A DNA stretch of 64,000 bases, taken from Gemmatimonadota bacterium. Lineage in GTDB: Bacteria; Gemmatimonadota; Gemmatimonadetes; Gemmatimonadales; Gemmatimonadaceae. Below, in pieces: positions 1-64,000 of the stretch. The stretch lies in the NCBI GenBank assembly GCA_003155795.1, contig PMEM01000060.1, forward strand, positions 1-64,000, given 5' to 3'. How positions within the stretch are numbered: position 1 is the first letter of the stretch; every line of letters begins with the position of its first letter. A program made the position numbers and the translations under genes. The notes beneath the pieces are model-generated. The model had not been told where the DNA came from. It saw only the letters and a list, made by a program, of their open reading frames with translations, and did not search any database.

Positions 1-1
1 T

Positions 2-646
2 GGGAGTGATCCGAGCGGGATGTGCGATTACTCGGGTACTGCCGAGAGGCTATCGTGCTTCAACGTCACGGCAGAGGGCGATCCGGGTGCGGGAATCGAC
101 TTGACGTCGGAATTCGAGAATCTGCTAGAGGAACTCGGCAGCCGTGGATCCGGCGGTGGTATTGGTGATGGCGGCGGTGGCGGCGGTGGCGGCGGCGTTG
201 GCCCTGCGACGCAGCTACATAGCATTGCCAAGAAGCTGAAGACAATGGCTTGTCGCGCAGTCGCAAAACTTCGCTTACCCGTGGGAGGATACTACGGAAC
301 CCGTGTCAGCTACTTCATCGGCTGGGGGTTGACGAGTGCCGTTGGAGTCTACTCGGATAACACTGGCCCCGGAATTTACCTGCGTGGCGGCGTCGGCGTT
401 GGTCTTCAAGGGTCTGCCGGAAGCGAGCACGGCATTGTATTAGGAAATATTTCCGGCCCGGCTCTGGAAGGCGAATTTACAGGCTTGACACGTACTGTTA
501 GTGGCGCGCTCAGCCTCTCTGGTGGGACGCTCTTCCGCGCGAAGATTGGCTCGACAGGATCTAGTACGCCTGGTGCATTGCCGATCAGCGGGCATCTAGC
601 AGCGACATATACCGACTCCTGGAGTGCATCCAGTCTATGCAAGTAA
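2..646 (+). CDS. C-terminal tip of an RHS-repeat protein (partial, variable tail)
   Basis: The frame is open to the left edge, so the true start is outside the window. The first residues read GSDPSGMCDY, which fits the DPSG boundary that ends the RHS core in many RHS/polymorphic-toxin proteins (family knowledge). After it comes a short acidic stretch, a run of about ten glycines near position 170-200, and a tail of about 130 residues rich in Gly, Ser and Thr with alternating hydrophobics (GVGVGLQGSAG), ending in SLCK. In RHS proteins this tail is the exchangeable part, often a toxin. I do not recognise the tail and cannot name an activity. The next gene starts inside its last codons, as expected for toxin plus immunity gene. 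The identity rests mainly on the DPSG junction and the RHS-like fragment at 2,274-2,515. Confidence 0.6.
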   Translation, partial: GSDPSGMCDYSGTAERLSCFNVTAEGDPGAGIDLTSEFENLLEELGSRGSGGGIGDGGGGGGGGGVGPATQLHSIAKKLKTMACRAVAKLRLPVGGYYGTRVSYFIGWGLTSAVGVYSDNTGPGIYLRGGVGVGLQGSAGSEHGIVLGNISGPALEGEFTGLTRTVSGALSLSGGTLFRAKIGSTGSSTPGALPISGHLAATYTDSWSASSLCK

Positions 647-882
647 ACTACTCCTGTGGAGCAATAATATTGCTCGCGTATATCGCATTTGGTTTGGTCG
701 GTATACGTCTCGAGTTCCTGTTACACACACATATCCAAGGAATCCCTAATCCAGTGACCCTGGATGCTATTCAGACAGAGCGCGGTCGACGGCTATTTCG
801 ATTGGACTCACTGTGGAGGAAGTGCAGGATTCCAGTCTGGATTGGGTTAATTGTTATCGGAGCCGTGCTCTGCCGAAAGTAA
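637..882 (+). CDS. Small two-helix membrane protein, candidate immunity protein for the RHS tail
   Basis: An 81-residue protein whose ATG lies inside the last codons of the RHS tail gene (10-base overlap, different frame), so translation is probably coupled. It has two hydrophobic segments, about residues 8-25 (IILLAYIAFGLVGIRLEF region) and 67-79 (VWIGLIVIGAVL), separated by a charged loop containing QTERGRRLFRLDSLWRKCR. No family is recognised. Immunity proteins for exported or membrane-acting toxins are often small membrane proteins encoded directly after the toxin tail, so position and topology suggest that role; this is inference. A terminator hairpin lies 86 bases after the stop. Confidence 0.5.
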   Translation: MQVNYSCGAIILLAYIAFGLVGIRLEFLLHTHIQGIPNPVTLDAIQTERGRRLFRLDSLWRKCRIPVWIGLIVIGAVLCRK

Positions 883-967
883 GTCCCGAATCGCGCTGGA
901 GAACGTCAGGCCAGTCAGAACAGCTTTCGCCAGATGCTCTGCTCCCCGTTTGGCGAGGCAGATTCAG

Positions 968-988
968 GAGCGCACAGTGCGCTCTTTT
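968..988 (+). terminator. Rho-independent terminator after the RHS tail/immunity pair
   Basis: The arms GAGCGCAC and GTGCGCTC face each other around a single base, giving a hairpin of about seven pairs with a three-base loop, followed at once by four T residues. It is the first strong hairpin after the stop at 882 and closes the plus-strand unit. No gene is seen between 883 and 1,408: the ORFs there lack family features and overlap the inverted-repeat element. Confidence 0.6.
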
Positions 989-1102
989 GGCCAGGCGACG
1001 TTCGTCGTCTGACCATCCTGCTGATCTTGCAGTAGCTCGTTCCCCAGCTCTTCAAGCTTCATTCGCCGGTACTTCGTCGGCGCGAGATAGTTGCGTAAGA
1101 TC

Positions 1103-1306
1103 GGGGTCGGATCTTGCGTCGTGCAAACGCACGCACGCACCAGGTCATCGGCTCACAATCGCGCTGCCTGACACGCCTGGAAGGGCTAGCGCACGGGGGC
1201 GGAGCCGGGTGCGGATCGGTCACTGTTCCGGGCGTAGGATTGCAATCGTATTCTTTGCGCGCCGGAGCATATTCTTGCAGGTTTGCATGGTGCAAGATCC
1301 GACCCC
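1103..1306. repeat. About 204-bp element bounded by inverted repeats (MITE/REP-like)
   Basis: The 15 bases GGGGTCGGATCTTGC at 1,103-1,117 recur as an exact reverse complement at 1,292-1,306. Similarity continues inward with a shared TGCAAAC (1,122-1,128 and its complement near 1,282-1,288), so each end is an imperfect repeat of about 26 bases. A further direct copy of part of the end with one mismatch (ATCTTGCGCCGTGC) lies at 1,354-1,367. The interior has no convincing gene. Non-autonomous elements with ends of this kind, resembling GGGGTC-type ends near REP-associated transposases, are known in other bacteria (recollection). No target-site duplication was identified. Confidence 0.45.
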
Positions 1307-1408
1307 GTAGCAGACGTAAAGTTCTGCAGTTTCGCCCAGAGCATTGGTGGTAAATCTTGCGCCGTGCGCGCTGACTTGACGCACCGCGCTTGACGCCGAT
1401 CTCCGTTT

Positions 1409-1891
1409 CTACGCCGCATTGTGTGACGGTTGCTTCCTCGGACGTCCACCAAGACGACCGTTCCTCCGTGACGCAGCCGCCTTCTTGGGGTTCCGCACGT
1501 TGCCACCCTTCGTACCCAGCTCGGACATCCATTGACGCGTACCAAACACACCAGCAAGGATCGCCGGCACGTAATGGTCGATATCGAGAGATGGCCAGTG
1601 CAAGCCGGACCCGGGGCCCTCGATCTCAACCCTGGACAGTTGTGCTGCGGTGGCCTTCTCCAATCCCTGCAGCAAACGCCGCGGAATCGCGACTTCGACT
1701 CCGTTGTCCAGGGTTAACGCTATGGCATCATCGCTGATACGGTAGAGCGCGCGCGTTACTCGCGGTCGATGCTTGTCCTGCGCATTTGTATGGGCGATGG
1801 CTGCATCAATTTCGGCGTCCGTTGTAATCACACGCGCTTTGGTTCGATTCGTCGATGGCTTCTTCACGAGTTTGCTCGTCAATTTCTTCAT
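1409..1891 (-). CDS. DUF2442 domain protein (partner of the DUF4160 protein)
   Basis: A 160-residue protein. A lysine-rich N-terminus (KKLTSKLVKKPSTNRTK) leads into a DUF2442 core with the expected pieces: a strand with LDNGVEVAIPRRLL, then a helix LEKATAAQL, then the signature GSGLHWPSLDIDHYV near residue 110. A basic C-terminus follows (KKAAASRRNGRLGGRPRKQ). The start is ATG at 1,891, which overlaps the stop of the upstream DUF4160 gene as ATGA; the longer TTG reading at 1,909 is less likely. DUF4160 and DUF2442 genes are often paired and are treated as a possible toxin-antitoxin-like module of unproven biochemistry. The basic tail would fit nucleic-acid binding, but that is inference. Confidence 0.8.
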   Translation of the reverse strand: MKKLTSKLVKKPSTNRTKARVITTDAEIDAAIAHTNAQDKHRPRVTRALYRISDDAIALTLDNGVEVAIPRRLLQGLEKATAAQLSRVEIEGPGSGLHWPSLDIDHYVPAILAGVFGTRQWMSELGTKGGNVRNPKKAAASRRNGRLGGRPRKQPSHNAA

Positions 1892-2142
1892 TGGTGCATC
1901 TTCTCCCAAGCGTCCACGAGTGCATCAAAGTGGGTAGCTGCTGCGTTTAATATCTTCCGTACGTCGCTTCGCTTTGCATCCTTCGGTTGAATTGCGTCAT
2001 TTCTCGATGCCAGTGTCACAGTGCGCTCAGCGCCGAGTTGAACAACAACCTCAATACCCGCGTAAAGTCCGTGCGCATGACGGGGCAAGTGATCTTCGGG
2101 ATACAATTTGAAACGGACGGCCCCGGCCTTGATTGTGGTCAC
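1888..2142 (-). CDS. DUF4160 domain protein
   Basis: An 84-residue protein of usual DUF4160 size. It shows the family pattern: an N-terminal RFKLYPEDHLPRHAH element, a strand pair with VVVQLGAERTVTL, and a C-terminal helix that ends ALVDAWEKMH. Start is GTG at 2,142. No clear Shine-Dalgarno is seen; a TTAATT hexamer lies six bases ahead of the GTG on the coding strand. A palindrome at 2,153-2,172 sits just upstream. It overlaps the DUF2442 gene by four bases, so the two are made together. The molecular function of the family is not established. Confidence 0.8.
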   Translation of the reverse strand: MTTIKAGAVRFKLYPEDHLPRHAHGLYAGIEVVVQLGAERTVTLASRNDAIQPKDAKRSDVRKILNAAATHFDALVDAWEKMHQ

Positions 2143-2152
2143 ATGGGAAATT

Positions 2153-2172
2153 AACCTAAGCGCTGTTAGGTT
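2153..2172. promoter_or_regulatory. Palindrome upstream of the DUF4160/DUF2442 pair, operator candidate
   Basis: AACCTAA at 2,153-2,159 and TTAGGTT at 2,166-2,172 are exact inverted repeats around GCGCTG. The site begins 11 bases upstream of the GTG start on the minus strand and overlaps the likely -10 region. Self-repression through such a site is usual for toxin-antitoxin-like pairs, so this is a candidate autoregulatory operator. A second, perfect 9-base hairpin lies farther out at 2,186-2,209. Confidence 0.45.
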
Positions 2173-2185
2173 TCAAGGGGCGACT

Positions 2186-2209
2186 GCGTGAAAGAGCGCG
2201 CTTTCACGC
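2186..2209. repeat. Perfect 9-bp inverted repeat (hairpin)
   Basis: GCGTGAAAG at 2,186-2,194 pairs exactly with CTTTCACGC at 2,201-2,209 around AGCGCG. It lies between the DUF4160 promoter region and the RHS remnant. There is no T-run on either side, so it is not a typical intrinsic terminator; it may be a regulator site or a leftover of recombination. Confidence 0.35.
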
Positions 2210-2273
2210 GGCCGAGAGAGATCGGTCTTGCGCCTCGCACGGCGCAAAACCCCATTCCTCACGCACATATACA

Positions 2274-2515
2274 GTGGTGAGCAGCTTGGCGTGGAACTGT
2301 GGTGGATCGGGCTCGTTCGATCCCAATTATGGCTATGTTGGTTGTCCAATGGACACCGTGACCGCGCCGAGCTACGAGACGTACGACGATGCTGGCAATC
2401 CGAACGCGAGCTGGTTCACGCGCGGCACCGCTGACCAGTTTGCGACGGCTGGCATGTCCGACATGACGTACGACGCGGACGGCAACGTGGAGTCATCAGA
2501 TGGGCGTCCTATCTG
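2274..2515 (+). pseudogene. Orphan RHS-repeat fragment
   Basis: The frame opening near 2,274 reads as RHS/YD-repeat sequence: YETYDDAGNPNAS, then TYDADGNVESSDGR, both matching the YDxxGN spacing of YD repeats. There is no secretion signal or start of a whole RHS protein, the segment is about 80 residues, and after about 2,515 the frame runs into unrelated hydrophobic residues up to the next gene. It is a displaced piece of an RHS core. With the RHS tail at the left edge, this is the usual picture of an rhs locus where recombination has exchanged tips. Confidence 0.55.
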
Positions 2516-2584
2516 GCGTTCCACGCCGATCTTTTGCATGCTTCTGGCAATCGCAGGATTGATCGGTCCAACTAACCACTACAA

Positions 2585-4000
2585 ATGCACTTCCGACCCG
2601 CTCTGATCGCACTCGCGCTTGTTGGCGGCATCACAAGCGCGCCACTCCCTGCCGCTGCGCAGTCCGAGCTGCCAGACGCTGCACTCGGCGTGCGGATTGA
2701 TTCCATTGCCAATGCTGCCTTGGCGAGCACAGGAGCGCCGAGCGCAAGTGTGGCCGTCGTCCTGCACGGACGGGTGGTATACGCAAATGCGTACGGTTCC
2801 GCGAAGCTACAGCCGGATGTTGCAGCGAAGCCCGATATGGCCTATGGCATCGGCTCGATAAGCAAACAATTCGCGGCCGCAAGTGTGCTGATGCTGCAGC
2901 AAGAGGGGAAGCTGTCGCTGAACGATCCAGTATCGCGATTCTTACCCGAGCTTACGCGGAGCAAGGATATAACGATTCGTGAGCTGCTGTCCCACACATC
3001 GGGATATCAGGACTACTGGCCGCAGGACTATGTGCCACCGTTCATGCAGCAGCCGATCACGCCTCAGGCAATACTGGATCACTGGGCGAAGCAGCCGCTG
3101 GATTTTGAGCCCGGAACGAAGTGGGAATACAGCAACACCAACTATGTAATCGCATCGATGATAGTTGCGAAAGTAAGTGGTGTGCCATTCTTCACGTTCA
3201 TTCAAAAGAGAATCCTTGATCCTCTGGGGATGAAGAGCGCGATTGATTATGACGTACTCGGTCCGTCGTCGATTCAACCCGTAGGCTACATGCGCTATGC
3301 GCTCGGACCACTCGTACCGGCGACGCCGACCGGCAAGGGATGGATCCACGGCGCGGGCGAGCTCGCGATGACAGCAAGTGATCTTGCGAAGTGGGACATT
3401 GCCATGATTCGCGAGTCGCTGCTGGCCCCTGCGTCGTATAAAGCGTTTGAGACGACAATGCTGTTGCGAAACGGGGTCAGCACTGGTTATGGCCTCGGCG
3501 TGGATGTTGGGAACATGAACGGTCATCGGATGATATCCCACAATGGCGAGGTAGCCGGCTTCACAGCCGGTAACTTTGTATTTCCTGACGACAGTGTGGC
3601 TGTGGTCGTACTCACCAACCAGGATGCTGCGCCTGCTTATGACGTCATTAGCCAGCAGATCATCCGCGCTCTATTCATGACGCAGGGAGTCACGGTAAAG
3701 GAACATACGGATCTGGCGCACAGGATATTTGTCGACTTGCAAAGGGGTAGCATCGACCGATCGCTATTCACTGCAGATGCGAACGCGTATTTCAGCGAGG
3801 CGGCGTTAAGGGATTTTGCGTCGAGCCTTGATTCGTTGGGCGCGCCAGTTGGTTTTATACAGACATCGCAATCGGATCGGGGTGGAATGACTGAACGGAG
3901 TTATCGCGTGATGTTCCGCGGAGGTCACGCCGTACGCGCTTGGACTTACGAGATGCCGGATGGCAAACTGGAACAGTACCAGGTTGCTCCGATCGGTTGA
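2585..4000 (+). CDS. Exported serine hydrolase, class C beta-lactamase / penicillin-binding fold
   Basis: A 471-residue protein with a signal peptide (about residues 1-26, ending PAAAQS). The catalytic SxxK motif is S91-I-S-K94, and the tyrosine motif is Y182-S-N in EYSNTNY. The third motif is HNGEVAG, the H-x-G variant common in hydrolases of this family that are not true beta-lactamases. The last 100 residues or so form an extra domain seen in many exported members. Likely substrates are peptidoglycan-type peptides, D-amino-acid peptides or esters; the sequence does not tell which. No convincing Shine-Dalgarno precedes the ATG. It is followed by a short gap and a zinc-ribbon gene. Confidence 0.85.
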   Translation: MHFRPALIALALVGGITSAPLPAAAQSELPDAALGVRIDSIANAALASTGAPSASVAVVLHGRVVYANAYGSAKLQPDVAAKPDMAYGIGSISKQFAAASVLMLQQEGKLSLNDPVSRFLPELTRSKDITIRELLSHTSGYQDYWPQDYVPPFMQQPITPQAILDHWAKQPLDFEPGTKWEYSNTNYVIASMIVAKVSGVPFFTFIQKRILDPLGMKSAIDYDVLGPSSIQPVGYMRYALGPLVPATPTGKGWIHGAGELAMTASDLAKWDIAMIRESLLAPASYKAFETTMLLRNGVSTGYGLGVDVGNMNGHRMISHNGEVAGFTAGNFVFPDDSVAVVVLTNQDAAPAYDVISQQIIRALFMTQGVTVKEHTDLAHRIFVDLQRGSIDRSLFTADANAYFSEAALRDFASSLDSLGAPVGFIQTSQSDRGGMTERSYRVMFRGGHAVRAWTYEMPDGKLEQYQVAPIG

Positions 4001-4049
4001 TGTGTAAGCGAACGACGTTAACGAATTCCTTTCTGGCAATCGCTCAGGT

Positions 4050-4343
4050 ATGCTAGTCGGCATCTGGTTATTTTGCGGTCTCGTCAGCTCGGTTATTGCG
4101 ACCAGCAAGGGGCGCAGTGGATGCGGCTGGTTCGCACTCGGCACCGTGCTGGGGCCATTCGGGTTTGGGCTCGCGCTGATCGCTGGTCCCAACCGTACCG
4201 CACTCGAAGAGCACGCACTGAAGGCTGGCGATATGAAGATGTGTCCGCACTGTGCTGAACTTATCGAGCCAAATGCAGTGAGGTGCAAATTTTGCGGTGC
4301 AAGCCTGGAGAAATACCTGGGCGGTACAGGACAGGACCCATAA
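4050..4343 (+). CDS. Small membrane protein with C-terminal zinc ribbon
   Basis: A 97-residue protein. The N-terminal half has two hydrophobic segments (about residues 2-18 and 30-46, with GTVLGPFGFGLALI). The C-terminal half carries a zinc ribbon with paired CPHC and CKFC motifs separated by 13 residues. This arrangement is a common small-protein family of unknown role in which the ribbon faces the cytoplasm. It lies 16 bases before the DinB-like gene, so the two may be transcribed together. Confidence 0.75.
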   Translation: MLVGIWLFCGLVSSVIATSKGRSGCGWFALGTVLGPFGFGLALIAGPNRTALEEHALKAGDMKMCPHCAELIEPNAVRCKFCGASLEKYLGGTGQDP

Positions 4344-4358
4344 CATGCGAGCAAGAGA

Positions 4359-4883
4359 ATGAGTATCGAGGCAGAGTTCCTGAGTGCGTCAATTTCGAAT
4401 TTTCGAGAGGTAAAGACGGTTGTTGATCGGGCGATGGCCCAGGTGGATGATGAGCAGTTCTTCGCTGCACTCGATGCCGAGTCAAACAGCATTGCGGTGA
4501 TAGTGAAGCACGTTGCGGGGAATCTGCGGTCACGCTGGACGGATTTTCTCACGAGCGACGGCGAGAAGGCAGATCGCGATCGTGATTCCGAATTCGAGAT
4601 GCGCGAATCGGCAACGCGCGCAGAGTTGCTGTCGGCATGGGAAGCCGGATGGGAGGCTGCATTTCGGGCCTTGAATGCGCTCACGCCGGATGATCTGGCG
4701 AAGAGTATACGCATCCGGAATGAGCCGCACACCGTAGTGAAGGCGATCATGCGCCAACTGACGCACGCTGCCAATCACGGCGGCCAGATCGTGTTTCTTG
4801 CGAAGCACCTTGCTGGTGGTGCGTGGCAGACGGTTTCGATACCCCGCGGCAAATCGCCCAAGTTCAGTGAAGCGAAGGCGTAG
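4359..4883 (+). CDS. DinB-like protein, DUF1572 family
   Basis: A 174-residue helical protein. Family features are the first histidine helix with IVKHVAGNL (about residues 47-55) and the final pair in LTHAANHGGQIVFLAKHL (about 135-150), which together form the metal site of the DinB four-helix bundle. Between them lie an Arg-Trp-Thr segment and a typical WEAGWEAAF helix. DinB-fold proteins include thiol-dependent S-transferases and many with no known substrate; this one cannot be assigned further. Its stop codon is the first base triplet of a tandem 10-base repeat. Confidence 0.75.
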   Translation: MSIEAEFLSASISNFREVKTVVDRAMAQVDDEQFFAALDAESNSIAVIVKHVAGNLRSRWTDFLTSDGEKADRDRDSEFEMRESATRAELLSAWEAGWEAAFRALNALTPDDLAKSIRIRNEPHTVVKAIMRQLTHAANHGGQIVFLAKHLAGGAWQTVSIPRGKSPKFSEAKA

Positions 4884-4920
4884 CAAGGCGTAGCAAGGCG
4901 TAGCAAGGCGTAGCAAGGCG
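4881..4920. repeat. Four tandem copies of a 10-bp unit beginning at a stop codon
   Basis: TAGCAAGGCG is repeated four times without change. The first TAG is the stop codon of the DinB-like gene, and the preceding coding bases GCGAAGGCG look like a degenerate earlier unit. Because every unit carries TAG at its start, changes in copy number would not alter the protein. The repeats lie just upstream of the Phd/VapC operator region. Confidence 0.8.
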
Positions 4921-4928
4921 GTAACTCA

Positions 4929-4981
4929 ATTGGTCAGATTGGTCAGACCTACTTGACCGTGTAGTGTCAGCGCCCTAGACT
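4929..4981 (+). promoter_or_regulatory. Promoter and operator region of the Phd/VapC pair
   Basis: A sigma-70-like promoter is readable: TTGACC at 4,953-4,958, a 17-base spacer, and TAGACT at 4,976-4,981. Directly upstream the 9-mer ATTGGTCAG is present twice in tandem (4,929-4,937 and 4,938-4,946). GGTCA at 4,941-4,945 forms an inverted repeat with TGACC at 4,954-4,958, which overlaps the -35 box. This is the arrangement expected where antitoxin binding blocks its own promoter. Confidence 0.55.
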
Positions 4982-4997
4982 CAGAGCAGGAGGACGC

Positions 4998-5261
4998 ATG
5001 GCAACCACTCGGCCGAAGCAGGTAAATCTGTACGAGGCGAAGAGCCATCTCTCGCAGCTCGTGAGGGAGGCTGCCGCTGGGGCAGAGATCATTATTGCCA
5101 GGGCGGGCGAGCCCGTTGCGCGTCTGGTTCCGCTGGCGGAAGAGGCGAAGCCGATCCGGCGGCCGGGGCGGCTCAAGGGGCAGATATGGATGTCGGATGA
5201 CTTCGATGACCCGCTGCCCCCCGACATTCTCGCGGCCTTCGAAGGCGAGGGCGGAGAATAG
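4998..5261 (+). CDS. Antitoxin, Phd/YefM family
   Basis: An 87-residue protein. The N-terminal DNA-binding fold has the family pattern VNLYEAKSHLSQLVREA, followed by AGAEIIIARAGEPVARLVPL. The C-terminal third is acidic (MSDDFDDPLPPDILAAF) and is the part that would bind and block the VapC toxin. Start is ATG preceded by a strong AGGAGG five bases upstream. Its TAG stop shares one base with the GTG start of the toxin gene. Expected role: neutralise VapC and, with it, repress the promoter at 4,953-4,981. Confidence 0.9.
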   Translation: MATTRPKQVNLYEAKSHLSQLVREAAAGAEIIIARAGEPVARLVPLAEEAKPIRRPGRLKGQIWMSDDFDDPLPPDILAAFEGEGGE

Positions 5262-5641
5262 TGCGGCTGCTCCTGGACACGAACGCACTCCTCTGGTGGG
5301 AAGAAGGATCGGAAAGGCTAGGAGCGCGTACGCGCTCCGCAATTCTTGCATGCGACGCGGTCTACGTGAGTGCGGCTTCGGCTTGGGAAGCTGAGATCAA
5401 GCGCGCGCTTGGCAAACTGGCGTTCGCCGGCGACGTTGATGAAATGATTCGGGCAAATGGCTTCATCGAGCTTCCTGTCGAAGTCAGACATGCGACTGCG
5501 TTGCGGTCGTTGGAATCTCACCATCGCGATCCGTTCGATAGGATGCTGGTTGCGCAGGCGAAGTTCGAGGAGTGCACGCTGGTCACTGCGGACATGAATC
5601 TTGCGCAGTACGGTGTGGATGTACTTGATGCCAGGTTATAG
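5261..5641 (+). CDS. vapC: VapC-family PIN-domain ribonuclease toxin
   Basis: A 126-residue PIN domain of normal length with GTG start. The acidic metal-binding residues are all present: D6 in LLLDTNALLWW, E43 in SAWEAEIK, D90/D93 in DPFDRML, and D111 in VTADMN. PIN toxins cut RNA, commonly tRNA or rRNA; the target here is unknown. It is translationally coupled to the Phd-type antitoxin by a one-base overlap, and the module appears intact. The next gene starts 12 bases later but is metabolic and may simply be read through. Confidence 0.92.
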   Translation: MRLLLDTNALLWWEEGSERLGARTRSAILACDAVYVSAASAWEAEIKRALGKLAFAGDVDEMIRANGFIELPVEVRHATALRSLESHHRDPFDRMLVAQAKFEECTLVTADMNLAQYGVDVLDARL

Positions 5642-5653
5642 GCAACGTTCCAA

Positions 5654-6826
5654 ATGACAACTGCACACACTGGTGAAATCACGAGAGGAGTGCGGAGCGC
5701 GCAGCCAGTCTCCGTAGAACAGATACAGACACCAGCGCCACTGGTGGAAGTGTCGCGCGTGGTGCGGAATCTGGATCGCATGGCGGACTACGCACGCGCG
5801 CATGGGTTGCAACTGCGGCCGCACGTGAAGACGCACAAGACGCCGGTAATTGGCGCCGCGCAGATTCGGCGCGGAGTGGTCGGACTGACGTGCGCCACGC
5901 CGCGCGAAATGGAGATAACGAGCGACGTCGCCAACGACTTGCTTCTCGCGCATCCGCCGATGGGTGTCAAGGTTCAGCGGTTGATCGACCTGCCGCGATC
6001 CGTAAGTGTAACCACCGCGCTGGACTCGGCGGAAGTGATCGACCACGTTGGTGCTGCGGCATTGGCTGCGAATCGACCGATCAGGGTTTACGTCGAGCTG
6101 GACGTTGGGATGCGTCGAGTTGGGGTCGGGACACCGGCGGAGGCGGTTGCGCTTGCACGCAGGGTTGCGGATTCCCGTTCGCTGGAGTTCGCCGGTGTCT
6201 GTTTCTATCCCGGGCATATCCGGGAGCCTGTTGATGCGCAGGGACGAAAAATCGCACAGTTGAACGCAGACCTTGCTGATTTTATCGGCGCGCTCGAGCA
6301 AGCGGGATTGGCACCGTCGGTGGTGAGTGGTGGTTCAACTCCGACCGCGTGGCATACGCATGAGATGCCGCTGGTTACGGAATTCCGCCCAGGAACCTAT
6401 GTGTTCAACGATCGCACAACTGCTGGGATTGGCGCATGTGCAGCCGATGATTGCGCGTTGACTGTGTTGGCGACTGTAGTGAGTACAGCAGTGGGCGGAC
6501 AGGCGGTAGTTGATGCAGGCGCTAAAGCACTCGGCCGAGAACCGATGCGCGGCGTCAACGCCGCGGGCTTTGGCTCGATAGTCGGCCACGACGACGTCGT
6601 TGTGTCGGCCATGTCAGAGGAACATGGCACGATTGATCTTTCAGGAACTTCCTGGCGCCCCCGAGTTGGCGACAGGGTCAGGATAGTGCCGAACCACGTG
6701 TGCATAGTGGTTCATCTGAATGACGTGTTGTACGCGGTGGATGGAGATCGCGTAACCGAAGTGTGGCCAGTGGAGGCGCGAGGGCGGGTGACGCCGTTCG
6801 CGCCCGGGCCAATCACCGCTTTGTGA
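5654..6826 (+). CDS. PLP-dependent D-threonine aldolase / D-serine dehydratase family enzyme
   Basis: A 390-residue enzyme with an alanine-racemase-type N-terminal barrel and the C-terminal metal-binding domain of the DSD1/D-threonine aldolase family. The PLP lysine is K59 in RPHVKTHKT, the family signature. The C-terminal zinc ligands H348 and C350 lie in PNHVCIVVH. GVCFYPGHI and VVSGGSTPT match the phosphate-binding loops. The likely reaction is cleavage or dehydration of D-3-hydroxy-amino acids; aldolase and dehydratase cannot be told apart reliably by eye. Its end overlaps the end of the convergent M1 peptidase by 14 bases. Confidence 0.85.
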   Translation: MTTAHTGEITRGVRSAQPVSVEQIQTPAPLVEVSRVVRNLDRMADYARAHGLQLRPHVKTHKTPVIGAAQIRRGVVGLTCATPREMEITSDVANDLLLAHPPMGVKVQRLIDLPRSVSVTTALDSAEVIDHVGAAALAANRPIRVYVELDVGMRRVGVGTPAEAVALARRVADSRSLEFAGVCFYPGHIREPVDAQGRKIAQLNADLADFIGALEQAGLAPSVVSGGSTPTAWHTHEMPLVTEFRPGTYVFNDRTTAGIGACAADDCALTVLATVVSTAVGGQAVVDAGAKALGREPMRGVNAAGFGSIVGHDDVVVSAMSEEHGTIDLSGTSWRPRVGDRVRIVPNHVCIVVHLNDVLYAVDGDRVTEVWPVEARGRVTPFAPGPITAL

Positions 6827-8450
6827 ATTTGGGTGGCTGCATCAGTAGCCACGTATTCGGGTCGAGGATCACGTTGCGTGGCGCGACAGCGGCTGGAATC
6901 TCGAAGTGTTGCCTCAACTGCGTCATCTCGATTTTGGCGACCGTTGGCGCTGCTCCAGTACTGTCGCTGACAAGTCCGACGTCGATCGGCAAGCGATAGA
7001 CGGAATCCTTCTGGGTCTGCTCCAGATCGACAGCAACCATGTGCGTCCGGGCGTTGTAGCTCCAGTTGCCGGTGAGCTCTGGTGAGTAGTCGCGATTGAG
7101 CCACTGGTTGAAGAACCAGCCGAGTTTCTGACCGGAGGTTTCTTCCATGACGCGCCGGAGGTCGTCGGTTGATGCATTGGAGTTGCGGTATTCGGCATAA
7201 TATGCGCGAATCCCTTTCCAGAATGTGTCGGTGCCGATCTGCGCGCGGAGCATGTGCAGTACCCACGCACCCTTCTGATAAACGAGTGGTGGAATCACGC
7301 CGCGCAGATCGGAAATATTTCTGTGCACGACGGGTTCGTTGAATTTCACTTCAGCGGCAAGTGCCGTTGTACGTGCGCGCACCAGCCCTGCGACGAATGC
7401 ATCGCGGCCGGAGTAGTGTTCAGTGAACAGCAGGGTGAAATACGTTGCGAACCCTTCGCTGAGCCATGCGTCATCCCAGTCGCCTTCGGTTATGGAGTCA
7501 CCGAACCACTGGTGTGCAACCTCGTGCGCGACGATTGCCGTTGCTGGTTTGTCTGATAGCACCTTCTCGCCGTAGAAGATGGCGCTGGCGTGTTCGGTGC
7601 CGCCACCTCCGAAGGCTGCGGATACATTTGCCAGCTTTTCGTAGGAGTACGGTCCGATGTTCTCGCTGTAGAATTCCAGGGCCTGCCGGGCGGGCGTCTC
7701 AAAGCTGATGACGCCTTTATCGCGATCCTGATGCGCGACCCAGGTCTGAAGTTCGACTCCCTTTACCATGCCTGCGTAGTGCACGGCGAACTGTTCGACA
7801 CCGATGGCGTTGAGCCACGACGCGATCGGGACTGACTGCTTCCAGTGAGTGATCTTGCGGCCGTCGCCGGTGAGAATCTCATCCTTCAGCAATCCGTTTG
7901 CTACGACTGCGTATCTGGCAGGTGCCGTGATGATGAATTCACTGGTTGCTTTGTCTGAGGGATGGTCGATCATGGGGAGCCACTGTCGCGCCTTGTCGGG
8001 CCAGTTCCATGAGAAGAACGCGCGCTCGCCGTGGCTGTTCTTTCCGATATAGAGACCACTTGCGGGTATGCCGTTGTATGCAATGTTGAAGTCGCGCAAC
8101 TCACCGGCTACGGTCGGCGTGGCGAGTGTGATGGCGAGATGGTCGTCGACATGGGTGTAGTGAAGGGCGGCGCTGTCGCTGGTTACACGCGTGACAGTCA
8201 TTCCCTTTCCATTCACGGGTGTTGCGAGATCCAGGAAGAAGCTGGTAACGCCGCTTTTGAGGAAGCGAATGGTGACAGTGGCGTTGCCGTCGATCGCATC
8301 GGTGGTGTCATTGAGTGCGAGTGCGAACCTGTAGTGTTGCACATCGACCGCTGGTTGTCTGGGATAGGTATCCCCGGCATCAAGCGGATGAGGCGTGGCG
8401 GCGATGAGCGCGATTGAGGCACTCAGTATCAGAATCCGAAATGCACGCAT
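6813..8450 (-). CDS. Exported M1-family zinc aminopeptidase
   Basis: A 545-residue protein with a signal peptide (MRAFRILILSASIALIAA). The catalytic zinc motif is complete: HEVAHQWFGDSITEGDWDDAWLSEGFATYF, that is HExxH followed 18 residues later by the third ligand Glu. The substrate-binding GxMEN loop is represented by GGGTEHAS, a variant. It removes N-terminal residues from peptides outside the cytoplasm. It lacks the long C-terminal helical domain of PepN and is of the shorter bacterial type. A second M1 protein lies at 24,287-26,212. Confidence 0.88.
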   Translation of the reverse strand: MRAFRILILSASIALIAATPHPLDAGDTYPRQPAVDVQHYRFALALNDTTDAIDGNATVTIRFLKSGVTSFFLDLATPVNGKGMTVTRVTSDSAALHYTHVDDHLAITLATPTVAGELRDFNIAYNGIPASGLYIGKNSHGERAFFSWNWPDKARQWLPMIDHPSDKATSEFIITAPARYAVVANGLLKDEILTGDGRKITHWKQSVPIASWLNAIGVEQFAVHYAGMVKGVELQTWVAHQDRDKGVISFETPARQALEFYSENIGPYSYEKLANVSAAFGGGGTEHASAIFYGEKVLSDKPATAIVAHEVAHQWFGDSITEGDWDDAWLSEGFATYFTLLFTEHYSGRDAFVAGLVRARTTALAAEVKFNEPVVHRNISDLRGVIPPLVYQKGAWVLHMLRAQIGTDTFWKGIRAYYAEYRNSNASTDDLRRVMEETSGQKLGWFFNQWLNRDYSPELTGNWSYNARTHMVAVDLEQTQKDSVYRLPIDVGLVSDSTGAAPTVAKIEMTQLRQHFEIPAAVAPRNVILDPNTWLLMQPPKFTKR

Positions 8451-8539
8451 AACAAGTCTCGTTGGCAGATTTTGGATACAATATCCATTTCCCCCACGAA
8501 GAACGCAAGTTAACGATGCGCCCAGGCGGCCACGCGCTG

Positions 8540-8830
8540 CTAGCCTCCGCTTATGGCGGCCAGGATGGTGACGGTACTGTCGTTCGGAGTTGGTGTGTCG
8601 AGTCCTTCGGTGTAGCGGGTGTTCTCGTTATCAACGAAAACGTTCACGTGGGGCCGGAGCTCACGCTGCTCAGTCAACACGCTATCGACGACGCGCGGGT
8701 ATTCCTGCGCCATGACGGTGAGTACGTCGCGGACCGATGTGCACCGCTGTTGCGATGTATCGATAGTGATTGTTGCTCGGCCACGGGAATGTGATCTGAG
8801 AGGGGCCGGTATCTCGACAGTGATCGACAC
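8540..8830 (-). CDS. MoaD/ThiS-like ubiquitin-fold protein
   Basis: A 96-residue beta-grasp protein starting at GTG 8,830 (SITVEIPAPLRSH), 14 bases after the stop of the BNR gene, with an AAGG-type ribosome site in the gap. A longer ATG reading to 8,920 would overlap the BNR gene by 76 bases and add a non-family N-terminus. The domain follows the MoaD pattern: VRDVLTVMAQEYP, LRPHVNVFVDNENTRY, then TVTILAAISGG. The terminal GG is the site that is adenylylated and thiocarboxylated in sulfur carriers. No MoaE, MoeB or sulfur-recipient enzyme is encoded nearby. Similar MoaD/BNR pairs are remembered from other bacteria, but their job is not known to me. Confidence 0.8.
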   Translation of the reverse strand: MSITVEIPAPLRSHSRGRATITIDTSQQRCTSVRDVLTVMAQEYPRVVDSVLTEQRELRPHVNVFVDNENTRYTEGLDTPTPNDSTVTILAAISGG

Positions 8831-8844
8831 TGTATTGCCAGCCT

Positions 8845-9978
8845 TCAGCTTGTGTACGCGGGGACTACTGCGCTCTTGACGCACACTATCGACGGCAGGC
8901 CGCCGGCGATCTCCATCCAATTGTCACCGTTGTCAGACGAACCGAACAACTTGCCGCTGCGGGTCCCGAAATACACTCCAGCCGAGTCGAATGAGTCAGC
9001 GGTCAGTGCATCGCGCAGGATGGTTTCGTATGCGTCCTTCTGTGGGAGCCCGTTGGTGAGAGGTTCCCACGACGCGCCAGCGTTGCTGGTGCGGTATACG
9101 CGCAGCTTTGCTTCCGGGACGCAACGGAACTGATCGGATTCGATGGGGATGATGTACACCGTCTCGGGATCGTGCGGATGCATCTGCATCGAGAAGCCAA
9201 AATCGGATGGAACACCGTTGGCGATGTCGGTCCATGAATCGCCCCAATCATCGCTGCGGTAGAGTCCCCAGTGATTCTGCAGGAACAGACGCTCCGGTCG
9301 TGAAGGATGATTCACCACCTTGTGTACACACTGTCCAAATTCCGGGTACTTGTCTGGCAGGAACTGCGCGCGGACGCCAACGTTGCGAGCGCGCCAGCTC
9401 TTACCGCCGTCATCGGTGCGATAGAATCCGGCGCTGGATATGGCGATGCCCATGCGGTTCGAATCGCTCGGGTCGATAACGATCGTGTGGAGACAGAGGC
9501 CACCACCACCGGGTTGCCATTTAGGCCGGTCGGGGTGGTCGTAAAGACCCTGGACGAGGCTCCAGCTCTTACCGATGTCGCGCGATTCAAAAAGCGCGGC
9601 GGGTTCGACTCCGGCATAGATGACGTCCGGTTCAGACTCACGACCGGGGAGAATCTGCCATATCTGAACGAGCGAGGCGTCAAGTCCTTCGGGAAACTTC
9701 ACGTTGTGACTGTCGGGTTCAGTCCAGGTCTTTCCGAAGTCGTCGCTCGAGCGCAGCACGCTGCCCCAGTGGAAGCTGCGTGTTGCTGCAAGTGTGCGAC
9801 GACGGCCGCCGCGCTGATCCACCGCGAGCGCGTAAACAGATTCACCCGGGAAATGTGGTCCGTCAATTCGCCATTCGCGTCGTGACGCGTCGGACCAGAC
9901 GAGAAACGCACCCTTCAGTGTTCCGACCAGCAACACAACTTCGCCCGTTGTGCCTGCGCTCGATGTGGCGGAATTCAT
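8845..9978 (-). CDS. BNR/Asp-box beta-propeller (WD40/YVTN/sialidase-like), no signal peptide
   Basis: A 377-residue protein with repeated Asp-box motifs (S-x-D-x-G-x-T-W): SSDDFGKTW, SRDIGKSW, TDDGGKSW, SDDWGDSW, TSNAGASW and SSDNGDNW. These give a propeller of about six blades. ATG at 9,978 is preferred over GTG 10,011 because CGGAG lies six bases upstream of it. No signal peptide is seen, so it is probably cytoplasmic, unlike the other propellers in the window. The N-terminus (LLVGTLKGAFLVWSD) is typical of this family. The arginine triad of real sialidases was not recognised, so enzymatic activity is unproven. It is co-transcribed with the MoaD-like gene. Confidence 0.85.
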   Translation of the reverse strand: MNSATSSAGTTGEVVLLVGTLKGAFLVWSDASRREWRIDGPHFPGESVYALAVDQRGGRRRTLAATRSFHWGSVLRSSDDFGKTWTEPDSHNVKFPEGLDASLVQIWQILPGRESEPDVIYAGVEPAALFESRDIGKSWSLVQGLYDHPDRPKWQPGGGGLCLHTIVIDPSDSNRMGIAISSAGFYRTDDGGKSWRARNVGVRAQFLPDKYPEFGQCVHKVVNHPSRPERLFLQNHWGLYRSDDWGDSWTDIANGVPSDFGFSMQMHPHDPETVYIIPIESDQFRCVPEAKLRVYRTSNAGASWEPLTNGLPQKDAYETILRDALTADSFDSAGVYFGTRSGKLFGSSDNGDNWMEIAGGLPSIVCVKSAVVPAYTS

Positions 9979-10029
9979 CTCAGTCTCCGTGGCAGTTCTA
10001 TCAGCCTTCACGATTGACTACAGGAACAG

Positions 10030-10070
10030 AGCTGGTGCGACTGCGAACGCAAAGTGCAGTCGCACCAGCT
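10030..10070 (-). terminator. 15-bp perfect hairpin after the secreted LamG-like gene
   Basis: AGCTGGTGCGACTGC at 10,030-10,044 pairs exactly with 10,056-10,070 around an 11-base loop. It follows the minus-strand stop at 10,086 by 16 bases. There is no clear T-run on the minus strand side, so it may act as a terminator with help from other factors or as an mRNA 3-prime stabiliser. Confidence 0.6.
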
Positions 10071-10085
10071 ACAACGGGTTGCTTC

Positions 10086-10784
10086 TTACTTTGTCACCTT
10101 GAGATCGGTGACCAGTCCCTCGGTGTTGTGCGCGAAGCGGATGCCGTAAACACCGTCGGTTGACTTGAGTTTGCCCGGTGCCACAATCTCAGACTTGGGG
10201 TAGCTGGCGACTTCGGTTCCGTTGATCGAGCAGGAGACCTTGTTGCCCTTGACCGACATCGCGATCAACTGTGTTACAGGTTGATCCTTGCCCGCTGCCT
10301 TGTGGACTGCGGCATTCGAAGCGCCTTCCCGTCCGTTCATCTGAAATGCATTGGGTCCGAATCCGCGCACGATGAAATTGCCGTTACCGTATGCCGCGCA
10401 GTACAGATACGTCTGTTGATCGGTTCCCATGTCATTGCCGCCAATGAACACGCCATAGGGATGCGGATGGTCGTTGAGCGACATGTATTTCGGTTCGGTG
10501 AACGTGGCGCTCACGGTGTAATCGCCACTTGCCTTGTCCGAAGGATTCCAGTAACCGACCGCTGGTCCCGTCGTGACATGAAGAGCTGCGCCGTCTTTGG
10601 CAAGTTTGGCGTCGTTGATTGTTGAGCCGCGCTTGGCAGCGCTCGCGTCAATCTTACCGGTCCAGCCAGGAACTGAAATGCCGCCGCCTGCGACGCTGCG
10701 GGATGCTTCCTGCGCCTGGGCTAATGTCGCGAAGGAAGCGAGAAAAACTGCCGCCGCCGCGGCGTAACCAAAATTGCGATTCAT
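10086..10784 (-). CDS. Secreted protein with LamG/DUF1080-like fold, function unknown
   Basis: A 232-residue protein with a clear signal peptide (AAAAAVFLASFATLAQAQ). The mature part alternates beta-strands with a pattern like concanavalin-type DUF1080/LamG domains: GWTGKIDASA, ALHVTTGPAVGYWNP, DYTVSATFTEP, HPYGVFIGGNDM, YGNGNFIVRGFG, IAMSVKGNKVSCSINGTEV, and GVYGIRFAHNTEGLVTDLKV. This is a binding-type fold and no catalytic residues are evident. ATG is preceded by AGAGGAC at proper spacing. It ends in a strong hairpin and appears to be a single-gene unit. Confidence 0.65.
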   Translation of the reverse strand: MNRNFGYAAAAAVFLASFATLAQAQEASRSVAGGGISVPGWTGKIDASAAKRGSTINDAKLAKDGAALHVTTGPAVGYWNPSDKASGDYTVSATFTEPKYMSLNDHPHPYGVFIGGNDMGTDQQTYLYCAAYGNGNFIVRGFGPNAFQMNGREGASNAAVHKAAGKDQPVTQLIAMSVKGNKVSCSINGTEVASYPKSEIVAPGKLKSTDGVYGIRFAHNTEGLVTDLKVTK

Positions 10785-10881
10785 TGAGTCGTCCTCTGTC
10801 TAAAAGGGTAATCGGGTAGTGCCGACGATTGCAATTTCCGCGCAATCGCCGACACCGGCCGTTCGTGCTATCGTGTTCTGA

Positions 10882-12879
10882 TCAGCGTGGTGCTGCTGCC
10901 AACCGACCGACTGCGCCGGCCAGCATGTTCACCTTGGATGCGTCGGATGAACTGCTCGCATCACCTTTCAACTGCGTTGCCAATTTTGTCAGCGCGGTCC
11001 GGCGTTGCGCGCCTGTTGCACTTTCCGCGCTGGTGAGACCTGACCGAACGCTGGAGATCCTGTCTGCGCTCAAACCGTTCGAGCGTTCCAGCTGATCAAC
11101 GTACGCACGTGCAAGCGCGAAGCTGGCTGGCCATACGATCTTCGGCTGTCCCTGCACATTGAGATAGTCATATTGAACAGTCTTCGCGGCGTCGATCTCA
11201 TTTTGCGAGAGATACTGGCTCGGCTGCAGTTCGAACACGTCGAGACCGCGGCCGATCTCCGAGCTCACGATGGCGCCGTTGTACCAGTACGCCGACCACG
11301 TACCGCCGGTAACCATTCTGGTGGAGTCCATCGGCCCGCGATCGAAGAATGCGATTTCGTGCGCGTCCTTTGGATCGGTCCAATCGAACACGGACACACC
11401 GCCCTGATACCACGATTGCACCATTACGTCACGTCCGGGGATCGGAATAAGAGATCCGTTGTGTGCGACGCAATTTTCCAGCGATGTCTGTGCAACGGGG
11501 AGTTTGTAATACCCCTGGAAGTGCATCTTCTTGTCAGCGAGCGTAAAGATCGCATCTGCGCCCCAATCACGTGGGTCGCTCGCTCGGCATTTTGCCTGGC
11601 CACCACCGCCCCATTCGTCGGAGAAGAGCACCTTGGTGCCGTCGTTGTTGAACGTGGCCGAGTGCCAGTAGGAGAAGTTCGAATCTGATACGGCGTCGAT
11701 ACGTACGGGGTGCGCCGGATCGCGAATGTCGAGCAGGAATCCGTAACCTTCGCAGGCACCGCCGGCGTAACCGATTGCCGGATACACTGTGATGTCGTGG
11801 CACTGGGTCGGACCTGGACGCGGTCCCTTGGAATTCGAGGGAGAAGCGCCGAACATTTTTGCAAGTATGCCCGGGAGCGCATCGCGCAATGTGGCGCTGT
11901 CCGCGGCTGTTGCGGCGCCGGTTCCGTTACGTACCTTCACGAGGCTGTCGAGCATGTGATCCGCGAAATTGTTTGGGAGAACCATCTGTTCGCCCATCAC
12001 ATCGACAATAAACGCGCCCTTCGCGCGTGCGGCATCGAGTTCGGCCACGTCGGCGGCTGACGCACCGTGCGTTGGCGGCGCAACGAGGTTGTTGAAGATG
12101 CGCGGCGAGCTGACGATTGCAGCCTTTTCCGGATGTGCGAGCGGTACCTTGATCACTTCGATGCGGAAGAGCGCCGAATTGGGGTCCTGATCTGGAGCGG
12201 CTTTTACGCAACCTGGAAGCTCATTCGGCGAGCGTACGCCCGCTGAACCGGAGACGTACACATATACATTGGCCTTGTCATTTGGATCGACCAGCAGCGT
12301 GTGTGTATGTGAGCCTCGGCACGTCTGAACGTTACCGACATACTTGGGCGCTGACATGTCGGCGATGTCGAATATGCGAATGCCGCGCAGGCGTGCCGCG
12401 CTGACCGTGTCCTTGACACCTTCGGCGCCGCAGTCGAGGCGACCGCTGGTCCCCTCGCCTGAAACGAAGAGCAGATTCTTGTACACGGAAACGTCACTCT
12501 GCGACGCGGGACAGAAGTACGCTTCCTTGAGGGTCACCTTGCTGGGATTGGAGATGTCCCAGATCTGATAGCCGTCGTAATTCCCCTGGATTGCGAAATG
12601 ACCGGTGAATGCGAGGTCGGAGTTGGTGCTGCCGACGAACTTTGCTGATGGTGGGGTTGCCGACATCAGCGTCATGTTCCATGCGGCCTGGCCTGCGTCA
12701 TAGACGCCGGACTTGAGCCCGATACGCGGATCCGGATTGGGTGCGCCGGGCGCCCTGTTGGACTGTTCGGACTGAGCACCTGCCGCAGCTACGGAGAGGC
12801 CGACTGCGACCGAGATCTTGAGCATGGCGGCGATGGCGGATCGAGCCCGAGCGCGGAGTGGCTTGTACAAATGCGACAT
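10882..12879 (-). CDS. Exported LVIVD-like beta-propeller protein
   Basis: A 665-residue protein with a signal peptide (AMLKISVAVGLSVAAAGAQS). Start is set at ATG 12,879, which has AGGAAA upstream and puts the signal peptide at the N-terminus; the GTG at 12,939 would add 20 unlikely residues. The body has repeated propeller-like blades: GHFAIQGNYDGYQIWDISNP, VYKNLLFVSGEG, GIRIFDIADMSAPKYVGNV and GYGFLLDIRDPAHPVRIDAV, which match the LVIVD style. A C-terminal helical region with KTVQYDYLNVQGQPKIVWP follows. It lies 56 bases downstream of the DUF305 gene in the same direction and is probably co-expressed. A substrate is not evident; the many His and Cys residues may bind metal or form disulfides. 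Confidence 0.75.
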   Translation of the reverse strand: MSHLYKPLRARARSAIAAMLKISVAVGLSVAAAGAQSEQSNRAPGAPNPDPRIGLKSGVYDAGQAAWNMTLMSATPPSAKFVGSTNSDLAFTGHFAIQGNYDGYQIWDISNPSKVTLKEAYFCPASQSDVSVYKNLLFVSGEGTSGRLDCGAEGVKDTVSAARLRGIRIFDIADMSAPKYVGNVQTCRGSHTHTLLVDPNDKANVYVYVSGSAGVRSPNELPGCVKAAPDQDPNSALFRIEVIKVPLAHPEKAAIVSSPRIFNNLVAPPTHGASAADVAELDAARAKGAFIVDVMGEQMVLPNNFADHMLDSLVKVRNGTGAATAADSATLRDALPGILAKMFGASPSNSKGPRPGPTQCHDITVYPAIGYAGGACEGYGFLLDIRDPAHPVRIDAVSDSNFSYWHSATFNNDGTKVLFSDEWGGGGQAKCRASDPRDWGADAIFTLADKKMHFQGYYKLPVAQTSLENCVAHNGSLIPIPGRDVMVQSWYQGGVSVFDWTDPKDAHEIAFFDRGPMDSTRMVTGGTWSAYWYNGAIVSSEIGRGLDVFELQPSQYLSQNEIDAAKTVQYDYLNVQGQPKIVWPASFALARAYVDQLERSNGLSADRISSVRSGLTSAESATGAQRRTALTKLATQLKGDASSSSDASKVNMLAGAVGRLAAAPR

Positions 12880-12935
12880 TGCGGTTTCCTGGTATGGAGT
12901 GGAGTTGGGCAAGACTCTGGTGGACAACGGGTCGA

Positions 12936-13652
12936 TCACTGTGATCCGTTCGTGAACAGCATTGCAACCAGCATCCGCTTCATCCGTGCGATCTCGGTGG
13001 TCTGATCCACGTTGACGTCCGAAGCGTACTTGAACATGTATTGGTCCTGCGCGGCCCCGTAGGAATCGAACAGAGTTCTGACCATGGTAAGAGCACCGGT
13101 GTGGTGCTGAATCATGAAGGTGAGAAAGAGCCGATCAAAGTCGGGGCCGCGGGCGGCATCCAGCTGTTTCAGCTGGGCCGGTGTGAGCATGCCGGGCATC
13201 AGGCCGACGCGAGACGTGTCGCTCCTGTCCATGCCCATGTTCATGTCAGCGCCAGCCATGTCCATTTTCATTGGAGAATGACCGTCCGGAGCAGGCTGAT
13301 TTCTGTCCACCAGCCACTGCTGCATGGTGCGAATTTCGGCCTGCTGTGCATTCTTGATGCGCTCGGCGAGCGTGAGCACCGAAGCACTCGCGCCGTGAGT
13401 GGGAGCCATGTCGGCCATGACGATGGCCTGGGAATGGTGGCCGATCATTCCCGTCATGAAGTCGATGTCGGCTTTGGTGTAGGGATAGCGGGCGCTATCG
13501 GTGCGCGCCTTGGCACGGGCGGCAGCCTCGCCAGGCATGTCAGCGGACGGGATGGCGGTCGTCTGGGCCACAGCCGGGTGGGCAGTGCTGACGGACGCGA
13601 GGGCAACTGTAGCCAGTATCGTGGCGATCCCGGCGATGCGCGAAGGGCTCAT
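12936..13652 (-). CDS. Exported DUF305 protein
   Basis: A 238-residue protein starting at ATG 13,652 with GGGAGAG upstream and a signal peptide (IAGIATILATVALASVSTAHPAVAQ, shown in parts). Two DUF305 halves are seen, each with a histidine pair: DIDFMTGMIGHHSQAIVMAD and FLTFMIQHHTGALTMV. The linker is rich in Met and His (MKMDMAGADMNMGMD). This ferritin-like four-helix fold is linked to copper handling in some bacteria, and the Met/His-rich linker supports a periplasmic metal-binding role; the exact metal is inference. It is the first gene of a two-gene unit with the LVIVD-like protein. Confidence 0.88.
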   Translation of the reverse strand: MSPSRIAGIATILATVALASVSTAHPAVAQTTAIPSADMPGEAAARAKARTDSARYPYTKADIDFMTGMIGHHSQAIVMADMAPTHGASASVLTLAERIKNAQQAEIRTMQQWLVDRNQPAPDGHSPMKMDMAGADMNMGMDRSDTSRVGLMPGMLTPAQLKQLDAARGPDFDRLFLTFMIQHHTGALTMVRTLFDSYGAAQDQYMFKYASDVNVDQTTEIARMKRMLVAMLFTNGSQ

Positions 13653-13840
13653 TTGATCACTCTCCCGGGACGAACGAGGGGACCGTCCCACCGTGAAAAG
13701 CGTGCTTCGAACGATACCAATACTAGCACCTGGGAGCGGCGTAATGAAGACAGGTCCAAGGTGGGGTCTGTAAACGTTTTGCGTACAACCGGTGCTGGTG
13801 AGAGTATGGCAACATCGGTGGAGAGTGATACGATTCTCCT

Positions 13841-14458
13841 ATGGACCAATTGGAGCGTTATATGGTTGCCGCCGGCCGGCACCGGGCGGAACAATCGATC
13901 CAGCGCAGTCGGTTCATATGCACCCTGGAGCGAGTGAGAGATGCTGCCGAGGCGCAGGCATTTGTACGGGAAATGGACCTGGAGTTTGCTGACGCGACTC
14001 ATAATTGCTGGGCATATGTGGCGGGAGCGCCCGGGAGCACGAATGCCGTCGGGATGAGCGATGATGGAGAGCCGCACGGAACTGCAGGTCGACCCATGTT
14101 GACCGTGCTGCTGCATAGCGGTATCGGTGAGATCGCGGCGGTGGTAACGCGTTACTACGGGGGGACGAAGCTGGGAACCGGAGGGTTGGTGAAGGCGTAC
14201 GGCGGGACGGTGCAGCTCGCCCTCGAGAGTCTTCCGAAGGTCGAGCGGGTGGACTACGTGAGTGTTTCGATTTCGATTGCTTATCCAAGCATCACCGCGA
14301 TCCAGCAGGCGATCGTCGAACTTGGGGTGGAAGTCGTGGAGGAGGACTACGGTGTTGGCGTTTGCTATCGGCTTCGGGTCCCCCGCAGCGCAGTGGATGA
14401 GCTTGCTGTAATTGTGGCGAACGCGACTCGTGGCGACGGGACATTCAGTCTTGAGTAA
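13841..14458 (+). CDS. yigZ: YigZ/IMPACT family protein
   Basis: A 205-residue protein of normal family length. The IMPACT domain signature is clear: SRFICTLERV, then ATHNCWAYVAG, then SDDGEPHGTAGRPML and VVTRYYGGTKLGTGGLVKAYG. A C-terminal ferredoxin-like domain (DUF1949) follows. The family is tied to translation control and is also annotated as a proline dipeptidase in some species; its biochemical role is unsettled. There is no Shine-Dalgarno; an extended -10 (TG-A-TACGAT at 13,826-13,834) ends six bases before the ATG, which suggests a leaderless mRNA. Confidence 0.93.
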   Translation: MDQLERYMVAAGRHRAEQSIQRSRFICTLERVRDAAEAQAFVREMDLEFADATHNCWAYVAGAPGSTNAVGMSDDGEPHGTAGRPMLTVLLHSGIGEIAAVVTRYYGGTKLGTGGLVKAYGGTVQLALESLPKVERVDYVSVSISIAYPSITAIQQAIVELGVEVVEEDYGVGVCYRLRVPRSAVDELAVIVANATRGDGTFSLE

Positions 14459-14535
14459 GAATAGCATTACCCTATCCGGCCGCGAATCGAAGGGGTAGTT
14501 TCTCCGGAAGTCAGCCCCTCTTGCAGGAGCACTTC

Positions 14536-15342
14536 ATGGCGTCTGAAGTGGTTCAGTTGACGCGCCGCGGTTGGGGAGAGACGATGCGGCGCGATGTGTG
14601 GTGGCTTCAACCGCTCACGGTCTTCGTGATACTGAGCGCGTTCCTGGTGTACGCCACCTGGGCGGCGTTTCAGAACGCGCACTACGAATACGGCCCGTAT
14701 CTCTCACCGTTCTATTCGCCGTTGTTGTTCGCGAACTCACCTCATGCATTGATACAGGGTTCGCGACCGTCGTGGATTCCGGGCTTCATTCCGTTCACAC
14801 CGGCTTTGCTGATCCTGCCGCTTCCTGCTGGATTCCGGCTCACCTGCTACTACTACCGGGGCGCGTATTACAAAGCATTCTGGGCGGATCCTTCGAGTTG
14901 CGCAGTTGGCGAACCGAGGAACAGTTATCGTGGTGAGCGGCGGTTTCCGCTAATACTGCAAAACGTGCATCGCTACTTCCTGTACTTTGCGCTGGTGTTC
15001 ATCGTGATTCTGGCGCATGATGCATACGTCGCGATGTGGTTCCCGGATCCCGCAACCGGAGCGATGCACTTTGGCATCGGCGTAGGTACTCTTGTACTAA
15101 CGCTCAATGTAATTCTCCTAGGCGGCTACACTTTTGGCTGTCACTCACTGCGTCACTTCGTGGGAGGATACCTGGACCGCATGTCCGGTGCCCCCGTTCG
15201 CAAGAAATGCTACGATTGCGTGAGTTGCCTCAATCGCGGACACATGCGCTGGGCATGGCTGAGCCTCTTCTGGGTGGCGTTCACGGATCTTTATGTGAGA
15301 CTGTGTTCGATGGGGATTCTGCATGACGTGAGGTTGTTCTAG
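14536..15342 (+). CDS. sdhC: Succinate dehydrogenase membrane anchor, actinobacterial Sdh1 type
   Basis: A 268-residue protein with about five membrane segments, a single long anchor rather than separate SdhC and SdhD. ATG 14,536 is chosen because AGGAGC lies six bases upstream; TTG 14,521 is an alternative. It resembles the roughly 270-residue anchor encoded with SdhA and SdhB in mycobacterial Sdh1 (recollection). The C-terminal part has a Cys/His cluster: C202, H203, H207, then C225, C228, C231 in KKCYDCVSC. The mycobacterial Sdh1 anchor is reported to hold an iron-sulfur cluster in place of haem; these residues are candidates for such a site, by inference. It would pass electrons from SdhB to menaquinone. 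Confidence 0.85.
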   Translation: MASEVVQLTRRGWGETMRRDVWWLQPLTVFVILSAFLVYATWAAFQNAHYEYGPYLSPFYSPLLFANSPHALIQGSRPSWIPGFIPFTPALLILPLPAGFRLTCYYYRGAYYKAFWADPSSCAVGEPRNSYRGERRFPLILQNVHRYFLYFALVFIVILAHDAYVAMWFPDPATGAMHFGIGVGTLVLTLNVILLGGYTFGCHSLRHFVGGYLDRMSGAPVRKKCYDCVSCLNRGHMRWAWLSLFWVAFTDLYVRLCSMGILHDVRLF

Positions 15343-17160
15343 ATGGCGGAGTACGAAACGCACAGCTACGACGTACTCGTGATCGGGGCCGGCGGCGCGG
15401 GGTTGCGAGCCGCGATCGAGGCAGCAAACGCGGGGGTAACCGTCGGTCTCGTCTGCAAATCATTACTTGGGAAGGCGCACACAGTCATGGCGGAAGGAGG
15501 AGTTGCGGCCGCACTCGCGAACACAGACGAGCGCGATTCCTGGCAGACTCACTTCGCCGACACCATGCGCGGCGGACAGTATCTCAGCAACTGGCGCATG
15601 GTGGAGCATCATGCGCGCGAGGCACCAGCCAGGGTGCGTGAGCTTGAAGCGTGGGGAGCGGTATTCGATCGAACTCCGGATGGCCGCATTCTGCAGCGCA
15701 ACTTTGGCGGTCACAAGTATCCACGACTTGCGCACGTCGGTGACCGTACCGGACTGGAGATAATCAGGACACTGCAGGACCATGTGATCTTCCAGCAGGT
15801 CGAAGTGAACATGGAATGCACGGTGGTGTCGTTGTTGCGGGATGGAGATCGGGTAACAGGCGCGCTGGCGTACGACAGGGAACGCGGACGATTCAAAATG
15901 TACTCAGCGGGCGCCGTTGTACTTGCAACCGGCGGGACTGGGCGAGCCTATCGCATTACGAGCAACAGTTGGGAATACACTGGCGACGGACAGTCGCTCG
16001 CATACAATGCCGGTGCCGCGTTGCAGGATATGGAATTCGTGCAGTTTCACCCGACGGGGATGGTGTGGCCGCCGAGTGTTCGCGGAATACTTGTTACGGA
16101 AGGAGTTAGAGGCGAAGGCGGAATTCTTGTGAACAATCAGGGACATCGATTCATGTTCGATGACATTCCCGAGAATTATCGAAGTCAGACTGCCGACAAC
16201 GAGGAAGAGGGTTGGCGCTACACGCAGGGTGACAAGAACTCCCGGCGTCCGCCGGAATTACTTACGCGAGATCATGTTGCGCGCTGCATCATGCGCGAAG
16301 TGCGCGAAGGACGCGGCAGTCCGCATGGCGGGGTTTTTCTTGATATATCATGGATCAGCTCGAAGCTCCCGGACGCGGAGGCGCACATCAAGCGCAAGCT
16401 TCCGAGCATGTATCATCAATTCAAGCAACTGGCGGACATCGACATCACGAAGGAGCCGATGGAAGTTGGCCCGACGACCCACTACGCGATGGGTGGAATT
16501 CGCGTGGATGGCGACACGCAGATGACCACAGTATCAGGACTGTTTGCGGCTGGGGAGTGCGCGGCAGGACTGCATGGCGCGAACAGGCTTGGCGGAAATT
16601 CGCTGTCGGATCTGCTCGTGTTCGGGAAACGCGCTGGCGAACACGCCGCCATTTTCGCGAAACAGAATCCAGCCGTCGCGGCGAAGCCGGAAGCGGTCGA
16701 CGCGATCGTGAACTACGCGCTGGAGCCATTCGGCAGGAATTCCGACAACACTGAAGGACCGTATCAGATTCAGCACGATCTGCAGGGCATGATGCAGGAC
16801 AATGTTGGGATTGTCCGTCGCGAGGCGGAGATGCAACACGCGCTTGAAGCACTTGCCGGGTTGCGTGAGCGGGCGGCAAGCGTGGCGGTCCCAGGCAACC
16901 GTGAGTTCAATCCCGGATGGCACACAGCGCTCGACCTGGCGAATCTGCTCACAATCTCGGAGGCCATAACGCGTTCGGCACTTGAGCGGAAGGAGAGCCG
17001 CGGTGGCCATTTCCGGGACGATTATCCCGCCAAGGATGAAGCGTTCGCCCACTTCAACATCGTCGTGAGCCGTGGCACGAATGGTGAGATGAATGTGAGC
17101 CGCGTTCCGTTGCCCGAAATTCGTGAGGATCTCAAGCAGATAATCGAGGAGGAGAAGTAG
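15343..17160 (+). CDS. sdhA: Succinate dehydrogenase flavoprotein subunit
   Basis: A 605-residue flavoprotein that starts at the base after the anchor gene stop. The dinucleotide-binding loop is VIGAGGAGLRAAIEA, and the FAD-attachment region has SLLGKAHTVMAEGGVAAAL. The C-terminal FAD motif is GLHGANRLGGNSLSDLLVFG. Substrate-site residues occur in QFHPTGMV and GPTTHYAMGGI. It oxidises succinate to fumarate at the inner face of the membrane; the reverse direction cannot be excluded by sequence. Its TAG stop shares one base with the GTG start of sdhB. Confidence 0.96.
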   Translation: MAEYETHSYDVLVIGAGGAGLRAAIEAANAGVTVGLVCKSLLGKAHTVMAEGGVAAALANTDERDSWQTHFADTMRGGQYLSNWRMVEHHAREAPARVRELEAWGAVFDRTPDGRILQRNFGGHKYPRLAHVGDRTGLEIIRTLQDHVIFQQVEVNMECTVVSLLRDGDRVTGALAYDRERGRFKMYSAGAVVLATGGTGRAYRITSNSWEYTGDGQSLAYNAGAALQDMEFVQFHPTGMVWPPSVRGILVTEGVRGEGGILVNNQGHRFMFDDIPENYRSQTADNEEEGWRYTQGDKNSRRPPELLTRDHVARCIMREVREGRGSPHGGVFLDISWISSKLPDAEAHIKRKLPSMYHQFKQLADIDITKEPMEVGPTTHYAMGGIRVDGDTQMTTVSGLFAAGECAAGLHGANRLGGNSLSDLLVFGKRAGEHAAIFAKQNPAVAAKPEAVDAIVNYALEPFGRNSDNTEGPYQIQHDLQGMMQDNVGIVRREAEMQHALEALAGLRERAASVAVPGNREFNPGWHTALDLANLLTISEAITRSALERKESRGGHFRDDYPAKDEAFAHFNIVVSRGTNGEMNVSRVPLPEIREDLKQIIEEEK

Positions 17161-18008
17161 TGGCTTCAGAAACGCTCGCTCGAGATGTTGCTGGCAGTGG
17201 TGCAAGGGCTGCCGCGCGAAGCAATCAAAGTGCCGGGAGCACTGCCAGGAGCCTCACGTTCAGGATATGGCGCGGCGACGCGGCAGCCGGTCATTTCGAA
17301 GACTACCACACGCAAGTTTCCGACGGAATGGTAGTACTTGACGCCGTCCACCAGATACAGTCCGAGAGTGCGAACGATCTTGCCGTTCGCTGGAACTGCA
17401 AGGCCGGCAAGTGTGGCTCCTGCTCCGCCGAGATAAACGGCATGCCGCGCCTGATGTGCATGACGCGTCTTAATCAGCTGGATCACGAGAAGCCGATCAC
17501 AGTGGAACCCATGCGCGCCTTTCCACTGATGCGGGATCTTGTGACGGACGTGTCATCCAACTTCCGCCAGAAGAAGAACATTCGGCCATTTACCCCGCGG
17601 CCGCCGGACGCTCCGGATGGCACCTGGCGCATGGCACAGACTGACGTCGACAGGGTACAGGAATTTCGCAAGTGTATCGAATGTTTTCTATGCCAGGATG
17701 TCTGTCACGTGTTGCGGGACCACCATCTGCACGACGAGTTCGTAGGACCGAGACTGCTCGTGCACGCCGCGCAGCTCGAGATGCATCCGCTGGATGTGAT
17801 CGACCGCACAGGGGATCTGAAGGACAAGCACAACATCGGCTACTGCAACATCACAAAGTGCTGCACCAAAGTATGTCCGGAGAATATCACGATTACCGAC
17901 AATGCAATCATCCCGTTGAAGGAGCGAGTGGCGGACAAGCATTACGATCCGCTGCACATGCTCCTGAAACTTTTTCATCACAAGGATCCAGGGAGTGCAG
18001 AGTCATGA
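17160..18008 (+). CDS. sdhB: Succinate dehydrogenase iron-sulfur subunit
   Basis: A 282-residue protein, GTG start, with an N-terminal extension of about 30 residues rich in Ala and Ser. The [2Fe-2S] ferredoxin domain has CKAGKCGSCSAEINGMPRLMC written in part as CKAGKCGSC and a later C in LMCMTRL. The second domain carries the [4Fe-4S] and [3Fe-4S] motifs, KCIECFLCQDVCHV and YCNITKCCTKVCPENI. It connects SdhA to the membrane anchor. Its TGA stop overlaps the start of the TPR-like gene (ATGA). Confidence 0.96.
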   Translation: MASETLARDVAGSGARAAARSNQSAGSTARSLTFRIWRGDAAAGHFEDYHTQVSDGMVVLDAVHQIQSESANDLAVRWNCKAGKCGSCSAEINGMPRLMCMTRLNQLDHEKPITVEPMRAFPLMRDLVTDVSSNFRQKKNIRPFTPRPPDAPDGTWRMAQTDVDRVQEFRKCIECFLCQDVCHVLRDHHLHDEFVGPRLLVHAAQLEMHPLDVIDRTGDLKDKHNIGYCNITKCCTKVCPENITITDNAIIPLKERVADKHYDPLHMLLKLFHHKDPGSAES

Positions 18009-18517
18009 GCGACAAGTTTGAGCTTAAGCCGATCTCCAGCGGAGCGATTCCGCAGGCTATCAAGAAGGCAGAACACTACAGATTGCTCAACCAGTCGTGG
18101 GCAGCTGAGAGTATTTGCCGGGACGTCCTGGCGATCGAACCCGACAATCAGCAGGTGCTGGTGATGCTCGTGCTGTCGCTGTCGGACCAGCTTGCATCGG
18201 GTCACAAGCGCGTGATGCGCGACGCGCACGAAGCTCTGTCCCGGATAAGCGATCCGTACAGGCGAGCGTACTATACCGGGATCTTATCAGAGCGACACGG
18301 ACAGGATTTGCTGCATCGTGCCGCGATGGGCAGCAGTACAATGGCGTATGATGCATTTCGCGAGGCAATGGACTGGTACGAAAAAGCTGAAGCCATACGC
18401 CCACATGAGAACGACGAATCCATCCTGCGTTGGAACACGTGTGTTCGGATACTCGCACGTGAAAGCCACCTGCGTCCAGCTGTGGCGGGTGAGTATGAAC
18501 CGGTAATTGGAGATTGA
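18005..18517 (+). CDS. TPR-like protein coupled to the sdh operon
   Basis: A 170-residue helical protein that starts inside the sdhB stop (ATGA overlap). It has no signal peptide or membrane segment. Helix pairs fit tetratricopeptide spacing: AIKKAEHYRLLNQSWAAESI with ICRDVLAIEPDNQQVLVML, and AFREAMDWYEKAEAIRPHEND. The strict overlap with sdhB suggests that it is made in step with the complex and may help its assembly or regulation. No such subunit is standard for succinate dehydrogenase, so the role is inference. Confidence 0.8.
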   Translation: MSDKFELKPISSGAIPQAIKKAEHYRLLNQSWAAESICRDVLAIEPDNQQVLVMLVLSLSDQLASGHKRVMRDAHEALSRISDPYRRAYYTGILSERHGQDLLHRAAMGSSTMAYDAFREAMDWYEKAEAIRPHENDESILRWNTCVRILARESHLRPAVAGEYEPVIGD

Positions 18518-18523
18518 GCCGAG

Positions 18524-19978
18524 ATGTCGCATTTTATGGTTGTATGCACTTTGATGCTGCTAGCATGTGGCGGCGCGCCAACCACGCGTCAGGTGGCCTC
18601 AGTGTCGGATTCGACAGTGAAAACTGCCCCTCCGCTTCCGGCCGCAGCTCAGGATTGGCCGCAATTCGGCTTTGACCTGGCTCGTTCGAGCGACAATCCA
18701 GCGTCCACCGGCATAACCGCGAGCAACGTCGCCTTGCTCAAGCGGCAGCAAGTTGCGATAGACGGAACTGTGGATGCCTCTGCTCTATATTTTCGTGACG
18801 CCAAGATAGCCGGCGCAACTCACAGCGCCTTTGTTGTGACAACGACGTATGGAAAAACCATCGCCATAGACGCCGACAGCGGCAAGGTGCTCTGGGAGTA
18901 CACACCGGCCGGATACAACGGCTGGGTCGGATCGGCTCAGATAACTTCGGCCACGCCGGTTGCTTCAGGAGATCATAACTTCATCTTCGCTGCGTCTCCC
19001 GATGGGCATATTCAGAAACTCACGCTGGAAGATGGGAAGGTAGTGTGGAATACCGCGATTACGCTTCTCCCATCGCGTGAGAAAATTGCTTCGTCGCTCA
19101 ACTACTTCAATGGAAATGTTGTTGCGACGACCGGAGGTTATATAGGCGATGCGCCGCCGTATCAGGGACACGTAGCAATCCTGGATGGAGCGACCGGAAA
19201 ACTGTTGCACGTTTGGAATTCGCTGTGCAGCGATCAACAGAAGTTGATAGCGCCGGCGAGCTGTCCGGAGAGTGACTCCGCTATCTGGGGCCGAGCCGGA
19301 GCTGTCATCGATTCCACCACCGGCAACATCTACATCGCTACCGGCAACGCCAAATGGGATGGTGCGACTTACTGGGGTGACGCTACGATTGAGTTGGACC
19401 CTACCGCTACCAAAATGCTCGGGAATTACACACCAGCCAACACGGATAAGCTGAATGAAACCGATGCCGATGTAGGATCGACATCACCCGTTCTTCTCGG
19501 GGGCGGATTCGTCGCGCAGGGCGGCAAGGACGGGACAATCCGGTTGCTTGATCCGCAAGTCATGGGAGGTTCAGCGCCGCACAAAGGCGCCGAACTGCAA
19601 GTAGTGTCAACACCGTCAGGCGGTCGACTTTTCACCGCACCAGCGGTAGCGCACAATGGATCGACCACTATTATGTACGTCGCCGACGGTGGCGGAACAG
19701 AAGCGTGGTCTCTGGTCGGCAACCAGCTGCGATCTATCTGGAAGAACAGCAATCCGGGGACGAGCCCGGTCGTGTCTGGCGGACTGCTGTATGTGTACAA
19801 TCCGAAGGGTGGGCTACTCGTTTACAATCCGGCCACCGGTGAACAGGTAGCGAATCTTGCAACGGGTTCCGGTCACTGGAACAGCCCAATCATCGTGGAC
19901 GGCAGGATTGCGCTTCCGGAAGGGAACGCAAACGGTCATGCAACAAGTGGAGTGCTGGACATCTGGCGAACGCAGTGA
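18524..19978 (+). CDS. PQQ-type beta-propeller lipoprotein
   Basis: A 484-residue protein with a lipoprotein signal ending LMLLAC, so the mature N-terminus would be the lipid-modified Cys15. The body is a quinoprotein-like propeller: WPQFGFDLARSSDNP, KTIAIDADSGKVLWEYTP, GHIQKLTLEDGKVVWNTAI, GHVAILDGATGKLLHVWNS, GNIYIATGNAKWDG and KDGTIRLLDPQ. These tryptophan-docking blades occur in PQQ alcohol dehydrogenases and BamB-like scaffolds. Catalytic PQQ and calcium ligands were not identified, so it may be a scaffold or a polymer-binding protein. It begins seven bases after the TPR-like gene and converges on Dcp. Confidence 0.78.
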   Translation: MSHFMVVCTLMLLACGGAPTTRQVASVSDSTVKTAPPLPAAAQDWPQFGFDLARSSDNPASTGITASNVALLKRQQVAIDGTVDASALYFRDAKIAGATHSAFVVTTTYGKTIAIDADSGKVLWEYTPAGYNGWVGSAQITSATPVASGDHNFIFAASPDGHIQKLTLEDGKVVWNTAITLLPSREKIASSLNYFNGNVVATTGGYIGDAPPYQGHVAILDGATGKLLHVWNSLCSDQQKLIAPASCPESDSAIWGRAGAVIDSTTGNIYIATGNAKWDGATYWGDATIELDPTATKMLGNYTPANTDKLNETDADVGSTSPVLLGGGFVAQGGKDGTIRLLDPQVMGGSAPHKGAELQVVSTPSGGRLFTAPAVAHNGSTTIMYVADGGGTEAWSLVGNQLRSIWKNSNPGTSPVVSGGLLYVYNPKGGLLVYNPATGEQVANLATGSGHWNSPIIVDGRIALPEGNANGHATSGVLDIWRTQ

Positions 19979-19987
19979 CGTAGTCGG

Positions 19988-22060
19988 CTACTGCTTGCTT
20001 GATGTCCGGAGTCCGCGCCCCTCAAGCATTGGTTCGATCTGTGGATCGCGGCCGCGGAACTGTCGATACATCAATGCAAAATCCGCGGTGTTACCACGCG
20101 AAAGAATTGTCGCGCGGAAGTGATCGCCGTTCGCTCGTGTAAGTCCGCCGTTCTCCTTGAACCATTCGTAGGCATCAGCGTCCAGCATTTCGGCCCAAAG
20201 ATACGCGTAGTACGCAGCCGAATAGCCGTTGGCCCAGATGTGCTGAAAGTAACTGGAGCGGTAGCGCGGCGGGACACTGCGCAATGCAACGCCGTTATCA
20301 GCCAGCGCCTGCTTTTCGAACGCATCGACATCGAGAAGCGGCCCGCCAGCGGGAAGCGCATGCCACGCCATATCCAGTAATACCGCCGCGAGTACTTCGG
20401 TGAGCCGATAGCCCTGATTGAACTTATCGGCCTCGCGAATCCGATCGGCGAGCGCTTGGGGCATCGGTGCACCGGTCGAGTGGTGGCGCGCGTAATTGGC
20501 AAACACCGTCGGCTCCGTTGCCCAGTGCTCATTGAACTGTGATGGCAACTCCACAAAATCACGCGCAACGCTTGTGCCGGAAAGGCTGGGATATTGCTGG
20601 TCAGCGAAAAGGCCGTGCAATGCATGACCGAATTCGTGGAACATGGTGGTTACGTCGTCAACACTCAGTAGCGCAGCCTGCCCAGGCACTGGCTTGCTGA
20701 AGTTCGCAACGTTGTATATGACAGGCTTCGTGCCAAGCAGTTTCGACTGGTTGACGAGATTGTCCATCCACGCGCCGCCGATCTTGTTCTCGCGTGAGAA
20801 GAAATCGCAATAGAAAAGCGCGAGTGGACTTCCGTCTGCATCGGTTACTTCGAATACGCGCACATCCGGGTGATATACCGGGATGTCGTGCCGCTCAGTA
20901 AACGTGATGCCGTACAGCGCGGTAGCAGCGTAGAAAATACCATTCGTCAGAACGCTGTTCAGCTCCAGATATTGCTTGATCTGCTCCTCATCGAGGTCGT
21001 ACCGTGCCTTGCGCACCTTCTCAGCGTAGTGATCCCAGTCCCATGGCTCCAGCGCGAACGTTTCGCCACAAGCTGCGATCATCTTCTGAATCTCATCAGC
21101 CTCGGCGCGCGCGTTGGCCATCGCTGCCGGTACAAGATCGCGGACGAACTTGAGCGCCGTGGCAGGAGTCTTCGCCATCTGATCTTCAAGCGCCAATTCT
21201 GCGTAGTTGGCATGGCCGAGCAACCGTGCCTGCTCTGTGCGGATCTGCGCGAGGCGCGCGACGATCTCGCGAGTGTCGTTGGCGTCGCCCTTTTCAGTAC
21301 GGTTCCATGAAGCTTCAAAGAGCTGGCGTCGCACCTCGCGGTCGGTCAAGGAAACCAGAGGTGGTTGTTGGGTGGTGTTGTGAATTGGGATCACCCATGT
21401 TTCGGCGCCGTCTGCACCATCGGCGGCGGGTCGTCTCGCCGCCGCGATCTCACCATCGCTCAGGCCTGCAAGCCTGGTACTGTCGTGAGTCACGAGTGCG
21501 CCGGACTTGCTCGCTGCAAGCAGCTTGTTGGTGAAGAGTGCGCTGAGAGTTGATTCTTCCTCGTTCAACTTCTTGAGTGCGGCCTTGTCGTGCTCGGCGA
21601 GGCGGGCGCCCTTGCGCACGAAGTCATCATAGTACCAGTCAAGGAGGCGCCGTGATTCACCCTCGAGGTCAAGCGACTCGCGCTGGTCGTACACGGCTTC
21701 GATGCGTGCAAAGAGGCGCGCATCGAGGTGGATCGCATCGTCGTGCGCAGCCAGCCTCGGCGCTTCGTATTCCTGAACCCGCTGCAGCGTCTCACTTGTG
21801 TTCGCGCCCGTCAGCGCGCTAAAGACGGGAAGAACGCGATTCAGTAGCGCGCCGGACCTCTCGAGCGCAACAAGAGTGTTCTCGAATGTTGGTGCGGCCG
21901 GGTCGGCTATGATAGCCGCGACCTCAGCTAGTTGCTGCTTCATTCCCTCATCGATCGCTGGCTGGAAGTCGTCCTCCTTTATCAGGTCAAAGGGAGGCGC
22001 CTGGAAGGGAAGTGAGCTTGCGGTGAGAAAGGGATTGGTGGATGATGAGGAATTAGTCAT
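19988..22060 (-). CDS. dcp: M3 family zinc metallopeptidase, peptidyl-dipeptidase Dcp type
   Basis: A 690-residue protein of normal Dcp length without signal peptide. The zinc motif is MFHEFGHALHGLF (HExxH), and the Dcp-type substrate segment follows: RDFVELPSQFNEHW. The C-terminal QHIWANGYSAAYYAYLWAEMLDADAYEWF region is also typical. It removes dipeptides from the C-terminus of short peptides in the cytoplasm or periplasm. Start ATG 22,060 lacks a good ribosome site; TAAATT lies ten bases upstream, so a very short leader is possible. Confidence 0.93.
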   Translation of the reverse strand: MTNSSSSTNPFLTASSLPFQAPPFDLIKEDDFQPAIDEGMKQQLAEVAAIIADPAAPTFENTLVALERSGALLNRVLPVFSALTGANTSETLQRVQEYEAPRLAAHDDAIHLDARLFARIEAVYDQRESLDLEGESRRLLDWYYDDFVRKGARLAEHDKAALKKLNEEESTLSALFTNKLLAASKSGALVTHDSTRLAGLSDGEIAAARRPAADGADGAETWVIPIHNTTQQPPLVSLTDREVRRQLFEASWNRTEKGDANDTREIVARLAQIRTEQARLLGHANYAELALEDQMAKTPATALKFVRDLVPAAMANARAEADEIQKMIAACGETFALEPWDWDHYAEKVRKARYDLDEEQIKQYLELNSVLTNGIFYAATALYGITFTERHDIPVYHPDVRVFEVTDADGSPLALFYCDFFSRENKIGGAWMDNLVNQSKLLGTKPVIYNVANFSKPVPGQAALLSVDDVTTMFHEFGHALHGLFADQQYPSLSGTSVARDFVELPSQFNEHWATEPTVFANYARHHSTGAPMPQALADRIREADKFNQGYRLTEVLAAVLLDMAWHALPAGGPLLDVDAFEKQALADNGVALRSVPPRYRSSYFQHIWANGYSAAYYAYLWAEMLDADAYEWFKENGGLTRANGDHFRATILSRGNTADFALMYRQFRGRDPQIEPMLEGRGLRTSSKQ

Positions 22061-22127
22061 GTGTCTTCGTAATTTATCAATGATTGGCTGTCTCGCAGAG
22101 TCACTCGCGATGAACGCGAGGGAAGGC

Positions 22128-22133
22128 TATAAT
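22128..22133 (+). promoter_or_regulatory. TATAAT -10 box eight bases before the M42 start
   Basis: A perfect TATAAT hexamer ends eight bases before ATG 22,142, so transcription should begin within a base or two of the start codon. No good -35 is seen at 17 bases. The TTG at 22,133 overlaps the hexamer and is a less likely start, although GGAAGG lies six bases ahead of it. Confidence 0.5.
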
Positions 22134-22141
22134 TGGCTCCC

Positions 22142-24277
22142 ATGCATCGCTCACCCCTCGGTCCCATGATCTCGTTATTCCGCTGTAAGCTGCTCGCGGC
22201 TCTTCCAGTCCTTGCAATGGTCGCCGTTGGCACCGCGGCTGCACCCCATGCAGTCCAGGCGCAGAGCGGGGCCAATTCCCGAGCTGCTGCTGTGGTCGCT
22301 TCGTGGCTTGCTTTCGATGCGCCGCCAGGGGAGGAGTTCCACGTCACCACTCCGATCATGGCTACAGATTCGCGATGGCACCGCGATGCGATCGGGAATC
22401 TCATCATGACGGTAGGGACAGGGCATCCCCGGCGACTCGTAGCGTGTGGTTTGGATCACGTTGGATACGTTGTCAGCGAAATCACGGAAAGCGGCTACTT
22501 GCGGCTGCATCGTGCGGGCAATGCGCGCACCCATCCGCTATGGGATCAATTCCATGAGGCGCAACAGATCAACGTACTGACCCAGACCGGGGACGTTCCC
22601 GGGGTTGTTGCGGTCACAAACGTGCATTTCAACCGGATGCACCTCGGCGACACGACCGTAGTCAATGTGAATGAGCTCTGGGTTGATATCGGTGCGCATT
22701 CACGACAGGAAGCGATGCATCTGGGAGTTCGATTGCTCGACCCGGTGGCACGCCGAGTGAAACCGTGGCAGTACAGTGACTACGTCGCGGGTGCAGATGC
22801 GAGCGGACGCGCGGGGTGCGCAGCGGTCGCGAGTGTGGCACACTCTGCGAAAACCATTCAGGGTGCCGGACAGACAGTCTTCGTTCTGTCCGTGCAGAAG
22901 AGCTTCGGTTGGCGCGGACTTCAGGCTGCCGTGGCAGAACTTGGCTCGTTCGACCAAGGCACGGTCGTCACATCAACTGGCCAGGAAAGGGCGAGCGGTA
23001 GCGGAGCGGCCGTCACGACATCGCGTATGCCACGTGCGGAAAGCCTGTTTCCCAACGCGGGCCTGAACAGCGCAGATCAACTGGAAGTTCGTGCGCGGTT
23101 CGACGGCTCGCTCGTGGAGAGCGTGCAATCAACGGATCTTGATGCATTGCTGGAAGCCGTGCGCAAGGCCGCGGAAGTGGATCAATCGATAGCGTGGGTA
23201 TCGCTTGGTGCGCGCGACACGGATCATCGTGTCGCCAATGATGCGCTCTCCGCTCCGGCGAAGCTATTGACAACCCTTGCAGAACTACCAGGAGTGTACC
23301 AGTTCGAGCAGCCCGTTCGCGATGCCGTGCGTGCGGCATTGCCCGAATGGGCGCGATCGGCAGTGACGCAGGACTCAGTGGGAAATCTGATTCTCGCAAT
23401 GGGACCCGATCGCGATACGACCGTCTTCCTGGCGCACATGGACGAAGTAGGATACACGGTGCACTCGATTGACAATGATGGGATGGTGACACTCGATGCG
23501 GCCGGTGGAGTGATGCGGTCATCGTGGGAAGGGCAACCGGCGCAACTTTACCTCGGCAACGCTTCCGAGCGCGGCGGCGTCGTGAGTCCTCCGGCGATAG
23601 ATGGTGTGTTCGTTCCACGCGATGTGGCCAAGCACAAGCAACCGGATGTCATGCGTGCGTGGTTCGGAATGGATTCAACCGCTCTTGTCGCGCACGGTGT
23701 TCACGTCGGACTGCCGGTGATAGGATACAAGCGCGGCGTACGCCTCGCCGCAACGCGCTACACAGCTCGATCACTGGATGATCGCACGGGTGTTGCTGCG
23801 CTGCTGCTCGCGCTTCGGGATATTCAGCCGGCGAAGCTTCGGCATAAAGTCATCTTCATCTGGACGGTTGGCGAGGAAACCGGGCTTCATGGTGCGACTG
23901 CGGCCGCACTCCGGATCGGACGATCGGTACACAAGGCGTACGCTGTCGATACCTTCGTTTCGTCGGACACACCGCTGGAATCGCCGCTCTTCGCCTACGC
24001 GCAGCTTGGGTCTGGCGCGGTACTTCGTGCAATGGATGATGGCTTGGTAGTCTCGCCGTCCGAGCGCGATCGTATCGTGCAGGTTGCGCATTCAAACGGG
24101 ATACCACTTCAAGTCGGCGTGACGCGAGGCTCTACAGATGCGGTGCCATTCATCGCGCGTGGCGCTCTCGGTGCTGGCCTGTCGTGGCCCGGTCGCTACA
24201 GCCACTCGCCCGCGGAGGTGTTGGATCTCAACGATCTCAACACACTCGCGCGGTTGATTGTGGCTCTTGCTCACTGA
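22142..24277 (+). CDS. Exported M42-like aminopeptidase with duplicated domain
   Basis: A 711-residue protein with a signal peptide (about residues 10-43, MISLFRCKLLAALPVLAMVA). It is about twice the usual M42/M20-type length and seems to hold two related halves: both begin with a WLAFDAPPGEE or LAELPGVYQFEQPVRDA type stretch, followed by DSVGNLILAMG and HMDEVGYTV elements. The C-terminal half is complete and holds the metal ligands in AHMDEVGY, SLDDRTGVAAL and TVGEETGLHGA. The N-terminal half has DHVGYVVSEI but degenerate later motifs. Expected activity is release of N-terminal residues. The partial internal duplication is unusual and was judged by eye. Confidence 0.8.
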   Translation: MHRSPLGPMISLFRCKLLAALPVLAMVAVGTAAAPHAVQAQSGANSRAAAVVASWLAFDAPPGEEFHVTTPIMATDSRWHRDAIGNLIMTVGTGHPRRLVACGLDHVGYVVSEITESGYLRLHRAGNARTHPLWDQFHEAQQINVLTQTGDVPGVVAVTNVHFNRMHLGDTTVVNVNELWVDIGAHSRQEAMHLGVRLLDPVARRVKPWQYSDYVAGADASGRAGCAAVASVAHSAKTIQGAGQTVFVLSVQKSFGWRGLQAAVAELGSFDQGTVVTSTGQERASGSGAAVTTSRMPRAESLFPNAGLNSADQLEVRARFDGSLVESVQSTDLDALLEAVRKAAEVDQSIAWVSLGARDTDHRVANDALSAPAKLLTTLAELPGVYQFEQPVRDAVRAALPEWARSAVTQDSVGNLILAMGPDRDTTVFLAHMDEVGYTVHSIDNDGMVTLDAAGGVMRSSWEGQPAQLYLGNASERGGVVSPPAIDGVFVPRDVAKHKQPDVMRAWFGMDSTALVAHGVHVGLPVIGYKRGVRLAATRYTARSLDDRTGVAALLLALRDIQPAKLRHKVIFIWTVGEETGLHGATAAALRIGRSVHKAYAVDTFVSSDTPLESPLFAYAQLGSGAVLRAMDDGLVVSPSERDRIVQVAHSNGIPLQVGVTRGSTDAVPFIARGALGAGLSWPGRYSHSPAEVLDLNDLNTLARLIVALAH

Positions 24278-24286
24278 TCCAGGTGG

Positions 24287-26212
24287 TTACTTGCTGGTGG
24301 AGCTCCAGCTGTTGTTGCTCGTGTTCGCATCCATCCAGATGCCGCCGTCGAGCGTGATGGAGCTCACCTCCTTCCGGGTCGGAATGACAACCGTAGCCTG
24401 CTTCTGATTGGCTTCCCAGATTGCAGGCGTCTGGTGGAAGGACGTCGTATCACCATCGGTGTATTTCACGTGTACGTCCACGGGAGCATCCATCCCGCCG
24501 ATATTATCGATCGTGAGCGAATAGCCGGTACCGCTCTTCCTCACGTTCGAGAGCGCCAGGTCAATGTAATTGTTGCTGAAGAACCAGTTATTCCAGAACC
24601 AGTTCAGGTTCTTGCCTGAGACATTGCTGAACGTATTGAAGAAATCCCACGGCGACGGATGCTTGCCGTGCCACCGATCCATGTATGCGTGAAGTGCCGT
24701 TCTGAAACCAGCATCGCCAAGCAGATCTTTCACCGCCAGATATCCAAGCGCCGGCTTACCGTACGCATTGCTGCCGTACGCGGCTCCCTTGAGAACGTCT
24801 CCGGGCGTCACGATCGGAAGATCCTCGAGCGGTGATGGGTCGTGTATCCAGCCGTTCACGCGGAACTGCTTGAAGAAATTGGTTGCGTACGCCTTGCCCA
24901 TATCCGCGGTACCAATGAGGTACTCGAATGTTGTTGCCCAGCCCTCATCCATGAAGCCGTAACGGGTTTCGTTGGTGCCCATGTAGAACGGGAAATACGT
25001 GTGTGCGAGTTCATGCTCCACGACGAAGCGGGAAAAGACGGTGTCGGGAGTACTGCCGTCATTCACCATCATGGGATATTCCATGTCAGCGGAACCCTGC
25101 ACGATTGTCGTCTTTTCGTACGGATACGGAACGCCGGGCCAGTTATGCGAGAGCCAGCCAAGTGCGTGCTGACCGAAACCGACCATGTGATGATAGTCTG
25201 CGGCAGTATCGTTGAATGCCGATTGCACGCTGGCGCGTCGGTGAGTTGCATCATCTACAACAACGCTCGCGGCATCCCAGTCGTAGTGATTGCTCACAGC
25301 GAATGCCATGTCGGGGATGTCGCTTGCCGTGAAGTTCCACGTATTCGTTGCGTTCTGCGTGGTCACCTGATGCGACGCCATCTGATCCTTCGTTGCGACG
25401 TGAATTACCGAGTCAGATGTCATGGACGTCTGGAATCGCTGGAGCACGTCTGGCTGGAGAACGGTTGCCGCATCCGTCAACGTTCCCGTGCCCCATACGA
25501 CATAATCCTTGGGGACGGTAAAAGAGACGCTGTAGTTGTTGAAGTCGCTGTAGAACTCCTGCTGATCGGTAAAGTCCATTGTATCCCAGCCATTGTAGTC
25601 GTCGTAGACAGCAACGCGGGGATAGAAATAGGCCAGGTAGTATGTGGTCGAGTCGAGCATTCCTTCACGTCCGGCCTCGAGCGAAATTTCGTAATGCCAG
25701 TCGAAGGACAGTTGCACGGAATCGTGAGGCATCAACGGAGCAGGGAGCCGTACGCGTTTCCATGTGAACGTTCGCGCGTCGTTGCCCCACGGTTCTGCCT
25801 TTCCATTCACACTGAATGCGTCAACACTCACACCGGGATTAAGATAGTTCGCCGATGCACCACCAGCGCGCGGTGCACCGGGCTTGTGTATGTTGCCGAA
25901 CAGCTTGATAACCAGCATGCGCAACGTGTCGGGGCTGTTGTTCGCGTAGCTGATCTTCTCGGTTCCCTTGATCAAGCGATCTGGTGGGTTGAGCGTGACA
26001 GCAATCGAATAGGAGCCGTGATTTTCCCAGTAGTTGGGTCCGGGCTTGCCGTCCAGCGATCTTGTCCCGTTCCTGACCGCCTGTTTCATATTCCGCGGCA
26101 TGTACAGTGTCTGCGCGGCTGGCGTTGGCAACAGCGGAACGGTAAGCAGCGCTACCAGCCAGGACTTTCCAATCAGGGGCCGGCCAAGATTGAACATTAT
26201 GTTCGTAAACAT
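24287..26212 (-). CDS. Exported M1-family metallopeptidase
   Basis: A 641-residue protein with a signal sequence after a short N-terminus (KSWLVALLTVPLLPTPAAQ). The zinc motif is VEHELAHTYFPF with the third ligand in FMDEGWATTFEYL. This is the larger, less typical M1 group common in Gemmatimonadota and Bacteroidota, with an N-terminal beta domain (YSIAVTLNPPDRLIKGTEKI). GSADMEYPMMVND is the counterpart of the GAMEN loop. It converges on the M42 gene with only nine bases between stops. Ribosome site GAGAGAAG lies upstream of the ATG. Confidence 0.85.
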   Translation of the reverse strand: MFTNIMFNLGRPLIGKSWLVALLTVPLLPTPAAQTLYMPRNMKQAVRNGTRSLDGKPGPNYWENHGSYSIAVTLNPPDRLIKGTEKISYANNSPDTLRMLVIKLFGNIHKPGAPRAGGASANYLNPGVSVDAFSVNGKAEPWGNDARTFTWKRVRLPAPLMPHDSVQLSFDWHYEISLEAGREGMLDSTTYYLAYFYPRVAVYDDYNGWDTMDFTDQQEFYSDFNNYSVSFTVPKDYVVWGTGTLTDAATVLQPDVLQRFQTSMTSDSVIHVATKDQMASHQVTTQNATNTWNFTASDIPDMAFAVSNHYDWDAASVVVDDATHRRASVQSAFNDTAADYHHMVGFGQHALGWLSHNWPGVPYPYEKTTIVQGSADMEYPMMVNDGSTPDTVFSRFVVEHELAHTYFPFYMGTNETRYGFMDEGWATTFEYLIGTADMGKAYATNFFKQFRVNGWIHDPSPLEDLPIVTPGDVLKGAAYGSNAYGKPALGYLAVKDLLGDAGFRTALHAYMDRWHGKHPSPWDFFNTFSNVSGKNLNWFWNNWFFSNNYIDLALSNVRKSGTGYSLTIDNIGGMDAPVDVHVKYTDGDTTSFHQTPAIWEANQKQATVVIPTRKEVSSITLDGGIWMDANTSNNSWSSTSK

Positions 26213-26280
26213 TTTGTGACTTCTCTCGATTCGGAATGCTGCGTGTTTGAGTTGTTACCGACAAATAAGATGCCGAACGT

Positions 26281-27465
26281 TCAACCGGGCCGATAGTCAC
26301 CGCATGAAGCTGGCAGCCACGTACTGTCGAAGATCGCCAGCGTGATGTAGGCGTAATCGCCGCGTTCGTAAAGCAGTGCAAACTTTCCGCCGCCGAGGTC
26401 GGCGAGTGACGAGTACGCCGAAGGGCCGGGTTCGACAGTACGGCGTACGGGCCAGCTCCTGCCGTTGTCACACGACAATTTGACAGTAAGATCTCTTCGA
26501 TCGCTCGCCGATTCCGTATTGCTGAAGAGCAGCGATAGTTTCTTGTCTCTGCCAGGGCCGCTCTGAGCGTATCGAATGATCGAGCCATTGTTACCAGGAT
26601 CGATGAGGTTGGTGTCGTCGTGGAGACCGTACCAGGTGTCGCCCCCATCGCTGGAATAAGCGACCTTTCGGTACGGTTTCGCGCGGATATTCAGCATCAA
26701 CTTCCCGTCGGGTAGTTCCACGGATTTGTTTTCATCGGCACCCGGGCCGATCAGGTGGCCCATGTGCCAGGTCGTTCCGTCGTCGTCGCTGAACGCGCTG
26801 GCCGCCCAGTTCTTGCCGTTGTATCGCACGGTGTACTGCTGAACCAGGCGGCCTGCGTACGGGCCACCGACGATCTGGATGCCTGCTCCGGAAGCCGCGA
26901 AGAGCCCGCCCCATTCAGGCATCTTGAGCATCGGTGTGATGCGTCGGCTCCTCCAGCTGATGCCATCGTCGTCCGAGTAGCTGTAGTCGGTCTGAAGAAT
27001 ATCGGGGTCGTTTACATCGGTTCCTGTGTGTGAACCAGTGAATCCCTGTCTCATACCGGCGGCGTAGAACAGAAAGATCCGCCCGGTTCTGCGGTCCACG
27101 ACAAAACTCGGATCGCCGTATCCATGATCAGCGTCGCCAGCGCGGACGATGATCTGACCACCGAAAGTCTTTCCACCATCGCCGCTGCGTCGCAGCACGA
27201 TTCGAATGCTGCTCGGCAGGTCCGCAAGCGTCGGACGAGCGTCGAACGCGACGAGTATCGTACCTCTGGTACTGACGGCGAGCGCCGGTATTCGATAGTA
27301 CGGCGATCCAACGCCGCTCGTAGCGACATCGATCCGAACGAGTTCGCCGCGCGGAAGGAACTCGGCCGACGGCGCCGTGCTCCGGGCCGCATGGGCACAA
27401 CCCAAGCCGGCGCCCGCGATTATGATCGCCGCTCGAACAGCACGAACTCGGCTCACGGAGAGCAT
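26281..27465 (-). CDS. Sialidase-family lipoprotein (GH33-like)
   Basis: A 394-residue protein starting at ATG 27,465, chosen because it puts a lipoprotein signal (IIIAGAGLGC) at the N-terminus. The N-terminal arginine motif YYRIPAL is intact, followed by Asp boxes SGDGGKTF, SDDDGISW, SDDDGTTW and SSDGGDTW. Candidate catalytic residues are the Asp in FDARPTLADLP, the Glu in GADENKSVELPDG, and Tyr in SAYSSLADLG. This looks like a functional exo-sialidase or related ketosidase, unlike the other propellers in the window. Substrate specificity is not visible. Confidence 0.83.
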   Translation of the reverse strand: MLSVSRVRAVRAAIIIAGAGLGCAHAARSTAPSAEFLPRGELVRIDVATSGVGSPYYRIPALAVSTRGTILVAFDARPTLADLPSSIRIVLRRSGDGGKTFGGQIIVRAGDADHGYGDPSFVVDRRTGRIFLFYAAGMRQGFTGSHTGTDVNDPDILQTDYSYSDDDGISWRSRRITPMLKMPEWGGLFAASGAGIQIVGGPYAGRLVQQYTVRYNGKNWAASAFSDDDGTTWHMGHLIGPGADENKSVELPDGKLMLNIRAKPYRKVAYSSDGGDTWYGLHDDTNLIDPGNNGSIIRYAQSGPGRDKKLSLLFSNTESASDRRDLTVKLSCDNGRSWPVRRTVEPGPSAYSSLADLGGGKFALLYERGDYAYITLAIFDSTWLPASCGDYRPG

Positions 27466-27640
27466 ACGCGACCAATCATGCACTACATATATTAGCGCCG
27501 GACAGCGGAGGTCGCGCAGCGACGGCCATTCATGGCGAACGACGCAATTGAATGCATCAGGACCGGGGCTTGCATCGATTCCGGGGTGTAAGGAGTGCAA
27601 CGGGTTCAGTTGCAGCGGTCACGTCATTACGGAGCATAAG

Positions 27641-28306
27641 ATGGATCAGGATATCTGGACAGAAGTTGATGACTATTTCGCCGGCCTCCTCGCGCCGTCT
27701 GATCCGGTACTGGATGCCGCTCAGGCTTCGACAGCTGCGGCGGGAATGCCTGCAATCAGTGTGTCACCGATGCAGGGCAGGATGTTGCAAATCCTCGCGA
27801 TGAGCCTGCGCGCGCGATCGATTCTCGAAATCGGGACACTCGGTGGGTACAGCACGATCTGGCTCGCGCGCGGCATGACATCCGGCGGACGACTTGTCAC
27901 GCTTGAGAAGGAACGCAAACACGCCGATGTTGCGCGAGCGAACATCACGCGCGCGGGATTTGCGAATGTCGTGGACCTTCGTGTCGGCAGCGCACTGGAC
28001 TCGCTTCCCAAAATCGAGTCTGAAGGGCGCGGACCTTTCGACCTGATCTTCATCGATGCGGACAAGCAGAACATTCCATCGTATTTCGAGTGGGCGCTCA
28101 AGCTTTCGCATTCCGGAACGATGATCATCGTGGACAACGTCGTTCGTGACGGTGACGTTGCGGATACTACGAGTGACGACCCGTCCACGCGTGGCGTTCG
28201 CAGCTTCTTCGACATGCTGTCCGTGACCAGCAGAGTGACCGCGACCGCGATTCAGACCGTGGGGCTCAAGGGATACGACGGATTCTCGATGGTGGTGGTG
28301 AACTAG
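27641..28306 (+). CDS. O-methyltransferase family 3 (SAM-dependent)
   Basis: A 221-residue protein starting at ATG 27,641, with GGAG six bases upstream; the long open frame before it lacks family features. Family features: SPMQGRMLQIL, SAM motif ILEIGTLGGYSTIWLARG, acidic LEKERKHADVA, and the metal-binding FDLIFIDADKQN with DNVVRDGDV. This is the catechol/caffeoyl-CoA O-methyltransferase group that acts on small phenolic compounds in a metal-dependent way. The natural substrate is unknown. It stands alone between a divergent sialidase and the DUF5916 gene. Confidence 0.92.
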   Translation: MDQDIWTEVDDYFAGLLAPSDPVLDAAQASTAAAGMPAISVSPMQGRMLQILAMSLRARSILEIGTLGGYSTIWLARGMTSGGRLVTLEKERKHADVARANITRAGFANVVDLRVGSALDSLPKIESEGRGPFDLIFIDADKQNIPSYFEWALKLSHSGTMIIVDNVVRDGDVADTTSDDPSTRGVRSFFDMLSVTSRVTATAIQTVGLKGYDGFSMVVVN

Positions 28307-28447
28307 TCAGACGTTTCTGGCTCACAACTTGACGGAAAAGCTTGGTCGAGCAAACCATATTGACGGCAGCGGCATCTTACTCGTGGACGAACGGTCTCAA
28401 CAGGCGGAACCGCAAACGAACCACACGTACACCTGCCATTTTCCACA

Positions 28448-31045
28448 TTGCCTTCATATATCCGGTTGGCGCAGCGCCACGCGCTGGCCATATGTTCGAT
28501 TGTCGTCTTCTCGCTTCCTTCGGCAAACGCTTCCGCACAGGTAAATCAGAAAGTCGCACCAGATAGCGGTGACGCTGCGCTTTCAACATCCGTCGTTGCT
28601 ACTCATGCGGACCATGCGCCGGTAATTGACGGGCTGGGTAACGATCCCGTCTGGCATGTCGCGCCTGCGGTCGCCGCTTTTCGCGAGTTCGACCCGGTGG
28701 AGAACGGTGATCCTCGATTCCGTACCGAATTCAAGGTTGCATACGACAGCCACAACATCTACGTATTCATTCGCGCCTTCGACCCTCAGCCGTCGCAGAT
28801 CCGCACGACGCTCGCGCGACGCGACGATCGACCTCCCACGGATCAGTTGAAGGTCATGATCGACTCCTACCATGACAAGCGAAGCGGATATGAGTTTGCG
28901 GTCAGCCCTGGCGGCGTGAAGCGCGACTATGCGATGTACAACGACACCGGCGAAGACGGCACATGGGATGGTGTCTGGGACGTTGCTACGTCGATCGATT
29001 CGCTCGGATGGACTGCGGAATTCGCCATTCCGATGTCACAGCTCGGCTTCACCAATACGACAGTGCACACGATCGGCTTCGGAATCTGGCGGGACATCGA
29101 TCGTTTCAAGGAGCGTGTCAGCTGGCCGACGTTTCGTATAAGCAAGGGCACAACAGTGTCGCAGCTGGGAACGGTAACTGGAATCGGCGACGTGGGATCG
29201 ATGCATCCGGTCGAGCTGGTGCCGTACGTGGTGACCAAGAACGTCTCTACTGCTGGGAACGATTCATACGGACGCGCGCAGCGGTTCTCGGCGGGTGCGG
29301 ATCTCAAGGTCGGTGTGACGCCGAGTCTGCGGTTGACCGCGGCTGTGAATCCCGACTTCGGACAGGTCGAGGCAGATCCGTCGGTGGTCAATCTCAGCGC
29401 GTTCGAGACGTTTTTCAATGAGCAACGGCCGTTCTTTGTCGAGGGACAGGGACGCTACGCGTTCAACCTCAACTGCAGCGCAGTCAACTGCAACGGCGAG
29501 GGATTGTTCTACTCGCGGCGCATCGGCCGCGCACCGCAGCTGCTCGGCTCTTATGGCGACGCGAGCTCGCCGACTGCTACGACCATCCTCGGCGCCGCGA
29601 AGCTGAGCGGGCGCGTGGGCAAGGCTTTCTCCGTTGGAGTGCTCGACGCGGTAACCGAACAGGCGACCGGTTCACTCGGAAGGACGATCGAGCCTGCGAC
29701 CAACTATGGAGTTGCGCGAATCCAGCGGGATTTTCGCGGTGGTGCGAGCAACATCGGGATCATCGCAACGAGCGTTGACAGGGCCACGGATTCCTGGACG
29801 AAGGATGCGCTCAGGCGCACCGCGACCGTGGGCGGACTCGATTTCTCGCACAAGTTCCTGGATAACAACTACCAGATATCGGGGAGCTACACCGCAAGCG
29901 ATGTAACCGGCACCAGGACTGCGATTACAAATACCCAGATGAACGCTGTTCACTATTACCAGCGTCCCGACGGGAATCTGAATGTGGATTCCAGCCTGAC
30001 ATCGCTGAGTGGAAATGCAGAGCAATTCTCGATTGGCAAGTACGGCGGCGGCATCACTCGCTTTGAGTCGAACTACTCGCGACAGTCGGCTGGGTATGAA
30101 GTCAACGACATCGGATATCTTCAACGCGCCGACCAGCAACAGTGGAACAACTGGGGCGCACTGAATTTCTTCAGCCCCACGCGACTCTATAACAGCTTGA
30201 GATTGAACGGCAATTTCTGGAGCTACTGGACCACCGATGGTCTGTCGCTCGAACGCGCTGTGAATACGAACGCGCACATGATGTTTCACAACAACTGGGG
30301 AATCAATACAGGTGTGACGGTTGGCCAGCTGGGAGCGACCTACTGCGACCGTTGCGCACGTGGCGGACCTGCGGTGCGTCAGTCGAGCTACGTTGCGCCG
30401 TGGCTTCAGATCCAGGGCGACGACAGACGACGAATTGCACCATCACTGGCAGCGAATTTCATGCGGGCAGACGGTGGCCGCAGTTCCAGAGTCAGCATCG
30501 AACCGATTGTGGTAGTGCGCGCATCGAGCCAGCTACTATTTTCGCTTGATGTTACCGCATCGCATAACATCAATGACACACAATGGATCGGCAATTTTCG
30601 CGATACCGTAACGAGCGCAACGCACTACGCATTCGCACGGTTGAATCAGCAGACGATAGCTACGGCGCTGCGCGCAACATATATAGCGACACCGCAGCTG
30701 TCGGTTCAGCTGTACGCTCAGCCGTTCGTGTCTAATGGTTCGTATGCGGACGCGCGGGAGCTCAGCGCAACTCCTCGCGCGACTGCCTACGCTGATCGCT
30801 ATCTCGCCTACAGTGCGCCAGCAAGCGCCCTCTCCGGTTTCAGCGACCGCGAGTTCAAGTCCAACACAGTAGTGCGTTGGGAGTACCGTCCTGGCTCGAC
30901 ACTGTACCTGGTGTGGACGCAGGGACGTCAACTTTACAACGACAGTCCCGACACGCGAAACTGGTCACAATCGTATCCGGATCTGCTTTCGATCCGACCG
31001 GACAACACGTTCCTGGTGAAGTTCAGCTACTGGCTTAACAGGTAA
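28448..31045 (+). CDS. DUF5916 outer-membrane protein with CBM9-like N-terminal domain
   Basis: An 865-residue protein with TTG start and a signal peptide (HALAICSIVVFSLPSANASAQ in parts). The N-terminal domain resembles carbohydrate-binding module 9 (APVIDGLGNDPVWHVAP, FKVAYDSHNIYVFIRAFDP, WTAEFAIPMSQLGF). The rest alternates short beta strands, with NPDFGQVEADPSVVNLSAFE and FFNEQRPFFVEGQG being a DUF5916 hallmark, and looks like an outer-membrane barrel. It ends with FLVKFSYWLNR, a typical barrel C-terminal strand. The family is common in Gemmatimonadota and Bacteroidota and has no known function. Confidence 0.85.
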   Translation: MPSYIRLAQRHALAICSIVVFSLPSANASAQVNQKVAPDSGDAALSTSVVATHADHAPVIDGLGNDPVWHVAPAVAAFREFDPVENGDPRFRTEFKVAYDSHNIYVFIRAFDPQPSQIRTTLARRDDRPPTDQLKVMIDSYHDKRSGYEFAVSPGGVKRDYAMYNDTGEDGTWDGVWDVATSIDSLGWTAEFAIPMSQLGFTNTTVHTIGFGIWRDIDRFKERVSWPTFRISKGTTVSQLGTVTGIGDVGSMHPVELVPYVVTKNVSTAGNDSYGRAQRFSAGADLKVGVTPSLRLTAAVNPDFGQVEADPSVVNLSAFETFFNEQRPFFVEGQGRYAFNLNCSAVNCNGEGLFYSRRIGRAPQLLGSYGDASSPTATTILGAAKLSGRVGKAFSVGVLDAVTEQATGSLGRTIEPATNYGVARIQRDFRGGASNIGIIATSVDRATDSWTKDALRRTATVGGLDFSHKFLDNNYQISGSYTASDVTGTRTAITNTQMNAVHYYQRPDGNLNVDSSLTSLSGNAEQFSIGKYGGGITRFESNYSRQSAGYEVNDIGYLQRADQQQWNNWGALNFFSPTRLYNSLRLNGNFWSYWTTDGLSLERAVNTNAHMMFHNNWGINTGVTVGQLGATYCDRCARGGPAVRQSSYVAPWLQIQGDDRRRIAPSLAANFMRADGGRSSRVSIEPIVVVRASSQLLFSLDVTASHNINDTQWIGNFRDTVTSATHYAFARLNQQTIATALRATYIATPQLSVQLYAQPFVSNGSYADARELSATPRATAYADRYLAYSAPASALSGFSDREFKSNTVVRWEYRPGSTLYLVWTQGRQLYNDSPDTRNWSQSYPDLLSIRPDNTFLVKFSYWLNR

Positions 31046-31336
31046 AACCAGGCTGGCTATACCAGCGGGAAGCTCCAGGTACCGGGTATTGGGAGGCTCC
31101 ATGAGGCTGGCCTTACGACCTTACGTTAGTCCGGCATACGTCATAAACTGTACCAATGCAAGCCGCCAAGTCCAGGATCGCTACGGGGCTTCGCCGTATC
31201 CCACCCGGTTGAAATGGAGGCTGGATCCGGCGCGGTGCGCCGGTGTCTCTACCTTCCGCGCAGGACTTCAGAGACTGATGGTAGCGGACCGACAGTAAGC
31301 GCAGTATTGTCTCCTCAACGACAACCCCGAAGGAAC

Positions 31337-33502
31337 ATGGAACTCAACGCTCGACTGGTTTCGCGTGTCGCATTAACTGGCGTTGCTCTGGCTCTCTGCG
31401 CGTGTGGACAGTCGAAAGACGCATCGACAACGTCCACCGATACGGCCACTGCATCTGCAACTCCCGCCGATACTACGGATCCGTTCATCTGGCTGGAGCA
31501 AGTGTCGAGTCCGCGCGCAATGGCGTGGGTCGATTCACAGAACGTGAAGACACTCGCAGTGCTCGAACACGATACATCATACGCCGCGCTCTACAGCGAG
31601 GCGGTGAAACTTGCTGAGGATCGTGATCGCATCCCGTCCCCCGACATCATCGGCGGTCAGGTCTACAACTTCTGGCAGGATGCAGACCACGTCCACGGTA
31701 TCTGGCGCAGGACATCACTCGCCAGCTACCAGACATCGTCACCGGCATGGCAGACTGTTCTGGATCTCGATGCGCTGTCAAAAGCGGAGAAGGCAAACTG
31801 GTTCTGGAAGGGTGCTGATTGCGCCGAACCAGCTGAAACGCGCTGCATCGTGAGTCTATCGGACGGTGGAGAAGACGCGGTCACGAGTCGCGAGTTTGAT
31901 CTGACGACTAACAAGTTTGTGAAGGATGGCTTTGTCATTCCACATGGCAAACAGAGCAGCACGTGGGAAGATCCGAATACGTTACTCATCGCGCGCGAGT
32001 GGCAGCCGGGCGATCTGACAACATCGGGATATCCGTTCATCGTCAAGCGGCTCAAGCGCGGTCAGCCGCTATCGGCTGCTGTCGAAGTCTTTCGCGGTGC
32101 AAAGAGCGACGTAAGCGCCGGAGCGGCTGCGCTCACAGACGGCGGTGGCAATCACCTCGTGCTGGTGTCACACTCGCCAAGCTTCTTTGAAAACGAGAGC
32201 TACATCCTCACCGCGACGGGTGCTGATTCGATTGGGATTCCGGGCAAGGCTCGTGTCAGCGGGCTGGTAGATGGCCGAGTACTGATCACCCTTGACACTG
32301 TCTGGACTGACTCGAAAGGCAAGCCGTTCACCGCGGGTTCGCTGGTATCGGTACAACTCGCCGCGATGAAGGCGAATCCTGCGAAGCTCGAGGCAACGCT
32401 TGTATATGCTCCTGGCCCGCGCGAGTCGCTGAACGGTCTCTCAATCACGCGCAACGCGGTCGTTATGACGCGGCTCGACAATGTACGAGGCCGAGCGTAT
32501 GTGTACACACCCGCGTCACCATCAGGGTGGGTGGAATCGAAGCTTGACCTTCCCGACAATCTTTCGATCGGCAGCGGCGGTGGAGACATTCATTCCAATA
32601 CCGCATTTCTGAGTGTCGCCGGATTCCTGACTCCGAGTTCGGTGATGATGGTGGACGCGCAGACGCACTCGCTGAAAACGATCAAATCACTGCCTGCGAA
32701 GTTCGATGCAACGGGCGATACGGTAGAACAGTTCGAGGCGACGTCGAAGGATGGTACGAAGATCCCGTACTTCGTAGTTCACAAGCGCGGGATGAAGCTG
32801 GACGGTAACAACCCTACGATTCTGTATGCGTACGGCGGATTCCAGGTTTCCGAAACGCCGAATTACTCCGCTGCACTCGGCAAGCTGTGGCTCGAGCGGG
32901 GTGGCGTATGGGTGCTGGCGAACATTCGTGGCGGCGGCGAGTTTGGTCCTGCGTGGCACGAAGCGGGGCTCAAGACACATCGTCAGGTGATCTACGATGA
33001 TTTCGCAGCAGTCGGGCGCGATCTGGTAGCCCGCAAAATCACGACGACTCGCAGATTGGGAATCGAAGGCGGATCGAACGGCGGACTGCTCATGGGGGTC
33101 GAGTTCACGCAACATCCTGAGCTGTGGAACGCGGTCGATATACAGGTACCATTGCTCGACATGTTGCGCTATGAACAGATCGAGGCCGGCGCTTCGTGGG
33201 TGGGCGAGTATGGAAGCGTTTCTGTTCCAGCCGAGCGCGCGTTTCTGGCGTCCATCTCGCCTTACAACAACCTTCATGCTGGTGAGAAATATCCGTTGCC
33301 GTTCATCTGGACAACGACCAAGGATGATCGCGTTGGGCCGCAGCACGCGCGCAAATTTGCCGCGAAGCTCGCATCTATGAACATTCCGTATCTATTCTTT
33401 GAGGTCACGGAAGGCGGTCACGGCTCAGGGGCGAGTCTCAAGGAACGAGCACATACAACTGCACTCGAGATGACCTACTTCACTCGACAACTGATGAATT
33501 GA
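31337..33502 (+). CDS. Prolyl oligopeptidase family S9 lipoprotein
   Basis: A 721-residue protein that starts at ATG 31,337 with GAAGGAAC upstream; the ORF upstream of this has no family sequence. The lipoprotein signal ends LALCAC. The N-terminal propeller domain (PFIWLEQVSSPRAMAWVDSQN) matches the S9A family. The catalytic serine is S580 in EGGSNGGLLMG, with Asp in TTKDDRVGP and His in EGGHGSG. It cuts after proline in short peptides and would be tethered to the membrane facing the periplasm. The 290-base gap upstream (31,046-31,336) holds only a five-pair hairpin at 31,052-31,066. Confidence 0.92.
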   Translation: MELNARLVSRVALTGVALALCACGQSKDASTTSTDTATASATPADTTDPFIWLEQVSSPRAMAWVDSQNVKTLAVLEHDTSYAALYSEAVKLAEDRDRIPSPDIIGGQVYNFWQDADHVHGIWRRTSLASYQTSSPAWQTVLDLDALSKAEKANWFWKGADCAEPAETRCIVSLSDGGEDAVTSREFDLTTNKFVKDGFVIPHGKQSSTWEDPNTLLIAREWQPGDLTTSGYPFIVKRLKRGQPLSAAVEVFRGAKSDVSAGAAALTDGGGNHLVLVSHSPSFFENESYILTATGADSIGIPGKARVSGLVDGRVLITLDTVWTDSKGKPFTAGSLVSVQLAAMKANPAKLEATLVYAPGPRESLNGLSITRNAVVMTRLDNVRGRAYVYTPASPSGWVESKLDLPDNLSIGSGGGDIHSNTAFLSVAGFLTPSSVMMVDAQTHSLKTIKSLPAKFDATGDTVEQFEATSKDGTKIPYFVVHKRGMKLDGNNPTILYAYGGFQVSETPNYSAALGKLWLERGGVWVLANIRGGGEFGPAWHEAGLKTHRQVIYDDFAAVGRDLVARKITTTRRLGIEGGSNGGLLMGVEFTQHPELWNAVDIQVPLLDMLRYEQIEAGASWVGEYGSVSVPAERAFLASISPYNNLHAGEKYPLPFIWTTTKDDRVGPQHARKFAAKLASMNIPYLFFEVTEGGHGSGASLKERAHTTALEMTYFTRQLMN

Positions 33503-33527
33503 AACGCTCAATCGGTATTGCTGCAAA

Positions 33528-34037
33528 ATGACTGATGGGGCTACACCGATGACGCAGGTGCGTTTCGCCGTTGAGGGCGACGTACCTGCGTTGCTGGATC
33601 TGATGCGTGGCCTCGCGAGGTTTGAAGGATACGCCGACAAATTCGCCGTGACGGAAGAGGTCCTGATCGAGCAGGGCTTTCGTCGGTCTCCTCCGGACTT
33701 CGAGTGTCTGGTAACCGACGGACCTGATGGCAAACCGGTTGCGATGCTCGTCTTCTACATGATTCCGTTCGCGTTCAGAGCGAAGCCGACGCTTTTCGTG
33801 AAGGAGTTGTACGTCGTTGAAGCACGACGGGGAAACGGCGATGGAGACAGGCTCATGCGAGCTGCGGCCGCCGAGGCTGTGAAACGTGGCTGCGCACTGA
33901 TGAAATGGCAGGTTGCGGGGTGGAACGCTGAAGCTGCGCGCTTCTACAAGCGGCTTGGTGCGGTTGCAGATACCGAGTGGGTAGATTATTCGGTGAGTGG
34001 TGACGCACTCACGAATCTTGGAAGGGAGACGTTGTGA
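33528..34037 (+). CDS. GNAT-family N-acetyltransferase
   Basis: A 169-residue protein of usual GNAT length. Motif A region is present as LFVKELYVVEARRGNGDGDRLMRAAA, with the acetyl-CoA loop in ARRGNGDG. The C-terminal ALMKWQVAGWNAEAARFYKRLGA matches diamine/spermidine-type acetyltransferases. Start may be 33,528 or 33,549; both lack a strong ribosome site. Its TGA stop overlaps the GTG of the next gene. Confidence 0.88.
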   Translation: MTDGATPMTQVRFAVEGDVPALLDLMRGLARFEGYADKFAVTEEVLIEQGFRRSPPDFECLVTDGPDGKPVAMLVFYMIPFAFRAKPTLFVKELYVVEARRGNGDGDRLMRAAAAEAVKRGCALMKWQVAGWNAEAARFYKRLGAVADTEWVDYSVSGDALTNLGRETL

Positions 34038-34852
34038 GGACCCAGGCAGAAAAGTGTGAAATATTCAGCGCGCTTCACAAGCGCGACTCGGCGTTCATAA
34101 TTCCAAATCCGTGGGATGCGGGCTCGGCGCGCCTGCTTGCAGCGACTGGGTTCGAGGCGCTGGCGAGCACAAGTGTGGGCTACGCATTTTCCGTTGGGCG
34201 ACAGGATCACGATATTCCGCGCGACGAGATGATCGCGCACGTCACGTCGCTCGTCGCAGCGACAGACCTGCCGGTCAGCGCCGATCTGGAAAACGGGTTT
34301 GGTGACGACACGAATACGGTAGCTGAAACGATTCGAATGGCTGCGAAGGCTGGACTTGCGGGTTGTTCGATTGAGGATAGCCGCGACGGGCCCGGCGAAC
34401 CGATCTACGAATTTGGGCATGCTGTCGATCGCGTGCGCGCTGCAGTGGATGTGGTGCGGACGTTGCCGTTCCCATTCATGCTCACCGCACGCGCAGAAAA
34501 CTATCTGCACGGTCGAAGGGATCTCGCTGACACGATTCGGCGGTTGCAGGCGTTTCAGGAGGCTGGCGCGAATGTGCTGTACGCGCCAGGTCTGACCGAC
34601 ATGCAGGAAATCACGACGATGGTGAAATCAGTGGACCTTCCAGTCAATGTGCTGGCGGGAATGCAGGGCGTGCACTTCAATATGCAGGACCTGTCGCGCA
34701 TTGGAGTCAAGCGCGTGAGCGTTGGCGGCGCACTCACTCGTGTCGCACTCGGCGCGTTTCTGCGTGCAGCGCGCGAGATGAAGGAGTTCGGCACCTTCAC
34801 CTTTGTGGATGAGCCGATCAGCTCACGCGAGATAAGCGAGCTGATCGGCTAA
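34034..34852 (+). CDS. Isocitrate lyase/PEP mutase superfamily protein
   Basis: A 272-residue TIM-barrel protein with a GTG start that overlaps the GNAT stop. Family features: PNPWDAGSARLLAATGFEALAST, SADLENGFGDD, SIEDSRDGPGEPIY, LTARAENYL and VGGALTRVALGAFLR. The KKCGH motif of true isocitrate lyase is absent, so it is closer to carboxyvinyl-phosphonate mutase or oxaloacetate-type lyases of this superfamily. The natural substrate is unknown. The last codons contain one arm pair of a perfect inverted repeat. Confidence 0.88.
   Translation: MRTQAEKCEIFSALHKRDSAFIIPNPWDAGSARLLAATGFEALASTSVGYAFSVGRQDHDIPRDEMIAHVTSLVAATDLPVSADLENGFGDDTNTVAETIRMAAKAGLAGCSIEDSRDGPGEPIYEFGHAVDRVRAAVDVVRTLPFPFMLTARAENYLHGRRDLADTIRRLQAFQEAGANVLYAPGLTDMQEITTMVKSVDLPVNVLAGMQGVHFNMQDLSRIGVKRVSVGGALTRVALGAFLRAAREMKEFGTFTFVDEPISSREISELIG
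34812..34850. terminator. 13-bp perfect inverted repeat within the end of the coding sequence
   Basis: AGCCGATCAGCTC at 34,812-34,824 and GAGCTGATCGGCT at 34,838-34,850 are exact inverted repeats around 13 bases. The hairpin spans the last codons of the PEP-mutase-family gene (reading DEPISSREISELIG) and lies between convergent genes. There is no T-run after it, only AAACGG. It may end transcription for both strands or protect the mRNA end. Confidence 0.5.
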
Positions 34853-34876
34853 ACGGTCAAGGGAAGCGCAGGCCTA

Positions 34877-36664
34877 TCAATATCTCCAGCTTACCGTATC
34901 CGCCCCGGCGGGTGCTGTGTTGATGATGTGACGCGCCATCACGGGGATGAATCGCTGATTGACTGTCATCCCGCCGACTCGTAGTGAGTGTTGTGAATCG
35001 CCTGTCCAGCAGTGTTCGTACCGATCACCATACTCGATGGAGCCGGCGTAGTACGGATCTTTTGTCGTGTCCAGAAAATTCTGCATCAGATACACGGCGT
35101 TGTTCAGATGCCAGCTATCCATTGTGCCGGAATAGATGTGGATCTTGCCGACGAGTTTCGGACCAATCTGCTTCCAGTCGCGCTGGAGGATGTAGCGAAG
35201 ATCGTAGTGTTCCTTCCAGTATTCTGCAACGGCCGGATTTATGTGGCCCGTGAGCTTGTCATAAATGCGCGCCGGATATCCGTCGGCACCGACTGGACCG
35301 AACACCGATTCCCAGACATCCCACTGTTCGCTTGATCGGTCCTTCTGGCCCTGGACGTACTCCCAGTGATTGTCGTCCCTGACGGTGGTGAGTAGATGAC
35401 CGAGATAATCGCGACCTGATGGTTGTGGTGTCTTCTTCCAGTCTGCGGTGAAGTAGAACGCACTGGTGTCGCTGTAGATGTTGATCGTTTCGTACTGACG
35501 AAAATCCACTGGATCAGGACAGAACGCCCACGCGCCATTGAAGTCGTCGGGGTAGAAAATCTGCTCACCAAGTGACTCCCAACCTCCTGTTGAGCCACCG
35601 TAGAGTGTGCGCGACCATCCCTGGCCAATACCGCGGAATTTCTTCTCGACGTACGGAATCAATTCCTTGACGATAGCGTCGCCGTAGGGACCGAGATTGG
35701 CGGAGTTGACCGCATAGGAGTCATCGTAGAACGGATTCGCGTGCTGAATTTTCATGACGAGCATTCGCGGAAAATTCGGACCCGTCCATTTCTTGTAGAG
35801 ATCGTATGCGTACGACACGCGCACGCTATCGCGTGAGCCCGGAACTGGCGGATTGGGGCTGAATTCGCCGAATCCTGTTGGGTAGTGTCCCTGATCTACA
35901 GCGAGCGGGTAATGCGCTTGCGGGTGGTCATCGAATCCGGCCGGGAGCAACACGTACGCGCCAATGTACATCGGCGTCCCCCAGAATTTGGAGAGGAGTT
36001 CGCTCTTGATTCGAACGTACTTGACCCACTTGGTGTCTTTTGGCTCGGGGATCGGTGCGATGACCTTGCCGAGGCTGATGTGAACAGTCTGATTCGACGC
36101 GGGGTCGAGGTGAACATGCATCGGTTCGCTGTAGAAGTTGCCGGGTTTGCTGAACCAGTGCTGGCCTTCACCCTTGTCGGGAGCGATCTTCAGAGTGTGG
36201 CCATCGGAGCGATGGAAAGTCTCGTATCTGTTGAGAATCGCCTGGACGCGATAGTCGCCGGCGGGAATATCCGCGACACTTTTCAGTGGCCATCCCAGAA
36301 CCTTTGCATCAATTACGGCGGTCTGGCCCGGTGCGAGTCCGTCGACGTCGAGCCCGAAGCCTGGCTGGACGCCGGGTGAGTACACCTGGTACTGGAATCG
36401 CGGCTCGCTGCTGGAGTCACGAGAGACGATCAGGATTATGTGGCCGTTCTGTTTCGCTGACGAAACCGAGGCGGGAAACGAGACGTCGAATTGAAGGCCG
36501 GCCTGAGCGGCAGCGCGTTGCGTGGTCTGGGCGTTGGCTGATGAGTGACCGTCAAAGAGCGGGTCGACGGACAGTGCGAGCAGAGAGATTAGAGCAGCGC
36601 CGATCCCAGCCATGCCCGCACGTGCGGCGGTTCTTGCGATGTGAACGACTGTGCTTCGGGTCAT
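34877..36664 (-). CDS. Exported alpha/beta hydrolase, esterase D-like
   Basis: A 595-residue protein with a signal sequence (GIGAALISLLALSVDPLFD). After an N-terminal beta domain, the putative esterase domain begins near YIGAYVLLPAGFDDHPQ. The nucleophile elbow is GGSTGGWES, and the acid and His are likely in the C-terminal YSGTMDSWHLNNA and HCWTGDSQHSL segments. ATG is preceded by CGGAGATAT. It would hydrolyse esters outside the cytoplasm; the substrate is not clear. Its promoter at 36,688-36,716 has a 17-base spacer. Confidence 0.8.
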   Translation of the reverse strand: MTRSTVVHIARTAARAGMAGIGAALISLLALSVDPLFDGHSSANAQTTQRAAAQAGLQFDVSFPASVSSAKQNGHIILIVSRDSSSEPRFQYQVYSPGVQPGFGLDVDGLAPGQTAVIDAKVLGWPLKSVADIPAGDYRVQAILNRYETFHRSDGHTLKIAPDKGEGQHWFSKPGNFYSEPMHVHLDPASNQTVHISLGKVIAPIPEPKDTKWVKYVRIKSELLSKFWGTPMYIGAYVLLPAGFDDHPQAHYPLAVDQGHYPTGFGEFSPNPPVPGSRDSVRVSYAYDLYKKWTGPNFPRMLVMKIQHANPFYDDSYAVNSANLGPYGDAIVKELIPYVEKKFRGIGQGWSRTLYGGSTGGWESLGEQIFYPDDFNGAWAFCPDPVDFRQYETINIYSDTSAFYFTADWKKTPQPSGRDYLGHLLTTVRDDNHWEYVQGQKDRSSEQWDVWESVFGPVGADGYPARIYDKLTGHINPAVAEYWKEHYDLRYILQRDWKQIGPKLVGKIHIYSGTMDSWHLNNAVYLMQNFLDTTKDPYYAGSIEYGDRYEHCWTGDSQHSLRVGGMTVNQRFIPVMARHIINTAPAGADTVSWRY

Positions 36665-36687
36665 GCGGATATCTCCGTCAAGAGGCG

Positions 36688-36716
36688 AACCTAGATCTTC
36701 AGATTGGGGTCGTCAA
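36688..36716 (-). promoter_or_regulatory. Promoter of the exported esterase
   Basis: On the minus strand TTGACG (plus 36,711-36,716), a 17-base spacer and TAGGTT (plus 36,688-36,693) give a recognisable sigma-70 promoter. Transcription would begin about 16 bases ahead of ATG 36,664, leaving room for the CGGAG ribosome site. Confidence 0.55.
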
Positions 36717-36919
36717 GTTTACGTCTTACGGCCAGTCGCCCTGGGGTTTGCCCGCCGGGGGCTGCTTGCCGGGTAGCGCAGTCAGCAATTCCAGTCGGGA
36801 GGGAGGGCGTCTTCCGCACTCAGGATTTTTCTGTCAACTTCTGAAGAGTTAGGAACGTACTATTTTCAGAGACGTCCTGCGCCGCGCGATCGCGACGTTC
36901 CCCTTAGACCGACTGATCC

Positions 36920-37684
36920 ATGTCACGCATCAGGATCCTTGCATTTGTTGCCTGTGCAGCCATCGCATTTCCAATGCTCACCGCAGGAGCGCAGAATCAG
37001 CGACCATCAGGTCCGCCTGAGCCGCTCAAGAATCTCAAGTACTTCCCAAAGGACATTCCGCGTCAAGCGCTTCTGGATACAATGGAAACATTCACGAAAG
37101 CGCTCGGAGTCGGTTGTCAGTTTTGCCATGTGACTGGCGATGAACCGGGAACGAAGCGTGACTTTTCCTTGGATACAAAGCAGACCAAGATCAAAGCTCG
37201 CACGATGCTTCGCATGGTCGCTGCAATCAATGGCGAGTATCTGACCAAACTCCCGACGCGGTTACAGCCGCCGATTGTCGTTTCGTGTGCGACGTGTCAC
37301 CACGGTCTTACGGAACCTCGTCAACTTCAACAGGTAGTGCTGACGGCATACGATTCTGCCGGTCCCGATTCGGCGATGACGCTGTACCGAAACTTGCGGA
37401 CGCGTTACTACGGATCTGGCTCGTATGATTTTGGAGTCGCACCACTTACAGACGTTGGTGAGACGCTGCAGCAGCGTAGCCGCACAGCTGACGCGCTCAA
37501 GTTCTACATGTTGAATCTCGAGTTTGCTCCAACGTCCGGCCCCGCATGGAGCGCAGCGGCCGGTGGACAGCTCGCTTCGGGCGACACCGCTGCGGCGATC
37601 AAGAGTTACGAGAAGGCGGTCTCGCTGAATCCCAACGATCGCCGCGCCGCGCGTGCGCTTCAGATACTCAAGCCGAAACCGTAA
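36920..37684 (+). CDS. Exported two-haem c-type cytochrome with C-terminal TPR
   Basis: A 254-residue protein with a signal peptide (ILAFVACAAIAFPMLTAGAQ). Two haem motifs are present: C66-Q-F-C69-H70 and C123-A-T-C126-H127. The region YFPKDIPRQALLDTMETFTKALGVGCQFCH fits the reaction-centre cytochrome-c subunit family (PRC_C), here not in a photosynthesis cluster. After the haem domain lies a TPR-like segment (GDTAAAIKSYEKAVSLNPND). Such proteins are numerous in Gemmatimonadota and Acidobacteriota and probably carry electrons in the periplasm; the partner is not encoded beside it. Confidence 0.85.
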   Translation: MSRIRILAFVACAAIAFPMLTAGAQNQRPSGPPEPLKNLKYFPKDIPRQALLDTMETFTKALGVGCQFCHVTGDEPGTKRDFSLDTKQTKIKARTMLRMVAAINGEYLTKLPTRLQPPIVVSCATCHHGLTEPRQLQQVVLTAYDSAGPDSAMTLYRNLRTRYYGSGSYDFGVAPLTDVGETLQQRSRTADALKFYMLNLEFAPTSGPAWSAAAGGQLASGDTAAAIKSYEKAVSLNPNDRRAARALQILKPKP

Positions 37685-37944
37685 TCGTTGTTGGCGTGGA
37701 GTTGAACGACACGCACCGATAAACACGACGGCAGGCGGCGCCAATCCAACTTGGGTTGTTGATTCCAACGTCACAACGGAGTCGGCTGAGGCTGGGTGTC
37801 AACGATTTGCCAGCCCGCGGCGTAGGGAGGCTACTTGGGCAGCAAACAATGCTGTGCGATGCTACATGCATTGTGCAGCCGTCCAGGCATGGAGCGCTTC
37901 CTGTGGGGGTGCTTCTTCTCACGCCACTAAGGGAGAGTCCAGGA

Positions 37945-40524
37945 ATGCGTCACACGGAGAGTCCGTTCCGCACCCCGCGCCTGAGCAACATGGCGGCAAT
38001 TGCGGCCATGTTGCTCGTGGGTGCTGCTGGTGCGGTGCCGGTAGGCGCGCAGGCGCCAGCATCCCCGCAACCGCTGAACAGCGACCATGTCAACCAGGCT
38101 AACTGGACACTCGCCGACCGGTTCAGCGCCAACGCGCTCAAGTCAGTCATGTACAGTGCTGCCGTGGAACCGCGGTGGTTGGGCAAGTCGGATTCGCTCT
38201 GGTACAACTGGCGGGATCATAATGGCTCACAGTTCTACCTTGCTGTCCCACAGACAAAAACGAAGCGAAATCTCTTCGATCAGGCAAAACTTGCGGCGGC
38301 ATTGACCGAGTTGAGTCACAAGGCGGCCGATCCAAAGGACTTGCCGTTCAAGACGCTCAACTTCACCAAGAACCACAAGTCGATCCGGTTTAGTGTTGAT
38401 TCCGTGCGTTACGACTGGAATCTCGCGAGCGAGTCGCTCACGAGCCTGGGCCGAATGGCCCTGGATTCGATTCCGCCTGATGAAGAGCGCGAGGCGCGCG
38501 CGCGCGGTGGGCCGCCGGGGGGAGGCGTACCCCGCGGCGAGGATTTCCGCAATTTCTCACCCGACAGCACTGCATTCGCCTTTGCCCGGAAACACAATCT
38601 CTTCATTGTTGAAGTGGCGACGAAGGACACTACGCAGATCACCACTGACGGAGTGAAGGACTACAGCTTCGGATTTCAGGACACGACAGGCATCCAACTG
38701 CTCGACGGGAATCTTCAGCGTGACGCGCGGAGGCGTGCGCGCGATCCCCGAGTGCGTGCCAACGTGATCTGGTCGCCCGACTCACGCGCATTCGCGGTCA
38801 TTCGTAACGACTCACGCAAGGTCAAGGATCTGTACCTCGTGAACGTGTTGTCCGAGCCACGGCCAACACTCATGACGTATAAGTATGCGATGCCGGGTGA
38901 AGTGAACGTGCCTCAACAGGATTTGTATGTCTATCGCCGGGGCACGACAGGATTGACGCCCGTCAACGTGAGCAAGTGGAAGGATCAGCGCCTCCTGGAT
39001 GTACACTGGGGCGTGGGTTCCGCGAAGCTGCGCCTGGTTCGTCGCGACCGTCTGCAACGCAACCTTGAGCTCATTGAGGTAGATCTCGCCAGCAAGAACG
39101 TCGCGCCGCTCATCAGCGAGACCATCGAGCACGCGGTCACCGAGTCTCAGCCGGTTCGTTACGTACGACGCGGCGGCGACATGATCTGGTGGTCGGAGCG
39201 GTCTGGTTGGGGGCAGTACTATCTCTATGACTACAACGGACATCTCAAGCGGCCGCTCACCACTGGTGCCTGGCACGCAGACAAGATCGCGGACGTCGAT
39301 ACGGTGCGCGGTATCGTGTGGATCAATGGAGAAGGCCGCGAGGCCGGCGAGAATCCATACCTGCAGCACCTCTACCGCGTCAACGGCGACGGCTCGGGCT
39401 TCACGCTGATGGATCGCGGCAACTACAATCACGATGAGACTCTATCGCCGACCAAGCGCTACACAGTGGATAACTACTCGCGCGTGGACTACGTTCCGAA
39501 GTCGGTGATTCGCGACGCTACGGGTGCCGTGGTGATGCAACTCGAGAGCATGGATATCTCGCCGTTGACAACGCGTGGCTGGAAGCCGGCCGAAACGTTC
39601 GTGGTGAAGTCGGCTGATGGCGTCACTGACATTTACGGCAATATGTGGAAGCCGTTTGACTTTGATTCCACGAAGTCATATCCAATCATTGCACATGTGT
39701 ATCCGGGTCCGCAAACCGAGTCCGTGAACAACACATTCCGGGGAAACGCCGGAGAGCAGCAACTCGCACAGCTCGGCTTCATCGTAATTCAGATTGGCAA
39801 TCGCGGTGGTAGCCCCATTCGCTCGGTAGCGTACCATCGGTATGGCTACGGGAACCTCCGTGATTATGCACTGGCCGACAAGAAGGCCGGAATCGAGCAG
39901 CTCGCGGCCCAGCATCACTGGATCGATCTGCAGCGCGTTGGTATCTATGGACATTCCGGCGGTGGCTTCCTGACGGCTGCTGCAATGCTGCAGCCACCGT
40001 ATAACGACTTCTTCAAAGTCGGTGTCTCGGAATCGGGAAATCACGATAACAACATCTACAATCAGAATTGGAGCGAGGAGAACCAGGGCGGGAAGATGGA
40101 AAACGTCGGAGCGGATAGCGCGCGCAGATCCACCGGTAGCCGACGTGGAAGCGCCGCCCCGGTGAGCATGTCTGACAGCATGTCTGACGCGACGGCCCCG
40201 ATGGGCGCGGCTGATACTACTTCTGCGGACAGCCTGAAGTACGTGATACATGTGCCGACCAACATCGAGATCGCAAAAAATCTGAAAGGCAACCTCCTGC
40301 TCGAAACCGGCACGATGGATAACAATGTTCATCCAGGCAATACCATCCGTCTGGTCGACGCACTTATCAAGGCAGATAAGCGGTTCGATTTCATGATCTA
40401 TCCAGGCAAGCCACACTCGTATGGCGATATGGCGCCGTACGCCAACAGCATGATGATGGAGTACTTCGCCAAGCACCTGTTGCATGATGATTACCCCGGT
40501 GGGGCGATGCTCGAACACCCCTGA
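37945..40524 (+). CDS. Exported S9 peptidase, dipeptidyl-peptidase IV-like
   Basis: An 859-residue protein with ATG 37,945 (AGGA just upstream, GGGAGAG farther) and a signal peptide (MAAIAAMLLVGAAGAVPVGAQ, parts). The propeller domain has DYSFGFQDTTG and RVNGDGSGFTLMDRG. The catalytic triad is S671 in YGHSGGGFLTAA, D792 in TGTMDNNVHPGNT and H824 in GKPHSYG. Between Ser and Asp there is an inserted Ser/Ala/Met-rich stretch of about 45 residues. It removes dipeptides from N-termini, preferring proline or alanine at position 2 in related enzymes. A terminator hairpin follows. Confidence 0.9.
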   Translation: MRHTESPFRTPRLSNMAAIAAMLLVGAAGAVPVGAQAPASPQPLNSDHVNQANWTLADRFSANALKSVMYSAAVEPRWLGKSDSLWYNWRDHNGSQFYLAVPQTKTKRNLFDQAKLAAALTELSHKAADPKDLPFKTLNFTKNHKSIRFSVDSVRYDWNLASESLTSLGRMALDSIPPDEEREARARGGPPGGGVPRGEDFRNFSPDSTAFAFARKHNLFIVEVATKDTTQITTDGVKDYSFGFQDTTGIQLLDGNLQRDARRRARDPRVRANVIWSPDSRAFAVIRNDSRKVKDLYLVNVLSEPRPTLMTYKYAMPGEVNVPQQDLYVYRRGTTGLTPVNVSKWKDQRLLDVHWGVGSAKLRLVRRDRLQRNLELIEVDLASKNVAPLISETIEHAVTESQPVRYVRRGGDMIWWSERSGWGQYYLYDYNGHLKRPLTTGAWHADKIADVDTVRGIVWINGEGREAGENPYLQHLYRVNGDGSGFTLMDRGNYNHDETLSPTKRYTVDNYSRVDYVPKSVIRDATGAVVMQLESMDISPLTTRGWKPAETFVVKSADGVTDIYGNMWKPFDFDSTKSYPIIAHVYPGPQTESVNNTFRGNAGEQQLAQLGFIVIQIGNRGGSPIRSVAYHRYGYGNLRDYALADKKAGIEQLAAQHHWIDLQRVGIYGHSGGGFLTAAAMLQPPYNDFFKVGVSESGNHDNNIYNQNWSEENQGGKMENVGADSARRSTGSRRGSAAPVSMSDSMSDATAPMGAADTTSADSLKYVIHVPTNIEIAKNLKGNLLLETGTMDNNVHPGNTIRLVDALIKADKRFDFMIYPGKPHSYGDMAPYANSMMMEYFAKHLLHDDYPGGAMLEHP

Positions 40525-40550
40525 TAGATCGTAGTGGCGCATCACTGAAC

Positions 40551-40591
40551 GGCGAGGGGAGGCATAACCACAGGATATGCTTCCCCTCGCC
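40551..40591 (+). terminator. Terminator of the DPP4-like gene
   Basis: Arms at 40,551-40,566 and 40,576-40,591 pair over 16 positions with one G-U, around the loop ACCACAGGA. A T-rich tract (TTGTATATCTATG) follows. It is 26 bases after the stop codon and separates this gene from the SusCD promoter. Confidence 0.7.
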
Positions 40592-40624
40592 TTGTATATC
40601 TATGCGAATATTCTTAATAAAATG

Positions 40625-40653
40625 TTGACATCAGGAAAGATGTCCTGCATAAT
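40625..40653 (+). promoter_or_regulatory. Near-consensus promoter of the SusCD pair
   Basis: TTGACA at 40,625-40,630, a 17-base spacer, and CATAAT at 40,648-40,653. It is the best match to the general sigma-70 consensus seen in the window. Transcription would begin near 40,660, leaving a leader of about 79 bases before ATG 40,739. No operator symmetry was seen in the leader. Confidence 0.7.
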
Positions 40654-40738
40654 GGATCCGACTTGATCTACGCTTTACACGTCGGGATGCGAAGCGCTCA
40701 AGTACCGTGGTTTGATACACGTCACTCTTGGGGGAAAC

Positions 40739-43700
40739 ATGGGGTTGAATCGACTGTGGAATGTGTGCTGGCGTTCGCCGCTTGCCGCGCTCCTTCTCAC
40801 CGCCGTTCCGGCGCTGGCATCGGCGCAGCATGCGACGATCAGCGGCCACGTGACGGCTGTCGGGAGCGGGCAGCCAGTAAGTGATGGTCGAGTGTTCGTC
40901 GTTGGAACGAACCTCGTAACTTCAACTAACAGTCAAGGATTATATGTGCTGACCGGTGTGCCGGTCGGCACTGTGGAAGTTCGAGTTCTCCGCGTCGGAT
41001 TCGAGGCGCAGAAAAAATCCGTGGCGGTCACCGCGGAGCAACATGCGACACTCGACTTCGCGCTGAAGACGGTGGCAATACAGCTTCAGGAAATTGTGAC
41101 AACTGCCACTGGCGAGCAGCGCAGAGTGGAGTTGGGCAACAGCATTGCCACACTGGACAACGTCAACAAGCGAGTGGAAGAAACGCCGATCACCTCGGCC
41201 ACTGACCTCCTGGTGGCAAAGGTACCTGGTGTCGTCATTCTGCCCGGCAACACAACTGGTTCGGCGGGCATCATTCACATTCGCGGCGCCGGTTCCATAT
41301 CGCTCAACAACGCCCCGATCTGGATTGTCGATGGCATCCGGTTCAACGCTGGTAACTCCGGCTTCATCCAGGGTACCAACGGCCAGCAATCGTCATTTCT
41401 GAACGGAATCGATCCTGAGACGATCGCCGACATCGAGATCGTGAAGGGACCCTCTGCCGCCACTCTGTACGGCACAGACGCCGCCAACGGTGTAATCGTC
41501 GTGACGACCAAGAAGGGGCGCGCTGGCAAGGCGGTCTGGAGCTCGTTCGCGGAAGGCGGACTCGTCCAGGATCGCAATCACTACGCCGATACATACGCAA
41601 TCTGGGGACACACGCCGGCCAACCCTAATCTCCAGGTGCGTTGTCTTCTTCTCACCATCTCGGCAGGAAGCTGCGTCCAGGACAGCGTTACCAAGCTGAA
41701 CATCCTGGCCACGCCGGGCCTGACTCCATTCACTACCGGCCACCGTCAGTCATACGGAACGCAGGTCAGCGGCGGCAGCGATGCTGTTCGCTACTTCTTC
41801 AGCGGAGACTTCCAGTCCGAGGTCGGCCCGTTCAAGATGCCGCAGCACAACATCGACGACTTTCGTTCGCAGGGAATTACGGTCCGCGAAGAGTCGATCA
41901 ATCCGGAGCTTTTGCAGGGAACGAATCTGCGTGCAAACGTCAACGCGGCGCTAAATCCCCAGCTCGATCTGGCACTCAACACGGGCTTCGTCACCACGCA
42001 TCAACGCATGACTTTCGGCGACAACAGTTTCTTCAGTCCGCAGTATCAGTCGATGATGAGCCCGGGCTTTACGCAAGCTGGTCTCGGTGTGAGCCAGATA
42101 GGATCGCGCGGCGAGAATCTGGATGGTAACAACGGTTACACTTACGGTGACATTTTCCAGCAGACCACCCAGGAAGATATTCAGCGCTTGCTCACCAGTG
42201 CGACGGCCAACTGGCGGCCGCTAAGCTGGATGCAGAACAACGCGACCGTCGGTATGGACCTCTTGAACCAGCGCGACTTCACTTTGTGCCGCTTCCAGGA
42301 GTGCATGAACCAGGGAACCATCCGCCTGGGACGGGTCAGTTCCACCAATCAGAACTACCGCAACACGACGGCGCAGATAACGAGCAACATGCCGTGGCAG
42401 GCGAAGCAATGGCTCAACCTGAAGACGACAGTCGGTGCTCAGTATACCAACGTCGAGCAGGACAACACCTCGTCCAACGGTCAGCAGCTCCCGCCTGGCG
42501 CTGTAACCGTCGGTCAGGCAGCGGTCATATCGGGCAGCAACCTGCTGCCGACAGCAAGCAAGACACTCGGTGTGTACATCCAGGAGCAGGCCTCCCTGCG
42601 TGATCGCATGTTCATCACGGTGGCCGCTCGCTCGGATCAGAACAGCGCATTCGGAACCAACTTCCAGCGGGTAGTCTATCCCAAGGCAAGCCTCTCGTGG
42701 ATCCTGACGGACGAATCGTTCTTTCCCAAGCCCCGGTGGTTGAATGAGTTCCGACTCCGGAGTGCGTACGGCGCATCAGGCGTGCAGCCTGGCGCGACAG
42801 CGTCGTTTGCCACCTATGGGGCGCCCACGGTCAACATTCCGGCGGCGGTTGGTGGCACGAGCGGCACGGACACGCCCGGTCTGCTCGCGGCCGCTCTCGG
42901 CAATCCAAATCTGAAACCGGAGCGCTCAGGAGAGTTCGAGGCTGGCTTCGAGTCGCACATGTTCGGCACTCGCGCCAATCTGGACTTCACGTACTACAAC
43001 AGGACAACGCACGATGCGCTCATCAACGCGGCGATAGCACCGTCGTCCACCGCATCTGCAACGAGCGTCCTTATGAATCTTGGTTCGATCCGGAACTCGG
43101 GCCTGGAAGCTCTGTTGAATATGCAACTGGTGCAGCGGGACAACTTCGGTTGGGACATGACTCTCAACGGATCGCGCAACGTCAACAAGATCCTGTCGCT
43201 CGGCAAAAACGCCGCTGGGAAACCCAATCCAACGATCGGAACCGGTGCACAGCGTGACTCCGTGGGACTGCCGATCAATGGGTTTTTCTACCAGACATAT
43301 ACGTACGCTGACCTGAATAAGGATGGATACATCACGCCTAATGAGGTGACGGTCAATCCCAAATTCTCATACCTTGGTCCCTCGATTCCGGCGACAACCG
43401 GGTCGGTCACGCTTGGCTTCGATCTGTTCAAGAAGAAACTCCGCGTGCAGGGGATGTTCGACTACAAGGGCGGCTACAAGATCTACGACGGTGGGCGAGC
43501 GTTCCAGTGCCAGCAGAGCGTCGCGTGCCCCGGACGCTCCGATCCCAATGCATCGTTGGAAGACCAGGCCGCGGCCATCGCTGCAACCTCGACTCCTATC
43601 AAGACGACGTACGGTTACCTGCAGGACGGAGCGTTCTGGCGCTTCCGTGAGCTATCGGCCACGCTTCCAGCACCTCACACGGTGGCTAAGCTGGTACGCG

Positions 43701-43864
43701 CTCAGAGTGCGAGCCTGAGTTTCGGCGCGCGCAACCTGCACGTTTGGACCAAGTTCCGAGGCACGGACCCAGAGGAGAATTATGGGACAGGCGACACGCA
43801 GTCTCTCTTCGCCAGCCCAGCGCCGCGAACGTACTTCACGCTCCGACTCAATCTCCACTACTAA
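40739..43864 (+). CDS. SusC/RagA-type TonB-dependent outer-membrane transporter
   Basis: A 1,041-residue protein starting at ATG 40,739 with GGGGGAAAC upstream and a signal peptide ([17 protein letters not shown]). Domains in order: carboxypeptidase-regulatory-like domain ([21 protein letters not shown], parts), plug domain with [16 protein letters not shown] and [12 protein letters not shown], then [30 protein letters not shown], the SusC signature. A 22-strand barrel follows and ends with FTLRLNLHY, a typical C-terminal outer-membrane strand. It imports a substrate held by the SusD partner encoded 24 bases downstream. Substrate unknown; nearby peptidases make peptides or glycan pieces likely. 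Confidence 0.95.
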   Translation: [1041 protein letters not shown]

Positions 43865-43888
43865 CCCGCCTTCGAGGAACATGACATT

Positions 43889-45319
43889 ATGACAAAACTC
43901 ACCAATCATGCTCAATGGGCGGTTGCCGGCCTGCTTTCGGTCGGCGCGCTGTCCATCAGTGCATGCGGAATCAAGGACGAGTTGCTATCGCCGCAACAGC
44001 CTGGTACCATCACCGCGTCGGCAATTGCGACGGCTGGAGCTGCCGGCGCCGAAGCGTTGCGTGTCGGGGCGCTCGGACAGATGAAGGTATGGACCGTCGG
44101 CGGTGGCGGAAGCAACGGGAACAATCCCATGATGCTGGGCGATCTTCTGACGGATGTGTGGAAGTCGGGCGATACGTTTCAGCAACACAATGAAACCGAC
44201 CAGCGCACTATCTCGCTGAATAACACCGTGCTCCAAACCGCGTACACCGCAGCACAGAACTCGCGCGGACGCTTCTACGATGCCATAAACGCGCTCACCA
44301 CTGCTTCTCCCGACAAGAAATCGGAGATCGCCGAGATGTACTGGGGAGTTGGGCTCGTCGAGATGAGCCTCTCGGAAGTTTTCTGCAACGGTGTCCCATT
44401 CGGCAGTGTCGTGAACGGATCTCCGGTGTACACTGATCCGTTGACAAACCAGCAAGGCTTCGCGCTTTCGATCACGCACTTCGACAGTGCCCTGGCACTC
44501 GTAAATGGTGCAACCGACAGCTACAGCATCGGCGTCCGCAATGCCACTCTGGTGGCCAAGGCCCGCGCGCTCGTCGATATGGGCAAGTTCGCTGAAGCGG
44601 CAGCCCTCGTACCTGCGAGCGTCGTGCCGACGAACTATCAGTACTTGATTACGTACTCACAGCCGACTCAAGACAACGAGATCTGGACCTATAATGGTCA
44701 GGGACAGAGCGTTGCACGGATGGTTGTTGGGGACAGCGTCGATCTCCTCAACGGTCAGAAGAACATCATAGCAAACGCGATCCCATTCGCTTCTGCGAAT
44801 GATCCACGAGTGCCGGTCAAGGGTTCTTCCACCAATCCAAGCGTCGTATCGATCGATCGGACCACGCCATTCGTTCAGCAGTTGATCTGGCTGAATCGCA
44901 CCGATCCGAACGTCCTGTTCTCGGGAATCGATGCACGGCTTATCGAAGCGGAAGCCAAGCTTCAAGCCGGCGACGTCGCCGGAATGATGACCATTCTCAA
45001 CACGCTTCGCACCACGCCGGAGACACTTGGAAACTTCCAGGTTCCAGCGATGGCACCACTGGCAACGCCATCAACTGCTGATGCCGCAGTAAGTCTCTTC
45101 TTTCGCGAGAAGGCGTTCTGGCAGTTCGCTCGCGGCACTCGCCTCGGCGATGAACGTCGGCTGATCCGTCAGTACGGCAGAACACAGGACCAAGTGTTCC
45201 CCACCGGCCTCTTCTTCAAGAATGGTGGTCCGCCGTACGGAACCGATGTGAATCTTCCCGTCACGGACAACGAGAAGACAAACCCCAAGTTCCAGGGCTG
45301 CCTGGACCGCAACGCATAA
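43889..45319 (+). CDS. SusD/RagB-like outer-membrane lipoprotein
   Basis: A 476-residue lipoprotein with a signal ending SISAC. TPR-like helices are visible in the N-terminal half (RGRFYDAINALTT, MYWGVGLVEMSLSEVFCNGVPF), and VFCNGVPFG fits the SusD type found in Gemmatimonadota. The C-terminal part has RLIEAEAKLQAGDVAGMMTILNTLR and FFREKAFWQFARGTRLGDERRL, the SusD signature. It would cap the SusC barrel and bind the substrate. A perfect palindrome terminator follows. Confidence 0.9.
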   Translation: MTKLTNHAQWAVAGLLSVGALSISACGIKDELLSPQQPGTITASAIATAGAAGAEALRVGALGQMKVWTVGGGGSNGNNPMMLGDLLTDVWKSGDTFQQHNETDQRTISLNNTVLQTAYTAAQNSRGRFYDAINALTTASPDKKSEIAEMYWGVGLVEMSLSEVFCNGVPFGSVVNGSPVYTDPLTNQQGFALSITHFDSALALVNGATDSYSIGVRNATLVAKARALVDMGKFAEAAALVPASVVPTNYQYLITYSQPTQDNEIWTYNGQGQSVARMVVGDSVDLLNGQKNIIANAIPFASANDPRVPVKGSSTNPSVVSIDRTTPFVQQLIWLNRTDPNVLFSGIDARLIEAEAKLQAGDVAGMMTILNTLRTTPETLGNFQVPAMAPLATPSTADAAVSLFFREKAFWQFARGTRLGDERRLIRQYGRTQDQVFPTGLFFKNGGPPYGTDVNLPVTDNEKTNPKFQGCLDRNA

Positions 45320-45347
45320 GCATTTCGGTAGCTCGGGACAGTAGTAC

Positions 45348-45391
45348 AATCAGAAGGGGCAGGCGGAAATTTCCGCCTGCCCCTTCTGATT
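45348..45391. terminator. Perfect 44-bp palindrome, bidirectional terminator
   Basis: Twenty-two bases at 45,348-45,369 are followed at once by their exact reverse complement at 45,370-45,391, with AAA/TTT at the centre. As RNA it forms a very stable hairpin with a GGGGCAGGCGG stem on both strands. It separates the convergent SusD gene and the VPS10/BNR gene and lies 28 and 18 bases from their stops. T residues after the stem are few, so it may rely on stem strength. Confidence 0.85.
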
Positions 45392-45409
45392 CTGGTCCAG
45401 CGCCAGCTT

Positions 45410-48199
45410 CTACCGCGGCGGCGTCACTCGAGCGGTCGGCCGCTCCTCCACCTTGATCGGTTGGCGCAGCGTCACCCCGTTGACCTTCATGGTGACCACG
45501 TAATCGCCTGGCAGTACACGCCGCAGATCCGCCGGCGAAGTCGACTCACCAAGCGATATCCCACGCGGCTTCGTGCTCGACAGATCCCATGTGACCTGAT
45601 TGAGTCCGGCGTAGCCGGCTCCGCTCAACTTACGCACCGTATCGCCCCGCGCGCTGAGGACGTACAGATCGACTGGACCGGTGAGTGCGTCGCGCAGGTA
45701 GTACGAGATCGTCGCGCCGCGCGCGGGATTCCGAGCAACGAACGGACGACTTCCGAACGATGGGTGCGTATCCGCGTATCGGAACTGCGTTGCGGGAGCA
45801 ACGCGGAAGAGATGTGCCCGTTCACGCAGCAGCGAATCTGACATCTCCTCCAGCGGACCGACGCTGGCCACCCAGACACCTCGGCCGTGCGTACCCACGA
45901 CCAGCTCGCGCTGGTCATATGACATGGCAAACTTATCCACCTGCACCGGAGGGAGATTCCGTCCGAACCGCCGCCATCTGGCCCCGCCGTCGATGGAAAC
46001 GTAGACGCCCACTTCTGTACCAACCCACAACAACTGCGGATTGTACGGATCCTCGAACACCGTGAGACTACCGCCATCGCTCGGAAGCCCGGTCGTGATT
46101 GAGCTCCAGCTTTTGCCGAAGTTGGTCGTCTTGAAGACATGGGGCGCGTAGTTATCGCGACTGTGACAGTCGTAGGTCAGGTACGCGGTGCCCTCTGCGA
46201 AGTGACTTGCCGCGATCGTTGATACGAAGCAGTTCGTCGGCGCGCCGGCCGGAAAATTCCTGGTGAGATTCGTCCACGTCTTGCCGTAGTCGCGCGTCAG
46301 CCAGACAAGTCCGTCATCACTTCCCGTCCAGATCACATCGCGCGTTCGCGGACTCTCGGCAATCGAGAATAGTGCGTGGTACGAGGTGTTGCTTCCTTCC
46401 GCTTCCGGATGATTGCGGTCAGCGCGCGTCATGTCCGGGCCGACTACTTCCCAGTCCACTCCTTTGGCGCCGTTATCATGGATGCGGAATAGATGATTCG
46501 CTCCCGCATACAGTGTCGTGGTGTCATGCTGCGACAGGAGTATCGGTGCGGTCCATCCCCAGGTGTATCCGTAACCGGAATCGCCACCGGCATCGAGCGC
46601 CAAGGGCTTGATATTGTCACGCTTCCACGTCCGCATGTCGAGACGCGACATGCTGCCGAATTGTGACTCTGAATAGATGATGTTCGGATCGGCGCGTGAA
46701 ATCTGCACCCACATTCCATCACCTCCATTGACGCTGTACCAGTCGGCATCAGTCACGCCCAGCGAGTCCCGGCTTGCACTTGGACCGCACCATACGCCGT
46801 TATCCTGCAGGCCGCCGCAGATTCGGTAGGGCTTGGACGCGCTATCGACCGCCACCGTGTAGAACTGCCCGACGGGAATCTGGGCGTGCTCCCACGCTTT
46901 TCCGCCGTCAAACGTCGTGTAAACGCCACCGTCGTTGCCGAGTATCATGTGCGCGCTGTCCGCCGGATCGATCCAGAGCGCGTGGTTGTCGACGTGCACG
47001 TTGTACAGGGAATCGGCTGCGAACGTGTGGCCCCCGTCCCGGGATACGAATAGCGGTGACGCGAGCACGTATACGTGCTTGTCGTTCGTCGGGTCGATGA
47101 CGACTTCGTCATAGTAATAATGTGGGTTTGCCGCCAAGTCATTGACCTGCACCCAATGCGCACCCGCATCATCGGACCGGAAGAGCCCTCCAAAGGGCGC
47201 GGCCGAGACGCTGGTGATCCCGCGGTCGACTGCGATCATCGCATAGACGACGTTCGGATTCTTGTCCGACAGCGAGATGCTCACCCGCCCTATGTCGGCC
47301 GTCGGAAGCCCATTGTGGAGCGCCGGGTCGGTGAGCTTGGTCCACGTGTGTCCGCCGTTCACAGTTTTGTAGATTCCGCTCCCAGCGCCGGTACCCTGCA
47401 TGTGTGATCCGCCCTGCCGCAGACGGTGCCACGTCGCGGCGTACAGGATTTCCGGGTTCGATGGATCCATCCTCAGGTCGATTGCACCGGTGGTATCGTC
47501 CACGAAGAGCACCTTGCTCCACGTCGTGCCGCCGTTGGTTGTCTTGAAGACGCCGCGCTCGGCATTCGTTCCCCAAAGATGACCAAGTGCTGCGACGTAC
47601 ACCGTGTTCACATCGGTCGGACTTATCACGATCCTGGCTATCGACCGTGTGTCTGTGAGACCCATGTGCTTCCATGTGCGGCCACCGTTGGTGGACTTGT
47701 GCACGCCATTGCCCCAGGACTGTGAGCGAGAGGAGTTCTTCTCTCCGGTTCCCACCCAGATGACATTGGTGTCCGAAGGCGCAACTGCAACGTCACCAAT
47801 CGATTGTATTCCGAGCGAGTCGGAGATCGGGTGCCAGGTGATACCGGCATTCGACGTCTTCCACACGCCCCCGCCCGCCGATCCTATATAGATCGTTTTC
47901 CTGTAAGGATGTGGAACCGCGATCGCAGTGATGCGGCCGCTGTACGCAGCGGGCCCGAGATTCCTGTAGGAGAACTTGTTGAGGAAGCGCGTCAGTGAGT
48001 CGCCCGTGACCACCCCACCTGCAGTATCGGGTCGCTGCCTGCTGTTGTCACGAGCGCCTGGCAATGGCTGGCGCAGCACGGTGTCGCCGCGCACCGGCGT
48101 CTTCGCGGGTGGCACTTTCTGTGCACGGAGTGGAGCGACGACCATCAACGAGAAGGCCATCGCGACGGACAGGGATGTTGTGGCGCGTCGGTGGGTCAT
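45410..48199 (-). CDS. Exported VPS10/BNR-repeat glycosyl-hydrolase-like protein
   Basis: A 929-residue protein, ATG 48,199 chosen because it puts the signal peptide (SLSVAMAFSLMVVAPLRAQ) in place. A ten-bladed type propeller with VPS10/sortilin motifs is visible: YRNLGPAAYSGRITAIAVPH, GGVWKTSNAGITW, VHKSTNGGRTW, VFKTTNGGTTW, IYKTVNGGHTW, LFRSDDAGAHW, FVSRDGGHTF and VYVSIDGGARWRRFG. A C-terminal FlgD-like Ig domain (ISYYLRDALTGPVDLYVL) follows. Members are often labelled glycosyl hydrolase without proven activity. The protein converges on SusCD and may act on the same substrate pool; that is inference. Confidence 0.87.
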   Translation of the reverse strand: MTHRRATTSLSVAMAFSLMVVAPLRAQKVPPAKTPVRGDTVLRQPLPGARDNSRQRPDTAGGVVTGDSLTRFLNKFSYRNLGPAAYSGRITAIAVPHPYRKTIYIGSAGGGVWKTSNAGITWHPISDSLGIQSIGDVAVAPSDTNVIWVGTGEKNSSRSQSWGNGVHKSTNGGRTWKHMGLTDTRSIARIVISPTDVNTVYVAALGHLWGTNAERGVFKTTNGGTTWSKVLFVDDTTGAIDLRMDPSNPEILYAATWHRLRQGGSHMQGTGAGSGIYKTVNGGHTWTKLTDPALHNGLPTADIGRVSISLSDKNPNVVYAMIAVDRGITSVSAAPFGGLFRSDDAGAHWVQVNDLAANPHYYYDEVVIDPTNDKHVYVLASPLFVSRDGGHTFAADSLYNVHVDNHALWIDPADSAHMILGNDGGVYTTFDGGKAWEHAQIPVGQFYTVAVDSASKPYRICGGLQDNGVWCGPSASRDSLGVTDADWYSVNGGDGMWVQISRADPNIIYSESQFGSMSRLDMRTWKRDNIKPLALDAGGDSGYGYTWGWTAPILLSQHDTTTLYAGANHLFRIHDNGAKGVDWEVVGPDMTRADRNHPEAEGSNTSYHALFSIAESPRTRDVIWTGSDDGLVWLTRDYGKTWTNLTRNFPAGAPTNCFVSTIAASHFAEGTAYLTYDCHSRDNYAPHVFKTTNFGKSWSSITTGLPSDGGSLTVFEDPYNPQLLWVGTEVGVYVSIDGGARWRRFGRNLPPVQVDKFAMSYDQRELVVGTHGRGVWVASVGPLEEMSDSLLRERAHLFRVAPATQFRYADTHPSFGSRPFVARNPARGATISYYLRDALTGPVDLYVLSARGDTVRKLSGAGYAGLNQVTWDLSSTKPRGISLGESTSPADLRRVLPGDYVVTMKVNGVTLRQPIKVEERPTARVTPPR

Positions 48200-48462
48200 A
48201 GCTGAAGATTTGAGGTTGACCCATATCGAGGCCACGCTTGCATATGGGCAGATTGGCGTTCCATGCCAGAGCGCGCTGCTTCAGCATGGAACCGATTCAG
48301 GCCGCGCGGCGGGCCTCTATTTATGATGTACGTTCCAGGGCGCGCCGCGTTACCAGATCTGATTGGAGAATTTCCGGTCACGCACATCGACGATAGTCAC
48401 GACCGGCGGCGCGCGTTTCAGGTCGCTGCCGCGCGGACCGCTCCCCTGGAGTCCTCCATCGA

Positions 48463-50796
48463 CTACCTCAGCGCATTCCATACCAGGGGATATGTCGACA
48501 TGCTCTGGCCTCGGTACTGAGGTCGGAAACCAAACAGCACCACATGACCCCTGCCGCGCTTTACGTCCACCATCGCAGCCTTGCCGTTGATGTGATCTGC
48601 GCCGAGCAGCCAGCCGGAGAGGAGTGGATCACCCTGCGCGGGATATCGAGCAACGATCGTGACACGCGATGGATCAGTTGCTTCGAACGCTGGACTTCCT
48701 TCGAACCAGACCGCAGGCTCCGGTGCTGTCATTCCGGCTGCAAGCGGATTTGTACGATCAAATTCAACGCGGAACAGTGAGCCCGGTGCGTAGAAATCCT
48801 TCGGGCGTAAGTCGGCGAGTACGTTCTTGACTGGAAGCGATAACGCCTCGATCGCGTAGTTGCTGGCCGCGTTGAACGCGACGAGAGTTCCACCCGCATC
48901 GACGAACGCTGCGAGTTGCTTCGCGCCTTCGTCACCAAGACCACCCTTGAGTGAGTCGGGATAATTGCCACGCGCGCCGCCGGATATCTGTCGCGCATTC
49001 TGGTCGGGCAGCACGATCGCATCGAATCGTGACGCCAGATTCCCGGCGCGGATGTCCTTGTCCGTGATCATGGTGTATGGAACGTGGTACTGATCGAACA
49101 CCCAACGCGTCCAGCCTTCGTCCATTGACGGAGCCCAGTTCTGGAACATCGCGATACGACGCACCTTGTTATTGCTGAGTCCCTTTGCAACCCACGGCAA
49201 CACACGCACAGGAGCGAGTGCCGTCGACGCAACAGTCACCGAGTCGCGCACGAATGCAACATTGAATCCATATAGTAGTGGCAATGTCTGCGCAGTCACG
49301 TCGTACGGACGCTTGGGTGGCCCGCCCGGATATTCGAACAGATTGGGATAGTGCTGGTCCTCCAGCAGCGTCTTGGCGAACGCAGCATATGGCTGAGCTG
49401 TGTAGATGATGTAGCTCCCCGCCGGGAACTGCTTTCCGTCCGCAGAGAACGCGGAGCTGGCTCGGCGTACATCAACCTGGCCGCGCTGCAGAATGTTGAG
49501 TGCTGCATTGATTGCGGTGTCACGCGCAGCTTCTTCGGGGATCACTATCGTCGCTGGCCAATCCTCCCGACCCGGGGCGCGATTACCCATTACTGCGTTC
49601 TGTTCGACCTGCGAATACGTGCGCATCCACTCTGTGTGATCTGCAGCGCCCTGTGTGAGAAGCGCCATCGTCGCGGCGGTTTGGTAGCGAACGATATCGC
49701 CGATAGTCCAGTTGCCGCCGGGCCATGTGGTGAGAAAATCGACGCCGGACTTTTTCGGGTCAACGTTATAACCTGGACGCAGTGAGTCGAACGATACCGT
49801 GATCGGGGAAGCGAGATTCGCGCTCGCAGTCTCCGTAAGGATGCGAATTGCGCCGTGGTAGTGTTGATATGCGCGCGCGGGAGTCCACGCGTCGTACGAT
49901 GTGTTGTTGGCGATGCCCCGGAATCCATCCGAAGTCAGGCGCCATGTCATCGCCTTGCCCATCTGTGCAACGCCAGCCATCAGGATCGGATCGATGTTCG
50001 GCTCGATTGGATCCATGTACGGCGGAATGAACAGTCGCGTGCCGTTGGCGCCCTGCTGATGGATGTCGTTTACGATCGCAGGATGCCACTGACTGTATAG
50101 CGAGTCGATGACCATCTGTGTCTCGACCTGAGTGAACGCGTACCAGTCGCGGTTGTCGTCGTGTCCTGTGTAGTGATGATACAGTACGGGCGGACCGCTG
50201 CCTTCCCACGCAGTTCCCATCGAACTGGCGTACCAGTCGTGCACGATGTCCACGCCGTCCGGATTGAGCGAAGGAACCAGAATCACAATCGTGTTGCGCC
50301 GGATCGACTGCGCATTCGCATCCTCGTCGCCAACGAGCTTCTGTGCCAGCACCATCGGTGTGAGGATCCCACCGACCTCAGTCGAGTGAATGCTGGAAGT
50401 CACGAGAATAACGAGCTTTCCGTCTGCCTTGAGTGTTGTGATCTGACCGGGAGTCGTCAGCCGCGGATCCGACAGCAGCCGCTGGACGTTTTTGTAATGA
50501 GCCAGATTGGCGATCGTCGTCGAGTCGCTGATGTATACGGCCACAAACGGTCTGCCCAGCGTAGTCTTGCCGAGTGTGTGGACCTGGATGCGCGGCGACG
50601 CCTTTTCGAGAGCGTGGAAGTATGCAACGACCTGCTTCCATTCGGGGAGTTTCCGATCGATTCCCGGCACGAAGCCGATCACCGACGCCGGAGTCGGGAC
50701 GGCCCGTCCAGCGGTTTGCGCCATGACAGGCGCCGGGATGCTCGATGACAGGACAACGACCGCGGACAGTATCGACAGCAGGGAAGTGCGCACCAT
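48463..50796 (-). CDS. Exported M14-family zinc carboxypeptidase with C-terminal Rossmann-like domain
   Basis: A 777-residue protein with a signal peptide (SLLSILSAVVVLSSSIPAPVMAQ, parts). The zinc ligands HxxE are in SSIHSTEVGG, the third His in IVNDIHQQGANGTRLF, and VPSLNPDGVDIVHDWY is the substrate-binding Asn/Arg region. The C-terminal third (VRRIAMFQNWAPSMDEGWTRW, then LVAFNAASNYAIEALSL) resembles a class I glutamine-amidotransferase-like domain, without a clear catalytic Cys. GGAG lies eight bases before ATG. It removes C-terminal residues from peptides outside the cytoplasm. The 227-base gap to 48,236 contains no supported gene. Confidence 0.9.
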   Translation of the reverse strand: MVRTSLLSILSAVVVLSSSIPAPVMAQTAGRAVPTPASVIGFVPGIDRKLPEWKQVVAYFHALEKASPRIQVHTLGKTTLGRPFVAVYISDSTTIANLAHYKNVQRLLSDPRLTTPGQITTLKADGKLVILVTSSIHSTEVGGILTPMVLAQKLVGDEDANAQSIRRNTIVILVPSLNPDGVDIVHDWYASSMGTAWEGSGPPVLYHHYTGHDDNRDWYAFTQVETQMVIDSLYSQWHPAIVNDIHQQGANGTRLFIPPYMDPIEPNIDPILMAGVAQMGKAMTWRLTSDGFRGIANNTSYDAWTPARAYQHYHGAIRILTETASANLASPITVSFDSLRPGYNVDPKKSGVDFLTTWPGGNWTIGDIVRYQTAATMALLTQGAADHTEWMRTYSQVEQNAVMGNRAPGREDWPATIVIPEEAARDTAINAALNILQRGQVDVRRASSAFSADGKQFPAGSYIIYTAQPYAAFAKTLLEDQHYPNLFEYPGGPPKRPYDVTAQTLPLLYGFNVAFVRDSVTVASTALAPVRVLPWVAKGLSNNKVRRIAMFQNWAPSMDEGWTRWVFDQYHVPYTMITDKDIRAGNLASRFDAIVLPDQNARQISGGARGNYPDSLKGGLGDEGAKQLAAFVDAGGTLVAFNAASNYAIEALSLPVKNVLADLRPKDFYAPGSLFRVEFDRTNPLAAGMTAPEPAVWFEGSPAFEATDPSRVTIVARYPAQGDPLLSGWLLGADHINGKAAMVDVKRGRGHVVLFGFRPQYRGQSMSTYPLVWNALR

Positions 50797-50845
50797 TCAA
50801 GGGCTCCAATTGGCGGGATTCGGGGCCAAATCCGCGTGAAATCCT

Positions 50846-50880
50846 GGTACAATCGGCCCCCTCGGGGAGGCGGGGGCCGA
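50846..50880 (+). promoter_or_regulatory. Extended -10 element and hairpin upstream of the arg operon
   Basis: TGGTACAAT (extended -10) at 50,845-50,853 is followed by a perfect 9-base inverted repeat: TCGGCCCCC at 50,853-50,861 and GGGGGCCGA at 50,872-50,880. A transcript from this promoter would begin inside or next to the hairpin, about 130 bases before argC. The region lies between divergent genes, so it might also act on the M14 gene. A regulatory leader is possible but not proven. Confidence 0.4.
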
Positions 50881-50954
50881 GGAAGGAATATAGGCCGACG
50901 CGGCCTCCTGACCAGCATGGTCTGAACGCGGCTGCTCCCGGGGGAAAATAGCTA

Positions 50955-50983
50955 TTGCGATCACCGCTTTGACTGTTTATACA
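50955..50983 (+). promoter_or_regulatory. Promoter immediately ahead of argC
   Basis: TTGCGA at 50,955-50,960, a 17-base spacer and TATACA at 50,978-50,983 form a clear promoter. Six bases after the -10 is GTG 50,990, so transcription would start at or next to the argC start codon and the mRNA would be leaderless. Confidence 0.55.
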
Positions 50984-50989
50984 TTCCTG

Positions 50990-51961
50990 GTGAATAAAAT
51001 TACAGTCGGCGTTCTGGGTGCCTCGGGCTACGCGGGTCGGGAGCTCTGCGAGCTCGTGGCTCGGCATCCGGCAATGGAGCTGGGTTTCGCATCGGCGAAT
51101 TCCCGGGCCGGGGAGCGCGTGCGCGCCGCTGGCCAGTCCATAACGCTGATTCCGACGGACGACGCTCAGCTGGATAGCGCCGACCTGGTTTTCTCGGCGC
51201 TGCCGCATGGCACTTCCGCAACCTGGGTCGAAGCCGCTGCCTCTGCCGGCGCAAAGGTCGTGGATCTGTCGGCCGATCTTCGGCCGGGAAACGGTTCCGG
51301 GCAACGGGTAGAAGCTGTTCCCTACGGACTGACTGAGTTGATGCGTCCGGAACTGCTCGATGCAGATATAGTTGCAAATCCGGGCTGCTATCCGACCGCG
51401 ATCCTTATCGCGCTTGCACCATTGCTCGCGCGGTCGCTTGTCGTGAAAGGCGCGACGATCAACGTGAGCGCTGCGAGCGGAACAACGGGCGCCGGCTTCA
51501 CGCCGAAACCGGAGCTCATGTTCGCCGAGGTCGCGGAAGATTTTCGCGCATACTCTGTTGGCAATGAGCATCGTCACCTGAACGAGATGCGGGCAGTTGT
51601 CAGCAACCTGGGTGGCGATAACGACATTCTGTTCACGCCACATCTGCTACCCGTTGCGCGCGGAATTCTCGCGACGATAACAGTTCCCGTTACTGAGCGG
51701 TTGACGAACCCTATCCAGCTCTGGCAGGAGATGTACGGTCACGAACCGTTCATCGAAGTGAGTGATACGCCACCATCGTTGCGCGACGTCGTGCGTCGGA
51801 ACGTGGTTCGCCTGAGCGTGGTGCACGCGGCCAACGTGCGTCAGCCGACACTCGTGATTGTCGCAGCGATCGACAATCTCATGAAAGGTGCGGCCGGCCA
51901 GGCGATCCAGAATGCGAATCTCATGCTCGGAATCCCCGAAATCGCGGGTCTTCCTTCATGA
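50990..51961 (+). CDS. argC: N-acetyl-gamma-glutamyl-phosphate reductase
   Basis: A 323-residue enzyme. GTG 50,990 (NKITVGVLGASGYAG) is chosen; TTG 50,969 would extend through the promoter. The NADP loop is VGVLGASGYAGRE, and the catalytic Cys is in NPGCYPT. ASGTTGAGF and HRHLNEM are family motifs, the latter giving the active-site His. It reduces acetylglutamyl phosphate to the semialdehyde in arginine synthesis. It overlaps argB by four bases (ATGA). Confidence 0.94.
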   Translation: MNKITVGVLGASGYAGRELCELVARHPAMELGFASANSRAGERVRAAGQSITLIPTDDAQLDSADLVFSALPHGTSATWVEAAASAGAKVVDLSADLRPGNGSGQRVEAVPYGLTELMRPELLDADIVANPGCYPTAILIALAPLLARSLVVKGATINVSAASGTTGAGFTPKPELMFAEVAEDFRAYSVGNEHRHLNEMRAVVSNLGGDNDILFTPHLLPVARGILATITVPVTERLTNPIQLWQEMYGHEPFIEVSDTPPSLRDVVRRNVVRLSVVHAANVRQPTLVIVAAIDNLMKGAAGQAIQNANLMLGIPEIAGLPS

Positions 51962-52734
51962 CTCCATCGATAAAGCGGGTCGTGAAGATCGGCGGTCGCG
52001 CACAGTCGGCGGATACGCTCGCGTCAAGCATTGCCTCGGCGTGGATTGCAGACGGAGCGATGTGCGTCGTGCATGGCGGTGGCGACGAGATCTCGGCGTT
52101 GCAGCGCAAGCTTGGTGGCGAGCCGCGGTTCGCTGGGGGCAGGCGCGTGACAACTGCTGCAGATCTCGAAATAATCCGGATGGTGCTGTCCGGGGTCGTG
52201 AACAAGCGATTGGTATCGCAGTTCAATGCGGCTGGCGCACGGGCGATCGGGCTGTCAGGCGAGGATGCGGACCTCATTTCTGCGCAACCGCTTGGCATCT
52301 CCGAATTTGGTTTTGTTGGAATGCCGGTCAGCATCAACACATCGTTGATAGAGATGCTCTGGCTTTCGGGTCTATTGCCGGTCGTGTCGCCGCTTGCAGC
52401 GAGTGCTGAAACTCCGGGCACCGCTCTCAATGTGAATGGTGACGATGCCGCTGCCGCGCTTGCTGTCGCACTGGGGGCAGACGAACTGCTCATCATCGCC
52501 GATGTCGAGGGAGTGCTCGATTCCTCGGGGCGGGTGATTGATGAGCTGGACATCGACGAGGCGCGTGCACTCATCGCATCGGGCGTGGCTGCAGGTGGGA
52601 TGGCAGCAAAACTCGAAGCGGCGCACGCTGCTCTTGCTGGGGGTGTGCAGTCCGTGCGTATTTCCGATCTGCCCGCGCTGGAAGATTCCACCCGCGGCAC
52701 ACTTGTAACGCTTGCAACGGTAGGTGCGAAGTGA
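51958..52734 (+). CDS. argB: Acetylglutamate kinase
   Basis: A 258-residue kinase of the amino-acid-kinase fold. Motifs: VVKIGGRAQ near the N-terminus, VVHGGGDEISA, LSGEDADLI, NVNGDDAAAALAVALGADEL and IIADVEGVLD. It phosphorylates N-acetylglutamate. The N-terminal helix that forms the arginine-sensing hexamer in some species is not evident, so feedback inhibition by arginine may be weak; this is inference. In Bacteroidota related short enzymes act on N-succinylglutamate, which cannot be excluded here. It overlaps argC and argD. Confidence 0.93.
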   Translation: MTPSIKRVVKIGGRAQSADTLASSIASAWIADGAMCVVHGGGDEISALQRKLGGEPRFAGGRRVTTAADLEIIRMVLSGVVNKRLVSQFNAAGARAIGLSGEDADLISAQPLGISEFGFVGMPVSINTSLIEMLWLSGLLPVVSPLAASAETPGTALNVNGDDAAAALAVALGADELLIIADVEGVLDSSGRVIDELDIDEARALIASGVAAGGMAAKLEAAHAALAGGVQSVRISDLPALEDSTRGTLVTLATVGAK

Positions 52735-53954
52735 CGACGATGACCCTTCCAGTAATGCAGATAGGCGCTGACAACGATGTGTCGGCAGCTACCGCCGCGC
52801 CACCACCCATTCTCGGGACATACAAGCGTCCCCCGGTTGAGATGGTACGCGGCAACGGCGTGTATCTCTACGACGAGACCGGAAAGGCATATCTCGATTT
52901 CGCGAGCGGGATTGCGGTCAACGCGCTTGGCTACAACGACGCCGGCATCGCCGGCGCGATCAAAGACGCGCTGCAGACCGGGTTGCTGCACACATCCAAT
53001 CTGTACCGCACGCGGCCCGGCGAGGAGCTCGCGCAGTTTCTAGTCGACAACTCGTTTGCGTCGTCGGTGTTTTTCTGCAACTCCGGTGCCGAAGCGAATG
53101 AAGGCGCGTTCAAGTTTGCGCGCAAGTTCGGTCGCAGCATCTCGCCAGAAAAAACGGGGATAGTCTCGCTGCGCGGTGCATTTCACGGTCGCCTTTTCGC
53201 GTCGCTTGCCGCGACGGATCGCCCTGCTTATCAGGCTCCATTCCTCCCGCTCACGCCCGGTGTGTCGATTGTCGAGCGTACAATCGAGGATCTCGACGCC
53301 GCGCTGGATGCGCGCACTGTAGCTGCTGTGATCGTGGAGCCGGTGCAGGGTGAGGGTGGAGTTCGCGTGATCGATCACGGGCTGCTCGCGGAGTTGCGTG
53401 CACTTACTCACGAGCGGCGGATCGCACTCATATTCGATGAGATCCAGTGCGGCTTCGGTCGTACGGGCACCTTGTTCGCGTACGAGCAGACGGGTGTTGT
53501 GCCCGACATGATCACAGTTGCGAAGCCGATGGCCGGCGGCTTGCCGATGGGCGCCGTGTTGATGAGCGCCGAGATCGCTTCTGAAATCAAGCCCGGTGAT
53601 CACGGCACCACGTTTGGTGGCGGCCCGTTCGTCGCGAGTGTTGCGTTGCATGTTGTGAAGCGCCTTGCCGAACCTGCATTGTTGCAGCAGGTGCGCGACA
53701 ATGGTGAGTGGTTTGGCGAGGAGCTGCTTACGGTGAAGCGCCGCACAGGTCGTGTCCGCGCAGTTCGGGGAATGGGGTTGATGTGGGGAATGGACGTTGT
53801 CGAGCCAGCGGCTGGCGTAGTGGCGCGCGCCATGGACGCCGGGATGCTGATCCTGTCTGCCGGCGAGTATACCCTTCGCCTTTTGCCGCCACTCGTTATT
53901 ACGCGTAATGAACTGCGGGAAGGGCTTGCCCGTCTTGAGGAAGTATTGAAATGA
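52731..53954 (+). CDS. argD: Acetylornithine aminotransferase
   Basis: A 407-residue PLP class III aminotransferase with GTG start overlapping argB (GTGA). Features: YLYDETGKAYLDFASGIAVNALGY, the PLP site region with FCNSGAEANEGAFKFARK, IFDEIQCGFGRTGTLFAYE, and the Schiff-base lysine in MITVAKPMAGGLPMGAV. GTTFGGGPF follows. It converts the semialdehyde to N-acetylornithine. The stop overlaps the GNAT gene by four bases. Confidence 0.94.
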   Translation: MTTMTLPVMQIGADNDVSAATAAPPPILGTYKRPPVEMVRGNGVYLYDETGKAYLDFASGIAVNALGYNDAGIAGAIKDALQTGLLHTSNLYRTRPGEELAQFLVDNSFASSVFFCNSGAEANEGAFKFARKFGRSISPEKTGIVSLRGAFHGRLFASLAATDRPAYQAPFLPLTPGVSIVERTIEDLDAALDARTVAAVIVEPVQGEGGVRVIDHGLLAELRALTHERRIALIFDEIQCGFGRTGTLFAYEQTGVVPDMITVAKPMAGGLPMGAVLMSAEIASEIKPGDHGTTFGGGPFVASVALHVVKRLAEPALLQQVRDNGEWFGEELLTVKRRTGRVRAVRGMGLMWGMDVVEPAAGVVARAMDAGMLILSAGEYTLRLLPPLVITRNELREGLARLEEVLK

Positions 53955-54454
53955 CAATGGAACGTTCTACATCAATAACCCTGCGTCCAGCCAGACCGTC
54001 AGATATTGACGGCATCGCATCACTCGTGAACGGATATGCCGCCGAGGCGATCATGTTGTACCGCTCACCGGACTCCGTGCGCATGACGTTGCACGATTTT
54101 GTAGTTGCCGTTGGTCCGGATGGATCGGTGATGGCGTGTGGCGCATTGAAGGAGTACTCGCCATCACTTGCGGAAGTTGCATCCGTAGCGGTCGCGCGCG
54201 ACGCGCATGGCCTCGGGCTTGGCACCGCAATCGTTGCTGAAGTAGAGAAACTCGCCCGCAAGCGTGGGGTTGACGAGTTGTTCGCGCTGACGCTGACACC
54301 CAAGTTTTTCGAGAGCGCTGGCTACATTGTTGGTGACAGGGCGTTGTATCCTGAGAAGATCCGACGCGACTGCCTCAAATGCCCGCGCAGGATTCGTTGC
54401 AACGAGTACTGTGTGGTGCGTCCCGTACAGGAAGCGATTGCTGTGGCTGCGTAG
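53951..54454 (+). CDS. argA: Short GNAT acetyltransferase, probable N-acetylglutamate synthase
   Basis: A 167-residue GNAT protein at the end of the argCBD operon, ATGA overlap with argD. The GNAT core is visible: LRPARPSDIDGIASLVN, EVASVAVARDAHGLGLGTAIVAEVE and FALTLTPKFFESAGY. It resembles the short ArgA-type synthases that acetylate glutamate, the first step of the pathway, so position and type agree. The C-terminus carries a cysteine cluster, C-x2-C-x5-C-x3-C (CLKCPRRIRCNEYC), that could bind a metal. No argJ, argF, argG or argH is seen in the window. Confidence 0.85.
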   Translation: MTMERSTSITLRPARPSDIDGIASLVNGYAAEAIMLYRSPDSVRMTLHDFVVAVGPDGSVMACGALKEYSPSLAEVASVAVARDAHGLGLGTAIVAEVEKLARKRGVDELFALTLTPKFFESAGYIVGDRALYPEKIRRDCLKCPRRIRCNEYCVVRPVQEAIAVAA

Positions 54455-54524
54455 ATCGCAGTGGCGTTGGTTCGCCGACAGGGCTGGAATCTGCTAAGAT
54501 TCGGTATTCCGAACGAGGTTCCAC

Positions 54525-55274
54525 ATGGCTGAATCGACAACTGCGATACCGGCGCACGCAGACTACGGGCTAGACGCGCCGGGGGTAGTCCGCACTCTGG
54601 CAATCCTCGGGATCCTGTGCGTGGTCGGCGCGTTCCTGTGGCCGCGGCTCTCATTTACGAGCCCGACGATCCAGCACATCGCGGTTCATCCAACATTATT
54701 GTGGATGGGTTGCGGATTCCTTGCGGGATCCGGTCTGATGATCGCGAGCAGCAGGTGGGGAAAACTTAGGGCGCGAGACAATCTGCTGGATCGCTTTCAA
54801 CTCACCGGGAGTGAAACCGTACTGGACGTGGGGTGCGGCCACGGCCTGTTGTTGATCGGCGCTGCCAAGCGGCTGACGACGGGGAAGGCGATCGGAGTCG
54901 ATCTCTGGTCGCAAGTCGATCAGAAGGACAATTCATCGGCAGCGGCGATGGCTAACGCGCAAGAAGAAGGAGTCGCGGACCGCGTGGATGTACGCGATGG
55001 TGACATGCGCGCGCTGCCGTTGGACGATTCCTCCGTCGATCTCGTACTTTCGTGTCTTGCTATCCACAACGTCTCCGGTTCGGAGGAGCGACGAAAGGCG
55101 ATTCGGGAAATCGTGCGTGTGTTGAAACCCGGTGGTCGAGTGGGCATAATCGACATTTCGAACGTAGGCGAGTATGCTGACGAACTTCGCAAGGCCGGTA
55201 TGACGTCGGTGAGCACGCACGGGATCACGCCGTGGATATACCCGCCGACTCGAGTGCTGACGGCTATTAAATAG
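54525..55274 (+). CDS. Membrane-anchored SAM-dependent methyltransferase
   Basis: A 249-residue protein. The N-terminus has two hydrophobic segments, about residues 22-40 (VVRTLAILGILCVVGAFLW region) and 55-75 (HPTLLWMGCGFLAGSGLMIA). A class I methyltransferase domain follows: VLDVGCGHGLLLIGAAKRL (SAM site), GVDLW, RVDVRDGDMRALPLDDSSVDLVLSCLAIHN and LKPGGRVGIIDIS. Tethering to the membrane suggests a lipid, quinone or membrane-protein substrate, by inference. Upstream, TAAGAT at 54,495-54,500 may be a -10, with a small inverted repeat (TTCGG TATT CCGAA) after it. Confidence 0.85.
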   Translation: MAESTTAIPAHADYGLDAPGVVRTLAILGILCVVGAFLWPRLSFTSPTIQHIAVHPTLLWMGCGFLAGSGLMIASSRWGKLRARDNLLDRFQLTGSETVLDVGCGHGLLLIGAAKRLTTGKAIGVDLWSQVDQKDNSSAAAMANAQEEGVADRVDVRDGDMRALPLDDSSVDLVLSCLAIHNVSGSEERRKAIREIVRVLKPGGRVGIIDISNVGEYADELRKAGMTSVSTHGITPWIYPPTRVLTAIK

Positions 55275-55334
55275 CGATGGACGACGTAGGGTCGACCGAG
55301 CATCGTTCTCGTTCTGTCTGCCGCGGCGCGATTC

Positions 55335-55922
55335 ATGAATGTCCAGTCTCATATGACCAGCCGTACTTCAATGCGCCGGGATCCCCCACGACGTCCGGTA
55401 AAGCAACGCATCATCTGGGCGCCAGTTGCGTCTGCTCTGGTGCTCGTGGGTCCTGCCGTTCTTGCGGTAGTCACGGGGCAGGTGTTTCTATTTCCGAGCC
55501 TCGGTCCTACCGCGGTAATGCTGGCGCACGAGCCTCAGCACCACAGTTCGCGTCCGTACGCAGTGCTGGTGTCGCATGCCGTGGGATTCCTCGCCGCATC
55601 TGTCAGCGTCGCGATTTTTGGCGTTGCCTTCGCACCTTCGGTGTTTGAGACCCATACTGTAAGTTTGGCGCGTGCTTGCGCCGCAGTGCTGGCCCTGGCG
55701 TTGGCAGTGTTCCTGGAAGTCGTGCTGCACGCCGAGCACCCACCGGCGGCCGCCACAACGTTGCTGGTTGCGCTGGGGTCATTCCAGCCGACACTGTACA
55801 GCGCGTTCCTCATCATGAGTGGCGTCGTCGTTGTGCTCGCTATCGGGGAACCACTGCGACGGGTTCGGCTGAAGCTGGAAGCGCGACTGGACGATCCGGA
55901 CGCGAGTAGTCAGATCGTGTAA
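55335..55922 (+). CDS. HPP family integral membrane protein
   Basis: A 195-residue protein with about four membrane segments. The HPP signature is clear: FLFPSLGPTAVMLAHEP and the conserved HAEHPPAAATTLLVALG. A charged C-terminal tail (VRLKLEARLDDPDASSQ) follows. HPP proteins are membrane proteins with a proposed role in anion, including nitrite, transport in some organisms; here the substrate is unknown. The start is uncertain because there is no clear ribosome site. It lies seven bases before the sigma factor. Confidence 0.85.
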   Translation: MNVQSHMTSRTSMRRDPPRRPVKQRIIWAPVASALVLVGPAVLAVVTGQVFLFPSLGPTAVMLAHEPQHHSSRPYAVLVSHAVGFLAASVSVAIFGVAFAPSVFETHTVSLARACAAVLALALAVFLEVVLHAEHPPAAATTLLVALGSFQPTLYSAFLIMSGVVVVLAIGEPLRRVRLKLEARLDDPDASSQIV

Positions 55923-55929
55923 TATTCGG

Positions 55930-56514
55930 GTGTCGGCCGGCATTGATAAGATGAAAATGCCGAGACCTCACGCCGTCCTCACACTTCAATCGAGCGAGCC
56001 GCTGACGCAGGACAAAGTGCTCGGGCGCACGATCGCTGGTGATCCATCTGGAATAGCCGAGTTATACGAACGGCACGCGGCTTCGTTGTTCCGGACCGCG
56101 TACCGGATGCTTGGCTCGCGCGCCGATGCGGAAGACGTTGTCCACGATCTCTTCGTCGGACTCCCCGAAGCGCTCCGGCGGTATGAAGACCGTGGTCGGC
56201 TGGATCAGTGGCTCACGCGAATAATCATACGTCTGAGCCTCATGCATTTGCGCAACGAACGCCGTCGCCGCTCCACGCCGCTTATGGATATGCCGCAACT
56301 GGCTGGCACGGAGAGATCGGATGCTCGGCTTGAGCTGACGGAACTGGAGCAGGCCGTGATGGCCCTCCCAACCGGGCTTCGCGCCGTGTTCGTTCTCCGG
56401 CAGGTAGAAGGCTACTCATATGAAGAAATCGCAGCACTGCTCGATATCAGCGTCGGCGCGTCCCGGGTTCGCCTCACGCGCGCAATAGAAAGGCTTCGTC
56501 GCACACTTCTATGA
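55930..56514 (+). CDS. ECF-type RNA polymerase sigma factor
   Basis: A 194-residue sigma factor with GTG start, or ATG 55,951 as an alternative. Region 2 is seen in AELYERHAASLFRTAYRMLGSRADAEDVVHDLFVGL, with WLTRIIIRLSLMHLRNERRR following. Region 4 is MALPTGLRAVFVLRQVEGYSYEEIAALLDISVGASRVRLTRAIERLR, with a helix-turn-helix. It would direct transcription of a small regulon when released by the anti-sigma protein encoded next. The overlap of its stop with the next start (ATGA) shows tight coupling of the pair. Confidence 0.94.
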   Translation: MSAGIDKMKMPRPHAVLTLQSSEPLTQDKVLGRTIAGDPSGIAELYERHAASLFRTAYRMLGSRADAEDVVHDLFVGLPEALRRYEDRGRLDQWLTRIIIRLSLMHLRNERRRRSTPLMDMPQLAGTERSDARLELTELEQAVMALPTGLRAVFVLRQVEGYSYEEIAALLDISVGASRVRLTRAIERLRRTLL

Positions 56515-58715
56515 GCTTCATCGACAAGGTAACCGTCATGCACTATTTCTCACGCCATCCTGCGCACGCTGAATTGAGCGACTTCCTTGCCGGGAGCGAT
56601 CCAGGCGCCCGCTCTCGCATCGCGTCGCACCTCGAGCACTGTCAGTCGTGCCGCGACGTTCTACAGTTGCTGCGCGGTGCGAGTGCTTCACAATGGAACG
56701 CGCCTGGCACGGAACCGTCACCGGAACTGCTCGCGCGCATTCTCGAGAGTCGCGCATCCGACGCGCGAGTAATTCTGCCGTCCGACACTCAAATCGCAGG
56801 TTCTAGGAGTACTCCCAACCGGCTATCACTGATTGCTGCAGCGGCAGTGATACTTGCCGTGATCGGCGGCGTGCTGGTGACCCGGACCGCGAGCGATGTG
56901 GAGGCTGGTGCGACGAGTGGGACGCTTGTGTTGAATCCTGCAATGCCTCGACCAGGCCAGACTGTCAGTGTGACATACCGTGCGGCCGCAATGTTGGCCA
57001 ACCAGCCGACCCTCGTGCTTCGGGCGCGTATGCGCGACACAGGCAGTGAATCATACAACGCTGGGTTCCCGACAGTCCGCGCAGCCATGCTGCAGCGCGG
57101 TGCAGACGGAGACTTCACCGGGCATTTCGTAATTCCGGCCAATATTGTGTATGCCGCGCTCGCCGTCGCAGATACAAGTGCTCAAAGCGTCGACGACAAT
57201 GCCGGTCGCGACTGGGAAATACTTGTCTCCGATTCTACAGGGAAGCCGCTGTTCACGGCGTTGGATCAACGCGCCAACGACATGATGGGCCGAAACTGGG
57301 AAGAGGGGCTCGCAACCGCGCATCGCATGGTGGCGTTGTACCCGCGCGATCTGAGGGCGTGGAGTTGGCTTCGCGCATTCAACCGATGGCTCGGCAAGGT
57401 TGGCGATGACAGCATACGAGTTCGTGACCGTGCGCAGCTTGCCAAGTTCGATTCCATGTTCACAAACGGCGTCGCGTCTGATGCTGACATCGGAAGGATG
57501 GCTTGGTTCGCAGACGGGATCGACTCCAGCATTGCCGCGCACTGGCGCGCCCGGCTGATGCAGCAGGCTCCGCGCAACTCGTTTGCGGTACAGTGGCGGT
57601 TGATCGCGATCCTCGACACCCTGCATCAGCGAAATGACACGGCTACTGTGCTCCGTCAGATGGATGCGCTGTGGGATTCTGCGCCGCTGGACCCGAAGGC
57701 GCAGATAGCGACATACGCTACCGGGATGGCAATGGATGCGGCCGACACAACTCTCATCAAACTCTGGACAACGCGACAGGCGCTTGGCGGGGGCGACAAA
57801 CGCGATTTCGCACGATGGGTCGCGACGCAATTCACAAAGATACCCGCACTTCGCGCTGAGGGCATTAAGCTGGTACGCAATGAGATGGACAGTCTTGCCA
57901 TACTTCACCCGTCAGAGCAGGCACTGGACGAAACGATTGCCGAACAGCGGGCGCGTCACAATGTCAGCCGCCGCAATCTGCTCGCAACGCTGGGACAGGC
58001 ACTAGTTGCAAGCGGAGATTACGCGGGTGCGCGCCAGGTACTCGACGAGGCCGTATCGAAAGGCTGGAATCTGGAAGTCTTTCGCGCCGTGCGAACCGCC
58101 AGTCTTGCGGCCGGTGATACAGCGCATGCACTGACGATGGCTGCGCGAATAAGCGTCGATCCGCGGACTTCACCGACATTCACCGACTCACTGCGCCCGG
58201 TCGCAGAACGCGTCCTCGGCGCTGCAGGATGGAACGCGGAACTGGCCACAGCGCGAAAGGAATTCGTCAAGCGCATGCTTGAAAGTTCAACTCCACGATC
58301 GATACGGGGTGATCCGCGATTGCGCGACCTTGATGGTCAGACGACCAAACTCAGCGCGCTTGCGCAGGGGAAGGTCACTATCGTCGCATTCTGGTCGCGA
58401 TTCTGTGGCCCGGCGATCGAGGATCTGCCTGTCATGAACGCCGTCGCGACGCGCCTGGCGAAATCTGGTGTCCGGGTGGTGAGTGTCGTTGACGAGGCAA
58501 ACTCATCTGCCGCGCTGAAACAGTTCCTGCGAGACAGGAAGGTAACAATGCCGACGTATCTTGACAGCTGGCACGAAGGCAGCCGCGCGTTCAATCAGTG
58601 GGGCACGCCGGACTACTATGTAATCGACGCTGATGGAAGAATACGGTTCGCGGGAACCAATTCCGCAGAGACGGTGCTCGCCCGCGCCGAGGCTTTGCGA
58701 ATGTCCGAGAACTGA
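56511..58715 (+). CDS. Anti-sigma factor fused to an extracytoplasmic helical region and a thioredoxin-like domain with a CGPA site
   Basis: A 734-residue fusion. Residues 10-50 are a zinc-binding anti-sigma domain with the H-x3-C-x2-C motif H40-LEH-C44-QS-C47. A single membrane helix is at about 105-125 (LSLIAAAAVILAVIGGVLV). From about 130 there is a beta-rich segment, then a long alpha region like TPR repeats (about 240-580). The final 140 residues look like TlpA/thioredoxin: VTIVAFWSRFCGPAIEDLPVM, GVRVVSVVDEAN and WGTPDYYVIDADGRIRFAGT. The active site is C632-G-P-A635, so the resolving cysteine of CGPC is replaced by alanine. Ligand and cysteine positions are seen; sensing of thiol or oxidative state by the outer domain is inference. 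Confidence 0.85.
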   Translation: MSFIDKVTVMHYFSRHPAHAELSDFLAGSDPGARSRIASHLEHCQSCRDVLQLLRGASASQWNAPGTEPSPELLARILESRASDARVILPSDTQIAGSRSTPNRLSLIAAAAVILAVIGGVLVTRTASDVEAGATSGTLVLNPAMPRPGQTVSVTYRAAAMLANQPTLVLRARMRDTGSESYNAGFPTVRAAMLQRGADGDFTGHFVIPANIVYAALAVADTSAQSVDDNAGRDWEILVSDSTGKPLFTALDQRANDMMGRNWEEGLATAHRMVALYPRDLRAWSWLRAFNRWLGKVGDDSIRVRDRAQLAKFDSMFTNGVASDADIGRMAWFADGIDSSIAAHWRARLMQQAPRNSFAVQWRLIAILDTLHQRNDTATVLRQMDALWDSAPLDPKAQIATYATGMAMDAADTTLIKLWTTRQALGGGDKRDFARWVATQFTKIPALRAEGIKLVRNEMDSLAILHPSEQALDETIAEQRARHNVSRRNLLATLGQALVASGDYAGARQVLDEAVSKGWNLEVFRAVRTASLAAGDTAHALTMAARISVDPRTSPTFTDSLRPVAERVLGAAGWNAELATARKEFVKRMLESSTPRSIRGDPRLRDLDGQTTKLSALAQGKVTIVAFWSRFCGPAIEDLPVMNAVATRLAKSGVRVVSVVDEANSSAALKQFLRDRKVTMPTYLDSWHEGSRAFNQWGTPDYYVIDADGRIRFAGTNSAETVLARAEALRMSEN

Positions 58716-58736
58716 CGTTCAGACTTCGCACCTCCC

Positions 58737-60629
58737 CTAACTATTGACCGCTATCGTCTCCAGCGCTTCCCATCGTAGCATCAATTGAGATATCTCGGCG
58801 TCCAGTTCCTTGAGTCGCACACTCGCCGCACTGACCGCAGCTCCGTCGCGCAGGAATACCGGATCGGCGAGTGAAGTGTACAGCTGCTCACGTTCCGTTT
58901 CCAGCTTACCGATACCGTCAGGGAGAGCCGCGAGTTCGCTCGTCTCCTTATATGTAAGACGACGCTTGCGCGGCTCTTGTGCAGTCGCCGCGTTGCGCTT
59001 GGGCGCCGATGTGGCAGGAACAGCACGCTCGGCTACTTTCCGCTGCCGCACCCAATCCGAGTAACCACCGGCGTATTCGGTGACACGTCCACCGCCTTCG
59101 AAGACGAGCGTGCTCGTGACAACATTATCCAGAAATGCGCGGTCATGGCTCACGACCAGCAACGTGCCACTGAACTCGAGCAGCAACTCTTCGAGCAGAT
59201 CAAGCGTTTCGATATCCAGATCGTTGGTCGGTTCATCCATCACCAGCAGATTGAACGGCCGAATGAATAGTCGCGCAAGCAACAGTCGGTTGCGCTCTCC
59301 GCCGGATAGCGCGCGAACTGGCGCACGCGACCGGTCCGGTGCAAAGAGGAAATCCTCGAGGTAGCCGAGTACGTGTTTGCGCGCACCACCGATCTCGACG
59401 AACTCTGCGCCATCGGCAACACTCTCGAATACGCTGCGGTCCGGATCGAGCTGCTCGCGGAGTTGATCGAAGTACGCAATCTGGAGGCCGGTGCCCGAAC
59501 GGATAGTTCCGGAATCCGGGGTCAGTTCTCCGAGCAATAGTCGCAGAAGTGTAGTCTTCCCTGAGCCATTGGGCCCGATCAGACCAACTCGATCGCCCCG
59601 CGCTATACTCGTCGAGAAATCGCGAATGATTGTGCGATCACCCCGCGCAAATGATATCCCGCGAGCCTCGACAACCAGCTTTCCAGATCGCTCTGACTCC
59701 TGCGCCTGCAATTTTGCGGTGCCCGTGCGCTCTCTGCGCGCACTGCGCTCAACTCGAAGCGCTTCAAGCGACCTGACACGTCCCTCATTGCGAGTGCGGC
59801 GAGCCTGAATCCCTGTACGAATCCACACCTCCTCCTTCGCCAGCTTCTTGTCGAACTCGACCCACTCTCGCTGTTCATTCGCAAGCGACGCTTCCTTTCG
59901 GACGAGGTAGGTATCGTAGTCAGTACCCCAGTCAACCAGTCGACCGCGATCCAGTTCGACAATTCGAGTTGCGACGCGTCGGAGAAAAGCACGATCGTGT
60001 GTGACGAGTACGAGTGTGATTTCGCGATCGATCAGAAAAGATTCCATCCACTCGACTGCTTCAACATCCAGGTGATTTGTCGGCTCGTCGAGTAGCAGTA
60101 CGTCGGGCTCGGCGATCAGCGCGCGTGCGAGCAGTGTCTGGCGTTTGCGACCTCCAGACGCGGCGGCGAATTGCAGCTCTCCGTCCAGCGCAAGATGAAA
60201 CAGCACGGTCTCGACGCGCGACTGCACCTGCCACGCATCTGAAGCATCGAGTGCCCGATGGAGCCGGTCGAGCTCGCGGAGCGCGCTCGGACTCCCGGTA
60301 GCCGCAACTTTGTGGCTCGCGGCGTGATAACGGGCCAGCAAGCGTCCAGTATCGCCGAGTCCAGCAGAGACCACGTCGAAGATCGTGCCGGCCAGATCGG
60401 ATGGGATCTCCTGCTCAAGGCGAGCGACGGTGACACCAGTCTGGCGTACGACTTCGCCCGTGTCCGGCGCCATCGTACCGTCGAGGAGCTTCATGATCGT
60501 GCTCTTGCCGGTGCCGTTTCTCCCCAGCAGGCAGACCCGCTCGCCGCGCTCGACCGTAAGATTGGCGCGATCCAGTATGGGTGGGCCGCCGAAAGCGATG
60601 CTGACGTCCTGCATCCCGAGGAGCGCCAT
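58737..60629 (-). CDS. uup: ABC-F ATPase, Uup type
   Basis: A 630-residue protein with two ABC modules and no membrane segments. First module: LLGRNGTGKST (Walker A), FAAASGGRKRQTLLARAL (signature) and DVLLLDEPTNHLDVEAVEW. Second module: LIGPNGSGKTTLLRLL, ALSGGERNRLLLARLF and LLVMDEPTNDLDIETL. A linker with EEVWIRTGIQARRTRNEGR joins them. The C-terminal coiled coil (KRRLTYKETSELAALPDGIGKLETEREQL) is the Uup mark and binds nucleic acid. ABC-F proteins act on ribosomes or DNA structures. ATG 60,629 is preferred; ATG 60,614 is possible. Confidence 0.92.
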   Translation of the reverse strand: MALLGMQDVSIAFGGPPILDRANLTVERGERVCLLGRNGTGKSTIMKLLDGTMAPDTGEVVRQTGVTVARLEQEIPSDLAGTIFDVVSAGLGDTGRLLARYHAASHKVAATGSPSALRELDRLHRALDASDAWQVQSRVETVLFHLALDGELQFAAASGGRKRQTLLARALIAEPDVLLLDEPTNHLDVEAVEWMESFLIDREITLVLVTHDRAFLRRVATRIVELDRGRLVDWGTDYDTYLVRKEASLANEQREWVEFDKKLAKEEVWIRTGIQARRTRNEGRVRSLEALRVERSARRERTGTAKLQAQESERSGKLVVEARGISFARGDRTIIRDFSTSIARGDRVGLIGPNGSGKTTLLRLLLGELTPDSGTIRSGTGLQIAYFDQLREQLDPDRSVFESVADGAEFVEIGGARKHVLGYLEDFLFAPDRSRAPVRALSGGERNRLLLARLFIRPFNLLVMDEPTNDLDIETLDLLEELLLEFSGTLLVVSHDRAFLDNVVTSTLVFEGGGRVTEYAGGYSDWVRQRKVAERAVPATSAPKRNAATAQEPRKRRLTYKETSELAALPDGIGKLETEREQLYTSLADPVFLRDGAAVSAASVRLKELDAEISQLMLRWEALETIAVNS

Positions 60630-60691
60630 TACGGTGTCTGTTCCAGGTACGGGTATCTCAAGAGTGAAGATTAACAAGTAAATTGGGTTCC

Positions 60692-61966
60692 ATGCCGATC
60701 TGGCCATACCTTCCCACGCTTCAGCGAATCGCGCTTGCGCTTGCTATCGGATTGTTCGCCGGCCTCGAACGCGAACATCGGGGCAAGGAAGCCGGCCTGC
60801 GAACGTTCGCATTCGTTGCACTGATCGGCTGCACTGGCGCGTTGCTTGGCGAGAACTTTGCCTTGCTCAGCATCGCACTGGTCGGTGTCCTCATAGTCAT
60901 GCTGAACCTGCAGACTATTCGCACCACGCAGGGAATGGAGCTGACCACGTCGGCAGCGCTGATACTTACGGCACTTGCCGGCGCACTTGCAGGGGAGGGG
61001 CACACCCTCACACCTACGATACTCGCTGTGATGACGGCGGCGCTTCTCGCGTGGAAGAGGCCACTGCACGAATTCAGTCTTGGCCTGACCGACTCCGAAC
61101 TGCGTTCCGCAATACTTCTCGCGATTCTCGCGTTCGTCGTGTATCCCGTATTGCCGGCTGGTTTTGTGGATCGATGGGAATTGCTCGACCTGCAAGCGGC
61201 ATGGTTGATCGTGATTCTCATCGCAGGCATCGGATTCATCAACTACGTGCTGCTCAAGCTCTACGGTGCAAAAGGCCTGGCATTCGCGGGGTTCCTTGGC
61301 GGCCTCGTCAACAGTAGTGTGACGGTCACCGAAATGGCGCACAGGGATCGCGACAGTGGAGGCCGACTCACGAGCGTTGCATACGCGGGTATAACTCTCG
61401 CAACTGTTGCGTCGATCCTGCGCAACGCGGTGCTACTCGCGCTGCTGGCGCCCGTAGTACTGGTAGGTAGTTCACTCGCGTTCATACTCATGCTCGGCGC
61501 AGGAGTCACACTCCTGATCGCGCGGTATCGCTCACCTGGCGCAGCAACCGCCGTTTCATCTCCGGCGGAGCTCCCACTCTCATCGCCGTTTTCCATAACA
61601 TCGGCGCTGAAGTTCGGACTGCTCTTTCTGGTGCTTCAGATCGCCGGTGTGCTCGCGCAGCGCTCCCTGGGACAGCCAGGCTTCTACGTGGTCAGCGCGT
61701 TGGGTGGTTTGATTTCCGGCGCCAGCACCGTTGCTTCGGCTGCGCTCCTCGCAGCGCACGGAGAAATATCCGCGCAGACGGCTGCCGTCGGATCAGTGAT
61801 TGCCACCGTTGTAAGCGTGCTCGTCAATGTAGTGTTCACCGCGCGCATAACCAGAGATACCGGCCTGACAAGGCATCTTGCGTGGACGATGGGAAGCATC
61901 GCCGCGCTCGGGTTGCTTGGCGTGATTGTTCAGGATACACTGATCGTAATCGTCAACCGGTTTTGA
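60692..61966 (+). CDS. MgtC/SapB-family membrane protein with DUF4010
   Basis: A 424-residue protein with about twelve hydrophobic segments. The N-terminal part has the MgtC signature (LALAIGLFAGLEREHRGKEAGLRTFAFVALIGCTGALLG). The rest matches DUF4010 (FINYVLLKLYGAKGLAFAGFLGGLVNSSVTVTEMA and LGGLISGASTVASAALLAAHG). It may help in ion homeostasis or membrane physiology; the family has no settled role. The ATG has TAAATT seven bases before it and no ribosome site, so its mRNA may be leaderless. Its TGA stop overlaps the TTG start of tgt. Confidence 0.88.
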   Translation: MPIWPYLPTLQRIALALAIGLFAGLEREHRGKEAGLRTFAFVALIGCTGALLGENFALLSIALVGVLIVMLNLQTIRTTQGMELTTSAALILTALAGALAGEGHTLTPTILAVMTAALLAWKRPLHEFSLGLTDSELRSAILLAILAFVVYPVLPAGFVDRWELLDLQAAWLIVILIAGIGFINYVLLKLYGAKGLAFAGFLGGLVNSSVTVTEMAHRDRDSGGRLTSVAYAGITLATVASILRNAVLLALLAPVVLVGSSLAFILMLGAGVTLLIARYRSPGAATAVSSPAELPLSSPFSITSALKFGLLFLVLQIAGVLAQRSLGQPGFYVVSALGGLISGASTVASAALLAAHGEISAQTAAVGSVIATVVSVLVNVVFTARITRDTGLTRHLAWTMGSIAALGLLGVIVQDTLIVIVNRF

Positions 61967-63168
61967 ATTCAGCACTGCCTTCCTTTTCGTTTCGCACCTC
62001 GCATCACAGCGGCTCCGCGCGAGCTGGAATCCTTGGAACTCCCCATGGTCCGGTAGAAACACCAGCCTTCATGCCGGTTGGTACTCATGGTGTTGTCCGT
62101 GGATTGTCCATGGACGAAGTTGCCGCCGCCGGTGGTCAGATGATTCTTGCCAATGCATATCATTTGTACCTGAGGCCAGGCGACATGATGGTTCGCGCAC
62201 TCGGCGGACTTCATGAGTTCACCAGATGGGGCGGACCGATGTTGACCGACTCTGGTGGATTTCAGGTCTTTTCGCTCTCAAAACTCCGAACCGTGAGCGA
62301 GGCCGGAATTGAATTCCGGAGCCACATCGACGGTTCACTACATCAATACACGCCCGAAAATGTGATGCGGATCGAGCGCAACATCGGCGCCGATGTTGTA
62401 ATGCAACTCGACGAGCTCATTCAGGGTAGGAGCGACGAGTCTGCCGCGCGATCGGCGATGGAGCGTAGCCGGCGCTGGTTGAATCGCTGTCGAGTGGAGT
62501 TTGAACGCATTTCGGCAGAAGGTCGAGCGCCGCTTCCGGAGTTTGCTGTGCCGGATGGCGCACCAGAACTTGCCGATGATATCGAGGCACCGCATCAGGC
62601 GCTCTTCCCGATCGTGCAGGGTGGTACGCATGCCGATTTGCGCAGGGCGTCCGTGGCGGGGATCCTGGACAGCGGCGACTGGATCGGCGTGGCGATTGGC
62701 GGTCTGTCGGTGGGTGAGACAAAGGCAGATACCTACGCGATGCTGGAAGTGTGCGATCCGGCCATCCCACGCACCGTTCCGCGTTATCTGATGGGTGTTG
62801 GATTTCCCGACGATCTCATCGAGGGAGTTCGGCGCGGGATCGATCTATTCGATTGCGTCGCTCCTACGCGCATGGGACGCGATGGCACCGCCTTCACACC
62901 AGATGGAAAGCTGCAGATTCTACAGAGCAGTCATCGGACGGACCGGAGACCACTGGTTGAAGGCTGCACTTGTGCATGCTGCACGAAATATGATCGCGCG
63001 TACATGCGGCATCTCTTTGCAAGTGAAGAAATGCTCGGTAAACGATTGCTCGCGCTGCACAACGTGACATTCCTTATCGACGTGATGAGGAGCACGCGCG
63101 CCGCACTGGAGAGTGGTGAATTCAACGCGTGGAGCGATGCGTGGCTTGCCCGTTACCAACGAGGATGA
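61963..63168 (+). CDS. tgt: Queuine/preQ1 tRNA-ribosyltransferase
   Basis: A 401-residue enzyme with TTG start at 61,963, coupled by a TTGA overlap with the MgtC-like gene; the upstream ATG at 61,882 would overlap it by 85 bases. Catalytic pieces: TPAFMPVGTHGVVRGL, NAYHLYLRPGD, MLTDSGGFQVFSL, and the nucleophile Asp in LFDCVAPTRMGRDGTAFT. The zinc site is CTCACC (C-x-C-x2-C) with a later His in LLALHNVTF. It exchanges guanine for a queuosine precursor at position 34 of certain tRNAs. QueA is not in the window. Confidence 0.95.
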   Translation: MNSALPSFSFRTSHHSGSARAGILGTPHGPVETPAFMPVGTHGVVRGLSMDEVAAAGGQMILANAYHLYLRPGDMMVRALGGLHEFTRWGGPMLTDSGGFQVFSLSKLRTVSEAGIEFRSHIDGSLHQYTPENVMRIERNIGADVVMQLDELIQGRSDESAARSAMERSRRWLNRCRVEFERISAEGRAPLPEFAVPDGAPELADDIEAPHQALFPIVQGGTHADLRRASVAGILDSGDWIGVAIGGLSVGETKADTYAMLEVCDPAIPRTVPRYLMGVGFPDDLIEGVRRGIDLFDCVAPTRMGRDGTAFTPDGKLQILQSSHRTDRRPLVEGCTCACCTKYDRAYMRHLFASEEMLGKRLLALHNVTFLIDVMRSTRAALESGEFNAWSDAWLARYQRG

Positions 63169-63171
63169 CTG

Positions 63172-63792
63172 TTATGTACTACGTCTTGCGGCGAGACCTC
63201 TGACAAGGGCGTCGAGACCAAATTCGAAACCGTCAGTGGCGTCGTCGTCGTGCATCTGCGAGATGCCGCAGAAAAGATCCGGATACGTGTCTGCATCGGG
63301 CAGGAATCCAGACTCGATAGAAACGCGCGCCGCTTCCGCGCCCGACTGCTCCTCGATGACAGAACCGACCACATAGTGGCTCATCACCATCATCGCGCGC
63401 ACCGCGTCGTCGGCGGAAAAGCCAGCGTCGCGCATGGCTCGCACGCGGCCGTCCAGACTGGCGTAAAGACTGGCGTCTGGTCTGGTCCCGGCGTGTACGC
63501 GTGCACCGTCGCGGTACCGGAGGAGCGAATCACGGAAGCTTCGTGCATTCTCCTTGAGGGCCTCAGTCCAGGTATCCGGTGTCATCGGCCCCGGGGGTGC
63601 ACCCTCCTTCAGCATCTGGGCGGCCATCTCGTCCAGCAGATCTCGCTTGTTCCTGAAGTGCCAATAGATGGCTGGCTGCTTGACGCCGAGTCGCTCGGCC
63701 AGTCGCCGAGTCGTGAACGCATCGAGCCCGCCCTCGTTGAGCAGCTCCAGGGCGCTCCTTACAATCGCTTCACGACTCAATCCCATTTTCAT
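63172..63792 (-). CDS. TetR-class transcriptional repressor
   Basis: A 206-residue protein that follows the true tetracycline repressor along its length: ALELLNEGGLDAFTTRRLAERLGVKQPAIYWHFRNKRDLLDEM, then the effector domain with WTEALKENARSFRDSLLRYRDGARVHAGTRP and FSADDAVRAMMVMSHYVVGSVIEEQ. Residues that bind tetracycline in TetR(B), recalled as H64, N82, F86, H100, T103, R104, P105 and Q116, are N82, F86, H100, T103, R104 and P105 here. His64 has no counterpart and position 116 is Arg. It probably binds a related but different drug or metabolite. The gene diverges from the right-edge gene, with the operator-like site between. Confidence 0.92.
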   Translation of the reverse strand: MKMGLSREAIVRSALELLNEGGLDAFTTRRLAERLGVKQPAIYWHFRNKRDLLDEMAAQMLKEGAPPGPMTPDTWTEALKENARSFRDSLLRYRDGARVHAGTRPDASLYASLDGRVRAMRDAGFSADDAVRAMMVMSHYVVGSVIEEQSGAEAARVSIESGFLPDADTYPDLFCGISQMHDDDATDGFEFGLDALVRGLAARRST

Positions 63793-63829
63793 GGTTCCAG
63801 CGGCCTCGGTTATTGACTAAGATTAGCAC

Positions 63830-63844
63830 CTTATCGTAGATAAG
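63830..63844. promoter_or_regulatory. tetO-like operator between tetR-class gene and the right-edge gene
   Basis: CTTATC GTA GATAAG is an exact inverted repeat of 15 bases. Its core TATC-3-GATA has the same half-sites and the same three-base spacing as the TetR operator (TATC ANT GATA, from knowledge). It lies about 38 bases upstream of the repressor start and about 115 upstream of the right-edge start. A second weaker palindrome, CTAA GA TTAG, is at 63,817-63,826. The site would control both divergent genes. Confidence 0.7.
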
Positions 63845-63958
63845 CACACTCTTCCAGTCAATGCCTCGTGATTGCGAGGTATTCCCTACGGGAGCGACGT
63901 CCTCTATACAACCCATCCGCACGCGCGTAAGATGGACCCACTCGGAAAGGAGATCTCT

Positions 63959-64000
63959 GTGTCGGCTTCAGTCTCACCGAACGAAACCGTGGAATCGGTC
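63959..64000 (+). CDS. Start of a gene divergent from the repressor (partial)
   Basis: GTG 63,959 has a strong GAAAGGAG six bases upstream and opens a frame to the window edge with residues SASVSPNETVESV. An in-frame ATG at 63,932 has no ribosome site. TATACA at 63,905-63,910 may be its -10. Only 14 codons are visible, so no family can be given. A gene under TetR-class control would often be an efflux pump or drug-modifying enzyme; that is inference. Confidence 0.55.
   Translation, partial: MSASVSPNETVESV

Follow-up and report, generated by a model that had tools for sequence, protein, structure and literature searches.

A beta-propeller and a Gly-Gly-ending ubiquitin-like protein encoded as neighbours in several bacterial phyla point to a candidate sulfur-transfer pair

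The stretch of DNA analysed here, called the window, comprises 64,000 nucleotides of a Gemmatimonadota bacterium (contig PMEM01000060.1, positions 1 to 64,000). Two genes on its reverse strand encode an Asp-box propeller and, after 14 nt, a ubiquitin-like protein (UBL) with a terminal Gly-Gly, and both open reading frames lie where the initial annotation, made from the sequence alone, had placed this two-gene unit. The features are given below, and their conservation counts refer to a tree set of 116 propellers, of which 85 are paired with a UBL and 31 are solo.

8845..9978, reverse strand: propeller gene, seven-bladed Asp-box (BNR) beta-propeller of 377 aa; open reading frame with ATG at 9978 and stop at 8847-8845
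8831..8844, reverse strand: intergenic gap of 14 nt from the propeller stop to the UBL start
8540..8830, reverse strand: UBL gene, ThiS/MoaD-family ubiquitin-like protein of 96 aa; GTG start at 8830 and stop at 8542-8540
8543..8548, reverse strand: codons of the C-terminal Gly-Gly of the UBL, which ends ...AAISGG
9913..9915, reverse strand: propeller Lys22 codon, in a GT-x-K-G turn; Lys in 85/85 paired propellers and 100/116 overall
9487..9489, reverse strand: propeller His164 codon, at the start of the blade 4 inner strand; 112/116
9322..9324, reverse strand: propeller His219 codon, at the start of the blade 5 inner strand; 116/116
9271..9273, reverse strand: propeller His236 codon, at the end of the blade 5 second strand; 116/116
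9013..9015, reverse strand: propeller Arg322 codon, immediately ahead of the blade 7 inner strand; in at least 95% of the 116, and not among the positions of the face test

No signal peptide is evident by eye on the propeller. The UBL gene is flanked by the propeller gene on one side and by a Peptidase_M1 gene on the other, and neither cysM (judged from the neighbours) nor the JAB gene mec (by profile search) was seen beside the pair. MoaE and MoeB/ThiF, which the initial annotation had reported as missing nearby, have no match anywhere on the window's contig (C23). Its description of a unit without molybdopterin genes holds for that contig and fails for the genome as a whole, which has a MoaD-like gene and MoaE on another contig, C50. 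Elsewhere in the window (4998-5641), two adjacent short open reading frames resemble by eye an antitoxin and PIN toxin pair.

In Pfam, the propeller scores above the cut-off for Sortilin-Vps10 and below the respective cut-offs for several BNR models. It is a 3b7f-type Asp-box propeller by full-length sequence and fold match: the solved structure 3b7f matches it at E 5.5e-79, and its AlphaFold2 model (pLDDT 89.5) aligns by VIA-align to 3b7f, the nearest solved structure, with Z 49.6 and an rmsd of 2.0 over 356 residues at 39% identity. The two proteins belong to the same family over their full length, and 3b7f has an Asp at the position of Cys217 of the window propeller. 3b7f is Reut_B4987, a seven-bladed protein of Ralstonia eutropha, for which the relevant passage of an Asp-box propeller survey gives the function as 'not known' and names no partner (PMC2716378), whereas the window propeller has a UBL neighbour. 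GH74 xyloglucanases and Ycf48/HCF136, which are Asp-box propellers too, come next in the Foldseek list, and GH74 is also next by VIA-align, its rows sharing 13-19% identity with the window propeller. GH74 xyloglucanases and Ycf48/HCF136 are secreted or thylakoid proteins, and we know of no UBL partner for any of them. The F510_1955 glycosylhydrolase model (NF045728) gives 68.2 bits on the propeller, far below its cut-off of 175, so a glycosidase label is without support here. PGAP labels relatives exo-alpha-sialidase; solved sialidases match the propeller only at E ~0.1.

The window UBL matches Pfam ThiS (PF02597) with 28.6 bits, above the cut-off of 22.5, and its best solved-structure matches are 4n6e_B and, in second place, 3dwg_C, which we take to be CysO-type sulfur carriers. 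Its best NCBIfam match is SAMP1 (NF041918), at 52.1 bits and below the cut-off of 60. A genome-wide PF02597 search at E <= 0.001 did not list the window UBL and gave two other sites only, and at E <= 0.01 Pfam ThiS is matched by 11 of the 32 rows of our UBL alignment, leaving 21 unmatched. That alignment finds three UBL sites in the window genome.

The conservation of the pair was followed in 99 genomes, the window's own included, of which 48 carry the propeller at E <= 1e-60. All of the first 30 loci, including that of the window, have a UBL ending in Gly-Gly directly downstream of the propeller, and a UBL with Gly-Gly adjoins the propeller in 45 of the 45 examined among the 48 genomes (the window's and 44 relatives), downstream in 43 and upstream in two. 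Throughout a more distant subfamily (L012-L032), a start codon in a 4-nt overlap with the propeller stop is available in 21/21 loci. Across 84,980 species genomes, a scan gave 582 confirmed loci, and the best 80 of these were analysed, 23 from MAGs and 57 from Streptomyces. The UBL is present in 22 of the 23 MAG loci, with a terminal Gly-Gly in 18 and with residues after it in four; one of the 23 lies on a contig that had been counted before among the relatives. No UBL-profile match was found in any of the 57 Streptomyces stretches among these best 80 of 582. Plasmid records matched in 44 cases, and six of the eight examined have the UBL, five with Gly-Gly. Another 40 stretches of the window's class, selected chiefly because of lower scores or long frames, are divided into 17 paired and 23 not paired; in L220, counted as paired, 895 nt separate the propeller from the UBL start. 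In what appears to be the window's class, sampled from the genome of L059, the propeller is found at E <= 1e-30 in 160 of 294 genomes.

By record titles, among which MAG names can be wrong, the paired loci span seven phylum-level groups: Gemmatimonadota, Acidobacteria, Eisenbacteria, Ignavibacteriales, Verrucomicrobia, Actinomycetota and Pseudomonadota. The UBL comes first in Pseudomonas aeruginosa, Mitsuaria, Cupriavidus metallidurans and Burkholderia multivorans, and also in three Gemmatimonadota loci (L160, L154 and L247). Since both gene orders are seen, the link between propeller and UBL has outlived rearrangement.

The tree of 116 propellers keeps six of the 57 Streptomyces sequences, omits the broken copy L230 and apparently holds the L051/L213 contig twice. 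A script sorted its members into 71 with a downstream UBL ending in Gly-Gly, 7 with an upstream one, 3 with a UBL without terminal Gly-Gly and 35 solo; L159, L220, L048 and L058 were then reassigned by hand from solo to paired after reading. The 31 solos consist of a 22-member Gemmatimonadota clade, Streptomyces, two Rhodobacterales and one Acidobacteria locus. These solos, together with all 57 Streptomyces loci among the best 80 of 582, mean that the link is not obligatory. No natural propeller-UBL fusion occurs among the open reading frames read, and no third gene clearly recurs within 5.5 kb of the pair in 69 loci, where the larger non-UBL clusters are scattered in place and orientation or consist of frames opposite known genes.

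The initial annotation had held that the functional link would be weak if the pair were rarely conserved or the Gly-Gly not kept; the pair proves to be widely kept, and Gly-Gly is retained in 84 of the 85 paired loci of the 116-propeller set and is terminal in 80. Residues follow it in four of these loci: L055 (GGIN), L050 (GGSRR), L058 and L048. The UBL frame of L058 reads on past the Gly-Gly in a 516-aa open reading frame and may contain a frameshift, while that of L048 (L048:7615-9141) runs in frame into an adenine glycosylase gene, through either a fusion or a frameshift. A JAB enzyme might trim such tails; a strong JAB match is present in three of the four genomes with tailed UBLs, but also in two of three comparison genomes. 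In Nonomuraea (L161:5078-5389), the UBL lies beside the propeller, has lost the Gly-Gly and ends LPALA, and this pair is a natural test of what the Gly-Gly is for.

The two faces of the propeller are told apart by the strand order of the model, in which inner-strand starts and second-strand ends make up one face; the positions compared were picked by us from the strands of the model. Mean column entropy over the 116 propellers is 1.25 bits for 49 positions on this face versus 2.02 bits for 44 positions on the other (Mann-Whitney p 3e-5). The conserved face includes the invariant His219 and His236, the nearly invariant His164 and Lys22, which is a Lys in every paired propeller; Arg322 lies just outside the tested set. 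His164, His219, His236 and Lys22 are predicted from the strand positions of the model to form one pocket. The His residues persist in solo propellers; a neighbouring UBL may therefore be dispensable for the core function, and the pocket would serve the propeller's own function. In the 22-member solo clade, Lys22 is replaced by Arg in 13 members and Asp282 by Ser in all 22, and the six Streptomyces solos of the tree retain Lys22. Cys217, considered as a general sulfur acceptor, is ruled out by an Asp at this position in five of the 85 paired propellers.

An E1 gene adjoins the pair in seven of the 85 paired loci and in none of the solo loci, the stretches screened ranging from about 4 to 10 kb on each side. 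It is divergent and upstream of the propeller in L130, L137, L140, L142 and L150, and lies on the same strand downstream of the UBL, in the order propeller-UBL-E1, in L125 and L214. A single event may underlie the five divergent cases, which are therefore counted, with the other two, as two arrangements and not as seven independent events. In all seven stretches, the UBL of the pair is the only one found by our UBL profiles. Within about 3 kb of the propeller, about 0.15 E1-family genes are expected by chance across the 48 genomes and six are seen, the seventh linked locus lying outside this set. Pfam detects a rhodanese domain in the E1s of L142 and L214 and in the window genome's own E1, and a similar rhodanese C-terminal region is visible by eye in those of L125, L137, L140 and L150. 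The remaining 78 pairs have no E1 in the stretch screened. Mycobacterial MoeZR, according to the relevant passage of its description, thiocarboxylates MoaD1, MoaD2 and CysO in E. coli (PMC3227635). A single E1 can thus serve multiple carriers, and this would explain why most pairs need no adjoining E1 of their own.

Strong E1 matches are present in all seven non-Gemmatimonadota genomes tested, and among the 99 genomes a ThiF-family match occurs in 97 and a MoaE match in 96. Both being near-universal, presence alone is uninformative and only adjacency is informative. All 48 propeller-bearing genomes have, by elimination, an E1-family match over the cut-off; the four genomes that have none (G013, G030, G035 and G051) are also without the propeller at E <= 1e-60 and are too few to count. 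The window genome has a single MoaE match, on C50, beside a MoaD-like gene that is not the window UBL, and five ThiF-family matches, on C71, C52 (two), C14 and C22. On C71, another UBL (ThiS) and an E1-rhodanese follow two genes that look by eye like those of a homoserine kinase and a threonine synthase. The E1-like partner that the initial annotation had proposed to look for is thus present beside the pair in seven loci and elsewhere in the window genome.

Two known systems resemble the pair. The cysteine pathway of Mycobacterium tuberculosis, CysO-MoeZ-CysM-Mec+, also uses a ThiS-family carrier ending in Gly-Gly and an E1-rhodanese activator, but the pair has no adjoining cysM or JAB gene and its conserved partner is a beta-propeller. 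In MoaD-MoaE molybdopterin synthase, a beta-grasp carrier with Gly-Gly is likewise encoded beside one dedicated partner; the window genome, however, has a separate MoaD-like gene by its MoaE, and the propeller is a different fold. The carrier is therefore of a known kind, and the propeller is not among the known partners found in our literature search. Within the literature covered, that search found no paper on the pair; supplementary material may list it. The words 'propeller', 'BNR' and 'sialidase' are absent from the main text of the survey of UBL gene neighbourhoods in prokaryotes published by Iyer et al. in 2006 (PMC1779556) and from that of a survey of archaeal UBLs (PMC2948915).

With moderate confidence, we propose that the two genes form one functional unit in which the UBL is an E1-activated thiocarboxylate carrier that serves the propeller. 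A MoeZ-type E1-rhodanese, found beside the pair in some relatives and on C71 here, would adenylate the C-terminal Gly-Gly of the UBL and would then turn it into a thiocarboxylate. The tail of the UBL may dock at the conserved mouth of the central channel of the propeller, where His164, His219, His236, Lys22 and perhaps Arg322 could accept sulfur destined for a small-molecule substrate or, alternatively, handle a product bound to the carrier. The propeller would in either case be the client of the UBL, as an acceptor enzyme or as an enzyme acting on a UBL-bound product. The first of these roles is more doubtful, and we suggest it tentatively: the Asp-box propeller would be the acceptor enzyme of a UBL-dependent sulfur transfer, with the thiocarboxylated tail entering the channel mouth and the sulfur passing either to a substrate or to a metal bound by His164, His219 and His236. 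If this is so, the acceptor would have a fold unlike those of MoaE, ThiG, CysM and the further sulfur acceptors known to us. Modelling of the complex, which the initial annotation had suggested, gave no confident docking: a linked UBL-propeller model of L044 (pTM 0.74) folded both domains well and left the tail undocked, with residues 483-485 under pLDDT 50. Its alignment had three linked rows among 31, and this failure is thus a weak negative.

The initial annotation had suggested that the MoaD-like protein serves the propeller as a sulfur carrier or as a conjugated tag. The link is kept, short of being obligatory as the solos indicate, and the sulfur-carrier half of the suggestion is the better supported, because the linked E1s tested carry rhodanese and a JAB match over the Pfam cut-off is missing from about half of the genomes with the propeller. 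As a protein modifier, the UBL would be activated by the E1 and joined by an isopeptide bond to a lysine of the propeller, with Lys22 as candidate, or to other proteins, the propeller being target or adaptor. The constancy of Lys22 in 85/85 paired propellers and its change to Arg in 13/22 of the large solo clade are consistent with this, as are SAMP1 as the best, though sub-threshold, NCBIfam match and the archaeal UBLs that do both jobs according to the relevant passage of a further source (PMC11323500). We nevertheless consider a modifier unlikely: JAB over the Pfam cut-off is absent in 25 of the 48 propeller-bearing genomes and strong (E under 1e-10) in only 12, the window genome has only one weak JAB match over the cut-off (on C52), the rhodanese marks the linked E1s as the sulfur-loading kind, the 69 loci show no clearly recurrent third gene next to the pair, and the six Streptomyces solos in the tree keep Lys22 as well. 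The same scarcity of JAB fits the propeller as a hydrolase that replaces Mec+, the JAB enzyme of the CysO pathway, and frees an amino acid or thio-compound from its UBL adduct, with a metal held by the three His of the conserved face, all of them invariant or nearly so. The other UBL of the genome, with its MoeZ behind the homoserine kinase and threonine synthase genes, is compatible with such a role. The metal site is putative, however, and paired genomes with JAB also exist, so that we regard the hydrolase as distinctly unlikely.

Two further readings dispense with a carrier function altogether, and both seem to us quite improbable. The UBL might belong to a propeller enzyme as a non-covalently bound subunit or regulator, its Gly-Gly being a relic, which would suit the Nonomuraea pair and the four UBLs with residues after the Gly-Gly; retention of Gly-Gly in 84/85 pairs, terminal in 80, and the adjacency of E1 in seven loci speak against it. 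Alternatively, the neighbours would be linked only historically, the propeller being an ordinary glycosidase-like or structural protein without use for the UBL. The 31/116 solo propellers and all 57 Streptomyces loci among the best 80 of 582 agree with this, but the two gene orders across deep branches, with Gly-Gly kept, and the start-stop overlap available in 21/21 loci of L012-L032 do not.

The findings, read from sequences, point to an undescribed sulfur-transfer pair in bacteria of several phyla. Many bacteria encode several ThiS/MoaD-like proteins, some of them without known use, and such matches number four or five in each of four Streptomyces genomes and three in the window genome. A partner retained in several phyla, with either gene order, would be a defined acceptor candidate for one class of these orphan proteins, and two or three small proteins would suffice for a direct test of what the UBL sulfurates or tags.

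Some minor observations concern other genes and records. The UBL and E1-rhodanese at C71:9431-13287, behind the two genes named above, are perhaps another sulfur-carrier route. At C52:8177-9358, ThiF and JAB matches stand side by side, each in a 461-aa open frame, and possibly belong to one E1-JAB protein. L059 is assigned to Gammaproteobacteria by its record name, which is probably wrong: the sample of its class has contig coordinates resembling those of the window's relatives, and its propeller groups with Gemmatimonadota-type loci. A uracil-DNA glycosylase gene (ung) lies near the solo propeller, on either strand and mostly close, in 54 of the 57 Streptomyces loci (L064-L120) among the best 80 of 582, and an adenine glycosylase gene (PF03352) directly follows the UBL in L159:10890-11528. 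Both ung and the adenine glycosylase, which is found in two loci, look like local synteny.

Follow-up and report, generated by a model that had tools for sequence, protein, structure and literature searches.

Several described bacterial systems combine an anti-sigma factor of the HHCC zinc type with a co-encoded ECF sigma factor, among them RslA/SigL of Mycobacterium tuberculosis, ChrR/RpoE of Rhodobacter sphaeroides and RsiW/SigW of Bacillus subtilis, and the gene pair described here is built likewise. RslA and RsiW are membrane proteins, as is the anti-sigma factor of our locus, and ChrR is a soluble protein with a C-terminal domain of the cupin type. To our knowledge, RslA, ChrR and RsiW do not carry an outer module composed of Ig-like, TPR-type and thioredoxin-fold parts. 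The zinc-binding motif of the class I anti-sigma factors (ASDI/ZAS) is H/C-X24/25-H-X3-C-X2-C (PMC6432622). These proteins bear many different C-terminal domains and are abundant in the Gemmatimonadetes (about 79% of the ECFs there) (PMC7406223). RslA is a redox-sensitive zinc anti-sigma factor (PMC2877774), and in the RsiV/SigV system of B. subtilis the outer domain of the membrane anti-sigma factor is a receptor for lysozyme, the binding of which leads to site-1 cleavage (PMC5014341). The thiol-disulfide oxidoreductase TlpA, engineered into a one-cysteine state by the C110S substitution, has been captured in crystals in mixed disulfides with ScoI and with CoxB (PDB titles; PMC6696091).

The locus studied here is located on the forward strand of a 64,000-nucleotide stretch of a Gemmatimonadota contig (PMEM01000060.1), which we refer to as the window. 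Both genes of the pair were confirmed: an ECF sigma factor gene (55951..56514) and the gene of a 734 aa transmembrane anti-sigma factor whose outer part comprises an Ig-like, a TPR-type and a one-cysteine TlpA-like domain (56511..58715). They share the ATGA overlap noted in the preliminary description, the anti-sigma ATG being at 56511 and the sigma stop codon at 56512–56514. The sigma protein is short, has sigma regions 2 and 4 and no region 3, as is characteristic of the ECF (group 4) factors, and matches Sigma70_r2 (6e-17, residues 45–113) and Sigma70_r4_2 (2e-16, residues 138–189) in Pfam as well as TIGR02937 (2e-27, above the cut-off), its PDB matches being ECF sigma structures such as SigE, SigW and RpoE. 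The open reading frame listing places its start at GTG 55930, but this codon is part of a conserved promoter, where it separates the two boxes, and translation therefore probably begins at ATG 55951 or 55957. With the start at ATG 55951, the sigma mRNA would perhaps be leaderless.

The cytoplasmic zinc domain of the anti-sigma protein (56511..56760) contains the sequence HLEHCQSC, which comprises H40, C44 and C47 and bears out the H40-x3-C44-x2-C47 motif proposed earlier; the fourth ligand, H16, had been missed. All four residues are invariant in 19 relatives and are the HHCC ligands known from zinc anti-sigma factors, in agreement with the ASDI/ZAS motif, with X23 between the histidines in the window protein and X24 in L004. 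The profile of this N-terminal domain built from the 19 relatives shows the homology to ASDI/ZAS proteins when compared with the PDB, the matches being ChrR (6.9e-7), RslA (8.3e-7) and RsiW (6.1e-6). The window sequence alone scores below the Pfam zf-HC2 and NCBIfam cut-offs, and zf-HC2 is matched by 27 of the 67 family members (best 5.6e-9). The HHCC zinc domain is predicted to bind the co-encoded ECF sigma factor and so keep it inactive. The Hx3Cx2C motif is absent in seven ECF-coupled relatives that possess the outer module (L006, L007, L010, L011, L015, L028 and L049). The domain is followed by the one membrane helix that had been expected, at residues 105–124 (56823..56882) according to both hydropathy and the AlphaFold2 (AF2) model, and such a single helix is compatible with regulated intramembrane proteolysis.

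The AF2 model of the anti-sigma protein, built on 67 relatives (mean pLDDT 89), shows helices at residues 19–82, the transmembrane helix, beta strands at 138–238, helices at 248–591 and an alpha/beta part at 593–734. The large outer helical region of the preliminary description thus corresponds to residues 248–591, but an Ig-like beta sandwich that was not foreseen comes before it (residues 138–238, 56922..57224), modelled with pLDDT of about 97 in most blocks and of 90 when folded by itself. For this Ig-like domain the structural search gave generic Ig-fold matches only, with E above 1e-3, and no specific relative. The helical region is a TPR-type array (57252..58283) with a weak match to TPR_14 (4e-5) at residues 489–520. 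Residues 593–734 (58287..58712) indeed form a thioredoxin fold of the ResA/TlpA kind with high confidence: AhpC-TSA is matched at residues 604–713 (2.5e-15), the superposition on ResA (2f9s) gives a VIA Z of 18.3 with 2.0 Å over 136 residues, and that on TlpA a Z of 15.6. ResA and TlpA are among the best Foldseek matches, which include single-cysteine ResA mutants and the mixed disulfides of TlpA C110S with ScoI and CoxB. The TlpA-type insertion is present, and the place of the CxxC dithiol active site is taken by CGPA; the domain is filed here as a fold relative of TlpA/ResA and not as an oxidoreductase. We infer that it is located outside the inner membrane.

The scan of 395 genomes of the phylum, subsequently extended by family scans, yielded many full-length relatives, most of which have an ECF gene ahead of them that often overlaps by 4 bases. 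Homologues with the identical gene order are present in several families of the phylum, where the fusion thus recurs beside an ECF gene, which indicates that the arrangement is more than chance. A broad genome scan, which reaches close relatives only, returned Gemmatimonadota alone, and the two named relatives are Gemmatimonadetes MAGs. Over 40 pairs the distances between the ECF proteins were correlated with those of the anti-sigma zinc domain (Mantel r 0.73, p 0.001), of the outer region (Mantel r 0.83, p 0.001) and of the thioredoxin domain (r 0.71, p 0.001). This correlated divergence supports, short of proof, the predicted sigma/anti-sigma pairing, with shared phylogeny contributing to it. 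The segment made up of the HPP, ECF and anti-sigma genes (window 55335–58715) is absent from three congeners (L127, L128 and L129), in which argB, argD, an acetyltransferase gene, ABC-F and tgt follow in unchanged order. In these congeners the methyltransferase and ABC-F genes that flank the segment adjoin each other, or the surrounding order is kept, the methyltransferase gene not being found in one of the three. The segment is thus accessory within the genus, as a result of gain, or of loss elsewhere.

A tree built on the outer region, with the thioredoxin part left out, divides the family into three groups. The first comprises the ECF-coupled proteins retaining C632, the cysteine of the CGPA motif. 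The second is a clade whose members stand alone, begin with a signal peptide or a lipoprotein-like N terminus and often have CGPC, and the third, a sister group, consists of 18 ECF-coupled proteins with no cysteine at position 632. The number of stand-alone proteins outside the main clade is approximate since a few of the rows with no ECF gene detected lie at contig ends or have doubtful starts (L040, L091). The solo state is associated with CxxC, but this association depends on the phylogeny (sign test p 1) and is not taken here as correlated evolution. A split of the domains among close homologues had been named as evidence against sensing; the close relatives keep the fusion, whereas in the distant clade the secreted or lipoprotein-like outer part occurs alone.

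In class-level relatives, the stand-alone form has as its neighbours M56 (BlaR1-type) peptidases, BlaI-type repressors, further TlpA proteins and proteins resembling six-bladed beta-propellers. Forms of this kind include L114:6487-10305, L115:8626-12200, L116, L118, L119 and L120, which have a signal peptide or a lipobox-like N terminus and often CGPC. Both signalling systems can share a locus, as is seen for an ECF gene (L119:15717-16394) that belongs to a cluster also encoding M56, BlaI, HEAT-repeat and TlpA proteins. In the window, neither an M56 nor a BlaI gene adjoins the anti-sigma gene. The occurrence of the outer module with two transmembrane signalling systems, ECF/anti-sigma and BlaI/M56, fits a role of this module as a sensor.

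The sigma gene of the window is preceded by a predicted autoregulatory promoter of the ECF type (55918..55944, forward strand; TGTAATATT-N11-CGGCATT), which overlaps the stop codon of the HPP gene. Its two-box motif, TGTAA(C/G)NTT-N11-CGGCATT, recurs upstream of the ECF genes of the family. In the form of a regular expression it was found in 15 of the 30 upstream regions from the C632 side of the tree vs. 0 of 30 reverse strands, shuffled sequences contained no more than 1 match to a similar pattern, and the top-ranked sites of a weight matrix scan over 870 kb of loci precede ECF genes of the family. The position of the motif upstream of the ECF genes implies, as far as sequence can tell, that the sigma factor has a recognisable promoter of its own and is autoregulated. 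The preliminary description had suggested promoter motifs common to this operon and other genes; the motif exists, but precedes only the ECF genes themselves. The search of the own genome for further members of the regulon yielded little beyond the ECF genes' own promoters, and that of 12 genomes, with up to 2 mismatches allowed, little beyond the sites preceding the family's ECF genes. The extra matches that were inspected lay within genes or had no convincing downstream gene, and in several of the 12 genomes the counts were close to control values. Autoregulation is thus the sole predicted target, and other targets may have weaker sites. In one genome (G249) a third ECF/anti-sigma pair is present at a contig edge (L150), the promoter of which is almost identical, spacer included. 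Several members of the clade without C632 (L051, L053, L056, L057, L061 and L063, and also L054 and L064) have sites of the TGTAAGGTT-N11-AGGCGTT type several hundred bases upstream of their ECF genes, suggesting that in this clade an extra gene may head the operon and that the promoter specificity may have shifted.

The anti-sigma protein of the window has three cysteines, C44, C47 and C632, the last of which lies within FWSRFCGPAIEDLP and opens the CGPA motif (C632 to A635, 58404..58415) that had been recognised in the TlpA-like domain. It is the only cysteine outside the membrane. In L010, L011, L015 and L049 it is the sole cysteine of the whole protein, and an intramolecular partner is thus impossible in all these proteins. 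C632 is present in 47 of 47 rows of its side of the tree that have the site (28 ECF-coupled, 19 without ECF). On the tree of 47 rows (46 with the site), which has a total length of 35.6 substitutions per site, it underwent 0 changes vs. a median of 18 for the outer columns, just 5 of 570 of which are without change. The neighbouring positions 633, 634 and 635 changed 14, 15 and 7 times, and among the 28 ECF-coupled relatives position 635 is occupied by S (14), A (10), C (3) or F (1). The first cysteine, where present, is thus under strong selection, and the resolving cysteine is not needed. Conservation of CGPA had been proposed as a check; C632 is conserved on its side of the tree, but CGPA proved to be one among several one-cysteine forms, including CGPS, CAPS, CPPS and others. 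The proteins retaining C632 also keep W628 and T699-P700, the cis-Pro motif. In the sister clade of 18 ECF-coupled fused proteins the cysteine, W628 and the cis-proline motif have all been lost, so the conservation of C632 among homologues, on which the sensing idea had been made to depend, holds for the clade of the window protein but not for the family as a whole. Thiol chemistry is thus no requirement of the architecture as such, the fusion persisting in the sister clade. In three ECF-coupled relatives (L016, L085 and L086) a CxxC motif has been kept or regained (CRDC, CRSC, CLTC); the idea that no ECF-coupled form retains a second cysteine was ruled out by a better alignment that revealed these motifs. 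In a stand-alone relative (L044:1409-3238) a deletion removes the thioredoxin active-site stretch.

We favour, with a probability of roughly 0.45, the reading that the locus encodes a sigma/anti-sigma switch with a sensor in the outer compartment that works through one thiol, C632. In this switch the cytoplasmic HHCC zinc domain would hold the co-encoded ECF sigma factor inactive, one helix would cross the inner membrane, and the Ig, TPR and TlpA-like module outside would be the receiver. As an attacking cysteine without a resolving one, C632 would form a long-lived mixed disulfide or an oxidised thiol adduct, its partner being a protein or a small thiol of the outer compartment which the TPR and Ig parts may help to select or present. 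Occupation of C632 would alter the outer module and bring about the release of the sigma factor, most likely via stepwise proteolysis of the anti-sigma factor as with other membrane anti-sigma factors, and the freed sigma factor would transcribe its own operon from the promoter described above, which would create a positive feedback loop. Redox sensing via C632 is plausible, and the capture of the engineered one-cysteine TlpA C110S in mixed disulfides supports it. Several observations count against it: the switch can work without C632, as the 18 ECF-coupled proteins of the sister clade indicate, three ECF-coupled relatives have CxxC, and no partner thiol protein is encoded adjoining the anti-sigma gene within the window. 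A bolder version, which we consider doubtful, is that the TlpA domain serves as bait: clients whose cysteine is oxidised or free would be trapped on C632 in a stable mixed disulfide, and their covalent capture would, across the membrane, release the ECF sigma factor. If true, it would mean that a sensing principle copying the biochemist's trap mutant operates in a family spread over the phylum.

The conservation of C632 would equally follow from non-redox uses, and it is quite possible that the outer Ig/TPR/TlpA module is a platform binding a protein, a peptide or an envelope ligand. The thioredoxin fold would then be an enzyme that has degenerated and survives as a binding surface, with C632 serving for packing or binding. 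TPR and Ig are typical binding folds, the 18 fused relatives without C632 retain the architecture, and the other invariant outer residues (R171, D228, W345 and D685) are scattered over the Ig, TPR and Trx parts. Fixation of a cysteine over 35.6 substitutions per site while its three neighbours vary freely would, however, be unusual for a packing residue, and the clade that lost C632 also lost W628 and the cis-proline, which is what an active site functioning as one unit, where it exists, would lead one to expect. The retention of the first cysteine and the cis-proline, together with the frequency of the full CGPC in stand-alone relatives (10 of 19 rows), is also what would be seen if the TlpA-like domain performed thiol chemistry, for instance as an isomerase or holdase for oxidised clients, and the anti-sigma part reported its workload; such a dual function is unlikely, as the window protein has neither a resolving nor any other outer cysteine and its catalytic cycle would need an outside thiol. 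That redox state is sensed at the cytoplasmic HHCC site, in the manner of RslA or RsrA, with the outer region as a mere anchor or scaffold, appears very improbable: the full ligand set is invariant in the 19 relatives and the RslA-like motif is redox sensitive (PMC2877774), but seven ECF-coupled relatives with the outer module are without Hx3Cx2C, the outer region is conserved as strongly as the remainder, and the zinc motif is often structural in membrane anti-sigma factors (PMC7406223).

No account of a thioredoxin or TlpA domain joined to an anti-sigma factor was found in the open-access papers searched, a scope outside which the main ECF reclassification (10.1093/nar/gkaa1229) falls, and the family appears to represent a mode of sensing beyond the inner membrane that has yet to be described. 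The sensing of thiol and protein-folding state in this compartment is poorly known beyond a few model systems. From this point of view the family offers a testable case, with one cysteine in one domain that half of the family keeps absolutely and the other half has lost under the same domain order, and the promoter motif gives the means to look for such regulons. ECF/anti-sigma and BlaI/M56 signalling, moreover, are unrelated transmembrane systems that this family connects through a shared outer module.

Among the known systems, RsiV as a receptor, RslA with its redox-sensitive zinc domain and TlpA with its mixed disulfides come nearest in function. RsiV resembles the window protein in being a membrane anti-sigma factor with an outer domain that acts as a receptor, a role that is predicted in our case; the outer domains are unrelated, and thiol chemistry is absent in RsiV. 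The sensor protease systems of the BlaR1/BlaI type are related to our locus through the class-level relatives in which the stand-alone outer module is encoded beside M56 and BlaI genes, whereas in the window this module is fused to the anti-sigma factor. Finally, the membrane-anchored thiol-disulfide oxidoreductases TlpA of Bradyrhizobium and ResA and StoA of Bacillus have the fold and the active-site region in common with the window domain, and the single-cysteine mutants ResA C77A and TlpA C110S mimic the natural CGPA and CGPS motifs. TlpA, ResA and StoA, however, are CxxC reductases, whereas the domain described here is naturally devoid of the resolving cysteine and is fused to an anti-sigma factor.
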